Shown: positions 1 through 52,708 of the stretch, piece after piece
Position numbering within the stretch: position 1 is the first letter of the stretch
How the letters are laid out: every line of letters starts with the position of its first letter
NCBI RefSeq assembly: GCF_021730435.1
Contig: NZ_JABWGX010000033.1
Coordinates: 1 to 52,708 of the forward strand
Reading direction: 5' to 3'
DNA from: Xanthobacter agilis
GTDB taxonomy: Bacteria > Pseudomonadota > Alphaproteobacteria > Rhizobiales > Xanthobacteraceae
DNA: 52,708 bases
The notes under the pieces: model-generated
What the model was told of the DNA's origin: nothing
Databases searched by the model: none
Seen by the model: only the letters and a program-made list of their open reading frames with translations
Translations under genes and position numbers: made by a program

Positions 1-1
1 C

Positions 2-1585
2 TTCGGCCTTGGCCGCCCGAAGCCCACGCCAGCGGCGGCCACCCCGCCACCGTCGGTAAGCGTTGCGCGCGCCGTGGACGAGATTCGGGCGGCGCTGGGC
101 GCGCGCATCCGCGCCGTGCTGCGCGGGACGCCGGCGGAAATCGCGGTGGCGCTGGTGGCCGGCGACCGCTCTGCCATCCCGCCCCAGGTGGAAGAGAGCA
201 TGCGCGTGTCGGGCCTCACGCATATCCTCTCCATCTCCGGCCTGCATATGGCGCTGGTGGCGGGAACGCTGTTCGCCCTGGCCCGGGGCGCCCTGGCGCT
301 GGTGCCGGCGCTCGCCCTGGGCTGGCCGATCAAGGCGGTCGCCGCCGTGCTGGCTCTCGCCGGCAGCGCCTTTTACCTCATGCTTTCCGGCAATGACGTG
401 CCGGCGCAGCGCTCATTCGTGATGACGGCCCTGGTGCTTAGCGGTGTGCTGGTGGGGCGGCGGGCGTTGACGCTTCGGACCATCGCGGTCGCCGCCGTGG
501 TGGTGCTGGCGTTCACGCCGGAAGCGGTTCTGGACCCCGGCCCGCAGATGTCGTTCGCCGCGACCCTGGCCCTGGTTGCCGCCTATGAGCGGCTGCAGCC
601 GCTGCGCGCCCTGCCACGGCCCGATGGGCTTGCGGCGCGGATCGCCATGATGCCGGTGGCATTCGCGGCGGGCATCGTGGTCACCGCGCTGATCGCCGGG
701 TTCGCCAGCGGCCCCTATGGGGCCTTCCACTTCCAGCGTTTCGCGCCATATGGCGTGCTCGCCAATCTCGCCGCCATGCCGGCGGTCTCGCTGCTGGTCA
801 TGCCGTTCGGCCTCATCGGCGTGCTGCTGATGCCGTTCGGCTGGGATTCCTTGGCCTGGCCGGTGATGGGCGCGGGCATCGACATCATGCTGGCGGTGTC
901 CGACCATGTGGCGGCGCTGCCCGGTGCGAACGGCCGGATCGACACGGTGAACGCGACGGCCCTGTTCTGGTTCACCGTGGCGCTGCTCGCCCTGTGTCTG
1001 CTGCGGGGGCTGCCGAGCCTCATCGCCGCGCCGCCCTTGATCGCGGCCATCTTGCTCTGCGGCGCGCCGCCCCGTCCGGCGGTGCTGATCGCGCCCAATG
1101 CCATGACGGTCGCCGTCCGTGGCGCCGACGGGCGCCTGTCCGTCGTCGGAGGGCGGGCGCAGCGCGTGGTGGTGGAGCAATGGCTGACCCGCGAGGGAGA
1201 CGTCCGCTCGGCACGGGCGCCGGAATTGGAGCGGGGCTTCACCTGCGACCCGCTCGGGTGCGTGGCGCCGTTGCCCGGCGGGGGCACGCTCGCCGTTTCG
1301 CGGCGCGCCGAGGGCCTCGCGGCGGATTGCCTCGATGCACGCATCGTTGTGACCTCGGACGCGCCACCGAAAGGTTGCCCCGCCCGCGTGGTGACCTCAA
1401 CGGAACTGGAGCGCACCGGCACGCTGGCGTTCGTCCTGGACGAGGGCACTCTGCGCGAACAGCCGGCCCGCAATCCTGCTGTTCAGCGGCCTTGGATGCC
1501 GCGCCTGCCACCCCTGCCGCTGGAGGATGCCGACCGATCACCGGATCGCTCCGCCACGGAAAGCGACGATGCCGTTGCGGAGTGA
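2..1585 (+). CDS. comEC: ComEC/Rec2-family DNA uptake channel, 5' end outside window
   Basis: The frame is open from the first bases, so the gene starts upstream and only its last 527 codons are visible. The family forms the inner-membrane channel that brings single-stranded DNA into the cell during transformation. The visible part contains the family signature around HILSISGLHMAL near base 220, followed by a series of hydrophobic segments typical of the Competence domain. After the last membrane segment (about base 1080) there is a 160-residue soluble tail with no intact metallo-beta-lactamase motif, so the nuclease-like domain seen in some homologues is absent or degenerate. It converges on lexA with a 67-base gap. 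Presence of this gene alone does not show that the organism is competent. Confidence 0.88.
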   Translation, partial: FGLGRPKPTPAAATPPPSVSVARAVDEIRAALGARIRAVLRGTPAEIAVALVAGDRSAIPPQVEESMRVSGLTHILSISGLHMALVAGTLFALARGALALVPALALGWPIKAVAAVLALAGSAFYLMLSGNDVPAQRSFVMTALVLSGVLVGRRALTLRTIAVAAVVVLAFTPEAVLDPGPQMSFAATLALVAAYERLQPLRALPRPDGLAARIAMMPVAFAAGIVVTALIAGFASGPYGAFHFQRFAPYGVLANLAAMPAVSLLVMPFGLIGVLLMPFGWDSLAWPVMGAGIDIMLAVSDHVAALPGANGRIDTVNATALFWFTVALLALCLLRGLPSLIAAPPLIAAILLCGAPPRPAVLIAPNAMTVAVRGADGRLSVVGGRAQRVVVEQWLTREGDVRSARAPELERGFTCDPLGCVAPLPGGGTLAVSRRAEGLAADCLDARIVVTSDAPPKGCPARVVTSTELERTGTLAFVLDEGTLREQPARNPAVQRPWMPRLPPLPLEDADRSPDRSATESDDAVAE

Positions 1586-1652
1586 AGCACCGCGCCGGCC
1601 TTACCCGCCTGCGGTGCCGGCCCTCGCCGCGCCGCTGGGGCCCGCCCCGCCG

Positions 1653-2366
1653 TCAATAGCGCCGCATGAGGCCGATCAGGCGGCCCTGGATGCGCACCCG
1701 GTCCGGACCGAAGATGCGGGTTTCGTAAGCCGGGTTGGCGGCCTCGAGGGCGATGGAGGCGCCCTTTCTGCGCAGGCGCTTCAAGGTGGCTTCCTCGTCG
1801 TCCACCAAGGCGACCACGATGTCGCCGGTTTCCGCGCTGTCGCATTTGCGGATGAGAACCGTGTCCCCGTCCAGAATGCCCGCCTCGATCATGCTGTCGC
1901 CGCGCACCTCAAGGGCGAAATGTTCCCCCTGCCCGAGCATTTCGGGCGGTATGTTCAAGGTGGCGCTGCGGGTCTGGATGGCGGAAATGGGCGTGCCGGC
2001 GGCGATCCGCCCCATGACCGGCACGGTCACGCTCTGGTTCAGGTCCGGTTCGTCCTCGCTCACGGGACGAACCCTGCCGAGGCTTCCCTCGATCACCGAG
2101 GGAGAAAAGCCGCGCGTGCCGCCGCGCGGGGTTGCGAGCCCCGGCGCCACGCTGTCCGGCAGCCGCACCACCTCCAGCGCCCGCGCCCGGTTTGGCAGGC
2201 GGCGGATGAAGCCGCGCTCCTCAAGGGCGGTGATGAGCCGGTGAATGCCGGATTTGGAGCGCAGGTCGAGCGCTTCCTTCATTTCGTCGAAGGAGGGGGG
2301 AACACCCGTCTCCTTCAACCGCTCATGGATGAAGCGAAGCAGATCGTATTGCTTGCGCGTCAGCAT
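1653..2366 (-). CDS. lexA: LexA SOS repressor
   Basis: Transcriptional repressor of the SOS response that cleaves itself when RecA is activated by DNA damage. The 237-residue protein begins [17 protein letters not shown], the usual alphaproteobacterial start, so the ATG at 2366 is preferred over an upstream in-frame GTG at 2402. A winged-helix DNA-binding domain occupies roughly residues 1-70. The C-terminal S24 peptidase part carries the Ala-Gly cleavage site in GRIAAGTP, the catalytic Ser in RGDSMIEAG and a Lys in EATLKRL. A GTTC-N7-GTTC box lies about 125 bases upstream, consistent with autoregulation. It follows moeA on the same strand and converges with comEC. Confidence 0.95.
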
Positions 2367-2464
2367 CTCACCCCCCGTTCCGGTGCTGCCGCCCCACCGC
2401 AAGCGGCGCCATTCCGCAGCCTTTGGCTGGGAAGGCGTGCTCGCGGAAGCGTCGCAAAAGTGCG

Positions 2465-2479
2465 AAACAAATCAAGAAC
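2465..2479. promoter_or_regulatory. Degenerate second LexA half-site pair
   Basis: AAAC-N7-GAAC, which on the minus strand reads GTTC-N7-GTTT. It has one mismatch to the alphaproteobacterial SOS box, lies 11 bases from the perfect box and is in opposite orientation to it. It could be a second, weaker LexA site. Confidence 0.4.
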
Positions 2480-2490
2480 AGTGTCTATCT

Positions 2491-2505
2491 GTTCCTTTTG
2501 TGTTC
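2491..2505. promoter_or_regulatory. SOS box (GTTC-N7-GTTC) upstream of lexA
   Basis: GTTC at 2491-2494 and GTTC at 2502-2505 are separated by exactly seven bases, the direct-repeat operator recognised by alphaproteobacterial LexA. It sits in the 169-base gap between moeA and lexA. The match is seen directly; its function is inferred. Confidence 0.75.
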
Positions 2506-2535
2506 CGCAAGGGTGAAGATCGGGTAAACACCCCC

Positions 2536-3750
2536 TTAATCGTGGAAGGGGATGATCTCGCAGGGGTCTCCGGCTTCGCCCGCAGGCGCGAAGGGAGGCC
2601 GCACCAGCAGGCAATCGGCCGCCGAAAGCACGCTGAGCATGGCGCTGTCCTGGGAGGCCGCCGGGGTCACGCGAACCGAGCCGTCCGGATCGTGCTCCAT
2701 GTGCGCGCGCATGAAGTCGCGCCGCTGGTCGTTGGCGGGCACGCCCACGGCGAGGCGAGCGGGCGCGGTGCGCACGATGGCCGCGGCGTCGCCCTGCATC
2801 GCGCGCACCAGCGGCTCCAGGAACAGCAGCGCGCAGACGTGGGACGACACCGGATTGCCGGGCAGCCCGAGGCAGCGCACGTCGCCGCGCGAGCCATACA
2901 TCAAGGGCTTGCCGGGCCGCAGGGCGATCTTGTGTACATAAAGGTCGACCCCTTCCGCGCGCAGGGCGGGCGCCATCAGGTCGTGGTCGCCGACGGACGC
3001 CCCGCCGGAGGATACGACGAGATCGAAGCTGCCATCGAGCGCGCGGGCAACGGCGGCGCGGATCTCCGCGAGGTCGTCGCTGACCAGGCCGAGGTCGGTC
3101 ACCTCGGCGCCGGCGCGGGTGGCGAGCGCGGCGAGGCCGAAGGCGTTGGAGACCACGATCTCGCCGGGTGCCCCGGTGCCGCGGCCGGGCAGCACCAGCT
3201 CGTCGCCGGTCTGGATGATGGCGATGCGCGGACGCCGCGCCACCGGCAGGCGGGCGTGGTCCATGGCGGCGGCGAGCATGATGTCGCGACTGGTGAGGCG
3301 CCGTCCGGCCTTGAGGCCGCTCGCGCCCTCCAGGAAATCGCAGCCGCGCTTGCGGACGTTCCGCAGCGCCGCCGTGGCGGCGGTCGTGGTGATGCGGTCG
3401 CCGTCGCGGGTGGTATTCTCTTGAATCACCACGGTGTCGGCGCCCTCCGGCACCACCGCCCCGGTGAAGATGCGCACCGCCGCGCCGGGGCCGACCCCGC
3501 CCTCGAACGGGCGGCCGGCGGCGGATTCGCCGATGACGAGCAGGGTTGCGGGCGTCTGCGCGATGTCGGATCCGCGCACCGCATAGCCGTCCATGGCCGA
3601 CATGTCCGCCGGCGGTTGGGAACGACGGGCCTTGAGGTCCATAGCCAGCACGCGGCCGGCCGCCTGTTCCACCGGAACCTCTTCGATGCCGAGGGTCGTG
3701 ACCGATTGGGTCACGCGGCTCAGCGCCTCCTCGACGCTCATCAGCGCCAT
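2536..3750 (-). CDS. moeA: Molybdopterin molybdenumtransferase MoeA
   Basis: Inserts molybdate into adenylylated molybdopterin in the last step of molybdenum cofactor synthesis. The 404-residue length is normal for the family. The start at MALMSVEEALSRV (3750) is supported by a GGAAGGA ribosome-binding site just upstream; an in-frame extension to 3798 lacks one. MoeA signatures are visible: MSAMDGYAVR near residue 55, a VVIQENT segment, the TGDELV and SSGGASVGDHD motifs of the MPT-binding domain, and LPGNPVS near the C-terminus. It lies 29 bases downstream of moaC on the same strand, so the two are probably co-transcribed. Confidence 0.95.
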   Translation of the reverse strand: MALMSVEEALSRVTQSVTTLGIEEVPVEQAAGRVLAMDLKARRSQPPADMSAMDGYAVRGSDIAQTPATLLVIGESAAGRPFEGGVGPGAAVRIFTGAVVPEGADTVVIQENTTRDGDRITTTAATAALRNVRKRGCDFLEGASGLKAGRRLTSRDIMLAAAMDHARLPVARRPRIAIIQTGDELVLPGRGTGAPGEIVVSNAFGLAALATRAGAEVTDLGLVSDDLAEIRAAVARALDGSFDLVVSSGGASVGDHDLMAPALRAEGVDLYVHKIALRPGKPLMYGSRGDVRCLGLPGNPVSSHVCALLFLEPLVRAMQGDAAAIVRTAPARLAVGVPANDQRRDFMRAHMEHDPDGSVRVTPAASQDSAMLSVLSAADCLLVRPPFAPAGEAGDPCEIIPFHD

Positions 3751-3779
3751 GACCGTTTCCTTCCGTTTTTGCTGGCGGC

Positions 3780-4259
3780 TCAGTCCTGCGCCTGCCACAG
3801 GCCGCTGCGTCCGCCGGATTTCTCCAGCAGCCGCACGCCGTCGATGCGCATGGCGCGGTCCACCGCCTTGGCCATGTCATAGATGGTGAGACAGGCCACG
3901 GATACCGCCGTGAGCGCCTCCATCTCGACGCCGGTCTGTCCGGACGTCTTCACCCGCGCGCGTACCACAAGGCCGGGCAGCGCGGCGTCAGGCGTGATGT
4001 CCAGCTCGACCTTGGACAGCATGAGCGGGTGACAGAGCGGGATCAGCTCATGGGTGCGCTTGGCGGCCATGATGCCGGCGATGCGCGCGGCGCCCAGCAC
4101 ATCGCCCTTTTTGGCATTGCCGGACACGATCAAATCGAGCGTCTGCGCCGCCATGACCACGCGCCCTTCGGCGCGCGCCTCGCGGGCGGTGACCGCCTTT
4201 TCGGAGACGTCCACCATGCGCGCGGCGCCCTGGTCGTCGAGATGGGTCAGGCTCGCCAT
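3780..4259 (-). CDS. moaC: Cyclic pyranopterin monophosphate synthase MoaC
   Basis: Together with MoaA it converts GTP to cyclic pyranopterin monophosphate, the first step of molybdenum cofactor synthesis. The protein is 159 residues, the usual length, starting [19 protein letters not shown]; a longer in-frame start at 4358 is unlikely because the family begins here. Diagnostic segments are [35 protein letters not shown] and KAVDRAMRI, which contain the conserved His, Glu and Lys residues. It is the first molybdenum gene in the minus-strand pair moaC-moeA. In many Rhizobiales the gene upstream would be trpC, but here it is the orphan CCA-enzyme-like gene. Confidence 0.95.
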
Positions 4260-4388
4260 GGCGGGCGCGGGGCTCCGGAATCGCTGAAAGTCGGGGAAGG
4301 ATGGCGTCAGCGGCGCCCCCTGTCCACCGCGCGGGCGTCGCACCGTCGGTGGGGGCATCCGCCTCCGTCCGTTGGCGCGGGGGCCGGC

Positions 4389-5249
4389 CTATGCCAGATC
4401 GTCCGACCACCGCTGGGAGCGGAAGGCCAGGGCGATGGCGGCGGCACGCGCGCTCATCAGCTCGTCGCCGGTGGCGGTGGCATCGACCGTGGCGCAGGCG
4501 GCAAGGGCCCGCTCCAGCAGCCGCGCCTTGGGGTAGACCGGCTCGGACCGCCCGCCATGGCCGAAATAGTCGCAGCGGGCGACGCTCATCAGCCGCGCGA
4601 AGCGACCGGGGTTGTCGAAGGCATCGAGGCGTAGCAGCATGGCCGCCACCGGCCCGGCCCGCACTTCCGACGTGCGGTGCACGCGCTCGCACTCGTACAG
4701 CGCGAGGCGCGCGAGGTCGCGACATCCCGCCGACACGCCGAACCGGTCGGAGATGGCCGCCACCCGCGGCGCGCCACGCTCCATGTGGCGATAATGGGCC
4801 GGCAGGTGTTCCTTTGGCGAATCCGACTTCCCCACATTCATGGTGAGGAGCGCATAGCGCACGTCGAGGGGGGCCGCGATGGATGCCGCCTCGTCCAGCG
4901 ATCGCAGCAGCAGCTCGCCCAGGTCCACCTCGCCGGGGTCATCAGCGATCTGCGGCACGCCGAACAAGGCGTGGACCTCCGGCAGGATGATTTCGAGGAC
5001 GCCGCACGCCCGTAGTGCGTGCAGCATGGTGGACGGCTTGCGCCCCATCAGCCCGCGTTCCAGCTCCAGCCAGACGTCGCGCGGCGGCAGCCGGTCCACC
5101 GCGCCGATCTCCATCTGCTCGAACATGGCGTCGAGGGTCTCTTCGTCCGCATCCGCGCCTTCGGACAGCAAAGCGGCGAAGCGCAGCAGGCCCAGACCGG
5201 GATGCATCTGCACAAGGTCGGTGGGGAAGGGGGGGCTATCGTGATCCAT
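4389..5249 (-). CDS. Orphan protein resembling the C-terminal part of CCA-adding enzyme, degenerate HD motif
   Basis: I see resemblance to the C-terminal body and HD domain of long bacterial tRNA nucleotidyltransferase (Cca). Matching segments are RLPPRDVWLELERGLM, ALRACGVLEIILPEVHALFGVP and VRYALL..VGK..SPKEHLPAHYRHME, each aligning by memory with Escherichia coli Cca. The N-terminal nucleotidyltransferase head with its G[SG]..R and DxD motifs is completely missing. Where Cca has HDLGK this protein has MNVGK (about residues 137-141), so the metal-binding His-Asp pair is lost. It is therefore unlikely to add CCA or hydrolyse phosphate; an RNA-binding or structural role is only a guess. The start is uncertain: ATG at 5249 is used, with an in-frame TTG at 5285. 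It is the first gene of the minus-strand block leading into moaC. Confidence 0.6.
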   Translation of the reverse strand: MDHDSPPFPTDLVQMHPGLGLLRFAALLSEGADADEETLDAMFEQMEIGAVDRLPPRDVWLELERGLMGRKPSTMLHALRACGVLEIILPEVHALFGVPQIADDPGEVDLGELLLRSLDEAASIAAPLDVRYALLTMNVGKSDSPKEHLPAHYRHMERGAPRVAAISDRFGVSAGCRDLARLALYECERVHRTSEVRAGPVAAMLLRLDAFDNPGRFARLMSVARCDYFGHGGRSEPVYPKARLLERALAACATVDATATGDELMSARAAAIALAFRSQRWSDDLA

Positions 5250-5543
5250 TGCTAAAGTGGACCACCAGGAAGGCCCATTCGGCAAGACAAGACTGCATCA
5301 CGGCGGAATCACCAAGTCAGCACCGTCGGGTGGCCTCGGCGTCGGTATCAATATACGCCCGTTGCGGTTGTGCTGCATCACACCCATGCGCTTGGGGACC
5401 AAGTCCGCGCCTGCGCAGGGGGCGTAGGGACAGCCTGCAACGCCGCGCCGCGCCAGTTGCCGCGCGGTGTGATCGATCTGCATCGCCGCGCCGGAAGCTT
5501 CACGCCGCGTTACAGCAGTTCATAATTTGTCCATAGAAGCAGG
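5250..5543. other. Divergent intergenic region
   Basis: A 294-base spacer between the minus-strand CCA-like gene and the plus-strand deacetylase gene. It must hold promoters for both, but I could not pick out convincing -35/-10 pairs. No RNA gene or ORF with natural-looking sequence is visible. Confidence 0.5.
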
Positions 5544-6770
5544 ATGAGAGTGCGCTATTGTCCAGTGCGATCAGCTTGGGAAGCCTGCATTGTGAGAGCA
5601 TTCGTGGCCTTGTCTGCGTTTCTGGCATCTGGTGCGCTGGGCCTCGGCCTCGTGTTCAGCCAGATGGTAACGCCTGCTCCGGCGGGGGATGTCGGCACAT
5701 CGCCGGCGTTGTCCGGCGCCGTCATGTCCAATGTCCCTCTCGCCCAGGCTCCGCTGAAGCTGACCCAGGCACAGGGCAGCGGCGTTTCCGCGAATGCCGC
5801 CACATCCAGCGATCCGGCGTCCCGGGCCGCGGCGGCGGTTGCCGCGCAGCCGGCCGGTGCTACGGGCATGGGGGCCGCGGCGGCGCCGGTGCCCGCCGCG
5901 CTCGCGCCGGCAACGGCTCCCACACCGACGACCGCGGGGATGCAGGCGCCCGCGGCCATGCCGGCCACCGGCCACCGTTTCCTTGCCTATACCTCCGCCA
6001 ATGTGGACGGTCCCTACATCGCCATCACCTTCGATGACGGCCCTAATCCGGAGACCACGCCGAAGCTCTTGAAAATACTGGAAGCGCGGGGGATCAAGGC
6101 GACGTTCTTCGTGGTCGGCATGCGCGCGTCCGAAAATCCGGAGATGCTGCAGCGCATGGTCGCGGCGGGGCACGAGATCGGCAACCATTCCTGGAATCAT
6201 CCGCAATTGCCGAAGGTGAGCCTCGCCGAGGTGGATCGCCAGCTAACGCAGACTTCAGCCGCCATCCACGCCGCGATCGGCAAGGATCCCATCTATCTGC
6301 GCCCGCCCTATGGGGCGATGACGCCGGCGCTGCGCAGGTACATCGAGGACAAATATGGGCTGACCATGGTCTATTGGTCGGCCGACTCCCTCGATTGGAA
6401 GAACCGCGATGCCCAGGCCATCTACGACAAGGTGATGGCGCAGACCCGACCGGGTGGTATCATCCTGATGCACGATATTCACGCCACCACGGTTGCCGCC
6501 GTGCCACGGGTGCTCGATGCGCTATTGGCCAAGGGCTACAAGTTCGTGACGGTGTCCGAACTCATTGCCATGAACAAGCCGGTGCCGCCGAAGACGGTGG
6601 CGGCGCTGGCGCCGGCGCCGGTCCGCAAGAAGCCGAAGCCGCAGGCGACCCCTGTCTCAGTGGCCCCTGTCTCAGTGGCGCCCGGCTCCGCCAAGCCGGC
6701 GAAGCCGGCAGGCGCGGCCGGAACGGTGACGCGCCCCGCTGCCGCCACGCCCGCGACCAGCCTGTTCTGA
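5544..6770 (+). CDS. Exported polysaccharide deacetylase (NodB homology domain)
   Basis: Carbohydrate esterase family 4 enzyme, expected to remove N-acetyl groups from a cell-wall or exopolysaccharide substrate in the periplasm. All five NodB motifs are present between about residues 155 and 330: TFDDGP, HSWNHP, RPPYG, DSLDWK and LMHDIH. The N-terminus has a hydrophobic signal/anchor segment (VRAFVALSAFLASGALGLGL), then about 110 residues of Ala/Pro-rich linker. The C-terminal tail after residue 350 is Pro/Ala/Lys-rich and low complexity. The start could be ATG at 5544 or GTG at 5592, the latter placing the signal peptide at the very start. It has no close operon partner; 582 bases separate it from rsmE. 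Confidence 0.85.
   Translation: MRVRYCPVRSAWEACIVRAFVALSAFLASGALGLGLVFSQMVTPAPAGDVGTSPALSGAVMSNVPLAQAPLKLTQAQGSGVSANAATSSDPASRAAAAVAAQPAGATGMGAAAAPVPAALAPATAPTPTTAGMQAPAAMPATGHRFLAYTSANVDGPYIAITFDDGPNPETTPKLLKILEARGIKATFFVVGMRASENPEMLQRMVAAGHEIGNHSWNHPQLPKVSLAEVDRQLTQTSAAIHAAIGKDPIYLRPPYGAMTPALRRYIEDKYGLTMVYWSADSLDWKNRDAQAIYDKVMAQTRPGGIILMHDIHATTVAAVPRVLDALLAKGYKFVTVSELIAMNKPVPPKTVAALAPAPVRKKPKPQATPVSVAPVSVAPGSAKPAKPAGAAGTVTRPAAATPATSLF
6649..6678 (+). repeat. Perfect 15-bp tandem duplication inside deacetylase tail
   Basis: Two identical 15-base copies starting CCCCTGTCTCAGTGG, encoding the repeated PVSVA unit in the low-complexity tail. Being in frame and perfect, it looks like a recent slippage duplication. 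Confidence 0.9.
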
Positions 6771-6817
6771 CGCGTGGGCCGACCGTCCCGGCGCGAGAGC
6801 GGGGACGCACCATAGAC

Positions 6818-6852
6818 CCATTCAGGGAATGGATTAGGCGGGCTTCCCGCCT
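6818..6852 (+). terminator. Two adjacent small hairpins downstream of the deacetylase gene
   Basis: CCATTC/GAATGG with a 3-base loop (6818-6832), followed by AGGCGGG/CCCGCCT with loop CTT (6836-6852). The second could act as a transcription terminator 66 bases after the stop codon, but there is no T-run after it, so this is tentative. Confidence 0.35.
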
Positions 6853-7043
6853 ACACCGGTGCGGACGCCTTGTCGGCGTGCACCGTGGACGCCGCGCCAT
6901 GCGCGGTGTTCCGCGCTTGCGGACGCTTGTGCGCCCACGGTTGCCGGTCCGTTCAGTCTTTCGCCTGGATCGCGTCGGCCCACGTGGGCGCCGTTGCGGA
7001 CCGTCGGCAAGTTCTTCCCCGCTCGTCCATCGGTTTTGGCGAC

Positions 7044-7076
7044 GCATCCCCTGTTCGGGGGATGCCGCGGCATCCC
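7044..7076 (+). repeat. Two mutually exclusive hairpins sharing one arm
   Basis: Hairpin A pairs GCATCCCC (7044-7051) with GGGGATGC (7058-7065), loop of 6. Hairpin B pairs GGGATGCC (7059-7066) with GGCATCCC (7069-7076), loop of 2. The middle arm can only be in one of them at a time. The base pairing is perfect in both; whether it is transcribed is unknown. Confidence 0.6.
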
Positions 7077-7144
7077 AAATAGGGCATTGAGTGGCCTGCC
7101 GGTCAGGCGATGCAGGTGTTGGTGGGGGCTCCAACAGACTGCTG

Positions 7145-7192
7145 CGATGCACTGCGGGTTGTGCCCGATCGCGGAGGGCCCGCAGTGCATCG
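7145..7192 (+). repeat. Perfect 14-bp inverted repeat upstream of rsmE
   Basis: CGATGCACTGCGGG (7145-7158) and its exact reverse complement (7179-7192) enclose a 20-base loop. It ends 160 bases before the rsmE start. No T-run follows, so it is not a standard terminator. It may be a protein-binding palindrome or an RNA stem. Confidence 0.75.
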
Positions 7193-7352
7193 CCTTCTTC
7201 CTCTCCTCACCGCGCGCCGACCGGGTTGCAGGGGCCGGGCTGTTTTCAGCGCATCGCAAAGGCGTCTTCGAACCGCATGATCGCGGCGCGGGTGCTTGTC
7301 ATCACTGCCGCCGCGTGCTGACCCTCGCGGGCGAGATCAAGGATGACAGCCG

Positions 7353-8084
7353 ATGCCCGACCACGACTTCAATGCCCAGCGCCTGTGCGTCAACGACGAC
7401 TTGTTTGAAGGGGCCGTTGTCGCCCTTGCCCCGGAGCAGGCCCATTATGTGGCGAACGTCATTCGCCTCGCTGTCGGCGCCGATCTGTTGCTGTTCAACG
7501 GGCGGGACGGGGAGTGGCGCGCGCGCCGGGTGGCGGCCGGGAAGCGCGATGTGAAACTGGAGGTGGGGGCGCAGATACGTGCCCAGCCCGCTCCGCTCGC
7601 GGTGGAATATGCCTTCGCGCCTCTCAAGCATGCGCGGCTCGACTACATGGTGCAGAAGGCGGTGGAGATGGGCGCCGGCATCCTGAGCCCGGTGGTGACC
7701 CGCTACACCCAGGTTTCCCGCATCAACCTGGAACGGATGACCGCGAACGCCGTTGAAGCCGCGGAGCAATGCGGAATCCTGACACTGCCGCGGATCAATG
7801 CGCCGCGTCCGCTTGCCGATTGGGTCGCGGACCTGCCGGCCGGGCGGGTGCTGGCCTTCTGCGACGAGGCCGCGGCGGCCAGTGATCCCATCACCGCCTT
7901 GCGGCAGGCCCCTGCCGGGCCGGTGAGTGTGCTGGTGGGTCCGGAGGGGGGATTTGCGCCGGAGGAGCGCACGATGCTGCTGCCACGGGCCGTGATCCTG
8001 TCCCTGGGACCTCGGATCCTGCGGGCCGATACCGCGGCTGTCGCAGCGCTCGCGCTGGTGGAAGCCGCGCGCGCCGCCATATAA
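7353..8084 (+). CDS. rsmE: 16S rRNA (uracil-1498-N3)-methyltransferase RsmE
   Basis: Methylates N3 of U1498 in 16S rRNA in the assembled 30S subunit using S-adenosylmethionine. The 243-residue protein has an N-terminal PUA-like part (about residues 1-75, with ALAPEQAHYVANVIRL) and a SPOUT methyltransferase fold. The family motifs are KAVEMGAGILSPVVTRYTQ, AAEQCG, VLVGPEGGFAPEE and LGPRILRADTA, the last two forming the SAM-binding knot. Length and order of motifs are normal. It stands alone, with a long structured region upstream and an AT-rich region downstream. Confidence 0.93.
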   Translation: MPDHDFNAQRLCVNDDLFEGAVVALAPEQAHYVANVIRLAVGADLLLFNGRDGEWRARRVAAGKRDVKLEVGAQIRAQPAPLAVEYAFAPLKHARLDYMVQKAVEMGAGILSPVVTRYTQVSRINLERMTANAVEAAEQCGILTLPRINAPRPLADWVADLPAGRVLAFCDEAAAASDPITALRQAPAGPVSVLVGPEGGFAPEERTMLLPRAVILSLGPRILRADTAAVAALALVEAARAAI

Positions 8085-8346
8085 TTTCTATAATGTGAGG
8101 AATGAAAATATAATATGATTTAGCTGATATCTGATCTTTCAATCTTCTTGCGGTGCAAAATGACGCAATATCACCGTTTTGTCGAGACTATATATTGCAT
8201 TGCACGCAGTTCTGACGGCTCTTTCCACGAAGACGGGGTGTTTTTACGCCCCATTTTCGACGGATTTTGCGCCAGTCTGTCGCCGCTGTTGGAGACGCTT
8301 CAGGCGTCTCGACCTATAGTTTCATAAGAACTTTTCGGAGGTGGCG
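8085..8346. other. AT-rich intergenic region
   Basis: From about 8085 to 8280 the DNA is visibly far richer in A and T than its surroundings. It contains a GGGGTGT/ACGCCCC hairpin with a T loop at 8235-8252 followed by ATTTT, a possible rsmE terminator. A second perfect hairpin, GAGACGC/GCGTCTC, lies at 8292-8310, just upstream of the next gene. No ORF is supported. Confidence 0.5.
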
Positions 8347-9468
8347 ATGTCGCAGCAGTACCGATTCGGTATCGAAGAGGAGTTCTTCGTCGTCGATGGG
8401 GCCACCAAGGCGGTGCAGCGGCGCATGCCATCGGGCTTCAGCGAGGCCTTGACGGCGGAACTCGGGGCTTCGGTCAGCGGTGAGCTGTTGCAAGCCCAGA
8501 TTGAGATCGCGACCCAGCCGGCGACCACCGCGAACGGCGCGCGGGAGGAACTGCGGCAGCTTCGGCGCGCCGGCGGGGAGGTGGCGGCGCGGCACGGGCT
8601 TGCCTTCATCGCCGCCGGCACCCACCCGACGGCGACCTGGGATGGCGCCCGCGCCACCCGCACCCACCGCTACGACGGCCTCATGAATGACCTGAAGATG
8701 CTCGGCGAGCGCAACATGGTCTGCGGCCTCCATGTGCATGTGGAACTGCCCGATCCGGACGACAGGGTGGATGTGATGCGCCGGCTCGTGCCCTATGTGC
8801 CGCACTTCATCGCCCTGGCCACCTCTTCCCCCTTCTGGGGGTCCAAGCAGACTGGGCTCATGGGCTATCGCCTCGCGGCCTATGACGAGTTGCCCCGCAC
8901 CGGGCTACCGGAAATGTTCGAGAACAACGCGGATTACGAGCGCTATGTGGATGCGTTGGTGTCGGCGCGGGCGATCTCGGATTCAAGCTACGTGTGGTGG
9001 GCCGTCCGCCCCTCGCGCAAGCTGCCGACGTTGGAATTACGGGCGCCCGACAGTTGCACCCGCATCGAGGACACGGTGGCCATCGCCGCCCTCTACCGGG
9101 CGCTGGTGCGGTTCCTGGTGCGCAATCCCCACCACAATCGGGATGTGGGGGCGGTCGATCGCGCCATCGCCGCGGAAAACAAGTGGCGGGCACAGCGCTA
9201 TGGGGTTCACGGCTCGTTCGTGGACCTGGCGCAGCGCCGGGCGGTCTCGGTGCGCGATGCGGTGGACGGGCTCGTCAATCTGGTGGCGGAAGACGCCGAG
9301 GCCTTGGCGTGCCTCGACGCGCTCCTGCATGTGCGCACCATCGCCGAAGCCGGTACCAGCGCCGACGTGCAGCTCGCCGTCTATCAGGAAGCGCAGCACC
9401 GCACCGGCAACCGGTCCGAGGCCTTCACCGCGGTGAAGGCCTGGCTGGCCGAAGCGACGCTGCAATGA
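8347..9468 (+). CDS. YbdK-family carboxylate-amine ligase (glutamate-cysteine ligase type 2)
   Basis: Member of the GCS2 family; the E. coli homologue YbdK has weak gamma-glutamylcysteine synthetase activity in vitro, but the real substrate is unknown. The ATG at 8347 follows a GGAGG site by five bases, better than the in-frame GTG at 8341. The protein is 373 residues. Family features seen are [11 protein letters not shown] at the N-terminus, [28 protein letters not shown], and [26 protein letters not shown], which together make the ATP and metal site. It is followed after 49 bases by a convergent gene. Confidence 0.88.
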
Positions 9469-9517
9469 TGCGCAGGCGGGCGAGGGCCGCGCACCGCGGT
9501 CGCGGTCTGCCTTTGGG

Positions 9518-10366
9518 TCAGGGCTGGAACGGCACCACCGTCTGGTGTTGCTCGCCGAGGCCGGCGACCGACAGGCGCACCGCGTCACCCGCCTTTAGAA
9601 AACGGGGCGGCTTGTAGCCGAGGCCGACGCCCGGTGGAGTGCCGGTAGTGACGATGTCGCCCGGGTCGAGCACCATGAACTGGCTGAGGTAGCTCAACAG
9701 GAACGGCACCCGGAAAATCATGGTGCGGGTGGAGCCGTTCTGCATCCGCTCGCCATTGACCTCCAGCCACATGGCGAGGTCTCCGGTGTCCCCCAACTCG
9801 TCGGGGGTGACCAGCCACGGGCCGACCGGCCCGAAGCTCTCGCAGCCCTTGCCCTTGGTCCACTGACCGGTGCGCTCCATCTGGAAATTGCGCTCGGACA
9901 CGTCGTTGCACAGGCAATAGCCGGCGATATGGGCGAGGGCGTCCTTCTCGTCCACATACCGGGCGCGGGTGCCGATGACGAAGGCAAGCTCCACTTCCCA
10001 ATCGAGCTTGGTGGAGCCCTTCGGGATGAGGATGTCGTCGTTCGGGCCGCTGATGCAGTTGGGCGCCTTGTTGAACACCACCGGCTCGGCGGGGATGGGG
10101 TTGCCGGTCTCGGCCGCGTGGTCGGCGAAATTCAGCCCGATGGCGATGAAATTACCCGGTTGCGGCACGCAGGGGCCGAGTCGCGCCCCCTCGGGTGCCA
10201 GCGGCAGGCTATCCGGATCGAGGGCGGCCAGCCGCGCCAGGACCGCCGGCGACAACGCCTCGCCGGTGAGGTCGGCGACATGGCCGGTGAGGTCGCGTAC
10301 GCGACCGCCAGCGTCCACAAGGCCGGGCTTTTCTTCTCCCTTCGCGCCGAAACGAACCAGTTTCAT
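9518..10366 (-). CDS. Fumarylacetoacetate hydrolase-family protein
   Basis: The FAH fold covers enzymes such as ureidoglycolate lyase, oxaloacetate decarboxylase and homoprotocatechuate isomerase/decarboxylase; the exact substrate cannot be read here. The start at MKLVRFGAKGEEKPGL (10366) has a GGAAGGA site eight bases upstream, whereas the longer in-frame extension upstream is not natural sequence. The 282-residue protein has the metal-binding pattern with DWEVELAFVIG, plus NFADHAAETG, CNDVSERNFQ and TTGTPPGVG. The product is probably cytosolic. It has no operon partner in the window. Confidence 0.88.
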   Translation of the reverse strand: MKLVRFGAKGEEKPGLVDAGGRVRDLTGHVADLTGEALSPAVLARLAALDPDSLPLAPEGARLGPCVPQPGNFIAIGLNFADHAAETGNPIPAEPVVFNKAPNCISGPNDDILIPKGSTKLDWEVELAFVIGTRARYVDEKDALAHIAGYCLCNDVSERNFQMERTGQWTKGKGCESFGPVGPWLVTPDELGDTGDLAMWLEVNGERMQNGSTRTMIFRVPFLLSYLSQFMVLDPGDIVTTGTPPGVGLGYKPPRFLKAGDAVRLSVAGLGEQHQTVVPFQP

Positions 10367-10934
10367 GCCAGATGTTCCTTCCATGCGGGGCGCCAGCGGG
10401 GCGCGGGACCGTGCGGGCGGATGCACGCTGGCCTTAGACGCGGCCCGGGTCAATGCTGTGTGCGGTGCAAAATATGCCCTGTAAGGGCAAGGAGTTCCGG
10501 GACCGCGCACGAATCGCGTCTCGATCAAGGGCTGTATTTCCTGCGCCCCTGACGCGACATGATGGGCGGTGGGCGGGAGAAGTTTCGGCATCCGGCGGAA
10601 ATCGAGACGAGGGCGGGCGCATAGGCCCTGCCTGCCCAGGTGCATTCGCCAGCACGTCTTACGATTGCCGGTGGCAGTATTCGCGGGAAGACTATTAGCC
10701 GTCTTCTCATTCTGAGCCATATACTGCTTACGCCTTAGGCGGGGCGGGCTTTCAGGCATTGGCACTTCCGTTTTTCGCGGGAGCGTCATAAAAGGGAAGC
10801 ACGACTCCGGGTAACTGCAGCAAGCACCCGCTTGAGGCCCGCGCCGCGGGGACAGCGGGGCGTTCTCAAGTACCCCGGGACGGTGACTCTTGAGGGGTGG
10901 CCATGGTCGGGTTCCAAAGCGTGGAGGTCCTGGC
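10367..10934. other. 568-base divergent intergenic region
   Basis: Separates the FAH-family gene from the plus-strand metallophosphatase. I see small inverted repeats GAAGAC/GTCTTC (10687-10706) and CGCC/GGCG (10731-10741), but no convincing gene or RNA. Confidence 0.5.
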
Positions 10935-11747
10935 GTGAGCGAGAGTCCGGATGCGCGACGTTATCGCGCCCTGTTTCTTTCTGACATTCACCTGGGCACC
11001 AAAGGCTGTCAGGCCGAATTGCTGCTCGACTTCATGAAGTATCATGATGCCGATGTGATCTATCTGGTCGGCGACATCGTCGACGGATGGCGGCTGCGCT
11101 CCTCCTGGTACTGGCCCCAGAGGCACAATGACGTGGTGCAGAAGCTGCTGCGCAAGGGGCGCAAGGGCACGCGCATCGTCTATCTGCCGGGCAATCATGA
11201 CGAGTTCCTGCGCGATTATTATGGCAGCCACTTCGGCGGCATCGAGGTGATGGAGACCGCCATCCACGAGGCGGCGGACGGCAAGCGCTATCTGGTCATC
11301 CACGGCGACGTGTTCGACGTGGTGGTGCGCCACGCCAAATGGCTCGCCTTCATGGGCGATTGGGCCTATTCCGCGGCGCTGATGGCAAACACCTATGTGA
11401 ACCGGGTGCGCCGCAAGATGGGTCTCACCTATTGGTCGCTCAGCCAGTGGGCGAAGCTGAAGGTGAAGAACGCCGTCAACTACATCGGTAAGTTCGAGGA
11501 AGCGGTGGCCGACGAGGCCAAGCGCAACTCGGTCGATGGCGTCATTTGCGGACATATCCACCATGCGGTTATTCACGATCAGTTCGGCGTGCGCTATGTG
11601 AATTGCGGCGACTGGGTGGAAAGCTGCACCGCCATCGCCGAGCACGACGACGGCCGCATGGAGATCATCTGCTGGACACGCAATCTGAAAGCGGCTCCGG
11701 ACAGCGAGTCGGATTTGGTGGAAGGACAGGCCCAGGCGGCCGCCTGA
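10935..11747 (+). CDS. UDP-2,3-diacylglucosamine diphosphatase-like metallophosphoesterase
   Basis: Calcineurin-like phosphoesterase of the LpxH-related family (COG2908). The GTG at 10935 is preceded by GGAGG at good distance. The 270-residue protein has the full metal ligand set: SDIHLG near residue 15, GDIVDGW near 48, GNHDE near 85, IHGDVFD, and CGHIHHAV near 200. LpxH makes lipid X for lipid A, but many alphaproteobacteria use LpxI for that step, so the true substrate may differ. Its stop overlaps the start of the next glycosyltransferase gene by one base, implying translational coupling and a shared envelope-glycolipid role. Confidence 0.85.
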   Translation: MSESPDARRYRALFLSDIHLGTKGCQAELLLDFMKYHDADVIYLVGDIVDGWRLRSSWYWPQRHNDVVQKLLRKGRKGTRIVYLPGNHDEFLRDYYGSHFGGIEVMETAIHEAADGKRYLVIHGDVFDVVVRHAKWLAFMGDWAYSAALMANTYVNRVRRKMGLTYWSLSQWAKLKVKNAVNYIGKFEEAVADEAKRNSVDGVICGHIHHAVIHDQFGVRYVNCGDWVESCTAIAEHDDGRMEIICWTRNLKAAPDSESDLVEGQAQAAA

Positions 11748-12814
11748 TGCGCGTCCTTGTCGCGACGGATGCATGGCATCCGCAGATCAATGGCGTGGTG
11801 CGCTCCCTGGAGTACACGGCGCGCGAGGCGGAGCACCTGGGGGCGGAACTGATGTTCCTGACCCCGCAGGAGTTCCGCACCGTCCCCATGCCCACCTACA
11901 ACGAGATCCGCCTCGCGCTCGCCACGCCGCGCATGATCATGCGCCGGATCGAGGCGATGCAGCCGGATTTCGTGCACATCGCCACCGAGGGGCCTATCGG
12001 CATCCTGGTACGCCGGGCGTGCATCGCCTCCCGACGCACCTTCACCACCTCCTACCACACCAAGTTTCCGGAATACCTTTCCGCCCGCGCGCCGGTGCCG
12101 GAGCGCTGGACTTATGCCTGGCTGCGCTCGTTCCATAATGCGGCCGGTGGCGTCATGGTCTCCACCGGAACCCTGGAGCGGGATCTGGCGGCACGGGGCT
12201 TCAAACGGCTGATGCGCTGGTCGCGCGGGGTGGATGCGGACCTGTTCCGCCCGCGTCCGGAGGCGACGCTGAACATTCCGCGCCCGGCGTTCCTGTTCGT
12301 GGGCCGGGTGGCGGTGGAAAAGAATATCGAGGCGTTCCTGGGGCTCGATCTGCCGGGCTCCAAGGTGGTGGTGGGCGGCGGCCCGGCGCTGGAAAGCCTC
12401 AAGGCGCGCTATCCCGAGGTGCATTTCCTGGGGCCGAAGGAGGGGGAGGATCTGGCGCAGGTCTATGCGGCCTGTGATGTCTTCTGCTTCCCGAGCCGCA
12501 CCGATACCTTCGGCATCGTGCTCCTGGAAGCCATGGCCAGCGGCCTGCCGGTGGCGGCCTATCCGGTCACCGGCCCCATGGATGTGCTGGAGGGGGCGAC
12601 CGAACAGGTCGGCATTCTGGATGAAGACCTGCGCGCCGCCTGCCTGAAGGCGTTGGAGCTGTCGCCCGCCGCCGCACGGCGGTTCGGCGAGCGCTATACA
12701 TGGCGGGAAAGCGCCCGCCAGTTCCTGGACAACGTCTTGATCGCCCACGACATCGGCCCGATCGCACGGCGCTATCGCCTTCGGCTGCGGCGTCGGGTAG
12801 CTTCGGGAGCATGA
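11747..12814 (+). CDS. Family 4 glycosyltransferase
   Basis: Retaining GT-B fold glycosyltransferase of the mannosyltransferase type (PimB/MgtA-like). The ATG shares one base with the upstream stop. The 355-residue protein starts MRVLVATDAWHPQINGVVRSL, the classic N-terminal donor of this group, and has FLFVGRVAVEKNIEAF, AACDVFCFPSRTDTFGIVLLEAMASGLPVAA and a conserved Glu-x7-Glu region within the last. It probably transfers a sugar to a lipid acceptor at the cytosolic face of the inner membrane. It overlaps the downstream dehydratase start (ATGA). Confidence 0.87.
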   Translation: MRVLVATDAWHPQINGVVRSLEYTAREAEHLGAELMFLTPQEFRTVPMPTYNEIRLALATPRMIMRRIEAMQPDFVHIATEGPIGILVRRACIASRRTFTTSYHTKFPEYLSARAPVPERWTYAWLRSFHNAAGGVMVSTGTLERDLAARGFKRLMRWSRGVDADLFRPRPEATLNIPRPAFLFVGRVAVEKNIEAFLGLDLPGSKVVVGGGPALESLKARYPEVHFLGPKEGEDLAQVYAACDVFCFPSRTDTFGIVLLEAMASGLPVAAYPVTGPMDVLEGATEQVGILDEDLRAACLKALELSPAAARRFGERYTWRESARQFLDNVLIAHDIGPIARRYRLRLRRRVASGA

Positions 12815-13794
12815 CCGCCTCCATTGCCCTGCCCACCGCCGCCGATGTGGATGCCGCCGCCCAGCGCCTGAAGGGCGTTGCGGTGCGCACGCCGCTCGTG
12901 TTCTCGCCCGTCCTCAGCGATCGGGTGGGAACCCGCGTGTTCCTGAAGCCCGAGACGTTGCAACGCACCGGCTCCTTCAAATTTCGCGGCGCCTACAATC
13001 GCATCGTGCAGATTCCCGAGGGCGCGCGGCGCGCCGGCGTGGTGGCCTGTTCCTCGGGCAATCATGCCCAGGGCGTGGCCGCCGCCGCCCGGCTCCTGAA
13101 CATGCCGGCGGTGATCGTGATGCCCCATGATGCGCCCGCCCTGAAGCGCGAGCGCACCCTTGCCCTTGGTGCCGAAGTGGTCGGCTATGATCGCGCCACC
13201 GAGGACCGCGACGCCATTGCCCGCGCCATCGCCACGGAGCGCGGCGCGGTGATGGTGCCGCCCTATGACGACAAGGACGTGATCGCCGGCCAGGGCACGG
13301 TCGGCCTCGAAATCATCGAGGATCTGGCAGTCCTGGGCCTTGCGCCGGACCTGGTGGCAGCCAACGCCTCCGGCGGCGGCCTGATCGCCGGCATTGCGCT
13401 GGCGGTGAAGGCGCGGGTGCCCGGCGCCCATGTGGTGGCGTGCGAGCCGGCGGGGTTCGAGGACCATGCCCGCTCGTTTCGCTCCGGCGTGCGCGAGCGC
13501 AATGCCGCGCCCACCGGTTCGTTCTGCGACGCACTGCTGGCGCCGACGCCGGGCGAGATCACCTTCGCCATTTCCCGTGATCTGGTGGGAGAGGCGGCAT
13601 CCGCCACCGATGACGAGGTGGCGCGTGCGGTCGCCTATGCCTTTACCGAGCTGAAACTGGTGGTGGAGCCGGGCGGGGCGGTGGCCCTGGCGGCCTTGCT
13701 GGAAGGCCGGTTGCAGGCGGAGGGAACAGTGGTGATCGTGCTGTCCGGCGGCAATGTGGACGCGGAAACCTTCACCCGCTGCCTGAGGGGGTGA
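12811..13794 (+). CDS. Threonine/serine dehydratase (PLP-dependent, catabolic type)
   Basis: Fold type II pyridoxal-phosphate enzyme that deaminates threonine or serine to 2-oxoacid and ammonia. The start ATG overlaps the upstream stop as ATGA. The 327-residue protein has the PLP lysine in GSFKFRGAYN (near residue 55), SSGNHAQGVA, the phosphate-binding ASGGGLIAG loop, and a C-terminal VLSGGNVD. It ends right after the catalytic domain and has no ACT-like regulatory domain, so it resembles TdcB-type or serine/threonine racemase-like enzymes rather than biosynthetic IlvA. Coupling to the glycosyltransferase is physical; no functional link is obvious. Confidence 0.88.
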   Translation: MTASIALPTAADVDAAAQRLKGVAVRTPLVFSPVLSDRVGTRVFLKPETLQRTGSFKFRGAYNRIVQIPEGARRAGVVACSSGNHAQGVAAAARLLNMPAVIVMPHDAPALKRERTLALGAEVVGYDRATEDRDAIARAIATERGAVMVPPYDDKDVIAGQGTVGLEIIEDLAVLGLAPDLVAANASGGGLIAGIALAVKARVPGAHVVACEPAGFEDHARSFRSGVRERNAAPTGSFCDALLAPTPGEITFAISRDLVGEAASATDDEVARAVAYAFTELKLVVEPGGAVALAALLEGRLQAEGTVVIVLSGGNVDAETFTRCLRG

Positions 13795-13947
13795 AGGCGC
13801 CTCGCCCGCTTAACCCGTGCGAACCTGGGGCCGGCTGCGAGCGGCGCGGTTCGCGCGGCGGTCGGCGGGTGCTACCCCTTCCGCGCCCTGCGCTCCTGGT
13901 GATTCCGCCCGGCGGCCGGCGTGGGGCAGAACGAGTCTTCTGATTTC

Positions 13948-15222
13948 ATGTCCACGGGTTCTGCTTCCTCCGGTTCCTCATCCATCGGATCGCCATCACC
14001 GGGGGCCGAGCCCGGCATGAACCGTGCTCCGGAACCCGGCCCTGGCGCGCGCCGTCACCCGCGTGGCAACCTGAAGGTCGCCCTCGGGGCAGCGTTCGCC
14101 ACCTTCTACCTGCCGCTGGGCATCCAGATGCCCTATCTGCCCTTGTGGTTGCAGAGCCGGGGGCTCGATCCGCAGGAAATTGGCATCGCCATCGCCGTGC
14201 CCCTGGTGACGCGGCTGTTCGCCACTCCGGTGCTGGGCTTCGTCTCGGACCATGTGGGGCGGCCGCGGGCGACGCTGACCGCGCTTGCCGCCATGACCGT
14301 GCTCACCATGGGCCTGCTCGCCCTCGCCCATGATCCCCTGGTTGTTTTCCTGGTGCTGGGGCTGATCGCGCTGAGCTGGCATCCGAGCTTCGCCCTGCTC
14401 GATTCTTATGCCGCGCGGCAGGCGCGGGCGGGGCGCGCGGACTATGGCCGCTCGCGGCAATGGGGGTCGGGCGCCTTCCTGGTGGCCAATGTGGCGGGGG
14501 GCCTCGTCATCACCGCCACCGGGGCGGGATCGGTGGTGTTGTGGATGGTGCTCGGCCAATTGTCCTATCTCGCCGTTTCGCTGACCTTGCCGGAGCTGGA
14601 TGCGCCCCCGGCGCCGGCGCCCCACGAGCGGGAGCGCGGGCCGGTGCCCAGGGCACTGGTGCTCGGCGTGGTGGCGGTGGCCCTGGTGCAGGCGAGCCAT
14701 GCCCTGCTCTATGCCTTCGCCTCGGTGCATTGGCGGGCGGAAGGCTGGTCGCTCACCACCATTGGCCTGCTGTGGGCCACGGGGGTCGCGGCGGAGATCG
14801 TGCTGTTCCGCTTCGGCACCCGGCTCATGGGCCGCATCGGCCCCTATCGGCTGATCGTCCTTGGGGGTGTCGCCGCTTTGGCGCGGTTCGGCGTCATGAT
14901 GTTCGATCCGCCCCTGGCGCTGTTGTTTCCGCTGCAATTGCTCCATGGCTTCACCTTCGGCGCCACCTATCTCGGCATGGTGGAGATGGTGGCCCGCGGC
15001 GTCGCCGCCCATCGTTCCGGCGCCGGCCAGTCCCTGGCGGCTTGGACGGTGAACATCTTCATGTCGGCGGCAACGGTGGCCTCCGGCCCGCTCTGGGTCG
15101 CGGTCGGGGCGAAGGCGTTCGCGGTGTCGGCGGTGCTGGGTGTCCTCGGGGCGCTGGTCGCCCTGCTGGCGCGGCGGCGCGCGGGCGGAGATCAGCCCCA
15201 GAGGGCCGGCACCGGCGGATAG
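13948..15222 (+). CDS. MFS transporter (HcaT/3-phenylpropionate permease-like)
   Basis: Inner-membrane transporter with about 12 hydrophobic segments, 424 residues from the chosen ATG. The first segment, GAAFATFYLPLGIQMPYLPLWLQSRGL, and the VLGFVSDHVGRPR loop match the LacY/HcaT-like branch of the superfamily. The first 35 residues are Ser/Pro/Gly-rich and probably disordered. The start is uncertain: GTG at 13921, ATG at 13948 and ATG at 14017 are all in frame and none has a strong ribosome-binding site. The 3' end overlaps the convergent epimerase gene by 31 bases. Confidence 0.82.
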   Translation: MSTGSASSGSSSIGSPSPGAEPGMNRAPEPGPGARRHPRGNLKVALGAAFATFYLPLGIQMPYLPLWLQSRGLDPQEIGIAIAVPLVTRLFATPVLGFVSDHVGRPRATLTALAAMTVLTMGLLALAHDPLVVFLVLGLIALSWHPSFALLDSYAARQARAGRADYGRSRQWGSGAFLVANVAGGLVITATGAGSVVLWMVLGQLSYLAVSLTLPELDAPPAPAPHERERGPVPRALVLGVVAVALVQASHALLYAFASVHWRAEGWSLTTIGLLWATGVAAEIVLFRFGTRLMGRIGPYRLIVLGGVAALARFGVMMFDPPLALLFPLQLLHGFTFGATYLGMVEMVARGVAAHRSGAGQSLAAWTVNIFMSAATVASGPLWVAVGAKAFAVSAVLGVLGALVALLARRRAGGDQPQRAGTGG

Positions 15223-16202
15223 ACCGTCGCGCCCTCATAGCGCAGGCCCGGCGTGCGGTCGCGGGCGAGCAGCAGGGGGCCGTCGAGGTCCACCACCTGC
15301 GCCCGCTGCGCCACCAGCAGCGCCGGCGCCATGGCAAGCGAGCTCGCCAGCATGCAGCCGACCATCAGCGAGAACCCCAGCCGCTCCGCCTCCGCCGCCA
15401 AAGCCAGCGCCTCGGTGAGGCCGCCGGCCTTGTCGAGCTTGATGTTGATGGCATCGTAGCGACCGCGCAGCGCGGCGAGGCCCGAACGGTCATGGACGCT
15501 TTCGTCGGCGCAGATCGGCACAAGGTGGGGCATGTGGGCGAGTGCGCCGTCGTCGGCGGCGGGCAGGGGCTGCTCCACCAGTTCCACGCCGGCGGCCGCG
15601 CACGCGGCGAGGAGGCCCGGCAGCTCGGCCGTGGTCCAACCCTCGTTGGCATCGACGATGAGCCGGGCGCCGGGCACAGCGGCGCGCACGGCGGCCAGCC
15701 GCTCGGGATCGCCGGGGGCGCCCAGCTTCAGCTTCAACAGCGGGCGGCCCGCGCCGGCGGCAGCGTGCGCCATCGCGGCGGGCGTGTCGAGGCTCAAGGT
15801 GAAGGCGGTTTCCAAAGGCTTCAGTGTGGTGATGCCGGCGCGGGTCGCGGCCGGAATCCGGCTCTGCTTCGCCTCCAGGTCCCAGAACGCGCAATCGAGG
15901 GCATTGCGCGCCGCCCCCGCCGGCAGACGCCGCTGAAGACCTACCCGGTCCAGGCCCGCCGCGATCTCCGGCGCCAAGGCGGCGATGGTGGCGGCCACCC
16001 CATCAACGGTTTCTCCATACCGCTGGTAGGGCACGCATTCCCCGCGACCCTGGTGCGCGCCGGCGTCCAGCCGCGCCACCACCACCACGGCCTCGGTCTT
16101 GGAGCCGCGCGCGATGGTGAAGGTGCCGTTGATGGGAAAGCGCTCGATACTCACGCTCAAGGCGGGTGCGGGTGCGGGTGCGGGGGCTGTGGTCGTGGTC
16201 AA
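15192..16202 (-). CDS. Dipeptide epimerase (L-Ala-D/L-Glu epimerase, enolase superfamily)
   Basis: Enolase-superfamily enzyme of the muconate lactonizing subgroup, expected to epimerise L-Ala-D-Glu from murein tripeptide during cell-wall recycling. The first natural in-frame codon with a ribosome-binding site is TTG at 16202, six bases after GAGG; the longer frame to 16367 is not natural. The 336-residue protein has the catalytic Lys in LLKLKLG, metal ligands in IVDANEGWT, ELVEQPLP and CADESVHD, and the second catalytic Lys in INIKLDKAGGLTEAL. The N-terminus carries a short Ala-Pro repeat. Its 3' end overlaps the MFS gene by 31 bases in opposite orientation. Confidence 0.88.
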   Translation of the reverse strand: MTTTTAPAPAPAPALSVSIERFPINGTFTIARGSKTEAVVVVARLDAGAHQGRGECVPYQRYGETVDGVAATIAALAPEIAAGLDRVGLQRRLPAGAARNALDCAFWDLEAKQSRIPAATRAGITTLKPLETAFTLSLDTPAAMAHAAAGAGRPLLKLKLGAPGDPERLAAVRAAVPGARLIVDANEGWTTAELPGLLAACAAAGVELVEQPLPAADDGALAHMPHLVPICADESVHDRSGLAALRGRYDAINIKLDKAGGLTEALALAAEAERLGFSLMVGCMLASSLAMAPALLVAQRAQVVDLDGPLLLARDRTPGLRYEGATVYPPVPALWG

Positions 16203-16486
16203 GGTGTGCCTCAAATGCCGATGTCGCCGAAAAACCGCCCGGCAAAGAACCGTAGGGCGTCGGCAGCGCGGCCCAATATGATAAGGAAATCCGTCAGCGA
16301 CGCGTGCCGTCTCGAATCGTAAGCCGATTCGACGGAACATGTGGCTGGGGCATGGCTCGGATGTCATTCATCCCGTCCAGCCCGTTGCGGATGGTCAGTT
16401 GCAGATGGTCGGGTATAAGCGCGGGTGACTGCGTCCACGGGGGTGATCGCATTCCGCCTGCCGCGCCGAAGCGGAAAGGCCGGGGC
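16203..16486. other. Divergent intergenic region before the Mla operon
   Basis: A 284-base spacer between the epimerase gene and the permease gene. It should hold the Mla-operon promoter, but I found no convincing -35/-10 pair. No gene is supported. Confidence 0.45.
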
Positions 16487-17668
16487 ATGTCCGGCCAGGA
16501 TCCGCCGGCCGACAGACAACCGGGTCCTGGAGAGGTCGCGTTGCCCCATACCTCACTGATTTCCGTGCATACTCAGGATGATCGCCTGACCGTCGCGGGA
16601 CGGGGTGAGTGGACGTCCGAACATGCGGACGAGCTGGAGCATGCCGTGGGTGAGGCGGTGGCAGCATACCCTTCGCCCAAGGGGGTCGATTTCGACCTCG
16701 CCGGCGTGGAGCGCATGGACACCTTCGGGGCGCTGCTGTTCGAGCGCCTGCGCCGGGCCTGGGATGGGCAGGGCATCGCCACGGCGATCCAGGGCCTCTC
16801 GCCGCGCTACAAGATCCTGCTGGACGAAATGGCCCGCGCCGGTCGCGACCCGCGCCCGGCGGCCCGGCGGCAGGAGGCCATCGTGGAGCGGCTGGGCCAC
16901 TCGGTGGTCGACACCGGCATCGATGCCCTGGCCTTGCTCAATTTCATCGGCGCCACCATCGCCGCCATGATGCGGGTGGTGATGAGGCCGCGCACCTTCC
17001 GCTTCACGGCGATGGTGAACCAGCTCGATCGGGTGGGCTTCCGCGCGGTGCCCATCATCATCCTCATCACGTTCCTGATCGGCTGCATCCTGGCGCAGCA
17101 GGGCATCTTCAATTTCCGCCGCTTCGGGGCGGAAATCTATGTGGTGGACATGGTGGGCGTGCTGGTGCTGCGCGAGCTCGGCGTGCTCATCGTCGCCATC
17201 ATGATCGCCGGCCGCTCGGGCAGCGCCTATACGGCGGAACTGGGCTCCATGCGCATGCGCGAGGAGATGGACGCCCTGCGCGTGATGGGCTTCGATCCGA
17301 TCGAGGTGCTGGTGGTGCCGCGCATCATGGCGCTGGTCATCGCCTTGCCGATGCTCACCTTCATCGGCTCCATGGCCGCCATCTTCGGGGCCGGGCTGGT
17401 ATCGTGGGGGTATGGCGGCATCACGCCCGAAATCTTCATGCAGCGCCTCAAGAGCGCCATCGACCTCGACCAGTTCAACGTCGGCATGATCAAGGCCCCG
17501 TTCATGGCGGCGACCATCGGCATCGTGGCGTGCCTGGAGGGCATGCGGGTGGGCGGCAGCGCGGAATCCCTGGGTGCCCACACCACGGAATCGGTGGTGA
17601 AGGCGATCTTCCTGGTGATCGTCATGGACGGCGTGTTTGCCATGTTCTTCGCCGCGATCAACATGTGA
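16487..17668 (+). CDS. mlaE: MlaE-family lipid ABC transporter permease with N-terminal STAS domain
   Basis: Inner-membrane permease of the phospholipid transport system that maintains outer-membrane lipid asymmetry. The ATG at 16487 begins MSGQDPPADRQPG; earlier in-frame codons encode unnatural sequence. Residues about 20-110 form a STAS domain (GVDFDLAGVERMDTFGALLFERL), which in E. coli is the separate protein MlaB. The rest is the MlaE permease with five or six membrane segments and the family signature ELGVLIVAIMIAGRSGSAY plus ELGSMRMREEMDALRVMG. It is followed after seven bases by the ATPase gene, then the MCE protein and a lipoprotein, a complete operon. Confidence 0.92.
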   Translation: MSGQDPPADRQPGPGEVALPHTSLISVHTQDDRLTVAGRGEWTSEHADELEHAVGEAVAAYPSPKGVDFDLAGVERMDTFGALLFERLRRAWDGQGIATAIQGLSPRYKILLDEMARAGRDPRPAARRQEAIVERLGHSVVDTGIDALALLNFIGATIAAMMRVVMRPRTFRFTAMVNQLDRVGFRAVPIIILITFLIGCILAQQGIFNFRRFGAEIYVVDMVGVLVLRELGVLIVAIMIAGRSGSAYTAELGSMRMREEMDALRVMGFDPIEVLVVPRIMALVIALPMLTFIGSMAAIFGAGLVSWGYGGITPEIFMQRLKSAIDLDQFNVGMIKAPFMAATIGIVACLEGMRVGGSAESLGAHTTESVVKAIFLVIVMDGVFAMFFAAINM

Positions 17669-17675
17669 GGCGGGG

Positions 17676-18485
17676 ATGGACGCACGCACCTCACCCGCCG
17701 ACGCTCCCGCCGCCAACGGCAAGGAAGCCATCATCAAGGTCCGCGACATCGTCGTGGGGTTTGGCGACCGCATCGTGCTGAACCACCTGGACCTCGACGT
17801 GTACCGGGGCGAGATCCTCGGCTTCGTGGGCACCTCCGGCGGCGGCAAGTCGGTGCTCACGCGCACGATCCTGGGTCTGGTGCCCAAGCGTTCCGGGCTG
17901 GTGGAGGTGTTCGGGGAAAATCTCGACGACCTCAACGAGACGCAGCGCTCGGCGGTGGAACGGCGCTGGGGCGTGCTGTTCCAACAGGGCGCGTTGTTCT
18001 CATCGCTGACGGTCAAGCAGAACATCCAGTTCCCGTTGCGGGAAAATCTCAAGCTTTCGCAAGGGCTGATGGACGACATCGCGTTCGCCAAGATCGAGAT
18101 GGTGGGCCTGAAGCCGGACGTGGCGGAAAAGCTGCCCTCGGAATTGTCGGGCGGCATGATCAAGCGCGCGGCGCTTGCCCGCTCGCTGGCGCTCGACCCG
18201 GAAATCCTGTTTCTGGACGAGCCCACCTCGGGGCTCGACCCCATCGGCGCGGGTGAGTTCGACGAGCTCATCCGCACGTTGCAGCAGACTTTGGGGCTCA
18301 CCGTTTTCATGGTAACTCACGACCTGGATAGTCTGCACACGGTCTGCGATCGCATCGCGGCCTTGGCAGAGGGGAAAGTGATCGCACAGGGCACCATCGA
18401 AACCATGATGCAGGCGACGCATCCGTGGCTGCGCGCCTATTTCCACGGCGCACGGGCACGGGCGGTGATGCAGGGGCGCGGCTGA
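17676..18485 (+). CDS. mlaF: MlaF-like ABC transporter ATPase
   Basis: Cytosolic ATPase that powers the Mla lipid transporter. The ATG at 17676 is preceded by a GAGGCGGGG site. The 269-residue protein has Walker A GTSGGGKSVL near residue 55, a Q-loop in VLFQQGALFSSLT, the signature LSGGMIKRAALARSLA, Walker B ILFLDEPTSGLDP, and a switch His in VTHDLDS. The GALFSSLTV segment after the Q-loop is typical of MlaF. It is translated right after mlaE. Confidence 0.94.
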   Translation: MDARTSPADAPAANGKEAIIKVRDIVVGFGDRIVLNHLDLDVYRGEILGFVGTSGGGKSVLTRTILGLVPKRSGLVEVFGENLDDLNETQRSAVERRWGVLFQQGALFSSLTVKQNIQFPLRENLKLSQGLMDDIAFAKIEMVGLKPDVAEKLPSELSGGMIKRAALARSLALDPEILFLDEPTSGLDPIGAGEFDELIRTLQQTLGLTVFMVTHDLDSLHTVCDRIAALAEGKVIAQGTIETMMQATHPWLRAYFHGARARAVMQGRG

Positions 18486-18522
18486 AGGCGGCCGTCGCGG
18501 TCAGGGCAATCGAGAGCAAGGC

Positions 18523-19446
18523 ATGGAAACACGGGCCAATTACACCATCATCGGAGCCTTCACGCTGGCCATCATCGTGGCCGCGTTCGGCTTCGTGTAC
18601 TGGTTCGCCGGGCCGCAGGACTCCAGTGCCCGCAAGGCCTATGAGATCGTTTTCGACGGCTCGGTGGCCGGTCTGCGCCAGGGCAATTCGGTGCTGTTCA
18701 ACGGCATTCCCGTGGGCCAGGTGCAGAGCCTCAACCTGGTGCCCAACCAGCCCGGGCAAGTGCTGGTGCGGGTGAGCATCGACAGGTCGGTGCCGGTTCT
18801 GTCGGATGCGCGCGCGGGCCTTGAATCCCAGGGCATCACCGGCATCGTCGCGGTGGGCATCCGCGGCGGCAAGCCGGACGCGCCGCCTTTGCCCATCGGG
18901 CCGGACGGCGTTCCGCGGATTCCCTCCGACGGCGGCACCGGCATGGCCGGTCTGCTGAGCGCGGCGCAAGGCGTGGCGCGGAAGATCGAGGTGGTGCTGC
19001 AGGCCATCAATCCCGAGGAGATCGCCGCCATCATCAAGAATGTGGAAGTGTTCTCGAAGGCGGTGGCGGACCGCTCCAATGACATCGGCACCCTTATCGA
19101 GCAATCCAAGAATCTGGTGACGCAGCTGAACGACGTCGCCGGCAAGGTGGATACGGTGGTGGACAATCTGAAGGCGGCGACCGAGGACAAGAACGGGCTT
19201 CTCGCCCAGGCGACCGATGCGGCGACCTCCGTGCGTCAGCTCGCGGACAATTTGGACCAGCGCACCGCGCTCCTCACCAACGAGATTGCCCGCTTCACCG
19301 GGCCGGGCCTGCGCCAGTATGAAGCCTTGGCGACGGACGGGCGGCGGACCCTGAGCGAGATCGACCGCGTCCTGCGCAGCATTGAGCGCAATCCGCAGCA
19401 ATTCATTATGGGCGGCGGTCAATCCGTGCCGACCTACAGGCGATGA
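18523..19446 (+). CDS. mlaD: MlaD-like MCE-domain substrate-binding protein
   Basis: Inner-membrane-anchored periplasmic protein of the MCE family that forms a hexameric ring carrying lipids between membranes. The 307-residue protein has one N-terminal membrane anchor (TIIGAFTLAIIVAAFGFVYWFAG), an MCE domain at about residues 38-115 (YEIVFDGSVAGLRQGNSVLFNGIPVG), then a long helical region ending with SEIDRVLRSIERNPQQFI. Ring-forming helices after the MCE domain are consistent with the family. Its last four bases overlap the start of the lipoprotein gene as ATGA. Confidence 0.92.
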   Translation: METRANYTIIGAFTLAIIVAAFGFVYWFAGPQDSSARKAYEIVFDGSVAGLRQGNSVLFNGIPVGQVQSLNLVPNQPGQVLVRVSIDRSVPVLSDARAGLESQGITGIVAVGIRGGKPDAPPLPIGPDGVPRIPSDGGTGMAGLLSAAQGVARKIEVVLQAINPEEIAAIIKNVEVFSKAVADRSNDIGTLIEQSKNLVTQLNDVAGKVDTVVDNLKAATEDKNGLLAQATDAATSVRQLADNLDQRTALLTNEIARFTGPGLRQYEALATDGRRTLSEIDRVLRSIERNPQQFIMGGGQSVPTYRR

Positions 19447-20087
19447 GCAGCAGCATGACCCACGCGCGCAGGAGCCGTTCCCCTGTCCTGAGCGGCCTCA
19501 AGGGCTGGGGTTGGATGGCCCGAGCCGGAGTGCTCTGCCTTCCCCTGGTGCTGGCGGCCTGCGGTTCGGCGCCCACGCCCACCTTCAATCTCTCCGCTCC
19601 GCAGGGCTTTACCGCCGGCGGGCGGGGCGACGGGCAACTCGTCGTGGCGCCGCCGTATGCCTTGGCTGCGTTGAACACCGACAAGATCTATGTCGAACCC
19701 GCGGCGGGACAGATCGCCTATCTCGGCGATGCCCAATGGGGCGACAGCCTGCCGTCGCTGCTTCAGGCGCGCATCATCCAGTCATTTGAAAACGGCAGCC
19801 GGCTGAAGCGGGTGGCCCGCCCCGGCGAGGGCATCATCGCCGATTACCAATTGGTTACGGACATCCGCATGTTCGGCCTGCGCATCACGCCCGAGGGGCC
19901 GGTGGCGGTGGTGGAGCTGTCGGCCAAGCTGATCGGCAACCAGAGCGGCCGCATTCTGGCGGCGCAGGTGTTCAAGGCACAGGTTCCGGCCACGGGAAGC
20001 TCCGGGCCGGAGGCGACCGCCGCGCTCGACACGGCGTCCGATCAGGTGCTGGTCGCCATGGTGCGCTGGGCCTCGGGCAAGTTCTGA
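19443..20087 (+). CDS. ABC-type transport auxiliary lipoprotein (PqiC/MlaC-associated type)
   Basis: Predicted lipoprotein of the ABC_trans_aux family found at the end of Mla/Pqi-type operons in alphaproteobacteria. A signal peptide ends in the lipobox LVLAAC near residue 40, followed by a folded periplasmic domain of about 170 residues with YVEPAAGQIAYLGDAQWGDSLPSLLQARI and a YQLVTDIRMF strand. It is likely outer-membrane anchored and could receive lipid from the MCE ring. It overlaps mlaD by four bases. Confidence 0.85.
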   Translation: MSSSMTHARRSRSPVLSGLKGWGWMARAGVLCLPLVLAACGSAPTPTFNLSAPQGFTAGGRGDGQLVVAPPYALAALNTDKIYVEPAAGQIAYLGDAQWGDSLPSLLQARIIQSFENGSRLKRVARPGEGIIADYQLVTDIRMFGLRITPEGPVAVVELSAKLIGNQSGRILAAQVFKAQVPATGSSGPEATAALDTASDQVLVAMVRWASGKF

Positions 20088-20369
20088 ACCCGCGCCGCCT
20101 GGAGTGGTTCCCGGCAAGCCCACCTCGGGCGGACGTCGAGCGCCTTGTGTGGCGTCCATCGGGGCAGGTTTAAGGGCTCTCCTGGTCCCGCGCGCTCCGC
20201 CGCCGATCGCTTCTTTTCATCGCCGAAATCCGCTCGGCCGGCCGCGCCAGGGCACGCGTTGACGCGTCGCGATAAATCCCTGTGCGTGAAGCGGTGCGTC
20301 ACGACACGCATCGCGCGGTCGGGCCATGTCGTGGCCGGCGCGCGCGGCGGGGTGATGCTCTCTGGAACG
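20088..20369. other. Intergenic DNA between the Mla operon and the shared terminator
   Basis: About 280 bases with no natural-looking ORF and no strong hairpin until the terminator at 20370. It may simply be the long 3' untranslated part of the Mla operon. Confidence 0.4.
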
Positions 20370-20411
20370 AGAAAGACCCCCGCCGGTGCCATCACCGGCG
20401 GGGGTCTTTCT
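20370..20411. terminator. Bidirectional intrinsic terminator
   Basis: A perfect 19-bp stem with a CCAT loop (arms 20370-20388 and 20393-20411). The stem begins AGAAAGACC and ends GGTCTTTCT, giving a T-containing tail in both directions. It lies 39 bases after the ATPase gene on the minus strand and also faces the Mla operon. Confidence 0.88.
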
Positions 20412-20449
20412 GGTGCCGGATATGACCGTGTGTCGGCGGGGGCGAGGCC

Positions 20450-21223
20450 TCAGATGCCGACCTTGTTCAATTCGCCATAGACTTCGTCCGCCCAGGTGCG
20501 CAGATCCATGAGGCCGGCATAAGCGGACCAGATCTCGATGCCGAACTTTTCGGCAAGATCGTTCTCGGTCGCGGAAAGGGCCTCTTCCACGGGCGTATAG
20601 GTCCGCTCCAGATGCGACCACAGTTCCGAGGTGCAACGTGGCAGATCGATCAGGTGGAGATTGCGGCCGGCGGCCGCCTTCTCGACACGGGCGAAGGCCT
20701 GGGGATCAAAGGTGCCGCCGACCGCATTGCGCACGACGATGATGTTCGCCACCGGCAGCGCACCGCCCACCACCACATCCTCCACCAAGGTCGCGACGTT
20801 CTCGATGGAGTGGGACTCGGGCTTGGTGATGACCAGGAGGTCGATGTCAGGCGAGTTACGCTGCTGCATGATGTGGGCGACGCGCCGGTGATGCGCCCAT
20901 TGCACCAGTTGCGGCACCACATTCGCGCCGAGATCCAGCACCGCGCCGCCGGTGAGCAGCAGGCCGCCGAAACGATCCCAGTAGCGCAGCGGGGCGTTGG
21001 CGTCGTTCTCGGTCTTGGTGGAGGCAAGGGCGGAGCCGATGCCCAGTTCCAGAACCTTGGTGGGGAAGAACTTTCCAATCTTCGAATGGCCGGTGCCGTC
21101 GGTGAAGTCCGCGGCCACGAGCTTGTAGGCCAGCTCGCGCTTTTTCAGGGCGGAATACACCATCTGGGCAAGGGTGGTCTTGCCCTGGCCCCCGGCATAC
21201 GCGGCGCAGATATAGGTCTTCAT
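20450..21223 (-). CDS. P-loop ATPase of ParA/MinD type with deviant Walker A
   Basis: Begins MKTYICAAYAGGQGKTTLAQ, so residues 10-17 are a Walker A of the KGGxGKTT class in which the first signature lysine is replaced by alanine. Later segments fit the fold: GGAVLDLGANVVP near residue 110 as a Walker A'/B-like strand, IDLLVITKPESHSIENVA, and ANIIVVRNAVGG. The 257-residue length is normal. The GGGAG ribosome-binding site supports the ATG at 21223 over an earlier TTG/ATG at 21250. I do not recognise the exact family; some conjugation and positioning ATPases look similar. It is co-directional with and 140 bases downstream of the giant polar protein, which suggests a shared positioning function. 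Confidence 0.65.
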   Translation of the reverse strand: MKTYICAAYAGGQGKTTLAQMVYSALKKRELAYKLVAADFTDGTGHSKIGKFFPTKVLELGIGSALASTKTENDANAPLRYWDRFGGLLLTGGAVLDLGANVVPQLVQWAHHRRVAHIMQQRNSPDIDLLVITKPESHSIENVATLVEDVVVGGALPVANIIVVRNAVGGTFDPQAFARVEKAAAGRNLHLIDLPRCTSELWSHLERTYTPVEEALSATENDLAEKFGIEIWSAYAGLMDLRTWADEVYGELNKVGI

Positions 21224-21363
21224 GGATGGAAGGCTCCCTGACTGGGCCATGCGACGCCCGCAGGCGTTAGGCTGCGGGCAGTTGAAGCGAAATTATATTA
21301 CACGAATAAGTCCATACCGCCGGCGCGACACCACGTCGCCAGCGGTCGCGGCACGCGGCCGCC

Positions 21364-24300
21364 TCAATCGAGGCGGCCGGCGATGTGCGCGAGCATGGTG
21401 TAGACCTTGCCGGGGTCGGAAGAGAGATAGGTGCGGGTCAGCACGTTACCGTTCTCTCCGGCGCTCACCTGCTCCAGAAGGTCGTCGTATTCGGCAATGT
21501 AGTGGTCTACCTGGTCGTGGAAGGCCGGTTCGTCCTGGTACCGCCGACGCAGGGTCTCGAAGGCTTGCAGGCCCTGCAGGGTGTAGATGCGCCGGGTGAA
21601 GGCGGCATGCTGGCCGTTCAACTGGCGATCCCAGCAATCGGCGGCCACGGTCGCGTCCACCAGCCGGCCGATCTCGGCGGTGAGGGCCTCCACCGTCTCC
21701 GGCACCGGGCGGGCGGCGGCGCGGCGCGGCGGGACAAGGCTTTCCGGGCGGCGGCGCGGGGCAGGGCCGGTCTCCCGCGGGTGGAGATCGTCCGTGGCAA
21801 GGGCCAGCAGCTCGCTCAGAAGCTCCTCCCGGTCCGGGATCGCCGCGATCTGCGCGGGGGCCTCCGCAGTGCCCGTCGCGTCTACCGCCACCGTTGCGTC
21901 CTCGGCAACCGCCGGAGCGACCGCGGCGACGTCAGCCTCGACCGGCAGGTCCGGTGCCTGTTCGAGGGGGAGCGGCGCCGGGGTCTCAACGACCGGCTCG
22001 GATGGCTGGTGAGCCGATGCCTGCGGCACGAGGGCCGCCAGCTCGCGGGCCACCGAGTCGAGGGCCAGATCCTGCGCCGTGGCACGGGCGCCGGCCTCGA
22101 CCACATCGAACGCCTGACCCTGGCGGGCGACGATCTCGTTCAGCTCCGCGAGCGCCTTGATCTGCTCGGCCACGGCGTGGCGCATGCTGGCGGCGGTCGC
22201 CTCGGTTTCCGCCGGCAGCTCCATGAGGCCCCGCTTCATTTCTGTGCGGGCCAGCTCGATCGCCTGCTGCACCTCTTCGGTGGTGCGCTTCAGCTCGTGC
22301 GCGGCCTCCGTGAACTGGCTTCCGGTGTCGCCGAACATGCGGCGCACGTCCTGGATGGCCGCCTCATACGTCTGCCGGAGCGCGGCCGCGACCCGCTCGC
22401 GCTCCTGCTCGGCGGCGGTGCGCAGATGTTCCACCTGGCTTTCGAGGGCCTGGGTGGAGCCCGAGGCGGCCTCGGCCACCACGCCGGCAATCTCGCGGGC
22501 GCGGCTCTGCGCGGCCTTGAAGCTGTCGTCGAGCATGGCGTGGAAGTGCTGCATGCGGCCGTCCATGTCGGCCACGCGGGCGGTCATGGCGCCGGCGAGT
22601 TCCGCCATGGCGGCGCGGCGGGCGTTGAGCGTAGCCTCGACCCGCTCCTGGGTGACGCCCAGGGCCTGGGACGCTTCGCCCAGGGAGCGGCTCTGCTGCT
22701 CCAGGCGCTCGGTGAGGGTGCTGATCTCCGACAACGTGCTGCCGGACACACTCTTGAGCGAGCTGATCTGAGCATCGAAGCGCGCGGCGGTGGCGTCGGC
22801 GGTCTCGCCGATGGCGCCGACGGTGGCGCTGAAGTCCTCGACCTGACGGGCAAAGGTGCCTGAAAAGTCGCCGAGGTTGCTCACGGCATTGGCCATGGCG
22901 CTCTGGAAGGTGGAATTGGCGTCGCCCAGGCGCTCGATGATGGCCTGCACATCGCCCTTGAGACCGGTGTTGGTGGCGGTGATCTCGGCGACGGCGCGCT
23001 GGCTGGTGCGCTCCAGGGCCACCAGGAAGGCCCCGTTCTTGTCGTCGATCAGGTGGGCGATCTCGTTGAGTCGGGTGCCCAGCGCGTCGGCCACCTTTTC
23101 CGCGTGTCCGGTCAGGGCCTGGCCCACATTGAGCGACAGGGCCGTGAGCGAGCGCTCGACCTCCGCCGCGTTGCTCTTGAGGGTGCCGGAGACGGCTTCC
23201 ATGCGGCGTGCCAGACCGTCCGCGACCGCGCCGCCGCGCGCCTCCAGATCGGCCGCGACGCCGTCGAGGCGGCCGATGACCAGCTCCTCGATGTGGTGCA
23301 CACGGCCATCCAGCAGGCTGGCGATGTCCTGGGCACGGGCGCCAAGGGCGCGCTGGACCACTTCCGCGCGGTCCATCAGCGTCTCGCCCAGCACCTTGTT
23401 GCGGCTGGCGAAGAAGCCGTCGAGGGTCTCCATCGACTTGTCCAGGGCGGACGTGGTGCTGGTGGCGCCCTCGACGAAGGTGCGCGCCAGATCCACGGTG
23501 CGGCTGGCGAGGGTCTCGGTGAGGCTCTGGGCGCGCTGGTCGAGGGTCTGCTCGATGCGGGCGATGCGCTGGTCCAGGGTCCCCGCCACATTGGAGGTGG
23601 TGGAGGCGAGGCGCTCGTCGAGATTGTCCACGGCGAGCCGCAGATTTTCGTTCACCTCGTTCACCCGATGATTGATCTGGTCGATCAGCTCGGGCGCCTG
23701 CACCTTCACCGTGTTGTCGAAGGCCTTGACCCCGTCGTTCACCGCGCGGGCGAAGGCGCTGCCGTCGTGGTGCAGCCGCTCGGCCAGCTCGGCACCCTGG
23801 ACCGTGAAGGCCTCGTCGATCGCCCGGAGCTGGGTGCCAAGCATCTCCTTGATGGCGTCGCCCTTGCTGCCCATGGCATTGACCAGGGTGTCGGCGGTCT
23901 CGCGGAAGGCGTCGGTGACCTTGCTGCCGCGTGCGCCGATGGCCTTGGTGACTTGGTTGCTCACCACCGACAGGCGGTCGGTGATGTCGGAGCCGGCGGC
24001 GGCGAGGGAGGTCGCGATCTCGGCGCCCTTCTCGGTGAGGTTGGCGCCGGCCTGGGCCACCGAACGGTCGAGCGCGGCGGCAATGCGATCCCCGCTCTCG
24101 ACGAGGCGCTGGGGCAAAGCGTCGCCGCTCACGGTGATGGCGTCGATGATGCGGGCGCTGGTGTCCTCGATGCGGTCGGCGATCTCGGCGCCACGGATGG
24201 CCACGGTCTCGCCGATGACCTCGCCGCTGCGCTCCAGCTGCAGCACCAGATCGGTGCCTCGGGTGTCGAAATCAGCGAGGGCGGCCTCGGTGGCGGCATG

Positions 24301-26835
24301 GAAGGCGTCGCTGGCGGCCATCACGCGATCGGCAACCTCGGCGCCGCGTGCGCCCAGGGTGTCGGCGATGGTTTCCCCGGCCTTTTCGATCTGGTCGGCG
24401 AGGGCGCTGCCGCGGCTGCCGAAATCGGCGACGCTGGCCTCGGCGGTCGCACGGAAGGCGTCGCTGGCGGCCATCACACGATCGGCCACCTCGGCGCCGC
24501 GTGCCGCCAGGGTGTCGGCGATGGTTTCTCCGGCCTTTTCGATCTGGCCGGCGAGGTCGCTGCCGCGGCTGCCGAAATCGGCGACGCTGGCCTGCGTGGC
24601 CGCGCGGAAGGCGTCGCTGGCGGCGCCGATGGTCTGGCCGACGGCGTCGGCGGTCTTGTCGAGCTGAAGCGCCAGCGCGCTGCCGTGATCGCCGAAATCG
24701 GCGACCGTGGCTTCGGTGGCGGCGCGCAGGGCGTCGCCAGCGGCACCGATGGTCTGGCTAACGGCATCGGCGGTCTTGTCGAGACGCAGCGCCAGCGCGC
24801 TGCCGTGATCGCCAAGGGTCGCGATCGCGGCTTCGGTGGCGGTGCGCAGGGTGTCGCTGGCGGCGCCGATGGTCTGGCTGACGGCGTCGGCGGTCTTGTC
24901 GAGACGCAGCGCCAGTTCACTGCCGTGATCGCCGAGGGTGGCAACGGCGGCTTCGGCGGTGGCGCGGAAGGCGTCGCTGGCGGCTTCGAGGCTGCCGCTC
25001 ACGGTGGCGGCGCTCTTTTCGAGCTGGGCGGAGACGTCGCTGCCACGGGCGCCGAAGTCGGCCAACGCGGCGTCGGCGGTGGTGCGCAGGGTGGCGCCCG
25101 CCTCGCTGAGGATCTCGCCCACTGCGAGCCCGCTCTTTTCCAGCTGGGCGGCCAATTCCGTTCCGCGTGCGCCGAAATCGCCCATCGCGGCTTCGGTGGT
25201 GTTCCGGAAGGCTTCGCTGGCGGCTCCCACGGTCTGGCTGACGGCGCTCCCGCTCTTGTCGAGATGGGCGGCCAGCGCGCTGCCGTGATTGCCGAAGTCG
25301 GTCGCGGCGGCCTCGGCGGCGGTGCGGAAGGCGTCGCCGGCGGCGGTGATGCGCGCCGCCACTTCGGCGCCACGGGCGCCGATGGCTTCGCTGACCGCCT
25401 CGCCGCTCTTGTCGAGCTGAAGCACCAGGTCATTTCCACGGCTGCCGAAATCGGCGACGATGGATTCCGCGGCGGCGCGGATGGCGCCGCTGGCGGCGTC
25501 GATGCGGGCGGCGATCTCGGCGGTGAGGTTGCCGCCGTTCTCGGCCAGGGTGTCGCTGATGTTGGTCTTCAGCCGCTCGATATTGACGTTGACGTCGTCG
25601 CCCCAACGGTCGATCAGCACCGCCACTTCGGAGGTGGACGACAGGAGGTTGGTGGCCAGATCGTCGGTCCGCGACTTCAGGGTCTTCACCAGCACGTCGG
25701 CGGAGTTGGAGAGATCCTGGCGGATCTCGGTGCCGGTCACCTGCAGCCGGTCGATCAGCTCGGTGCCCTTGGCGGTGAGACCGTCGATCATGGAATCGCC
25801 GACCCGGGCGAGGGCGGAAGTGATGTGCTCGCCCTTTTCGCCGAGGATCTCGGTGACGCGCTCGCTGGCGGTCAGCATGCTCTCCTGGATGCGCGCGGAG
25901 GCGTCCCGCACCTCGTTGGAGAGCACGGTCTCGGCCCCGGCGATGCCTTCGCGCAGGCGCTCGGTCTCGAGCTGGATGTTCTGGCGCTCGGCCTGGAGGT
26001 CGTCGATCAGGGTGCGGATGCGGACCTCGTTGTCCCCATAGGCCCGCTCGAGCAGCGAGACTTCCGTGCGCACCATGGCTTCCAGCTCGCCGGCGCGGGT
26101 CACGGCGCGGTCGAGGCCGTCGCCCATGGCCGCCACCTCGCGGCGCACCGCCTGGCCCACATTCACCACCGTGTCGGTGGCGAGGGCCTCGGGCTCGGCG
26201 AGCCGCATGGCGACCTCGGTCATGGCGCGGGCGATGCCCTGAAGCTCCTGCGAGCGGCGGACCAGCGCCGCCAGGCCGAAAAAGGCGAGGGGCGGCACCA
26301 GGATGGACGCGAACACACCGAGCAGCGCCGGGGAATTCAGCAGGGACTGGAGCCCTTCCGAATTGGCCATCAGGCCCCGCTGATAGGTGTAGGCGAGGGC
26401 GATGCCCACCGCGATCCACACCAGGGCGGCCGCGGTCGCCCACCAATAGGGGGCGGTCGAGGCGGGACGGCGCAGGCGGCTGAGCATCAAGCCGATATTC
26501 TGGCGGTCGTCATTGGCGGCCCGCCGCTCGGGCGTCTCGCGGGGGCGGCGCGGTCCTTCGCGCCGGCTGTCCTCGGCCGCGGGCGTGGTGCGTGGGGCCC
26601 GGCGCCCGATGGGCTGCGCGGGCACCGGCCGTTCGTCCGCGGGCGCCGGCGCCTCGGTGCTCGCCTCCGGTTCGGTGGCTGGCGGCTCCGTGGCCACCTC
26701 GACCGGAGGGGCCTGCTCTTTCGCCTCCTTGGCGGCCTGGGCCTGCTGGGCATTGTCCAGCTCCAGCGTCAGCGCCTCCTGAATCGCCGAAAGAGCGACC
26801 TCGGTCGGATCCTGGACCTTCATCGGAGTCTTCAT
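21364..26835 (-). CDS. Giant membrane-anchored coiled-coil protein, growth pole ring (GPR/RgsE)-like
   Basis: An 1,823-residue protein. An acidic, Pro/Ala-rich cytosolic head (about residues 1-125) is followed by two membrane segments at about 130-151 and 169-192. Then come some 1,400 residues of heptad-like helix rich in Ala, Asp, Glu and Ser, a Pro-rich linker, and a compact C-terminal part of about 110 residues (from [18 protein letters not shown] to the end). This architecture matches the Growth Pole Ring protein of Agrobacterium and RgsE of Sinorhizobium (related to TipN), which organise polar growth. The match is by architecture and remembered sequence style, not a search. Residues encoded by 24155-25485 are tandem repeats. 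ATG at 26835 ([12 protein letters not shown]) is preferred; an in-frame start exists at 26880. Confidence 0.75.
24155..25485 (-). repeat. About ten tandem repeats of 120 or 153 bp inside the giant gene
   Basis: Units of 40 residues of the form [20 protein letters not shown]...[16 protein letters not shown] alternate with 51-residue units that add an 11-residue [11 protein letters not shown] insert. I count six or seven short and three or four long copies. The copies between about 24600 and 24960 line up base for base with a 120-bp period and are the most alike, suggesting recent duplication by unequal recombination. Confidence 0.85.
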
Positions 26836-27134
26836 GTCGCCGTCGCCTTTGCCTTCAGGGCGGCCGGCTGGTGATGTCACCGGCTGTCCGCCACCGATCC
26901 CACATGCGCGGGGCCAGCCAAGGCCCCTTGGCCCCGTGCGGCCGCGGAATTGGTTTACTGTTCCTTATCCTATCCAGGGTGGCGAAGGCTTTGAACCGGG
27001 CGCGTCGCGAGAATGAAGATATCGTTAATACGCCCCTCGCTTCGTGCTGGCTTCGCCGGGATGTTGGGGCTATAGGGCGCCCAGGACCTTCCCTGGAAGG
27101 GCTTCAATCCATTCGGCGCGGTTACGGCAAATCC
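26836..27134. other. Divergent intergenic region
   Basis: A 299-base spacer between the giant gene and the ferredoxin gene. It is locally A/T-rich around 26950-26980 and 27010-27035, as expected for promoters. Nothing else is recognised. Confidence 0.45.
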
Positions 27135-27455
27135 ATGGTCGCACTCACTTTTATCGAATTCAACGGCACCTCTCACCAGGTCGACGCACCCGAAGGCTCG
27201 ACCGCCATGGAGGCCGCCGTGCGCAATGGCGTGCCCGGCATCGTCGGGGAATGCGGGGGCGCCTGCGCCTGCGCCACCTGCCACGTCTATGTGGACGAGG
27301 CGTGGGTGGGGAAGGTGGGCGAGCCTTCCGAGATGGAGGAAGGGATGCTCGATTTTGCCAGCGAGGTGAGCCCCAGTTCGCGCCTGTCCTGCCAGATCCG
27401 GCTGACGGCGGAACTGGACGGCCTGGTGCTGCGCATGCCGGAGAGCCAGGGCTGA
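27135..27455 (+). CDS. [2Fe-2S] ferredoxin, adrenodoxin type
   Basis: Small electron carrier of 106 residues starting [21 protein letters not shown]. The cluster ligands are C40, C46, C49 and C86 in the pattern C-x5-C-x2-C...C ([18 protein letters not shown] and RLSCQIRL), which is the adrenodoxin/Fdx class rather than the plant type. C44 is an extra cysteine inside the loop. Such proteins feed electrons to cytochromes P450, iron-sulfur assembly or ring-hydroxylating enzymes. The gene stands alone; its partner is not in the window. Confidence 0.93.
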
Positions 27456-27538
27456 GCAGCGGGCCGCTGTCCGGCGGGCACTTATGTTTCCTTTACGGTG
27501 CGGGGCCACACTATCGCCCGTGCCGTTGGGGATAAGCT

Positions 27539-28423
27539 ATGACGACCGTCACTGCTTCTGCCGAGAGACTTCAAGCCGTGTTGCCCGCATCCCACCCGGC
27601 GCCGACGATCCTCGTGTTCGATTCCGGCGCCGGCGGCCTCTCCGTGTTCCGCGAGGTGGCCCGCGTCCGTCCCGATGCGCGCTTCGTCTATGCCGCCGAC
27701 GATGCCGGCTTTCCCTATGGCGACCTGAGCGACCAGGCGCTCGTTGCCCGCGTGAACGAGGTGGTCGGCCGCCTCATCGCCGCGGTGCGACCGGCGCTCG
27801 TGGTGATCGCCTGCAACACCGCCTCCACCGTGGTGCTGCCGAGCCTGCGCGCGCGCCATGCCCTGCCGTTCGTCGGCACGGTGCCGGCGGTGAAGCCGGC
27901 CTGCGCGGCGTCCCTCAGCGGCCGGGTCAGCATTCTGGCCACCCCCGGCACGGTGCGCCGGGACTACACCGCCGACCTCATCCGACAATTCTCCGCCCAG
28001 TGCGAGGTGACCCTTGTGCCGGCTCCCCGGCTCGCCGCCTTGGCCGAGGCGGCGCTCGCCGGCCGAAGCGTGGCCGATGACGCCATCCGGACCGAGATCG
28101 CCCCCTGCTTCGTCGCGGCGGGTGGTCGGCGGACCGATACGGTGGTCTTGGCGTGCACCCACTATCCGCTTCTGCGCGACCGCCTGGAGCGCCTTGCGCC
28201 GTGGCCGGTCTCCTGGGTGGACCCGGCGCCCGCCATCGCGCGGCGGGTGACGCAGCTTCTGGGGCCGGCGCCGGCGGACCTTGCGCCGGATGCTCCGGTG
28301 CGGCTGATATCCACCGCGCGGCCGCTCGACAGCGCACGCGTCGCGACAATCATCGGCCGAAAGGTGGCGCCACCGGAAATTCTGGGGTCGCCCGGTGTGC
28401 GGCCTTGGGCGGCCGCCAGCTAG
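27539..28423 (+). CDS. murI: Glutamate racemase MurI
   Basis: Cytosolic enzyme that converts L-glutamate to D-glutamate for peptidoglycan. The 294-residue protein has the N-terminal phosphate/substrate loop FDSGAGGLSV, both catalytic cysteines in VIACNTAST and VLACTHYPLL, and the FPYGDLSD segment. An N-terminal extension of about 22 residues precedes the core. It is followed by a lytic transglycosylase gene, so two peptidoglycan genes are adjacent. Confidence 0.93.
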   Translation: MTTVTASAERLQAVLPASHPAPTILVFDSGAGGLSVFREVARVRPDARFVYAADDAGFPYGDLSDQALVARVNEVVGRLIAAVRPALVVIACNTASTVVLPSLRARHALPFVGTVPAVKPACAASLSGRVSILATPGTVRRDYTADLIRQFSAQCEVTLVPAPRLAALAEAALAGRSVADDAIRTEIAPCFVAAGGRRTDTVVLACTHYPLLRDRLERLAPWPVSWVDPAPAIARRVTQLLGPAPADLAPDAPVRLISTARPLDSARVATIIGRKVAPPEILGSPGVRPWAAAS

Positions 28424-28506
28424 ATCATTGAGTTTTCGCATGTCTTCACGCGAACCGGTCGCCCCTTCGCTTGAAAATGCGCTCGGCAATTTAAGGAGAG
28501 GGTTCC

Positions 28507-29745
28507 ATGGCCGTTCGGGTCGACCGCCGCGCCGTCTCGTTCGGCCTCCTGGGCACGGTGCTGCTCGCGGGCGCGCCCGCCTTTGCGCAGAAGGCGGCCA
28601 AGCCGTTTCCCGCCTGGGTGGAGCAATTCCGCGCCAGGGCGCGGGCGCGGGGCATCTCCGATGCCACTTACAATCGTGTGTTCCAGGGTCTGAAGCCGGA
28701 CACCAGCGTCTATGCCCAGGACCGGGCGCAGCCTGAGTTCACCGAGCAGACGTGGCAGTATCTCAACCGCCGCGTCTCCGACTGGCGCATCGCCACCGGC
28801 AAGGAGCGGGCGCGCCAATATGCGGGGCTGTTCAGCCGGATCGAGCAGGCGTTCGGCGTCGATCGGCGGGTGATGCTCGGCTATTGGGGCATGGAAAGCG
28901 CCTTTGGCGACGTGCTCGACAATCCCAAGCACATGAAGCCGGTGTTCCCCTCCCTCGCCGCGCTCGCCTGGGGCGATCCGCGGCGGCGCAGTTACTGGGA
29001 GGCGGAATTGCTGAACGCGCTGGTCATCGTCGAGCGCGGCTGGGGTACCCCAGGGGAAATGACCGGCTCCTGGGCCGGCGCCATGGGGCACACCCAATGG
29101 ATGCCCGAAGTCTGGCTCAACATGGGGGTGGATTTCGACGGCGATGGCCGCATCTCCCCCTATGGCAAGCCGGATGATGCGCTGGCCGGCACCGCCAATT
29201 ACCTCGTCCGCCGCGGCAAGTACCGTCGCGGCGAGCCCTGGGGCGTGGAGGCGAAGCTGCCGCAGGGCTTCAACACGGCCTTCGCTGACAACAAGAGCAA
29301 CCGGCCGCTGAGCCAATGGGGCGACCTCGGGGTGACGACGGTGGAGGGGGGCGCGCTCTCCGGGTATGACGAGCCGGCGCGCCTGTGGCTGCCGGGCGGA
29401 ACCGGAGGGCCGGCGCTGCTGCTGTTCCATAATTTTTATGCGGTACGCTCCTACAATCCCTCCTCCAACTATGCCCTTGCCGTGGTGCACCTGGGCGACC
29501 GCATCATGGGGGAGGGGCCGTTCGTGACGCCGTGGCCCGGCGGCGAGCGGGCCTTGACCCTGGCCGAGGTGCAGGAGGTGCAGCAGCGCCTCACCGCCGC
29601 CGGCTTCGACACCGGCGGTACCGATGGACGCGTGGGCACCGACACCATGCGCGCGGTGCGGGCCTTCCAACAGAAGGCCGGCATCAGCCCCGACGATGGC
29701 TATGCCTCCATCACGGTGCTCCATGCGCTGCGGCAGGGGCGATAG
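28507..29745 (+). CDS. Lytic murein transglycosylase (MltB/SLT_2 family) with peptidoglycan-binding domain
   Basis: Periplasmic enzyme cutting murein glycan strands to 1,6-anhydromuramic products. A signal peptide (VSFGLLGTVLLAGAPAFA) follows a twin arginine, so Tat export is possible. The SLT_2 domain spans about residues 35-330 with the catalytic Glu in GYWGMESAFGD, GAMGHTQWMPE and FHNFYAVRSYNPSSNYALAV. The C-terminal 60 residues form a PG_binding_1 domain (EVQEVQQRLTAAGFDTGGTDG). An AAGGAGAGG ribosome-binding site precedes ATG 28507. It is 412 residues, normal for the class. Confidence 0.93.
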   Translation: MAVRVDRRAVSFGLLGTVLLAGAPAFAQKAAKPFPAWVEQFRARARARGISDATYNRVFQGLKPDTSVYAQDRAQPEFTEQTWQYLNRRVSDWRIATGKERARQYAGLFSRIEQAFGVDRRVMLGYWGMESAFGDVLDNPKHMKPVFPSLAALAWGDPRRRSYWEAELLNALVIVERGWGTPGEMTGSWAGAMGHTQWMPEVWLNMGVDFDGDGRISPYGKPDDALAGTANYLVRRGKYRRGEPWGVEAKLPQGFNTAFADNKSNRPLSQWGDLGVTTVEGGALSGYDEPARLWLPGGTGGPALLLFHNFYAVRSYNPSSNYALAVVHLGDRIMGEGPFVTPWPGGERALTLAEVQEVQQRLTAAGFDTGGTDGRVGTDTMRAVRAFQQKAGISPDDGYASITVLHALRQGR

Positions 29746-29773
29746 CCAAGGACTGCCCCCCGGCGGGTGTCTC

Positions 29774-30487
29774 TCAGTTCGCGATCACCGACTTGAAGTT
29801 GGCATAGAGCTGCCTGGCGGCGGCCTGGAACACCGGCATCTTCTCGCGGGTCGCGGTTTCCAGCGCGGCCTGTCCGCCGGGGCCGGTGATGGCCTCCAGC
29901 GCGCAGCGATATTCGGTGATGGCGCCCCATTCGGGCACCGTCGCGTCGGTCAGTTCCACATGATACTGAATGCCGAAGGCGCGCCGGCCCACCTGGATGG
30001 ACTGGATCGGACAGTGCGCGTTTTCCGCCAACACCGTGGCGCCGGGTGGCAGCTCCAGCACCGCGGCCCCGTGCCACTGCAAGGTGGGAAAGGTGGGCGC
30101 GAGCCCGGTGAAGAGGGGGGCGGCCCGGCCGGCGGGGGTGAGCGAAACCTCGGTGACGCCGACCTCGGGCTTGTCCATGAGGCCGACCTTGCCGCCCAGG
30201 GCGTCGGCAAGAAGCTGATGGCCGAGGCACACGCCGAGATAGGGCCGATCCTTCGCCGCCCATGCGCGGATGGCGGCCTTTTCCGCCACCAGCCAGGGAT
30301 GCTCCTGCTCCTGCCACACGTCCATCGGGCCGCCGAACACCATGAGGGCGTCGTAATCGTCGAGGGGCGGGATCGGCTCGCCTTCGTCCAACTCCACCGG
30401 GTGCCATTGGGTGCCGTCCGCCCGCATGAGGTCGCGGAAGCTGCCGGGGTGCTCGGCGGCGACATGCTGGAACACGAGGATCTTCAT
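29774..30487 (-). CDS. Class I glutamine amidotransferase (GMP synthase-like domain)
   Basis: Stand-alone amidotransferase-fold protein of 237 residues. The nucleophile cysteine is in GVCLGHQLLADALGG, the catalytic His in FGIQYHVEL, and the oxyanion region in VFGGPMD. Such free-standing domains hydrolyse gamma-glutamyl bonds or act in unknown pathways; it is not GuaA because the ATP-pyrophosphatase half is absent. The start MKILVFQHVAAEHPG is the usual one. It is transcribed divergently from rpsD. Confidence 0.88.
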   Translation of the reverse strand: MKILVFQHVAAEHPGSFRDLMRADGTQWHPVELDEGEPIPPLDDYDALMVFGGPMDVWQEQEHPWLVAEKAAIRAWAAKDRPYLGVCLGHQLLADALGGKVGLMDKPEVGVTEVSLTPAGRAAPLFTGLAPTFPTLQWHGAAVLELPPGATVLAENAHCPIQSIQVGRRAFGIQYHVELTDATVPEWGAITEYRCALEAITGPGGQAALETATREKMPVFQAAARQLYANFKSVIAN

Positions 30488-30597
30488 GGGGGGTGGCTCC
30501 GATGAGGGGACCGGGGCAAGCTAAAAGGTGACGGCCGGTCCGCAAGGCCAAATGAAGGGCAAGGCGCCCCCCGCGCTGATCGCGAAGGCGGCAAACA

Positions 30598-30626
30598 TTG
30601 ACTTTCAGGCCGGGAGCCCTTAAGAG
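30598..30626 (+). promoter_or_regulatory. Sigma70-type promoter for rpsD
   Basis: TTGACT at 30598-30603, then 17 bases, then TAAGAG at 30621-30626. It is the best consensus-like pair I saw in the window and would give a leader of roughly 185 bases. Confidence 0.55.
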
Positions 30627-30637
30627 GCGGACACCTT

Positions 30638-30764
30638 CGGGCCGGGTTCGGCCCGTTCGGCGTTTCACGCACCCGTGGCGTTTTGCGGCAGCGCGTCGCA
30701 AGGGCCTGTCGGCGGAAGCCGTGCAACCCGTGGACTTTCCGGTTCGCGGGTCGGCAGCTTCCGC
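30638..30764 (+). promoter_or_regulatory. Structured leader of rpsD, candidate S4 autoregulation site
   Basis: Perfect 7-bp hairpin CGGGCCG/CGGCCCG (30638-30655). Then an 8-bp stem GCGGAAGC (30712-30719) with GCTTCCGC (30757-30764) enclosing ACCCG/CGGGT (30726-30730, 30747-30751). It ends just before the AGAGGAGGGG segment. Other bacteria control rpsD translation through S4 binding to its leader; that role here is inferred. Confidence 0.45.
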
Positions 30765-30818
30765 AGAGGAGGGGCGCGATCCCTCTTTAACACTAGAACA
30801 TTCAAGGATCCGCGTTAC

Positions 30819-31436
30819 ATGACCAAGCGCATTGCGGCCAAGCACAAGATCGACCGCCGTCTGGGCGAGAACATCTGGGGCCGCTCCAAGAGCCCGGTGA
30901 ACCGTCGCGAATATGGTCCCGGCCAGCACGGCCAGCGCCGCAAGGGCAAGCTGTCCGACTTCGGCGTGCAGCTGCGCGCCAAGCAGAAGCTGAAGGGCTA
31001 TTATGGCTCCATCGGCGAGAAGCAGTTCCACAAGACCTATGTGGAAGCCGGCCGCCTGAAGGGCGACACCGGGGCGAACCTGATCGGCCTCCTGGAGCGC
31101 CGCCTGGACGCCGTGGTGTATCGCGCCAAGTTCGTGCCCACCATCTTCGCCGCCCGCCAGTTCGTGTCCCACGGTCACATCAAGGTGAACGGCCAGCGGG
31201 TGAACGTCCCCTCCTACCTCGTGAAGGTCGGTGACGTGGTGGAAGTGAAGGAAGCCTCCCGTCAGCTCGCTCTCGTGATCGAGGCCCAGCAGCTCGGCGA
31301 GCGCGACGTGCCCGATTACCTCGAGGCTGACGCCGGCAAGCTCGCGGTGCGATTCGCCCGCATCCCGGAGCTGAACGAGGTGCCCTATCCGGTGCAGATG
31401 GAACCGAACCTGGTGGTCGAGTTCTACTCGCGCTGA
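30819..31436 (+). CDS. rpsD: 30S ribosomal protein S4
   Basis: Primary 16S rRNA-binding protein that nucleates the body of the small subunit. The 205-residue protein starts [21 protein letters not shown]; the upstream in-frame extension is leader sequence. It has the S4 domain around residues 95-155 with [42 protein letters not shown]. The C-terminus ends [10 protein letters not shown] as in all S4 proteins. It is a monocistronic gene with its own terminator, as usual in alphaproteobacteria, where rpsD is not in the alpha operon. Confidence 0.97.
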
Positions 31437-31456
31437 TCGCTTCGGCGAGGGCAAAG

Positions 31457-31484
31457 AAAAAGGCCGCCTTGGGCGGCCTTTTTT
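31457..31484 (+). terminator. Intrinsic terminator of rpsD
   Basis: AAAAAGGCCGCC stem with loop TTG and GGCGGCC followed by a run of Ts (to 31484), 20 bases after the stop codon. The A-run on the other side may also serve the converging DUF1476 gene. Confidence 0.9.
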
Positions 31485-31544
31485 ATGGGTTTGCACCGGC
31501 CGGTGGCCCGAGCGTCACCGCTCCCGCCCGCCGGACGACGGGAA

Positions 31545-31865
31545 TCAGCCCGCCTTCATCTCGGTAGCGGCGGCGGCCAGGAATTCGTCCATGTTGCGGC
31601 GAATCTGGTGATCGGACACGACGACACCCTTGGCGTCGAAATCCGTGCGCAGTTTGCGGAAGACATCCTCATCGCCCGCCTCTTCAAGGTCGGCGACCAC
31701 AACTTCCTTGGCGTAAGCCTCCGCTGCCTCACCGGAGAGGCCGAGCTTTTCCGCGGCCCACAGGCCGAGCTTCTTGTTGCGTCGGGCGAGTGCCTTGAAG
31801 CGGGTCTCCTCGTCGAGCGCGAAGCGCTTTTCAAACCCTTCTTCGCGCTTGTCGAACGTGGTCAT
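31545..31865 (-). CDS. F1-ATPase inhibitor zeta subunit (DUF1476 family)
   Basis: A 106-residue protein starting MTTFDKREEGFEKRFALDEETRFKAL. DUF1476 proteins are the zeta subunit first described in Paracoccus denitrificans, which binds the F1 part of ATP synthase and blocks ATP hydrolysis with its N-terminal helix. The helical N-terminus and the KLGLWAAEKLGLSGEAAEAYAKEVV segment fit. The ATG at 31865 is chosen because the family begins MTTFD; an in-frame ATG at 31922 adds unnatural residues. How strongly it inhibits hydrolysis varies between species. It is divergent from purC. Confidence 0.88.
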   Translation of the reverse strand: MTTFDKREEGFEKRFALDEETRFKALARRNKKLGLWAAEKLGLSGEAAEAYAKEVVVADLEEAGDEDVFRKLRTDFDAKGVVVSDHQIRRNMDEFLAAAATEMKAG

Positions 31866-32329
31866 CTTAGCCCTCTTCGTGACGATTTCGTAACCGGCAG
31901 TAGACCGGGGATCGGTTAGCACGGTGCGCGGAAGTCTCGTCCCGCCCGCGCGCGTGCCCTGAATATAGGTCGCTTCTGCTCAGATCAACGGCGGTGAGGC
32001 GCTGCCCCATGTCGCGGCCGGGTTGCGGGCGGGTCGCGGCGGGCGGCTGGTTGGCCCTATCGTAACCGAATGTGGAATCAGGAAGAAGCCCTCATGCGCG
32101 AACGCTGCGCCGCCGCGCGCCGCGCCGGGCACCCTGGTACCGTTTTCCGTCAAAAGCCTATGACGTTTGCATCATTGACGCAGTTGCGTTGTATCCGGGC
32201 TCGGGATCGGCTAGTGTCCGAGCGGGTTAGACGTGGACTGCCTGACAGCCACCCGAACCCGGCCGAGGAACGTCACCAGAACGGAGCCTTGGCACACCCA
32301 TGGATTTCCTCAATCGACGGTATATACCC
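31866..32329. other. 464-base divergent region upstream of purC
   Basis: Contains the promoters of the zeta gene and purC. I see A/T-richer DNA around 32155-32200 with TTGCAT and TTGTAT 16 bases apart, a weak promoter candidate. No riboswitch or ORF could be supported. Confidence 0.4.
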
Positions 32330-33094
32330 ATGTCGCGCCGCCGCCGCATTTACGAAGGCAAGGCGAAGGTCCTCTATGAAGGTCCGGAGCCCGGCACTCT
32401 CATCCAGCACTTCAAGGATGACGCGACCGCCTTCAACGCTAAAAAGCACGATGTCATCGATGGCAAGGGCGTGCTCAACAACCGGATCTCGGAGTATATC
32501 TTCTCCCGGTTGAACGATATCGGCGTGCCGACTCACTTCATCCGCCGCCTGAACATGCGCGAGCAGCTGATCCGCGAGGTGGAGATCATCCCGCTGGAGA
32601 TCGTGGTGCGCAATGTGGCGGCCGGGTCTCTGTCGACGCGACTCGGAATCGAGGAGGGCACTCCGCTGCCGCGCTCGATCATCGAGTTCTATTACAAGAA
32701 CGACGCGCTCAACGACCCGCTGGTGTCGGAAGAGCACATCACGGCGTTCGGCTGGGCCGCGACCCAGGAAATCGATGACATCATCGCGCTTGCGATCCGC
32801 GTCAACGACTTCCTGACCGGCCTGTTCCTCGGCGTCGGCATCCGTCTTGTGGATTTCAAGATGGAATGTGGCCGCCTGTGGGAAAACGACATGATGCGGA
32901 TCGTGGTGGCGGACGAGATCAGCCCCGATTCGTGCCGGCTGTGGGACATCAAGTCCAACGACAAGCTGGACAAGGACCGTTTCCGTCGCGACATGGGTGG
33001 GCTGGTGGAGGCCTACACCGAAGTGGCGCGCCGGCTCGGCATCCTCATGGAAAACGACAACACCCAGGGCAAGGGCCCGGTGTTGGTCAAGTGA
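32330..33094 (+). CDS. purC: Phosphoribosylaminoimidazole-succinocarboxamide synthase PurC
   Basis: Joins aspartate to CAIR with ATP in the purine pathway, giving SAICAR. The 254-residue protein starts [18 protein letters not shown], matching other rhizobial PurC proteins. An in-frame ATG at 32300 would add [10 protein letters not shown] but its ribosome-binding site is too far away. SAICAR synthase motifs are [35 protein letters not shown] and VDFKMECGR with [15 protein letters not shown]. It leads the cluster purC-purS-purQ-purL. Confidence 0.96.
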
Positions 33095-33136
33095 GGCTCG
33101 ACGGGGCATTGAGCCCGGTCGGCAAATAATGCTAGG

Positions 33137-33156
33137 CGGGGGCCACGAGGCCCCCG
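33137..33156 (+). terminator. Hairpin between purC and purS
   Basis: Perfect 8-bp stem CGGGGGCC/GGCCCCCG with loop ACGA, followed by TTTGCGTT, 43 bases after the purC stop. It may end part of the purC transcripts and make purSQL expression partly independent. Confidence 0.6.
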
Positions 33157-33256
33157 TTTGCGTTCAGCCGGGTCCCGGCCGCGGCGGGTGACGCCGGGTG
33201 GGTGCGGCGCGGGCAGGAACGATGCGCCTGGCGCGCGAAACGAGAGAAAAGGTGTC

Positions 33257-33496
33257 ATGAAGGCACGCGTGATCGTCACATTGAAGTCGGCGGTGCTGGA
33301 CCCGCAAGGCAAGGCCATCGAGGGCGCTCTGCGTTCGCTCGGCGTCAACGGCGTGCAGAGCGTGCGTCAAGGCAAGGTCTTCGACGTGGAACTCGCGGGC
33401 AACGATCGCGATGTCGCCGAGGTGGCCCTGAAGGAAGCGTGCGACAAGCTGCTCGCCAATACGGTGATCGAGACCTATCGGATCGAGTTCGCCTGA
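33257..33496 (+). CDS. purS: Phosphoribosylformylglycinamidine synthase subunit PurS
   Basis: Small 79-residue subunit that bridges PurQ and PurL in the FGAM synthase complex. It starts MKARVIVTLKSAVLDPQGKAIEGALRSLG, the family hallmark, and ends with TVIETYRIEFA. It is shorter than its surroundings and precedes purQ by 237 bases, an unusually long spacer for this operon. The spacer holds only a 12-base direct repeat near 33526-33545 and no supported gene. Confidence 0.95.
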   Translation: MKARVIVTLKSAVLDPQGKAIEGALRSLGVNGVQSVRQGKVFDVELAGNDRDVAEVALKEACDKLLANTVIETYRIEFA

Positions 33497-33733
33497 GGGT
33501 GTGGTAAGCTGAAAGCCGATGCCGCCGAGGGGACACCACCGAGGGGACGCCATGGTCGAGATCGCGAGCACGCTGATCCACGGGGTGCCGTCCTGCGGAG
33601 CGGGTCCGGCCCACCGTGTGGTCAGGAGCTTCCGGAGCCTCGGGATGTCCCGCGCGAACGCATCGCCAGCCGGTCCGACCTTGTGGCGCGCCGCGCCCTT
33701 GCAGAAGTCTTGTCCGACGCCCATTGAGAGATC

Positions 33734-34432
33734 ATGAAACCTGCCGTCATCCTCTTTCCCGGCTCCAATCGCGAGCGGGATGCCGCGCGTGCCCTGAGGC
33801 TCGTCGCCGGCGCCAAGCCGAATATCGTCTGGCACGCGGAGCATGAGCTGCCGGCGGGCACCGATCTCGTGGTGCTGCCGGGCGGCTTCTCCTATGGCGA
33901 CTATCTGCGCTGCGGCGCCATCGCCGCCCGCGCCAACATCATGGACGCGGTGCGCGCGCACGCCGCCAAGGGCGGGCTGGTGCTGGGCATCTGCAACGGC
34001 TTCCAGATCCTGTGCGAGGCTGGCCTTCTGCCCGGCGTGCTGGTGCGCAACGCGCGCCTGCGCTTCGTCTGCCGCGAGGTGGTGCTGCGCGTGGAACGGG
34101 CCGATACCGCCTTCACCAAGGCCTACCGCAAGGCGGACCTGATCCGCATCCCCGTCGCCCATGGCGAGGGCAACTACACGGCGGACGAGGCCACCATCAC
34201 CGAGCTGGAGAAGGAAGGCCGCGTGGCGTTCCGCTATGCGCGGCCCGATGGCCAGATCGACGAGACCGATGGGCCGAACGGCTCCATCAACGGCATTGCC
34301 GGCATCTATTCCGAGAAGTTCAACGTGCTCGGCATGATGCCGCATCCGGAAAACTACATCGAGCCGGAGATCGGCCCGACCGACGGGCGCGGCTTGTTCG
34401 AGAGCCTCGCCGGCGCCCTGAAAGCGGCGTGA
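33734..34432 (+). CDS. purQ: Phosphoribosylformylglycinamidine synthase glutaminase subunit PurQ
   Basis: Class I glutamine amidotransferase that supplies ammonia to PurL. The 232-residue protein has [12 protein letters not shown] near residue 45, the nucleophile Cys in [17 protein letters not shown], and the His-Glu pair in [11 protein letters not shown]. It follows purS and is 28 bases upstream of purL. The small-subunit organisation PurS/PurQ/PurL is usual for alphaproteobacteria. Confidence 0.96.
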
Positions 34433-34460
34433 CGCCCGCCCCAATTCGGATCGACTCGCT

Positions 34461-36671
<2,211 letters not shown>

Positions 36672-36699
36672 AGCGTTTTCTCCGGAGGATCCACACGCC

Positions 36700-36939
36700 A
36701 TGCCGATGCAGGCCCGTGACATCGAAACGCTGATCAAGTCCGCCCTCCCCGACGCCTTGGTGACGATCGAGGACCTCGCTGGGGACGGGGACCACTACGC
36801 GGCGCGCATTGTGTCGGAGGCATTCCGCGGCAAGAGCCGGGTCCAGCAGCATCAGATGGTCTATGCCGCGCTCAAGGGCACCATGGGCGGCGAGCTGCAC
36901 GCCCTGGCGCTCCACACCGCGGCGCCGGACAAGGCCTGA
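36700..36939 (+). CDS. bolA: BolA/IbaG-family protein
   Basis: A 79-residue protein that partners monothiol glutaredoxins in iron-sulfur cluster traffic. It has the KH-like BolA fold with RIVSEAFRGKSRVQQHQMVYAALKGTMGGELHALAL, including the His of VQQHQ and the conserved C-terminal His. A GGAGGA site lies ten bases before ATG 36700. It is directly downstream of purL, as in other Rhizobiales where grxD follows; here grxD is about 3.7 kb further on. Confidence 0.92.
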   Translation: MPMQARDIETLIKSALPDALVTIEDLAGDGDHYAARIVSEAFRGKSRVQQHQMVYAALKGTMGGELHALALHTAAPDKA

Positions 36940-36971
36940 GATCGCGCACCCGAAACCTTGAATCACCAAGC

Positions 36972-37030
36972 CCGGGCAGGTTATAATTAAAATCAACATT
37001 TGTTGGCCGTGGAGATTTAAACCTACCCGG
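36972..37030. repeat. 11-bp imperfect inverted repeat at left edge of the accessory segment
   Basis: CCGGGCAGGTT (36972-36982) and AACCTACCCGG (37020-37030) pair with one mismatch, and inside them AAATC pairs with GATTT. The spacer is AT-rich. It could be a transposon-like end, an operator, or a terminator remnant. Confidence 0.55.
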
Positions 37031-37076
37031 CAACTACTTTCAGCATGAATCGCTCGTCGTGGCGATTTAAGACCAT

Positions 37077-37103
37077 ACAGGCCGCCCCATGAGGGCGGCC
37101 TGT
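37077..37103. terminator. Perfect hairpin, probable terminator
   Basis: ACAGGCCGCCC (37077-37087) pairs exactly with GGGCGGCCTGT (37093-37103), loop CATGA. Its right flank GCTATTTGGG is only weakly T-rich. It could end the purSQL-bolA transcript about 140 bases after bolA. Confidence 0.65.
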
Positions 37104-37150
37104 GCTATTTGGGCTCACGTTTCCGGAGCGGAGCGGCGACCGTGCACCCC

Positions 37151-37186
37151 ACGACCTTACGAGTTCGAATCTCACTCTTTCCGCCA
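37151..37186 (+). pseudogene. tRNA-like 3' fragment (Ser type?)
   Basis: GAGTTCGAATCTC followed by ACTCTTTCCGCCA looks like a T-arm, acceptor 3' strand, discriminator G and CCA end of a serine tRNA. The T-stem pairs only three bases and no matching 5' GGAAAG acceptor strand or anticodon arm is found upstream. It is therefore at most a remnant, such as left by integration of an element at a tRNA gene. Confidence 0.35.
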
Positions 37187-37242
37187 TCTCCGACCGACTG
37201 CGAGCGCTGCCGCTGTGTAAATTTCTGGTCGCATCGGAGGCC

Positions 37243-38283
37243 TTACCCAGCTCGAAACCAGATCGCGGAGAAGAGGAGCGGGAAGCTGTCCATTAGCCAG
37301 TCGCTCCAATTATCAGGTTCTGGATTAATTCGCCGGGTAGCCGGCTCCGCGTCCGCTGCATGGTTGAGGACGCGGAGAGCCATGTCGGACGCTCTTTCCA
37401 TGAACTCGTCATCCACATACTCACCTGTGTCCCACCAACGCCAGCCGCCTGCGTGCGCGGCGAACTCGTTCCGAAGGAAGTACACATGTTCTGCTAGCTG
37501 TGCGTCATTTTGGCGCAGGCCCAGCGTCGCGATCAGATCGGAGCGGCTACGCCGTGGATCGCCGACTACGCTGCTCCACCCAATCGTCTGCAATGATTGC
37601 AACACGCAGTCAAAGGCGACCAGGGCTTCGAGTTCGAAGCCGGAGGACAAGAGCGACTGGCCGCGAAGGAAATGGAACACGGCCTGATGAACCGCCGGAT
37701 CGAATGTATTTCGGCGTGTCCAGCGAGATCGGCTCCGAGGTGCCGGTTCAACTCGTCCCCATCGGTTAACACTGTCTTCAACTGCGGTCGAAAGCGCATT
37801 CTTTGGCAAGACCGGAGGAGTGACTGCCCCGTTGCGTCGACTATGCGCTTCCGAACCGAATGGGTGAAGAACTGCGCGGTCTCTCTCCCAGGCGATCATC
37901 AACACCTTAGCTACATGCGAACGATGGATGTACTGACGCGCGTAATGCCCCAACCACGAGAGCATGTCGTAGACGTATTCATCGCGGAAGGCCGTACGCC
38001 AGCCGAAACCCCACCCCGGAACGACTGTGCTCACCGCCAGCCCCTTCTGGCAGGGGGCTACGCGCCAACCTTGGCCTGAAGCGTGGAAGTGGGGGGCCAA
38101 GTGATCGCCGAGCAGGATCGTCATGCATTCCGACCAAGAGTCGCGATTGGCTATCTCATCAACGAAGCGGTCCACGCCCGACGCGAGTTTGCCGCGCATT
38201 TCGGGTGGTTGGCTGTTCTCGTCGAACCACTTGAGGATTAGTGATTTTGCGCGAGCCTTCTGATTTGGCGAACGGAAATTCAT
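37243..38283 (-). CDS. Unrecognised 346-residue protein with HEPN-like C-terminal domain
   Basis: I do not recognise the full protein. Residues about 195-310 look like a helical HEPN domain: FHFLRGQSLLSSGFELEALVAF as the first helix pair, then the candidate active-site motif R271-N272-x4-H277 in FLRNEFAAHAG. HEPN proteins are often RNases in toxin or phage-defence systems. The N-terminal 190 residues are aromatic-rich (GWGFGWRTAF, MLSWLGHYARQYI) and have no known motif I can name. Codon use and base composition are lower in GC than in neighbours, in keeping with acquired DNA. There is no clear antitoxin partner beside it. Confidence 0.6.
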   Translation of the reverse strand: MNFRSPNQKARAKSLILKWFDENSQPPEMRGKLASGVDRFVDEIANRDSWSECMTILLGDHLAPHFHASGQGWRVAPCQKGLAVSTVVPGWGFGWRTAFRDEYVYDMLSWLGHYARQYIHRSHVAKVLMIAWERDRAVLHPFGSEAHSRRNGAVTPPVLPKNALSTAVEDSVNRWGRVEPAPRSRSRWTRRNTFDPAVHQAVFHFLRGQSLLSSGFELEALVAFDCVLQSLQTIGWSSVVGDPRRSRSDLIATLGLRQNDAQLAEHVYFLRNEFAAHAGGWRWWDTGEYVDDEFMERASDMALRVLNHAADAEPATRRINPEPDNWSDWLMDSFPLLFSAIWFRAG

Positions 38284-38811
38284 GGAGACCTTTGACTTGA
38301 GCGCTTTTTAACGGCGCCCTGGAATTTGGGGCCTGAGTCACTACAAAATCCCAGATCATAGGGCTATGGCGTAAACGTAGTGATCATCGCTATCGGTCGC
38401 GTCCCGCCATTCCAGTCCCAAACTCGGTACGTCAAGCGCCGCCGATTTCCCTCTTGAAACGGCACAGCCAACGTTCGAAGCAGATCTGCCTTGGATTCGA
38501 TGATGCCGGCTTCATCCGTTCTGACGTCGATTCGCTGAGCCAAGGCACGTCGGTGGTCACGTCGATACCTACGCGTTCCATTCTCAAGCGCTTGCGGGCA
38601 CCCATGAATGACGCAAACCCGCCCAAGGGAATCTCGTGGGTGCTCCAAAAATAAAAAATGTGCCAAAGTAGTGCTAGTGCGCCATGTGCTAAATCTGAAA
38701 TGGCATGGTATTTTGGCCTTTGTTTATCTGGCGGAATTCACGCTTCAAGCGTTCCGCCTTTACGCGATCGGCTCTAAAACGCCGATCATGCTGGTTGCAA
38801 AGGGCGGAGCG
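38284..38811. other. 528-base region with decayed or doubtful coding sequence
   Basis: Several short open frames overlap here on both strands and none is clearly real. Around 38650-38720 the DNA is distinctly AT-rich. It may be remnants of lost genes. Confidence 0.4.
38364..38666 (-). CDS. Doubtful 100-residue ORF upstream of the HEPN-like gene
   Basis: Begins with TTG at 38666. The C-terminal half (RIDVRTDEAGIIESKADLL and YRVWDWNGGTRPIAMI) has natural-looking composition, while the N-terminal part does not. It lies 80 bases upstream of the HEPN-like gene on the same strand, so if real it could be its operon partner, or a fragment of an older gene. I cannot assign a family. Confidence 0.25.
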   Translation of the reverse strand: MAHFLFLEHPRDSLGRVCVIHGCPQALENGTRRYRRDHRRALAQRIDVRTDEAGIIESKADLLRTLAVPFQEGNRRRLTYRVWDWNGGTRPIAMITTFTP

Positions 38812-40137
38812 TTATTTGGTCGAATGCCGGCTCTTCACCGCGCCCGGCGTCGAGGACGTGAAATAGCGCCCAACCAGATGACGCAGTTCGGTCTCCACCC
38901 CCTGATCCCCCAAGGCGGTCAGATGGGCGTGCAGGTCTGGGGCGATCGCGGCGAAGCAGGCCAAGACGCGCGGGTCGAAATGCGTGCCCGATCCGGCGTG
39001 CAGGATGTCCATCGCGGCGGCGAAGGGCATCGGTTCCTTGTAAGGGCGGCGCGACGTCAAGGCGTCGAATACATCGGCGATGGCGAAGACACGGGCGGTG
39101 ATGGGAATGGCGTCGCCCGCCAGGCCGACCGGATAGCCTGACCCGTCAAACTTCTCATGATGGCCACCCACCACGTCGGCGGCGTCCTCCAACCAGATCG
39201 AGGAACGCAAGATGTCCAGCCCATGGACGACGTGGGTCTTCATCACGGCGAATTCCTCGGCGTCCAGCTTCCCGGGCTTCAACAGAATGCTGTCGGAGAT
39301 GGCGATCTTGCCGACATCGTGCAGGAAGGCGCCTTTCACCAGCTGCCGGATGGTGGCGGCGTCCAGCCCCATCGCCTCGGCCAGATGGATTGCCAGGATC
39401 GTCACGCGGTAATTGTGGGCGTGGGTGTCGCTGTCGCGCTTGGCGATGGCGCTGCCCAACACCGTCAGAATGTCGATGTTGGCGTTTAGTAATTGGCGCG
39501 ACAAGTCCATGACGCCTCGGTTGAAGGCGACGAAGATCGGTAGCAACACCAACGCCGTCCCCAGAACCGACAGGGACGACACGGCGACGACCGTCACGGT
39601 GTCCTTGACGATTTCACCGGATCGCTCGGGCGACAGTTGGAAGACACTCTCGAAATAGCCGAGAAGCTGACCGTTCTGATCGAACAGGGGCTCCATCGTT
39701 TGGATGAATATAAGTCCATCAAATGTAAAGCGTTCGTAATGTAAAACTCCGGTCAAGGGGAACTGATGCCGGCTGTTTTTCAGACGCATCTCCGCCCATT
39801 CGGCGCCAGGAACCACATATTCTGCCATTTTTATTTGATTTTTGTCGTAAAGTTCCGCGACGATAAACAGCCCATCCGCCTCGACTCGTCCAGCGGCGCT
39901 TCGGCGGCTCATGAAGCGATTCAGCAGGTCGCTCGCCCGCGTATTGTCGGCCCCGGTGGACAGCGCGCCACGCGCGTCGGTTAGGAAGGCGGCGGATTCG
40001 CGCTTGGCCAGGTCCGACACCCGACCATCGGCGATCTCCATCTCCACGAGAAAGGCGACGATTCCCACGGCCACGGCCAAGGACAGCGCGGCGAGCGCGA
40101 CGCGCAGCAGAATTGAGCGGTAGGTGGGCAACCTCAT
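38812..40137 (-). CDS. Membrane-bound HD-GYP domain protein (probable c-di-GMP phosphodiesterase)
   Basis: The 441-residue protein starts MRLPTYRSILLRVALAALSLAVAVGIVAFLV, giving one N-terminal membrane segment, a periplasmic sensor-like region of about 150 residues, then a second membrane segment (VVAVSSLSVLGTALVLLPIFVAF) and a cytosolic HD-GYP domain. Signature residues are present: FLHDVGKIAISDSILLKPGKL, MKTHVVHG, HHEKFDGSGYPVGLAGDAIP and ADVFDALTSRRPYK. This set predicts hydrolysis of cyclic di-GMP. The upstream in-frame extension to 40359 is a histidine-kinase remnant, not part of this protein. It is in the accessory segment, so it may add a signalling input acquired by transfer. Confidence 0.88.
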   Translation of the reverse strand: MRLPTYRSILLRVALAALSLAVAVGIVAFLVEMEIADGRVSDLAKRESAAFLTDARGALSTGADNTRASDLLNRFMSRRSAAGRVEADGLFIVAELYDKNQIKMAEYVVPGAEWAEMRLKNSRHQFPLTGVLHYERFTFDGLIFIQTMEPLFDQNGQLLGYFESVFQLSPERSGEIVKDTVTVVAVSSLSVLGTALVLLPIFVAFNRGVMDLSRQLLNANIDILTVLGSAIAKRDSDTHAHNYRVTILAIHLAEAMGLDAATIRQLVKGAFLHDVGKIAISDSILLKPGKLDAEEFAVMKTHVVHGLDILRSSIWLEDAADVVGGHHEKFDGSGYPVGLAGDAIPITARVFAIADVFDALTSRRPYKEPMPFAAAMDILHAGSGTHFDPRVLACFAAIAPDLHAHLTALGDQGVETELRHLVGRYFTSSTPGAVKSRHSTK

Positions 40138-40139
40138 CG

Positions 40140-40510
40140 GACAAGCTCTTCGATGGCAGGTTTTGGGTCGGCGAGATTCTGGACGAAGGATAAGCGAAAC
40201 AGGCCCCCCACCGGGACGATCATCTACGGTGACGGTCGCGCGGTGAATGGCGGCGGTTTCCGCCACGATGGCCAACCCCGGCCCCGCCCCGCCGATTGGC
40301 CCCTCGGCTGAACGGATCGAACACATGGGGACGCAAGGACAGCGGGACGCCGCGGCCATGATCGGCCACCTCCAACGCGGCGGGCAAGGCGTGAATCGTC
40401 ACATCGACGATTTCACCCGGCGGGCTGCGACTCAAAGCGTTGTCGATCAAATTGCGCAGGGCGTCTGCCTGTCGTCGGAACATTTTGGCGCAACTCGCAG
40501 CGTAAATTAG
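40140..40510 (-). pseudogene. Truncated, frameshifted histidine-kinase C-terminal fragment
   Basis: The ATP-binding part of a sensor kinase is visible in two frames. One frame (to about 40305) gives LRNLIDNALSRSPPGEIVDV, EVADHGRGVPLSLRPHVFDPFSR, that is the N-box and G1 region. The next frame gives AEGPIGGAGPGLAIVAETAAIHR and VDDRPGGGPVSLIL, the G2 and C-terminal end. The break lies near 40303-40309. The kinase core, DHp His and everything upstream are missing, cut at about 40510. No stop intervenes before the HD-GYP start, so the second frame reads straight into that gene. Confidence 0.8.
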
Positions 40511-40665
40511 CGGAGTGTCGGCCTTGTCTTGGGCCTGACCCGGGCATTTTCATATGGCGGGCCGGGAAAGCTGAGCCGAACGCGGATCTTGCACTTTGTC
40601 CAGGGAGGGTCGATCTTTAGGGCAGTGGGTCGGACGTTTCGGCCCGGCAGCTTGGATTCGATCTC
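40511..40665 (+). other. grxD upstream region
   Basis: About 155 bases between the kinase remnant and grxD. It should include the grxD promoter now that the bolA side has been separated. No clear promoter pair or ribosome-binding site is visible. Confidence 0.4.
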
Positions 40666-41004
40666 ATGGGCATTCGCGAAGACATCGATGGCATCGTCAA
40701 GTCGGCTGACGTGGTCCTCTTCATGAAGGGCAACCCGCAGTTCCCGCAGTGCGGCTTCTCGGGTCAGGTGGTGCAGATTCTCGACCATGTGGGCGTGCCG
40801 TTCAAAGGCGTGAACGTGCTCGAGAACGACGCCGTCCGCCAGGGCATCAAGGAATACGCCAACTGGCCGACCATTCCCCAGCTCTACATCAAGGGCGAGT
40901 TCATCGGCGGCTGTGACATCGTGCGCGAGATGTTCCAGTCCGGCGAACTCATCCCCCTGCTGGAGGAAAAGGGCATCGCCATCCGCGACAAGGCCATTGG
41001 CTGA
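40666..41004 (+). CDS. grxD: Monothiol glutaredoxin Grx4 type
   Basis: A 112-residue protein that carries [2Fe-2S] clusters and works with BolA proteins in iron sensing and cluster delivery. The CGFS active site is in [18 protein letters not shown], with the glutathione-binding [20 protein letters not shown] motif. The start [22 protein letters not shown] is standard. It is separated from bolA by the accessory segment, although the two usually form a pair in this lineage. Confidence 0.95.
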
Positions 41005-41010
41005 TCGCGC

Positions 41011-41328
41011 GTGACGGAGAACACCGTTTCGGCGCCGACTCAGCCGGCCTCGTGGGCATTGAAGGCGGCCGTCATCCTCGGGCTCATCGCCGATGCGGGG
41101 CTCGTGGTGCTGTTGCTTGTCGTGTCTGGCTTCGTGTTCAACGGGCCTGCGGGTGCCGATGGCGCGGGCGCGGCAATCGCCGGCTGGGGCATGACGCTCG
41201 CGGTCTGCATTCTGTCGCCGCTGCTGGCTTGGCCCATGTGGCGGCGCGGCCGGAGGGATCTGGCGCTGGCGATGATCTGGCTGCCGGTGCTGGCCCTGCT
41301 TATCGGCATCCTGATCGGCTCGCTCTGA
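41011..41328 (+). CDS. Small membrane protein, three transmembrane segments
   Basis: A 105-residue hydrophobic protein with segments near residues 15-43, 55-73 and 85-104, starting from GTG six bases after the grxD stop. I do not recognise a family. Tight spacing to grxD suggests one transcript. Its function is unknown; it might be a membrane stress or transport accessory. Confidence 0.7.
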   Translation: MTENTVSAPTQPASWALKAAVILGLIADAGLVVLLLVVSGFVFNGPAGADGAGAAIAGWGMTLAVCILSPLLAWPMWRRGRRDLALAMIWLPVLALLIGILIGSL

Positions 41329-41349
41329 CGAGGCACAGGCGACCGCAAG

Positions 41350-41379
41350 AAAAAGGCCCGCTCATTGGCGGGCCTTTTT
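41350..41379. terminator. Bidirectional intrinsic terminator
   Basis: AAAAAGGCCCGC (41350-41361) pairs with GCGGGCCTTTTT (41368-41379), loop TCATTG. It has an A-run on one side and a T-run on the other, so it serves both the grxD operon and the convergent purB gene. Confidence 0.9.
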
Positions 41380-41403
41380 CGTTTCCGCGTGTCCCGGGTG
41401 GGA

Positions 41404-42711
41404 TCAGGCGTGGCCGAACACCCGCTTGAAGATGGTGTCCACATTCTTCAAGTGATAGCCGAGATCAAACTTCTCGTTGATTTCGTCTTCCGAGAGGTAC
41501 TTGCGCACGTCCGGATCTTCGAGGAGGAAGGTGCGGAAGTCGCCTTCGCCACGCCAGACCTTCATGGCATTGCGCTGCACGAGGCGGTAGCTGTCCTCGC
41601 GGCTGGCGCCCTTCTGGGTCAGCGCCAGAAGAACGCGCTGGGAGTGGATGAGCCCGCCCAGCTTGTCCATGTTCTTCTGCATGTTGTCGGTGTGGACCAC
41701 GAGCTTGTCCATCACGCCGGTGAGGCGGGAGAGGGCGAAGTCGAGGGTCACGGTGGCGTCGGGCCCGATCATGCGCTCCACCGAGGAGTGGGAGATGTCG
41801 CGCTCGTGCCAGAGGGCGACATTCTCCAGGGCCGGGGTCACATAGGCGCGCACCATCCGGGCAAGGCCCGTGAGGTTTTCGGTGAGCACCGGGTTGCGCT
41901 TGTGGGGCATGGCCGAGGAGCCCTTCTGCGCCGCGGAGAAATATTCCTCCGCTTCCAGCACCTCGGTGCGTTGGAGATGGCGCACCTCGGTGGCAAGGCG
42001 CTCCACGGAGGAGGCGACCACGCCCAGCGTGGCAAAGAACATGGCGTGGCGATCACGCGGAATCACCTGGGTGGAAACCGGCTCCACGGTCAACCCGAGC
42101 TTGGCCGCAACGTGCTCCTCCACCCGCGGGTCGATGTGGGCGAAGGTGCCGACCGCGCCTGAGATGGCGCAGGTGGAAATCTCGGCGCGGGCGGCGACGA
42201 GACGGGCGCGGGCGCGCTGGAACTCGGCGGAGGCGATGGCGAGCTTGACGCCGAAGGTGGTGGGTTCTGCGTGGATGCCGTGGGAGCGGCCCACCGTCGG
42301 GGTGAGCTTGAACTCGAACGCGCGGCGCTCCAGTACCTTCAAGAGCGCATCCACGTCGGCGATGAGCAGATCGGCGGCGCGGGTGAGCTGCACCGAAAGG
42401 CAGGTGTCCAGCACGTCGGACGAGGTCATGCCCTGGTGCACGAAGCGCGCCTCGGGGCCGATGAACTCGCCAAGATGGGTCAGGAAGGCGATGACGTCGT
42501 GCTTCACCTCCCGCTCGATTTCGTCGATGCGGTCGATGTTGAACTCGGCCTTGCCGCCCAGGTCCCAGATCTTGGCGGCGGCCTCCTTGGGCACGATGCC
42601 GAGCTCGGCGAGAGCGTCGGCGGCATGGGCCTCGATCTCGAACCAGATGCGGAAGCGGGCCTCGGGCGACCAGATATCGGCCATCTGCGGGCGGCTATAA
42701 CGGGGGATCAT
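41404..42711 (-). CDS. purB: Adenylosuccinate lyase PurB
   Basis: Cleaves SAICAR and adenylosuccinate, acting at two steps of purine synthesis. The 435-residue protein starts MIPRYSRPQMADIWSPEARFRIW, with catalytic-region motifs GRSHGIHAEPTTFG (His-bearing), the signature GSSAMPHKRNPVLTENL and MTSSDVLDTCLSVQL. It is the short fumarase-superfamily PurB typical of alphaproteobacteria. It is close to, but transcribed apart from, the purC-L cluster. Confidence 0.96.
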   Translation of the reverse strand: MIPRYSRPQMADIWSPEARFRIWFEIEAHAADALAELGIVPKEAAAKIWDLGGKAEFNIDRIDEIEREVKHDVIAFLTHLGEFIGPEARFVHQGMTSSDVLDTCLSVQLTRAADLLIADVDALLKVLERRAFEFKLTPTVGRSHGIHAEPTTFGVKLAIASAEFQRARARLVAARAEISTCAISGAVGTFAHIDPRVEEHVAAKLGLTVEPVSTQVIPRDRHAMFFATLGVVASSVERLATEVRHLQRTEVLEAEEYFSAAQKGSSAMPHKRNPVLTENLTGLARMVRAYVTPALENVALWHERDISHSSVERMIGPDATVTLDFALSRLTGVMDKLVVHTDNMQKNMDKLGGLIHSQRVLLALTQKGASREDSYRLVQRNAMKVWRGEGDFRTFLLEDPDVRKYLSEDEINEKFDLGYHLKNVDTIFKRVFGHA

Positions 42712-42805
42712 CGCAGCACTCGTGAAATCTCAAGCAAGGGCTGGCTCTAGCAGATCGCGGCCGGAAAGAGTAGCGCCCGTGACGGATGGAGTATCGGCGC
42801 CCGCC

Positions 42806-44098
42806 TCAACGGCCCTTGCGGCGCTGGTGGATATCGGAATTGAGCATCAGCCCGCGGGAGACCGCGCCGCGGCCGAACTTGGCGGCGAGCGCGTCCATGG
42901 CGGTTTCCGCCGCCTTCAGGCGTTCGGTGGTGGGGTCCACGAGGTCGGCCGGATCGGCGGCGCTGCCGGGCTCCAGCTCCGACACGCCGACGCCGATGAG
43001 GCGGAAGGCGGTGCCGTCGGTTTCCTTCAGGAGCAGCTCGTGGGCGCTGGCATAGATGCGGCCGGTGAGACGGGTCGCGCTCTCCAGGGTGCGGGAGCGG
43101 GTGCGCAGGCGGAAGTCGGCGGTCTTCAGCTTGAGGGTCACGGTGCGGCCGGAGAGGTCGGCGCGCTTCAGGCGGGCGCTGACCTCCTCCGCGAGGCCGT
43201 AGAGCGTCTGCTCCAGCGGACGCAGGGCGCCGATATCGGTGTCGAAGGTGGTCTCGGCGGAAACGCTCTTGGCCTCCCTGTGGGGCTCTACCGGGCGGTT
43301 GTCGATGCCATGGGCGATGCGCGCGAGGCGCAGGCCCTCGGCGCCATAGCGGCGGGCGAGGTCTCCGGCGTCCGCCCGCTGGAGGTCGGCGATGGTGTGG
43401 AAGCCGTCGCGGGCGAGTCGCGCCCCGAACGCCGCGCCCACGCCCCAGATGAACGTGACCGGCCGTGGCGCCAGGAAGCCGGGGGCCTCGGTCGCGCCCA
43501 GCACCGAGAAGCCGCGCGGCTTGTCGAGGTCGGAGGCGGTCTTGGCCAGGAACTTGTTGGGCGCAAGGCCCACGGAAACGGTGATTCCCACCTGCCGTTC
43601 CACCTCCAGCGCGAAGCGGGCCAGGGTCCGCGCCGGGCTGAGGCCATGCAGGGCCTGGGTGCCGGAAAGGTCGAGAAAGGCCTCGTCGATGGACAGCGGC
43701 TCCACCAGCGGGGTGAGGGCCTGCATCATCGCGCGCACCGCGTGCCCGGCGATGCGATATTTGTCCATGTTGGGCGGCAGCACCACGGCTTGCGGGCATA
43801 GGGCCTTCGCCTTGAACATGGGCATGGCCGAGCGCACCCCGGCGATGCGGGCGATGTAGCAAGCGGTGGAAACCACCCCGCGCTTGCCGCCGCCGATGAT
43901 GAGCGGGACGTCGGCGAGCGCCGGATTGTCCCGCTTTTCCACCGCCGCGAAGAAGGCGTCGCAATCCACATGGGCGACGGCGAGGGTGTCGATCTCCCGA
44001 TGGCGCACCAGGCGCGGGCTGCCGCAGGCCACGCAACGCACGCCCGCGCCGGCATCGGCGAGGCAGTCGCGGCAGAAGCCTGGGAGCAGCGTGGGCAT
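42806..44098 (-). CDS. dinB: DNA polymerase IV (DinB) with N-terminal zinc-ribbon-like extension
   Basis: Y-family translesion polymerase of 430 residues. The N-terminal part has a CxxC-x9-CxxC pair (C9, C12, C22, C25), a probable small zinc ribbon not found in E. coli DinB. It is followed by the palm with VDCDAFFAAVE and SIDEAFLDL (metal ligands), VGLAPNKFLAKTASDLDKP, and the little-finger domain. The ATG at 44098 is preferred over 44155. I looked for a GTTC-N7-GTTC box in the preceding 70 bases and saw none, so SOS control is not shown. DUF3572 lies upstream on the same strand. Confidence 0.93.
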   Translation of the reverse strand: MPTLLPGFCRDCLADAGAGVRCVACGSPRLVRHREIDTLAVAHVDCDAFFAAVEKRDNPALADVPLIIGGGKRGVVSTACYIARIAGVRSAMPMFKAKALCPQAVVLPPNMDKYRIAGHAVRAMMQALTPLVEPLSIDEAFLDLSGTQALHGLSPARTLARFALEVERQVGITVSVGLAPNKFLAKTASDLDKPRGFSVLGATEAPGFLAPRPVTFIWGVGAAFGARLARDGFHTIADLQRADAGDLARRYGAEGLRLARIAHGIDNRPVEPHREAKSVSAETTFDTDIGALRPLEQTLYGLAEEVSARLKRADLSGRTVTLKLKTADFRLRTRSRTLESATRLTGRIYASAHELLLKETDGTAFRLIGVGVSELEPGSAADPADLVDPTTERLKAAETAMDALAAKFGRGAVSRGLMLNSDIHQRRKGR

Positions 44099-44164
44099 GC
44101 CCGGATACTGCCGCGCGCCGCGATCACGCGCAATCGGCGCCCTGTGGACCCCCACATGTACGCC

Positions 44165-44491
44165 TTAATTGGGGCGCCGCACGGTGGCCTCGGGGTCGTC
44201 GGGCGGCGAGAGAATGGCATAGGCGCTCACCACGTGCCGGGGGTCGAGCTGTTGCGCCGCCGCGAAGGCGATCAGCAACGGCTCGTCCGACATGATGTAG
44301 GCGAGCACGCCGGCGCCGAAGTCGGCCTTGCCGGCGGCCTCGCGCAAGGTGGCGGGGGAAAGGCCGGTCTCGGCCAGGAATCGCACCAGGCGCTCGCCAT
44401 CGGCCGCGAGGAACGAGAGGGCGGCGACGGCGACTTCCTGCGCCGCGGCGCGCTGGGCTTGAAGGCCCTTGGGTCTGTCTTGAATTGGCAT
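44165..44491 (-). CDS. DUF3572 family protein
   Basis: A 108-residue, mostly helical protein, MPIQDRPKGLQAQRAAAQEVAVAALSFLA at the N-terminus, with LVRFLAETGLSPATLREAA and VLAYIMSDEPLLIAFAA. This is the DUF3572 family of Rhizobiales, with no known function. It sits between divK (divergent) and dinB (co-directional, 66 bases), and may be transcribed with dinB. Confidence 0.85.
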   Translation of the reverse strand: MPIQDRPKGLQAQRAAAQEVAVAALSFLAADGERLVRFLAETGLSPATLREAAGKADFGAGVLAYIMSDEPLLIAFAAAQQLDPRHVVSAYAILSPPDDPEATVRRPN

Positions 44492-44579
44492 TTGCGCTTC
44501 CGCAACGAATGGGCTCTAGCTGTTCCCCATTCCAGCACGTTCGCGGCGGGCTGCGAAGCGTGAAGCGGGGATGGGGTCC

Positions 44580-44948
44580 ATGTCGAAGACCGTCATGATC
44601 GTGGAAGACAATGAGCTCAACATGAAGCTCTTCCACGACCTGTTGGAGGCACATGGCTACCGAACGGTAGAAACCCGTACCGGGGTGGAGGCGGTGGATC
44701 TTGCCCGCGCCCACCGGCCGGACCTCATCATCATGGATATCCAGCTGCCGGAGATTTCGGGCCTGGACGTGACCCGCAAGCTGAAGGCCGACCCGGAGCT
44801 GCGCACGATTCCCGTGGTCGCGGTCACCGCCTTCGCCATGAAGGGCGACGAGGAGCGAATCCGCGCGGGCGGCTGTGAAGCTTATCTGTCCAAGCCTATT
44901 TCGGTGGCCAAATTTCTCGAGACCGTGCGTCAGTTCACGGGAGGTTGA
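44580..44948 (+). CDS. divK: Single-domain response regulator DivK
   Basis: A 122-residue receiver domain only, starting [29 protein letters not shown], nearly identical in style to DivK of Caulobacter and rhizobia. The acidic pocket is in VEDN, the phosphoacceptor Asp in [15 protein letters not shown], the Thr in AVTAFAM and the Lys in YLSKPIS. DivK controls the PleC/DivJ/CckA cell-cycle switch at the poles. An in-frame ATG nine bases earlier (44571) is possible. In many relatives pleD follows directly; here no diguanylate cyclase gene follows. Confidence 0.93.
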
Positions 44949-45169
44949 GACGGCCCCCGCGCGGGTCAACCGATTCGGGTGCTTTTCCTTTTTCCAGTCT
45001 TGCGTTAGAATTTTTGACGTTTAAGAGTGTGAAGCTACCACTTGAAGCGGTGAAAGTGGCAAAGCTGAACCGGGCTGATGACCGGCAGTAGTCCGACGCT
45101 GCGTATGCGGCCGACGTCGTCGAAGTTTGGAACAACCCTGCGGAGTGCTCAGGTCCGCCGCATCTCCTG

Positions 45170-45235
45170 GGTCCGTGGGGTTTGGCCGGTGGGTGAACGC
45201 TGACGGGAGGCCTCCCCGCGCGTTCCCCACGGGCC
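45170..45235. ncRNA. Candidate rod-shaped structured RNA
   Basis: GGTCCGTGGG (45170-45179) pairs with CCCACGGGCC (45226-45235, one G-U). Inside, GAACGC pairs with GCGTTC (45195-45200, 45220-45225) and a GGGAGGCCTCCC palindrome (45205-45216) sits at the tip. The result is an irregular rod with internal loops. Strand and expression are unknown, and I do not recognise an RNA family. Confidence 0.3.
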
Positions 45236-45366
45236 ACCTCTCCCCCCTACACCGCATTCGTGTCTTCCGCGCCGCTCCCTCCGTCGCAGGGTTCTCCCCC
45301 CATCGATCGGTGCGTCGATCCTCAATTCGGGCGGTGGGACGGGCGAGCGCCGGTGCGTTGGGCGAT

Positions 45367-45407
45367 CCAAAAGAAAAGGGCGCCCGCAGGGCGCCCTTTT
45401 CTTTTGG
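45367..45407. terminator. Bidirectional intrinsic terminator beside rpmG
   Basis: Perfect 19-bp stem (45367-45385 and 45389-45407) with loop GCA, A-rich on the left arm and ending CCCTTTTCTTTTGG on the right. It serves rpmG on the minus strand, whose stop is 34 bases away, and any plus-strand transcript from divK. Confidence 0.92.
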
Positions 45408-45441
45408 AAGCGTCAGGCGAGGGCGGGGCCCTCGCCGCGCG

Positions 45442-45609
45442 TCACTTGATCTTGGTCTCGCGGAACTCGACGTGCTTGCGCACCACGGGATCGTACTTCT
45501 TCAGCACGATCTTGTCGGTCTTGGTGCGGGAGTTCTTCTTGGTGACGTAGAACGAGCCCGTGTCCGCGCTGGACAGGAGCTTGATCTTGATGGTTGCAGC
45601 CTTGGCCAT
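45442..45609 (-). CDS. rpmG: 50S ribosomal protein L33
   Basis: A 55-residue ribosomal protein, [28 protein letters not shown]..., in the large subunit near the E site. The start at 45609 is the family start, while the in-frame ATG at 45681 adds 24 unnatural residues. Zinc-binding cysteines are absent, so this is the C-minus form usual in alphaproteobacteria. It lies 132 bases downstream of the MFS gene. Confidence 0.96.
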
Positions 45610-45741
45610 ATCTTGATCCCTGGGTGCCGCTGGTGGCGCGCAATTCCGGCGCGCAAGCCGAATGCCGGCGAAAAGAAACACGCACGCGCTGCCGGACCGG
45701 CGGCTCGTATGCGCCGAAATGCCCTTAACAGCCCTTCATTG

Positions 45742-46929
45742 TCAAGGCCCGCGCGCTTTCAGGGCTTCGCTGCCGAACACCAGCCGCACCGCCACGAGCA
45801 CGGCATAGCCCCCGAGCATGCCGGCGATGACATAAGCGAAGCCATAGGGGTTGTAGAGGTCCATGCCTTTGCCGGCCAGCGGCGGGCCGGCGATGAGCCC
45901 GATGGAATAGAACATCACGAAGGCGGCATTGGCGGAGGCGAGATTCGCCCCGTGGAAGCGCGCCCCGAGATGGGAGAGGCCCACCGTGTAGAGGGAGCCC
46001 GTCACCCCGGTGGCGAGGAACACTGCGGCGAGGAAGGGGAGGCTGTCGACCTGAAGCTGGGGCAGAATCGCGGCGCCGATGGTGCCGACCGCGGCGCAGG
46101 CCAACAGCAGCACCCGCCGGTCGATGCGATCGGAGACCAGCCCAAGCGGAATCTGGAACGCCACATTGCCCAGCACGGCCACCGTCAGCAGCAAGGTGGC
46201 ATCGCTTGCCCCCAGCCCGAGTCGCATGCCGTAGAGCGGCAGGAAGCTCATGACCGAGGTCTCCATGGCGCCGAACACCAGCGCCGCCATGAGGGCTGTG
46301 GGCGACCTGAGCAGGAACGACAGGACGCCGTGATGCTCGCCGTCATGGATGGTCGGGGTCATGCCACGCGCCATCAGGATGGGGAGCGCGCCGAGGCACA
46401 GCACCGCCGCACCCGCCAGATAGGGGGGCCATCCCGAGGTTCCGGTGGCGCTCAGGATCACCGGCCCCAGCGCCGCGCCCACGGAAAGGGCGGTGGCGTA
46501 GATGCCCATCACGAGGCCACGTCGATGGTGCGGCGCCACCGCGTTGATCCAGAACTCGCTCACCGCGAACAGCACGCACAGGGCGGCGCCGAGGGCGAAT
46601 CGCAGCGGAAACCAGAGCAGAAAGGAGGAGGTCGCCTTGAAGGCCAGAAGGCTGGCCGCGCAGAGCAGGATGGCGAGGACGAGCAGGGCCCGCACGCCCA
46701 GCCGACGCACCAGCAGCGGCACGAAGGGGGCCACGGCGACGGTGGCGATGCCCGCCACCGCCGTGTTGACCCCGATCAAGGCGCCGGAGACGCCCCGCGA
46801 TTCCAGCTCGAGCGCCAGCAGCGGGATGGAGAGGCTGATGCCTACCCCCACCACGGCGATGGCGGAGATGGCAGCGGTAATCGAGGCCGCCCAGCTCATT
46901 TGAGCGGGCGGCGGGCTTGGGGCGTGCAT
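45742..46929 (-). CDS. MFS transporter (YcaD/sugar-efflux-like)
   Basis: A 395-residue inner-membrane protein with about 12 hydrophobic segments. The ATG at 46929 (MHAPSPPPAQMSW) is followed by the first membrane helix, and the superfamily loop PLLVRRLGVRAL is seen between helices 2 and 3. FAVSEFWINAVAPHHRRGLVMGIYATALSVGAALGP is typical of the YcaD-like branch, for which the substrate is unknown. It is the last gene of the run rnr-DUF983-NUDIX-MFS, 16 bases after the NUDIX gene. Confidence 0.85.
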   Translation of the reverse strand: MHAPSPPPAQMSWAASITAAISAIAVVGVGISLSIPLLALELESRGVSGALIGVNTAVAGIATVAVAPFVPLLVRRLGVRALLVLAILLCAASLLAFKATSSFLLWFPLRFALGAALCVLFAVSEFWINAVAPHHRRGLVMGIYATALSVGAALGPVILSATGTSGWPPYLAGAAVLCLGALPILMARGMTPTIHDGEHHGVLSFLLRSPTALMAALVFGAMETSVMSFLPLYGMRLGLGASDATLLLTVAVLGNVAFQIPLGLVSDRIDRRVLLLACAAVGTIGAAILPQLQVDSLPFLAAVFLATGVTGSLYTVGLSHLGARFHGANLASANAAFVMFYSIGLIAGPPLAGKGMDLYNPYGFAYVIAGMLGGYAVLVAVRLVFGSEALKARGP

Positions 46930-46945
46930 GCGGAAAAGCGTCCGG

Positions 46946-47680
46946 TCAGTCGAGAAGCGTGCGCACGAACTGGCCGTGTCGCATGGCGTAGGAGGGAACG
47001 GGAAGCCTGGGGTGGAAGCCGGCCTCGATCCGTTGGGCCAGTTCATCCAGCACCACGCGGGTGACGGTGGGCAGCTCCTGGGCCTTCGTCTCGTCGAAGG
47101 TGAGCCACTTCAGGTCGACCAGCTCGGAATTCTCGCCAACCTTGCCGGGCTCCTCGTCGCACACCGCGGACGCGTCGGCAACGAAGAAGCGCGTGTCGAA
47201 GCGTCTCGGGCGGCGGGGCGGGGTGATGGCACGGGCGACGAAGGTGAGCGCTTCCAGGTTCGGGAATACCCCGCGCGTCTCGAACGGGCGCCAGTCGTCA
47301 CAGGGCGCCTGCGGGGCGCCGAGGTCCTTGGTGCCCACCATAAGGCCGGTTTCCTCGAACATCTCGCGGATGCAGGCGGCGGCAAGCCCGCGCACCCGGC
47401 CGAGGCTGGGCCGCTGCACGCCCTGCATCAGGCGCCGCTCGCTGTCGGCGTCCACGATGCCGTACACGGGCATCGCCTTGTCGAACGCCTCCAGCCGGCC
47501 GCCGGGGAAGACGTACATGTTCGGCATGAACTTGAGGTTGGGATGTCGGCGGCCCATGAGCACGCGCGGCGCCTTGCCCTTGTGGTCCACGAGAATGAGG
47601 GTGGCGGCGTCCTTGGGGCGCACGTTGGCCGAGGTCTGCGCGCGCTCGGCGTTGGTCAGTCGGGTGGCAAAGTCGGTCAT
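46946..47680 (-). CDS. NUDIX hydrolase
   Basis: A 244-residue hydrolase of nucleoside diphosphate-linked compounds. The NUDIX box is recognisable as RGLAAACIREMFEETGLMVG, with the REMFEETGL metal-binding core intact, although the first conserved Glu upstream of it is replaced. PNMYVFPGGRLE precedes the box. The enzyme is larger than minimal NUDIX proteins and resembles the NUDT19-like CoA/ADP-sugar group. Its ATG overlaps the DUF983 stop by four bases (ATGA). Confidence 0.87.
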   Translation of the reverse strand: MTDFATRLTNAERAQTSANVRPKDAATLILVDHKGKAPRVLMGRRHPNLKFMPNMYVFPGGRLEAFDKAMPVYGIVDADSERRLMQGVQRPSLGRVRGLAAACIREMFEETGLMVGTKDLGAPQAPCDDWRPFETRGVFPNLEALTFVARAITPPRRPRRFDTRFFVADASAVCDEEPGKVGENSELVDLKWLTFDETKAQELPTVTRVVLDELAQRIEAGFHPRLPVPSYAMRHGQFVRTLLD

Positions 47681-48186
47681 GATGCGAACGGAGCTGCTGC
47701 AGGAGTGAGGGGCGGGCGCGTGGCGCCCTCGGGTGGAGGTTCGCGCTCGGCGCTGGAGGGGTCGAAGCCGTGCATGCGCAAGGCCCATTGCAGGGCGATG
47801 AGCAGGCCTTTCGCCGGTGGCAACAGCACAAGGCTCAGGGCGAGGGTCAGCGGCAGCCATAGGGCCAGATGGCCCCACAGGGGCGGCTGGAACAGCTCTT
47901 CCACCAGCACCAGCAGCGGCACCACGATGTGGCCCACCACCAGGATCACCGCATAGGGCGGCGCGTCGTCCGCCCGGTGGTGGTACAGCTCCTCCCCGCA
48001 CCGGGGGCAGAATGGCGCGACCTTGAGATAGCGCGGAAAAAGCCGGCCCTCGCCGCAGGCGGGACACCGGCCGCGCGCGCCCCGCATGAGGGCGGGGATG
48101 CGGGCGCGGGTCATCGATTCGCCGGGCGGGCCGCCGGCCCCGCTGGGCACGGGCGGCACCGCCCGCGTGGTGAGCGTCAATGGCAT
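47677..48186 (-). CDS. DUF983 zinc-ribbon membrane protein
   Basis: A 169-residue protein with two CxxC pairs (CPACGEGRLF and CPRCGEEL), a likely zinc ribbon, then two membrane segments (YAVILVVGHIVVPLLVLVE and LALWLPLTLALSLVLLPP). This is the DUF983 family of unknown function, usually encoded beside rnr in Rhizobiales. The chosen ATG is 48186; ATG at 48114 is also in frame. It lies 13 bases after rnr and overlaps the NUDIX start. Confidence 0.87.
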   Translation of the reverse strand: MPLTLTTRAVPPVPSGAGGPPGESMTRARIPALMRGARGRCPACGEGRLFPRYLKVAPFCPRCGEELYHHRADDAPPYAVILVVGHIVVPLLVLVEELFQPPLWGHLALWLPLTLALSLVLLPPAKGLLIALQWALRMHGFDPSSAEREPPPEGATRPPLTPAAAPFAS

Positions 48187-48199
48187 GGACGGGGTCGTC

Positions 48200-50629
48200 C
48201 TATTTTTTCCGGCTGGTGCCGGGCTTCCTCCCACCCGTTCCACCCCGTGGCCCCGCTGGGGGGCCGTCCGCGCGGGTTGGCGCGCGGACGGGGCCTTTCT
48301 TCATTCCACCGGAACGTCGCAGCGGCCCGGGCCGGCCGCGCGCCCCCTTTACATACGTGCCTTCCGACAACAGCTCAAACCGGAGCGCGCCGGCCACCGG
48401 CGCGGCCTCCACAAGGCGCACCTCCACCCGGTCGCCGATGCGGTGCATTTCGCCGGTCCGCTCGCCGACCAGGGCCTGGCGCGCCTCGTCGAAGCGGTAA
48501 TAGTCGGCGCCGATGGTGGCCGCGGGCACGAACCCGTCGGCCCCGGTCTCATCGAGGGCGATGAACAGCCCCGCCTTGGTGGCGCCGGAGATCCGGCCCT
48601 TGAACACCGCGCCGATCTGGTTGGCGAGGTGATGGGCGATGAGACGATCCACCGTCTCCCGCTCGGCCGCCATGGCCCGCCGCTCGGTGACCGAGATGGC
48701 CGCCGCCACCTCGCCGAGAATCTCCACCGTGGTCTCCTCGGGCAGGCCATCCGCGCCGAAGCCCATGGCGCGGATGAGGCCGCGATGCACCACGAGATCC
48801 GCATAGCGGCGGATGGGCGAGGTGAAATGGGCGTAGCGGCGCAGGTTGAGGCCGAAGTGGCCGTAATTCTCCGGCGAATATTCCGCCTGGCACTGGCTGC
48901 GCAGGATCACCTGGTTCACCAGCGGCGCCACATCCGTCTCCTTCACCAAAGCGAGGATGCGGTTGAGGTGGGAAGGGCGCACCGCGTCGATCTTCGGCAA
49001 GGCGATGTCGAGGGTCTTCAGGAACTCGCGCAGGGACGAGAGCTTTTCCAGCGAGGGCGTGTCGTGCACCCGGTAGATGAGCGGCGTGCGCCTGTCTTCC
49101 AGGGTTTCGGCGGCCGCCACGTTGGCGAGGATCATGAATTCCTCGATCAGTCGGTGGGCGTCGAGCCGCTCGGGCACCACCACCTTGTCGACCGTGCCGT
49201 CGCTCTTGAGCACGATCTTGCGCTCGGGCAAATCGAGGTCGAGGGGCTGGCGGTTGTCGCGCGCGCTTTTCACGCAGGCATAGGCGGCATAAAGCGGCTT
49301 CAGCACGCCCTCCACCAGCGGATCGGTCACCTCGTCCGCGCGGCCCTCGATGGCGGCCTGGGCCTGGGCATAGGCGAGCTTGCCCGCCGAGCGCATCATG
49401 ATGCGATGGAAGGTGTGGCTCTTCTTGCGCCCGTCCTTGCCGATGACCATGCGCACCGCCAGCGCCGGGCGGTCCTCCTTCGGGCGCAGGGAGCACAGGT
49501 CGTTGGAGATGCGTTCCGGTAGCATGGGCACCACCCGGTCCGGGAAATAGACCGAGTTGCCACGTATGAGCGCCTCGCGGTCCAGCGCCGAGGCTGGTCG
49601 GACATAGGTCGAGACGTCGGCGATGGCGACCGTGACGATGAAGCCGCCCGCATTCTCGGGGGCGTCGTCGGCCACGGCGTGGACGGCGTCGTCGTGGTCC
49701 TTGGCGTCGGGTGGGTCGATTGTGACGAGGGGCAGCTTGCGCCAGTCCTCCCGGCCACGGGCGTTGACCTTCTTGGCGGCCTCCGCCTCCTTGGTCACCG
49801 CATCGGGGAATTGGTGGGGAATGCCGTGGGCGTGCAGGGCGATAAGACTCACCGCCTTCTCGCTCTTCAGCGAGCCAAGCCGGTCCTTCACCCGCGCGGT
49901 CGGCAGGCCGAACACGCGCTGGCGCATCAGCTCCACTGCCACGAGGTCGCCGTCCTCGGCCTCGTGCTCGGCGCCGGGGGGCACCTGGAGTTCGCGGCCG
50001 TGGCTTTTCTTGTCGATGGGGACGATGCGCCCGCCGCCCTGCGGCAGGGCGTGGAAGATGCCCAGGGTCTGCTTGCGGGCCTTCTCCAGCACCTTGATGA
50101 CGCGGCCGACATAGGCCTCGCCCGAGCCTTCGAGGATGCGCAGCAGCACCCGATCGGACAGGCCCGGCGCCGGCCCCCGGCTGCGGGCGGTGCGGCGCTC
50201 CGGCTGGAGGATGATGCGCGGCGCCTCGCCATGCTCCTCGCTGTCCCATTCCACCGGCATGGCGACCAGCTCGCCATCGGCGTCGCGGCTGACGATGTCG
50301 GCCAGCACCACGCCCGGCAGGGCACCGGGCACGTGCAGCTTGCGGCCGCGCCGGTCGACGGTGCCTTCCTCGGACAGATCGCGCAGCAGCGCCTTCAGCT
50401 CCACCCTCTGGTCGGCGGAGAGGCCGAACGCGCGGGCGATCTCGCGCTTGCCCACCGTGCCGCCCTGGCTGGCGATGAAGGCCATGACCTCGGCCTTGCT
50501 CGGCATCCGCCCGGTGGCGCGGGGCGCGACGACGAGGGTTTCGGCGCGCCCGTGGCCTTCGGCGGCGCGCTTGCGGGCGGCACGCGTTTTGGTGGGGCGC
50601 GAGGCAGAGGGAGTGGGACGTTTGGACAA
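48200..50629 (-). CDS. rnr: Ribonuclease R
   Basis: 3'-5' exoribonuclease that degrades structured RNA. The 809-residue protein has an N-terminal winged-helix-like part (about 40-110), cold-shock domains, the RNB catalytic domain with IDPPDAKDHDDAVHAV (Asp metal ligands), RRYAHFTSPIRRYADLVVHR, an S1 domain (GAVFKGRISGATKAGLFIAL) and a Lys/Arg/Gly-rich tail of about 60 residues. All active-site Asp residues of the RNB family are in place. In many Rhizobiales topA is upstream; here the upstream gene is an EAL protein in the opposite direction. Confidence 0.95.
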   Translation of the reverse strand: MSKRPTPSASRPTKTRAARKRAAEGHGRAETLVVAPRATGRMPSKAEVMAFIASQGGTVGKREIARAFGLSADQRVELKALLRDLSEEGTVDRRGRKLHVPGALPGVVLADIVSRDADGELVAMPVEWDSEEHGEAPRIILQPERRTARSRGPAPGLSDRVLLRILEGSGEAYVGRVIKVLEKARKQTLGIFHALPQGGGRIVPIDKKSHGRELQVPPGAEHEAEDGDLVAVELMRQRVFGLPTARVKDRLGSLKSEKAVSLIALHAHGIPHQFPDAVTKEAEAAKKVNARGREDWRKLPLVTIDPPDAKDHDDAVHAVADDAPENAGGFIVTVAIADVSTYVRPASALDREALIRGNSVYFPDRVVPMLPERISNDLCSLRPKEDRPALAVRMVIGKDGRKKSHTFHRIMMRSAGKLAYAQAQAAIEGRADEVTDPLVEGVLKPLYAAYACVKSARDNRQPLDLDLPERKIVLKSDGTVDKVVVPERLDAHRLIEEFMILANVAAAETLEDRRTPLIYRVHDTPSLEKLSSLREFLKTLDIALPKIDAVRPSHLNRILALVKETDVAPLVNQVILRSQCQAEYSPENYGHFGLNLRRYAHFTSPIRRYADLVVHRGLIRAMGFGADGLPEETTVEILGEVAAAISVTERRAMAAERETVDRLIAHHLANQIGAVFKGRISGATKAGLFIALDETGADGFVPAATIGADYYRFDEARQALVGERTGEMHRIGDRVEVRLVEAAPVAGALRFELLSEGTYVKGARGRPGPLRRSGGMKKGPVRAPTRADGPPAGPRGGTGGRKPGTSRKK

Positions 50630-50889
50630 GGGCTGAGCTTCCGTGCGGATGGGCCGACGCTATCTTGAACGGGAGCGCGGGGCTAGTTCGCGATTGCCAT
50701 CAATGCCGTGAATTGGGGCGGCGCGCGCGCCGCCGAGCCCTGCACGAAATGCGTGCAGGAAGCCGGTTTCGACGGAGGTTGCCGGGTGCCGGCGCAATCG
50801 CTAAAGCGCGGACGGCAAAGGCTCGGTTTCAGCTTGTCCGTCTTTTCGGTGGATGCAAGATTACAACTTCTGTTGCGTGCGAGGCGGGA

Positions 50890-52479
50890 ATGATGTCGGC
50901 GGACAACTCTCTATGGCGCCGCCAGTTTTTGTCGAGAACGCTGGAATTGGCGGTGCCGGGAGTGTTTCTGGCGACGCTGGTTCTCGTGTCCTTGGTGTAT
51001 CTGGCGCTCGACTTCCACCGTGCCTACCGGGCCTTTCAAGACCGGTATGAGGGGCAGGCGCAAGGTCTTGCGGCATGGGTTAATCGGTATTTTGATCATA
51101 CCAACCAGATCATCCGCGGCACCTTGCCGCTGCAACAGGACCTGTGCGCACCCGAATCGCGATCGAGCCTCGACCGGGGATTGGCGGGCCTGCCGGTGTC
51201 GCAGGTGCAAATCTGGTCGCCGCAAGGGCTCAGTTGCACCTGGCAGCCGCAGCGGACGCTCTATTATCTGAAATCCTGCGCAAGCGAGCTGCAGGATGCC
51301 GCCGTTGAGGTGCCGATCACCCTCGACGATCGGCGGCGCCTGCTGGTGCGGCTTGATGCGGCGTGCCTGTTCAGCGCGCTCGTGCCCCAGGACGGGAACC
51401 GGCCGGCGGCCTATCTCGTGCCATGGGTCCGCGAGAACAACAGGATCGCCCTGGATGCCCCTTTGCCGCGCGAAACGGGGCGGGCCGCGGGGGCGTGGGC
51501 GCTGCCTTTCGTCCCGGAAAACGTGGTGGTTTCCGCTCCGGCGGCGGATTGGCCGGTCGCGGTCATGCTGCATGTGCCGAATGCGCAGCTCACGCAGGAG
51601 TGGATGAGCACGATGCCGCTCCAGGCGAGCCTCATCGGCGTGCTTGGCTTGGCCCTGTGGTTCGGACCCATGGCCCTGCTGCGGCGGCACCTTTCGATTG
51701 AAGGCCAGGTCAAGGCCGCGTTGCGCCGGGGCGATTTCTTCCTCGCCTATCTGCCGACGGTCGAACTCTCGTCCCTCGATTGGATCGGCGCCGAGGCCTT
51801 GCTGCGCTGGCGCCATGCGCGCCACGGGGTGCTGATGCCGACCGCCTTCATTCCCTGGATCGAGCAGAGCCCGCTCATCCACGACACCACCCGCTGGGTG
51901 ATGATCCAGGTGGCGCAGGACATGAGGCGCATCACCATCCGCCGGCAGGCGTTCTCCGTGGCGCTGAACGTGCCCCCCCATCAATTGGCCGACCGGCGGC
52001 TGCTCGATGTGGCGGACGAGGCCTTCGGCACGGCGCCGCGCGCCTTGGATCGGGTCATTCTGGAGCTGACCGAACGCCAGGAGGGCGATTTCTCTTCGCC
52101 GCGCGTGCAGGAGGTGATGCAGGGGCTGCGCGAGCGTGGCGCGCAGTTTGCCATCGACGATTTCGGCGTCGGCTTCTCAAACCTGTCGCTGTTGCAACAG
52201 GTCTACGTGGATTTCGTGAAAATCGACCGTTCCTTCCTGCGTTCCGATGAGCAGGAGTGGGAGCGGGGTGAAATGAACATGCTGGAGGCGGTGGTGCACC
52301 TCGTACGCAAGCTCGGCACGGTCATCATCGTGGAGGGGGTCGAGACCGAGGCCCAATTGGCGCGGGTGCAACGCTGCGGCGTCGGCTTTGCCCAGGGCTT
52401 CCTTTTCTCCCGCCCGATCGAGCTGGAAGAACTCCTGGCGAAGCTCGGCAGAGCCGCGGCCCGCGCTCAATCCGCATAA
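50890..52479 (+). CDS. Membrane-anchored EAL-domain c-di-GMP phosphodiesterase
   Basis: A 529-residue protein. It has an N-terminal membrane segment (VPGVFLATLVLVSLVYLAL), a periplasmic region of about 210 residues containing several Cys (LCAPESRSSL, GLSCTW, KSCASEL, DAACLFS), and a second membrane segment (ASLIGVLGLALWFGPMALL). The cytosolic EAL domain has GAEALLRW, LNVPPHQL, LELTER, AIDDFGVGFSNLSLL, DFVKIDRSF, VEGVET and GFAQGFLFSRP, i.e. all catalytic residues. The layout is that of redox-sensing CSS-motif EAL proteins, though the exact CSS motif is not obvious. ATG 50890 or 50893 follows a GAGGCGGGA site. Confidence 0.88.
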   Translation: MMSADNSLWRRQFLSRTLELAVPGVFLATLVLVSLVYLALDFHRAYRAFQDRYEGQAQGLAAWVNRYFDHTNQIIRGTLPLQQDLCAPESRSSLDRGLAGLPVSQVQIWSPQGLSCTWQPQRTLYYLKSCASELQDAAVEVPITLDDRRRLLVRLDAACLFSALVPQDGNRPAAYLVPWVRENNRIALDAPLPRETGRAAGAWALPFVPENVVVSAPAADWPVAVMLHVPNAQLTQEWMSTMPLQASLIGVLGLALWFGPMALLRRHLSIEGQVKAALRRGDFFLAYLPTVELSSLDWIGAEALLRWRHARHGVLMPTAFIPWIEQSPLIHDTTRWVMIQVAQDMRRITIRRQAFSVALNVPPHQLADRRLLDVADEAFGTAPRALDRVILELTERQEGDFSSPRVQEVMQGLRERGAQFAIDDFGVGFSNLSLLQQVYVDFVKIDRSFLRSDEQEWERGEMNMLEAVVHLVRKLGTVIIVEGVETEAQLARVQRCGVGFAQGFLFSRPIELEELLAKLGRAAARAQSA

Positions 52480-52522
52480 GCGACTGCGGCGTTGTTTCCG
52501 GGGAACCTCAATGGGGCGATGA

Positions 52523-52550
52523 AAAAGGCCGGGCATTTGCCCGGCCTTTT
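52523..52550 (+). terminator. Intrinsic terminator of the EAL gene
   Basis: AAAAGGCCGGGC pairs with GCCCGGCCTTTT (loop ATTT), followed by CTTTTGTC, 43 bases after the stop codon. Confidence 0.9.
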
Positions 52551-52577
52551 CTTTTGTCTCCACGCCTGGACCCGGTG

Positions 52578-52603
52578 GCCTGCATCTCGTTCGAGATGCA
52601 GGC
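52578..52603. repeat. Perfect 12-bp palindrome
   Basis: GCCTGCATCTCG and its exact reverse complement with only TT between them, just after the EAL terminator. It may be a terminator arm for a minus-strand gene or a binding site. Confidence 0.75.
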
Positions 52604-52642
52604 TGCGTTACAGGCCGTGGCTGAACTTCAGAAGTCCATGCC

Positions 52643-52698
52643 GCCGCCCGAGCACACCGGTGTTCCGGTGTGCGTTTCGCGAAGGTTCGCCGGGCGGC
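52643..52698. repeat. Three-way-junction-like nested inverted repeats
   Basis: Outer stem GCCGCCCG (52643-52650) with CGGGCGGC (52691-52698) encloses GCACACCGG/CCGGTGTGC (52652-52673) and GCGAA/TTCGC (52679-52690). All three stems are perfect. On the minus strand the DNA just downstream (52628-52642) reads GGMDF-stop, like the end of a GroEL. Confidence 0.55.
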
Positions 52699-52708
52699 GT
52701 CACAGGCC

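Follow-up and report, generated by a model that had tools for sequence, protein, structure and literature searches.

A Xanthobacter agilis ortholog of the growth pole ring protein GPR/RgsE, and the lengths of duplications in its helical tract

The comparisons described here support the view that the product of 21364-26835 is, in Xanthobacter, the ortholog of GPR/RgsE, the growth pole ring protein. Positions are those of the window, by which we mean the whole 52,708-nucleotide stretch of X. agilis DNA that was analysed. The GPR/RgsE kind of protein is already known, and what is new here is the repeats and the pattern of their lengths. We consider it very probable that this ortholog is a scaffold at the growing pole, and that its tract has been lengthened by in-frame duplication, mostly in steps of near-whole helical turns.

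The gene, its parts and its family

The features discussed below are as follows.

21364..26835, minus strand: gpr/rgsE ortholog, 1,823 aa (ORF; matches the S. meliloti RgsE-length CDS at both termini and over much of its length)
26386..26442, minus strand: predicted first membrane segment, residues 132-150 (peak; 19-residue hydropathy peak 1.72)
26296..26352, minus strand: predicted second membrane segment, residues 162-180 (peak; 19-residue hydropathy peak 1.62)
22036..26190, minus strand: hendecad-periodic helical tract, residues 216-1600 (period 3.655; 3 prolines; PF01442 154.5 bits)
24283..25461, minus strand: 393-residue insertion relative to 11 other Xanthobacter genomes, approximately residues 459-851 (pairwise alignments)
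25300..25452, minus strand: 51-residue (153-bp) unit, residues 462-512 (anchor spacing)
24580..25299, minus strand: six 40-residue (120-bp) units, residues 513-752 (Tandem Repeats Finder and anchor spacing)
24121..24579, minus strand: three 51-residue segments, residues 753-905 (anchor spacing)
21706..22035, minus strand: proline-rich linker, residues 1601-1710 (18 prolines)
21367..21705, minus strand: conserved C-terminal module, residues 1711-1823, ending [22 protein letters not shown] (conservation)
27140..27455 (start approximate), plus strand: divergent 2Fe-2S ferredoxin gene, a conserved neighbour (PF00111 in the ORF)

The 1,823-codon frame starts with an ATG at 26835 on the minus strand, and the stop codon is additional. 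The coordinates and length in the preliminary description are therefore right; the strand, which it left unstated, is minus, and a plus-strand reading of the same interval was ruled out by an internal stop in that frame. The size is ordinary for the family, the tract being the 38th shortest among 88 orthologs.

RgsE of Sinorhizobium meliloti has 2,089 aa (PMC7327166), and an S. meliloti CDS was equated with it by this published length. The Xanthobacter N-terminus matches this CDS with 41% over 150 aa (E 1e-29) and the C-terminus with 45% over 113 aa (E 5e-31), while BLASTP with the whole protein gives E 1e-69, with 26% over 1,507 columns. The assignment to the GPR/RgsE class, originally made from the sequence alone, is thus borne out by homology of both termini. 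The two proteins have in common the order of their parts, both termini, the period of 3.655 residues and a nearby divergent ferredoxin gene. The S. meliloti protein likewise has internal duplications, of 29 and 106 residues, but differs in its repeat units and in having a tract that exceeds the Xanthobacter one by about 280 residues.

GPR itself is Atu1348 of Agrobacterium tumefaciens, a protein of 2,115 aa reported to be essential for polar growth, with two N-terminal membrane segments, PF01442-like helices and a C-terminus that is needed for function (PMC8262873). A proline-rich region at 1,890-2,000 precedes the C-terminus (PMC8262873, section 9). Judged by this published description alone, GPR shares its layout with the Xanthobacter protein, although the lengths differ. 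A search for TipN–GPR homology found nothing on such homology in those parts of the literature that it covered.

The two membrane segments and the conserved C-terminal module named in the preliminary description are both found. The segments appear as the hydrophobic peaks listed above, and the N-terminal module aligns with the S. meliloti CDS. Proline separates the remaining parts: there are 23 prolines in residues 1-215 and 18 in residues 1601-1710, against 3 in the 1,385 residues of the tract. The C-terminal module is present in 190 of 199 genomes of the order (Rhizobiales), with a single match in each, and also occurs in other orders of the class. The AlphaFold2 model of this module is poor (pLDDT 54.3), too poor for a fold search to be usable. 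Its profile matches three PDB chains (E 0.0013-0.023), one of which is a designed helical repeat protein; the matches cover 31-35 positions, and we attribute them to helix similarity. Matches to ZorA-like NCBIfam models (41.7 bits against a cut-off of 250) were rejected in the same way, being attributed to coiled-coil similarity.

The ferredoxin neighbour was matched in 29 of the 31 loci fetched around orthologs. S. meliloti is among them, and has the same divergent gene order with an Hpt gene in between. MreB and GPR/RgsE have been reported to be mutually exclusive (PMC7327166). No MreB above the curated cut-off (365.75 bits) is present in the X. agilis genome, the best of three matches scoring 46.9 bits. 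Among the genomes searched, 2 of 41 have an MreB over the cut-off, and two genomes of the order other than X. agilis (G001 and G011) have MreB together with the C-terminal module.

Helix period and the lengths of duplications

The central part had been described as about 1,400 residues of coiled coil. Its extent stands, as the low-proline tract of 1,385 residues, but the period is that of a hendecad (11/3) and not of a heptad: it is 3.655 residues, with a power of 53.7 compared with at most 10.2 in 50 shuffles, and a heptad coiled coil, with a period of 3.5, is ruled out. Periods of at least 3.63 are found in 87 of 88 proteins inside the order and in 1 of 48 outside it, where the period is about 3.57 (the outside set follows from a fixed rule for the tract bounds, which left out 2 of 50 as too short). 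In these terms 40 residues make 11 turns and 51 make 14, so that the two unit types of X. agilis differ by one hendecad.

Duplications in the tract, defined as at least 80% DNA identity over 90 nt, occur in 48 of the 88 orthologs of the order, for which 60 genomes had been chosen by hand for long open frames. Of 47 family-unique elementary periods, 32 are exact multiples of 11 and eight are of the form 11n+7, making 40 that are 0 or 7 mod 11; the seven exceptions are 36, 80, 94, 120, 224, 412 and 426 residues (families f24 and f29). At 3.65 residues per turn, 39 of the 47 deviate by no more than 0.2 turn from a whole number of turns, compared with a mean of 17.9 and a maximum of 31 in 20,000 null draws. 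The eight that lie further off are each at least 94 residues long. Alignments with more distant relatives in the family (Aquabacter, G212 and G217) show gap lengths with the same leaning to 11n and 11n+7. These were set aside, since gaps of such sizes may be what an aligner favours when a protein is periodic; duplications at the DNA level were used instead.

These lengths could be a by-product of mutation, in which unequal exchange between existing repeats of 11 or 22 residues generates the units and neither their phase nor their length is under selection. The 32 exact multiples of 11 are what such exchange would give, and offsets of up to 400 nt (120-nt windows) are in frame in 108 of 108 cases, as any surviving coding repeat would be. 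The eight periods of 11n+7 fit less well, as do 36, 80 and 120, which belong to neither class and yet, at 3.65, come within 0.2 turn of a whole number (94 does not). In addition, tract length is equal in eleven Xanthobacter congeners (the net difference to X. agilis is +393 in 11 of 11), some pairs of which are only 61% identical, and therefore length is not drifting freely there. We regard the mutational explanation as possible, if somewhat improbable.

In the explanation that we prefer, a membrane-anchored cytoplasmic scaffold would gather at the growth pole and organise wall and membrane synthesis there, both by analogy with A. tumefaciens and S. meliloti. The tract would be a stack of helical turns carrying a narrow hydrophobic stripe, with one basic stripe beside it, that pairs with other helices. 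In-frame tandem duplication would lengthen it, and the lengths that persist would be mostly near-whole turns (11n or 11n+7), so that the stripe stays in register beyond the insert. In the X. agilis lineage the tract exceeds that of 11 congeners by 393 residues.

A wider proposal is more tentative, and we think it rather doubtful: GPR-type scaffolds may be length-adjustable rods under a register constraint, in which selection would keep mostly near-whole-turn units after tandem duplication. The 3.66-residue hendecad helix of the order, as against about 3.57 in other orders, would then mark a change of supercoil in a polar scaffold, and rod length would tune pole geometry between species.

Outside the order two proteins have duplications. 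One has a 69-residue unit, which is 19.3 turns at its own period of 3.575; inside its repeat stretch the period is 3.62-3.635, a value that any tandem repeat forces. The suggestion of a higher frequency of duplications within the order was dropped: among frames of up to 1,650 aa they occur in only 2 of 24 proteins inside it, against 2 of 48 in the outside set, and the overall rate therefore goes with length. Deletions of 20-21 residues in the A. tumefaciens protein amount to about 5.5-5.75 turns, which is out of register. Of these, A-IV-4cc interfered most but A-IV-1cc complemented well, so that a reading as phase effects is no more than a lead.

The charge stripe and lipid binding

Alternatively, the tract could be a lipid-binding surface of the apolipoprotein type, with GPR sorting or sequestering lipids and the repeats adding binding area. 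The tract passes the family cut-offs of PF01442 (154.5 bits against 90, in 12 stretches) and ApoLp-III (44.7 against 36.3), and when the whole protein is compared with solved structures, nothing but two chains of apolipoprotein A-IV (E 0.007 and 0.008) comes up at E ≤0.01. A lipid role has been proposed (PMC8262873, sections 5, 10 and 12), and Mla-type lipid transport genes lie downstream. The 11-residue amphipathic periodicity that the tract has in common with apolipoprotein A-IV may, however, account for the PF01442 match, and the Xanthobacter protein differs from A-IV in being membrane-anchored and several times longer.

The distribution of charge also differs. In the class A lipid-binding helix of apolipoproteins, basic residues flank the non-polar face on both sides. 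The orthologs do not show this pattern: one named side of the hydrophobic stripe has more basic residues than the other, the same side in 88 of 88, whereas shuffled tracts of 40 of these proteins give that sign in 22 of 40. The two flanks have 18.2% and 8.3% basic residues in X. agilis (medians of 22.3% and 7.1% over the 88 proteins), compared with 25.0% and 43.8% in a 199-residue stretch of apoA-IV. Stripe width does not discriminate, covering 3 of 12 thirty-degree bins in X. agilis and 2 in the apoA-IV stretch. The one-sided basic stripe favours helix–helix packing over lipid binding of the apolipoprotein kind, which we consider unlikely. Together with the hendecad period, it argues for re-examining the apolipoprotein label.

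Repeats and tract length within Xanthobacter

The 120- and 153-bp repeats noted earlier were recovered by Tandem Repeats Finder as arrays at 24571-25345 (120 bp, score 628) and 24255-24624 (153 bp, score 593). In protein register there are ten anchors, with the sequence DF-x-x-R/H-G in eight and TLGDHG in two, and their nine spacings are three of 51 and six of 40 residues. The last of the three 51-residue segments at 753-905 continues into single-copy sequence.

Repeat copy number, which the preliminary description proposed may vary among strains and alter the size or spacing of the ring, differs between Xanthobacter species. By the anchor rule the tract has 954-1,004 residues in 11 genomes, 1,116 in Xanthobacter sp. 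NM-59 and 1,378 in X. agilis. In pairwise alignments X. agilis has a net 393 residues more (3 x 51 + 6 x 40) than each of the 11 congeners, although the start of the insertion shifts between alignments and its placement is approximate. NM-59, the nearest relative, has 153 more (3 x 51) than the eleven, and X. agilis has a further 240, residues 511-750, which are missing from NM-59 as a single gap; the blocks on its two sides, of 410 and 851 residues, align without any gap. With these natural variants one could ask whether the diameter of the ring or of the cell depends on tract length. Collapse of the arrays in NM-59 (a draft, cov_12.7) or misassembly in the X. agilis window (from a genome in 66 contigs) is a highly improbable source of the difference, given that the X. 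agilis units, 57-91% identical in DNA over a 120-nt core, are too different for easy collapse and that four congeners (G199, G201, G210 and G211, in 1, 1, 5 and 2 contigs) have the short state just as the drafts do.

The most similar units, starting at residues 753 and 804, are 91% identical over this core. Third-position identity is 90% for this pair and 75-78% among units 633, 673 and 713, higher than the 68-72% of the flanks against NM-59; some copying or homogenisation of units therefore postdates the split from NM-59.

Gene layout and family membership

The window is a complete contig from a source genome of 4.81 Mb, and the features discussed here are as follows.

16304-20087, plus strand: Mla-type lipid transport genes (MlaE, ABC ATPase, MlaD and an auxiliary lipoprotein), downstream of and convergent with gpr
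20450-21250, minus strand: 266-codon ORF, just downstream of gpr
21364-26835, minus strand: gpr/rgsE ortholog, an ORF of 1,823 codons that fills the whole span
27539-29745, plus strand: glutamate racemase and lytic transglycosylase with a peptidoglycan-binding domain, wall-synthesis neighbours adjoining gpr

The gpr product has two hydrophobic segments and a long helical tract (residues 216-1600) that contains 3 prolines among its 1,385 residues; a linker rich in proline and a conserved C-terminal module complete it. The preliminary description placed it in the GPR class. This assignment stands, because of homology to a S. meliloti CDS of RgsE's length at both ends and over the whole protein, the order-wide spread of the C module, a conserved 2Fe-2S neighbour and MreB falling below cut-off. 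That CDS carries the annotation 'kinesin' and is 2,089 codons long, and its locus tag is presumably SMc00190. PMC7327166 gives RgsE the same length, 2,089 residues, terms it 'large and repeat-containing', and puts its identity with the A. tumefaciens homolog GPR at 42%. Against this RgsE-length CDS the window protein aligns in its N module (41% over 150 aa, E 1e-29), in its C module (45% over 113 aa, E 5e-31) and as a whole (26% over 1,507 columns, E 1e-69). The C module is found in 190 of 199 Rhizobiales genomes, with a single match in each; in a class-wide sample of 240 alphaproteobacterial genomes, 90 match its profile. The divergent 2Fe-2S gene is matched at 29 of the 31 loci fetched around orthologs, and in S. 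meliloti it lies near the RgsE-length CDS, oriented as at the window locus. Of the 41 genomes searched, 2 had an MreB above the cut-off; the window genome did not, in agreement with the mutual exclusion of MreB and RgsE-type protein reported in PMC7327166. Those two, the Rhizobiales genomes G001 and G011, also match the C module, which is at odds with strict exclusion.

By homology to GPR and RgsE, as described in PMC8262873 and PMC7327166 respectively, the protein would be localised at the pole and act as a scaffold.

Repeats within the genus

The window tract is a net 393 residues longer than that of each of 11 other Xanthobacter genomes, which share one length; a further congener, G209, was omitted because it matched over only 32 residues. 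The excess aligned as one gap in five of the comparisons and as two or three in the other six. In the listed pairwise comparisons between these congeners (>60% identical), indels lie near residue 1,170-1,210, close to the tract end. In the nearest relative, Xanthobacter sp. NM-59 (78% identity over the aligned residues), residues 511-750 are missing, exactly 240, and the alignment on either side runs without a gap for 410 and 851 residues. The NM-59 protein is longer by a net 153 than 10 of the 11 other congeners, the eleventh pair (HJP_bin50) being outside the listed set.

Repeat anchors were defined as DF-x-x-R/H-G or the variant TLGDHG. The window protein has ten, with six spacings of 40 and three of 51 residues; NM-59 has four, with three spacings of 51; and three other species have one each (DFSTRG or EFSTRG) in the 160-residue slices printed. 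The excess is therefore 3 x 51 + 6 x 40 residues. DNA identity between units 753 and 804 is 91%, and 90% at third positions, compared with 68-72% at third positions for the flanks against NM-59, so some of the copying or homogenisation postdates the split from NM-59.

Helix period, unit lengths and surface charge

The window tract has a hydrophobic period of 3.655 (power 53.7; no shuffle exceeded 10.2). Across 88 Rhizobiales orthologs having both termini in one frame (92 were tried; L075, L083, L095 and L098 were dropped) it is 3.635-3.67, or 3.625-3.67 by a fixed rule. In 48 C-module carriers from other orders the median period is 3.57, and 3.63 is reached in one; here 60 Rhizobiales genomes were hand-picked for long frames, and 50 from outside came from the class search, mostly with frames near or over 1,000.

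Duplications (at least 80% DNA identity over 90 nt) occur in 48 of the 88 orthologs, and these, like the unit lengths, are counts of sequences rather than independent events. Removing sums of smaller units left 47 family-period pairs, with families as labelled by the tool, whose labels may lump the three named Rhizobiaceae with a further family. Modulo 11, 32 of the pairs equal 0 and 8 equal 7 (chance expectation 2/11). At 3.65 residues per turn, 39 of 47 fall within 0.2 of a whole turn (null mean 17.9, maximum 31 in 20,000 draws). The other eight are all 94 residues or longer, lengths at which a small error in period accumulates. Other thresholds gave 62/73, 68/80 and 90/108 offsets equal to 0 or 7 modulo 11, multiples included. 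These lengths would fit selection for helical register, although the 11n units may be mutational in origin. Outside the order, duplications were found in 2 of 48 proteins, with units of 58 and 69 residues; the latter makes 19.3 turns at its protein's overall period, and counts against the register rule. Records L108-L113 (families f29 and f24) also use units of 36, 80, 94 and 120 residues, outside 11n and 11n+7.

The open-licence literature searched, as far as its text was available, gave no account of the unit-length rule, and no paper there paired hendecad (11-residue repeat) with Rhizobiales, or hendecad coiled coil with tandem duplication. The words 'repeat', 'hendecad' and 'amphipathic' are absent from the main text of PMC8262873.

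The phase of the hydrophobic stripe was estimated on a scale that treats every charged residue alike. Basic residues are commoner on one and the same flank in all 88 orthologs (medians 22.3% vs 7.1%); shuffled tracts of 40 orthologs gave the same sign in 22. Class-A helices carry basic residues on both flanks, as does a 199-residue stretch of apolipoprotein A-IV from 3s84 (25.0% and 43.8%). Stripe width did not separate the GPR-type tract from this stretch. The one-flank pattern, compared with both flanks in apolipoprotein A-IV, favours helix-helix packing, and the tract might accordingly be expected to pair.

Neighbouring genes and database records

The glutamate racemase (TIGR00067 over cut-off) and lytic transglycosylase are matched at 6 and 5 of 31 ortholog loci. 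MlaE is found near gpr at 17 of 31 loci, the ABC ATPase at 20 (two of these matches are weak, 32-35%), MlaD at 18 and the auxiliary lipoprotein at 18, some being limited by stretch length. The 266-codon ORF has no match in Pfam or NCBIfam; its frame is conserved in 9 loci (59-92%), and the overlapping plus-strand ORF is lower (45-69%).

A 3.72-Mb record of S. meliloti Ak57 labelled 'plasmid pSymB' (L050, CP090106.1) carries folP, cytochrome b/c1 and the RgsE-length gene and looks like a mislabelled chromosome. Three 3.52-Mb Sinorhizobium records and a 4.6-Mb Shinella record from the same collection may be mislabelled likewise.
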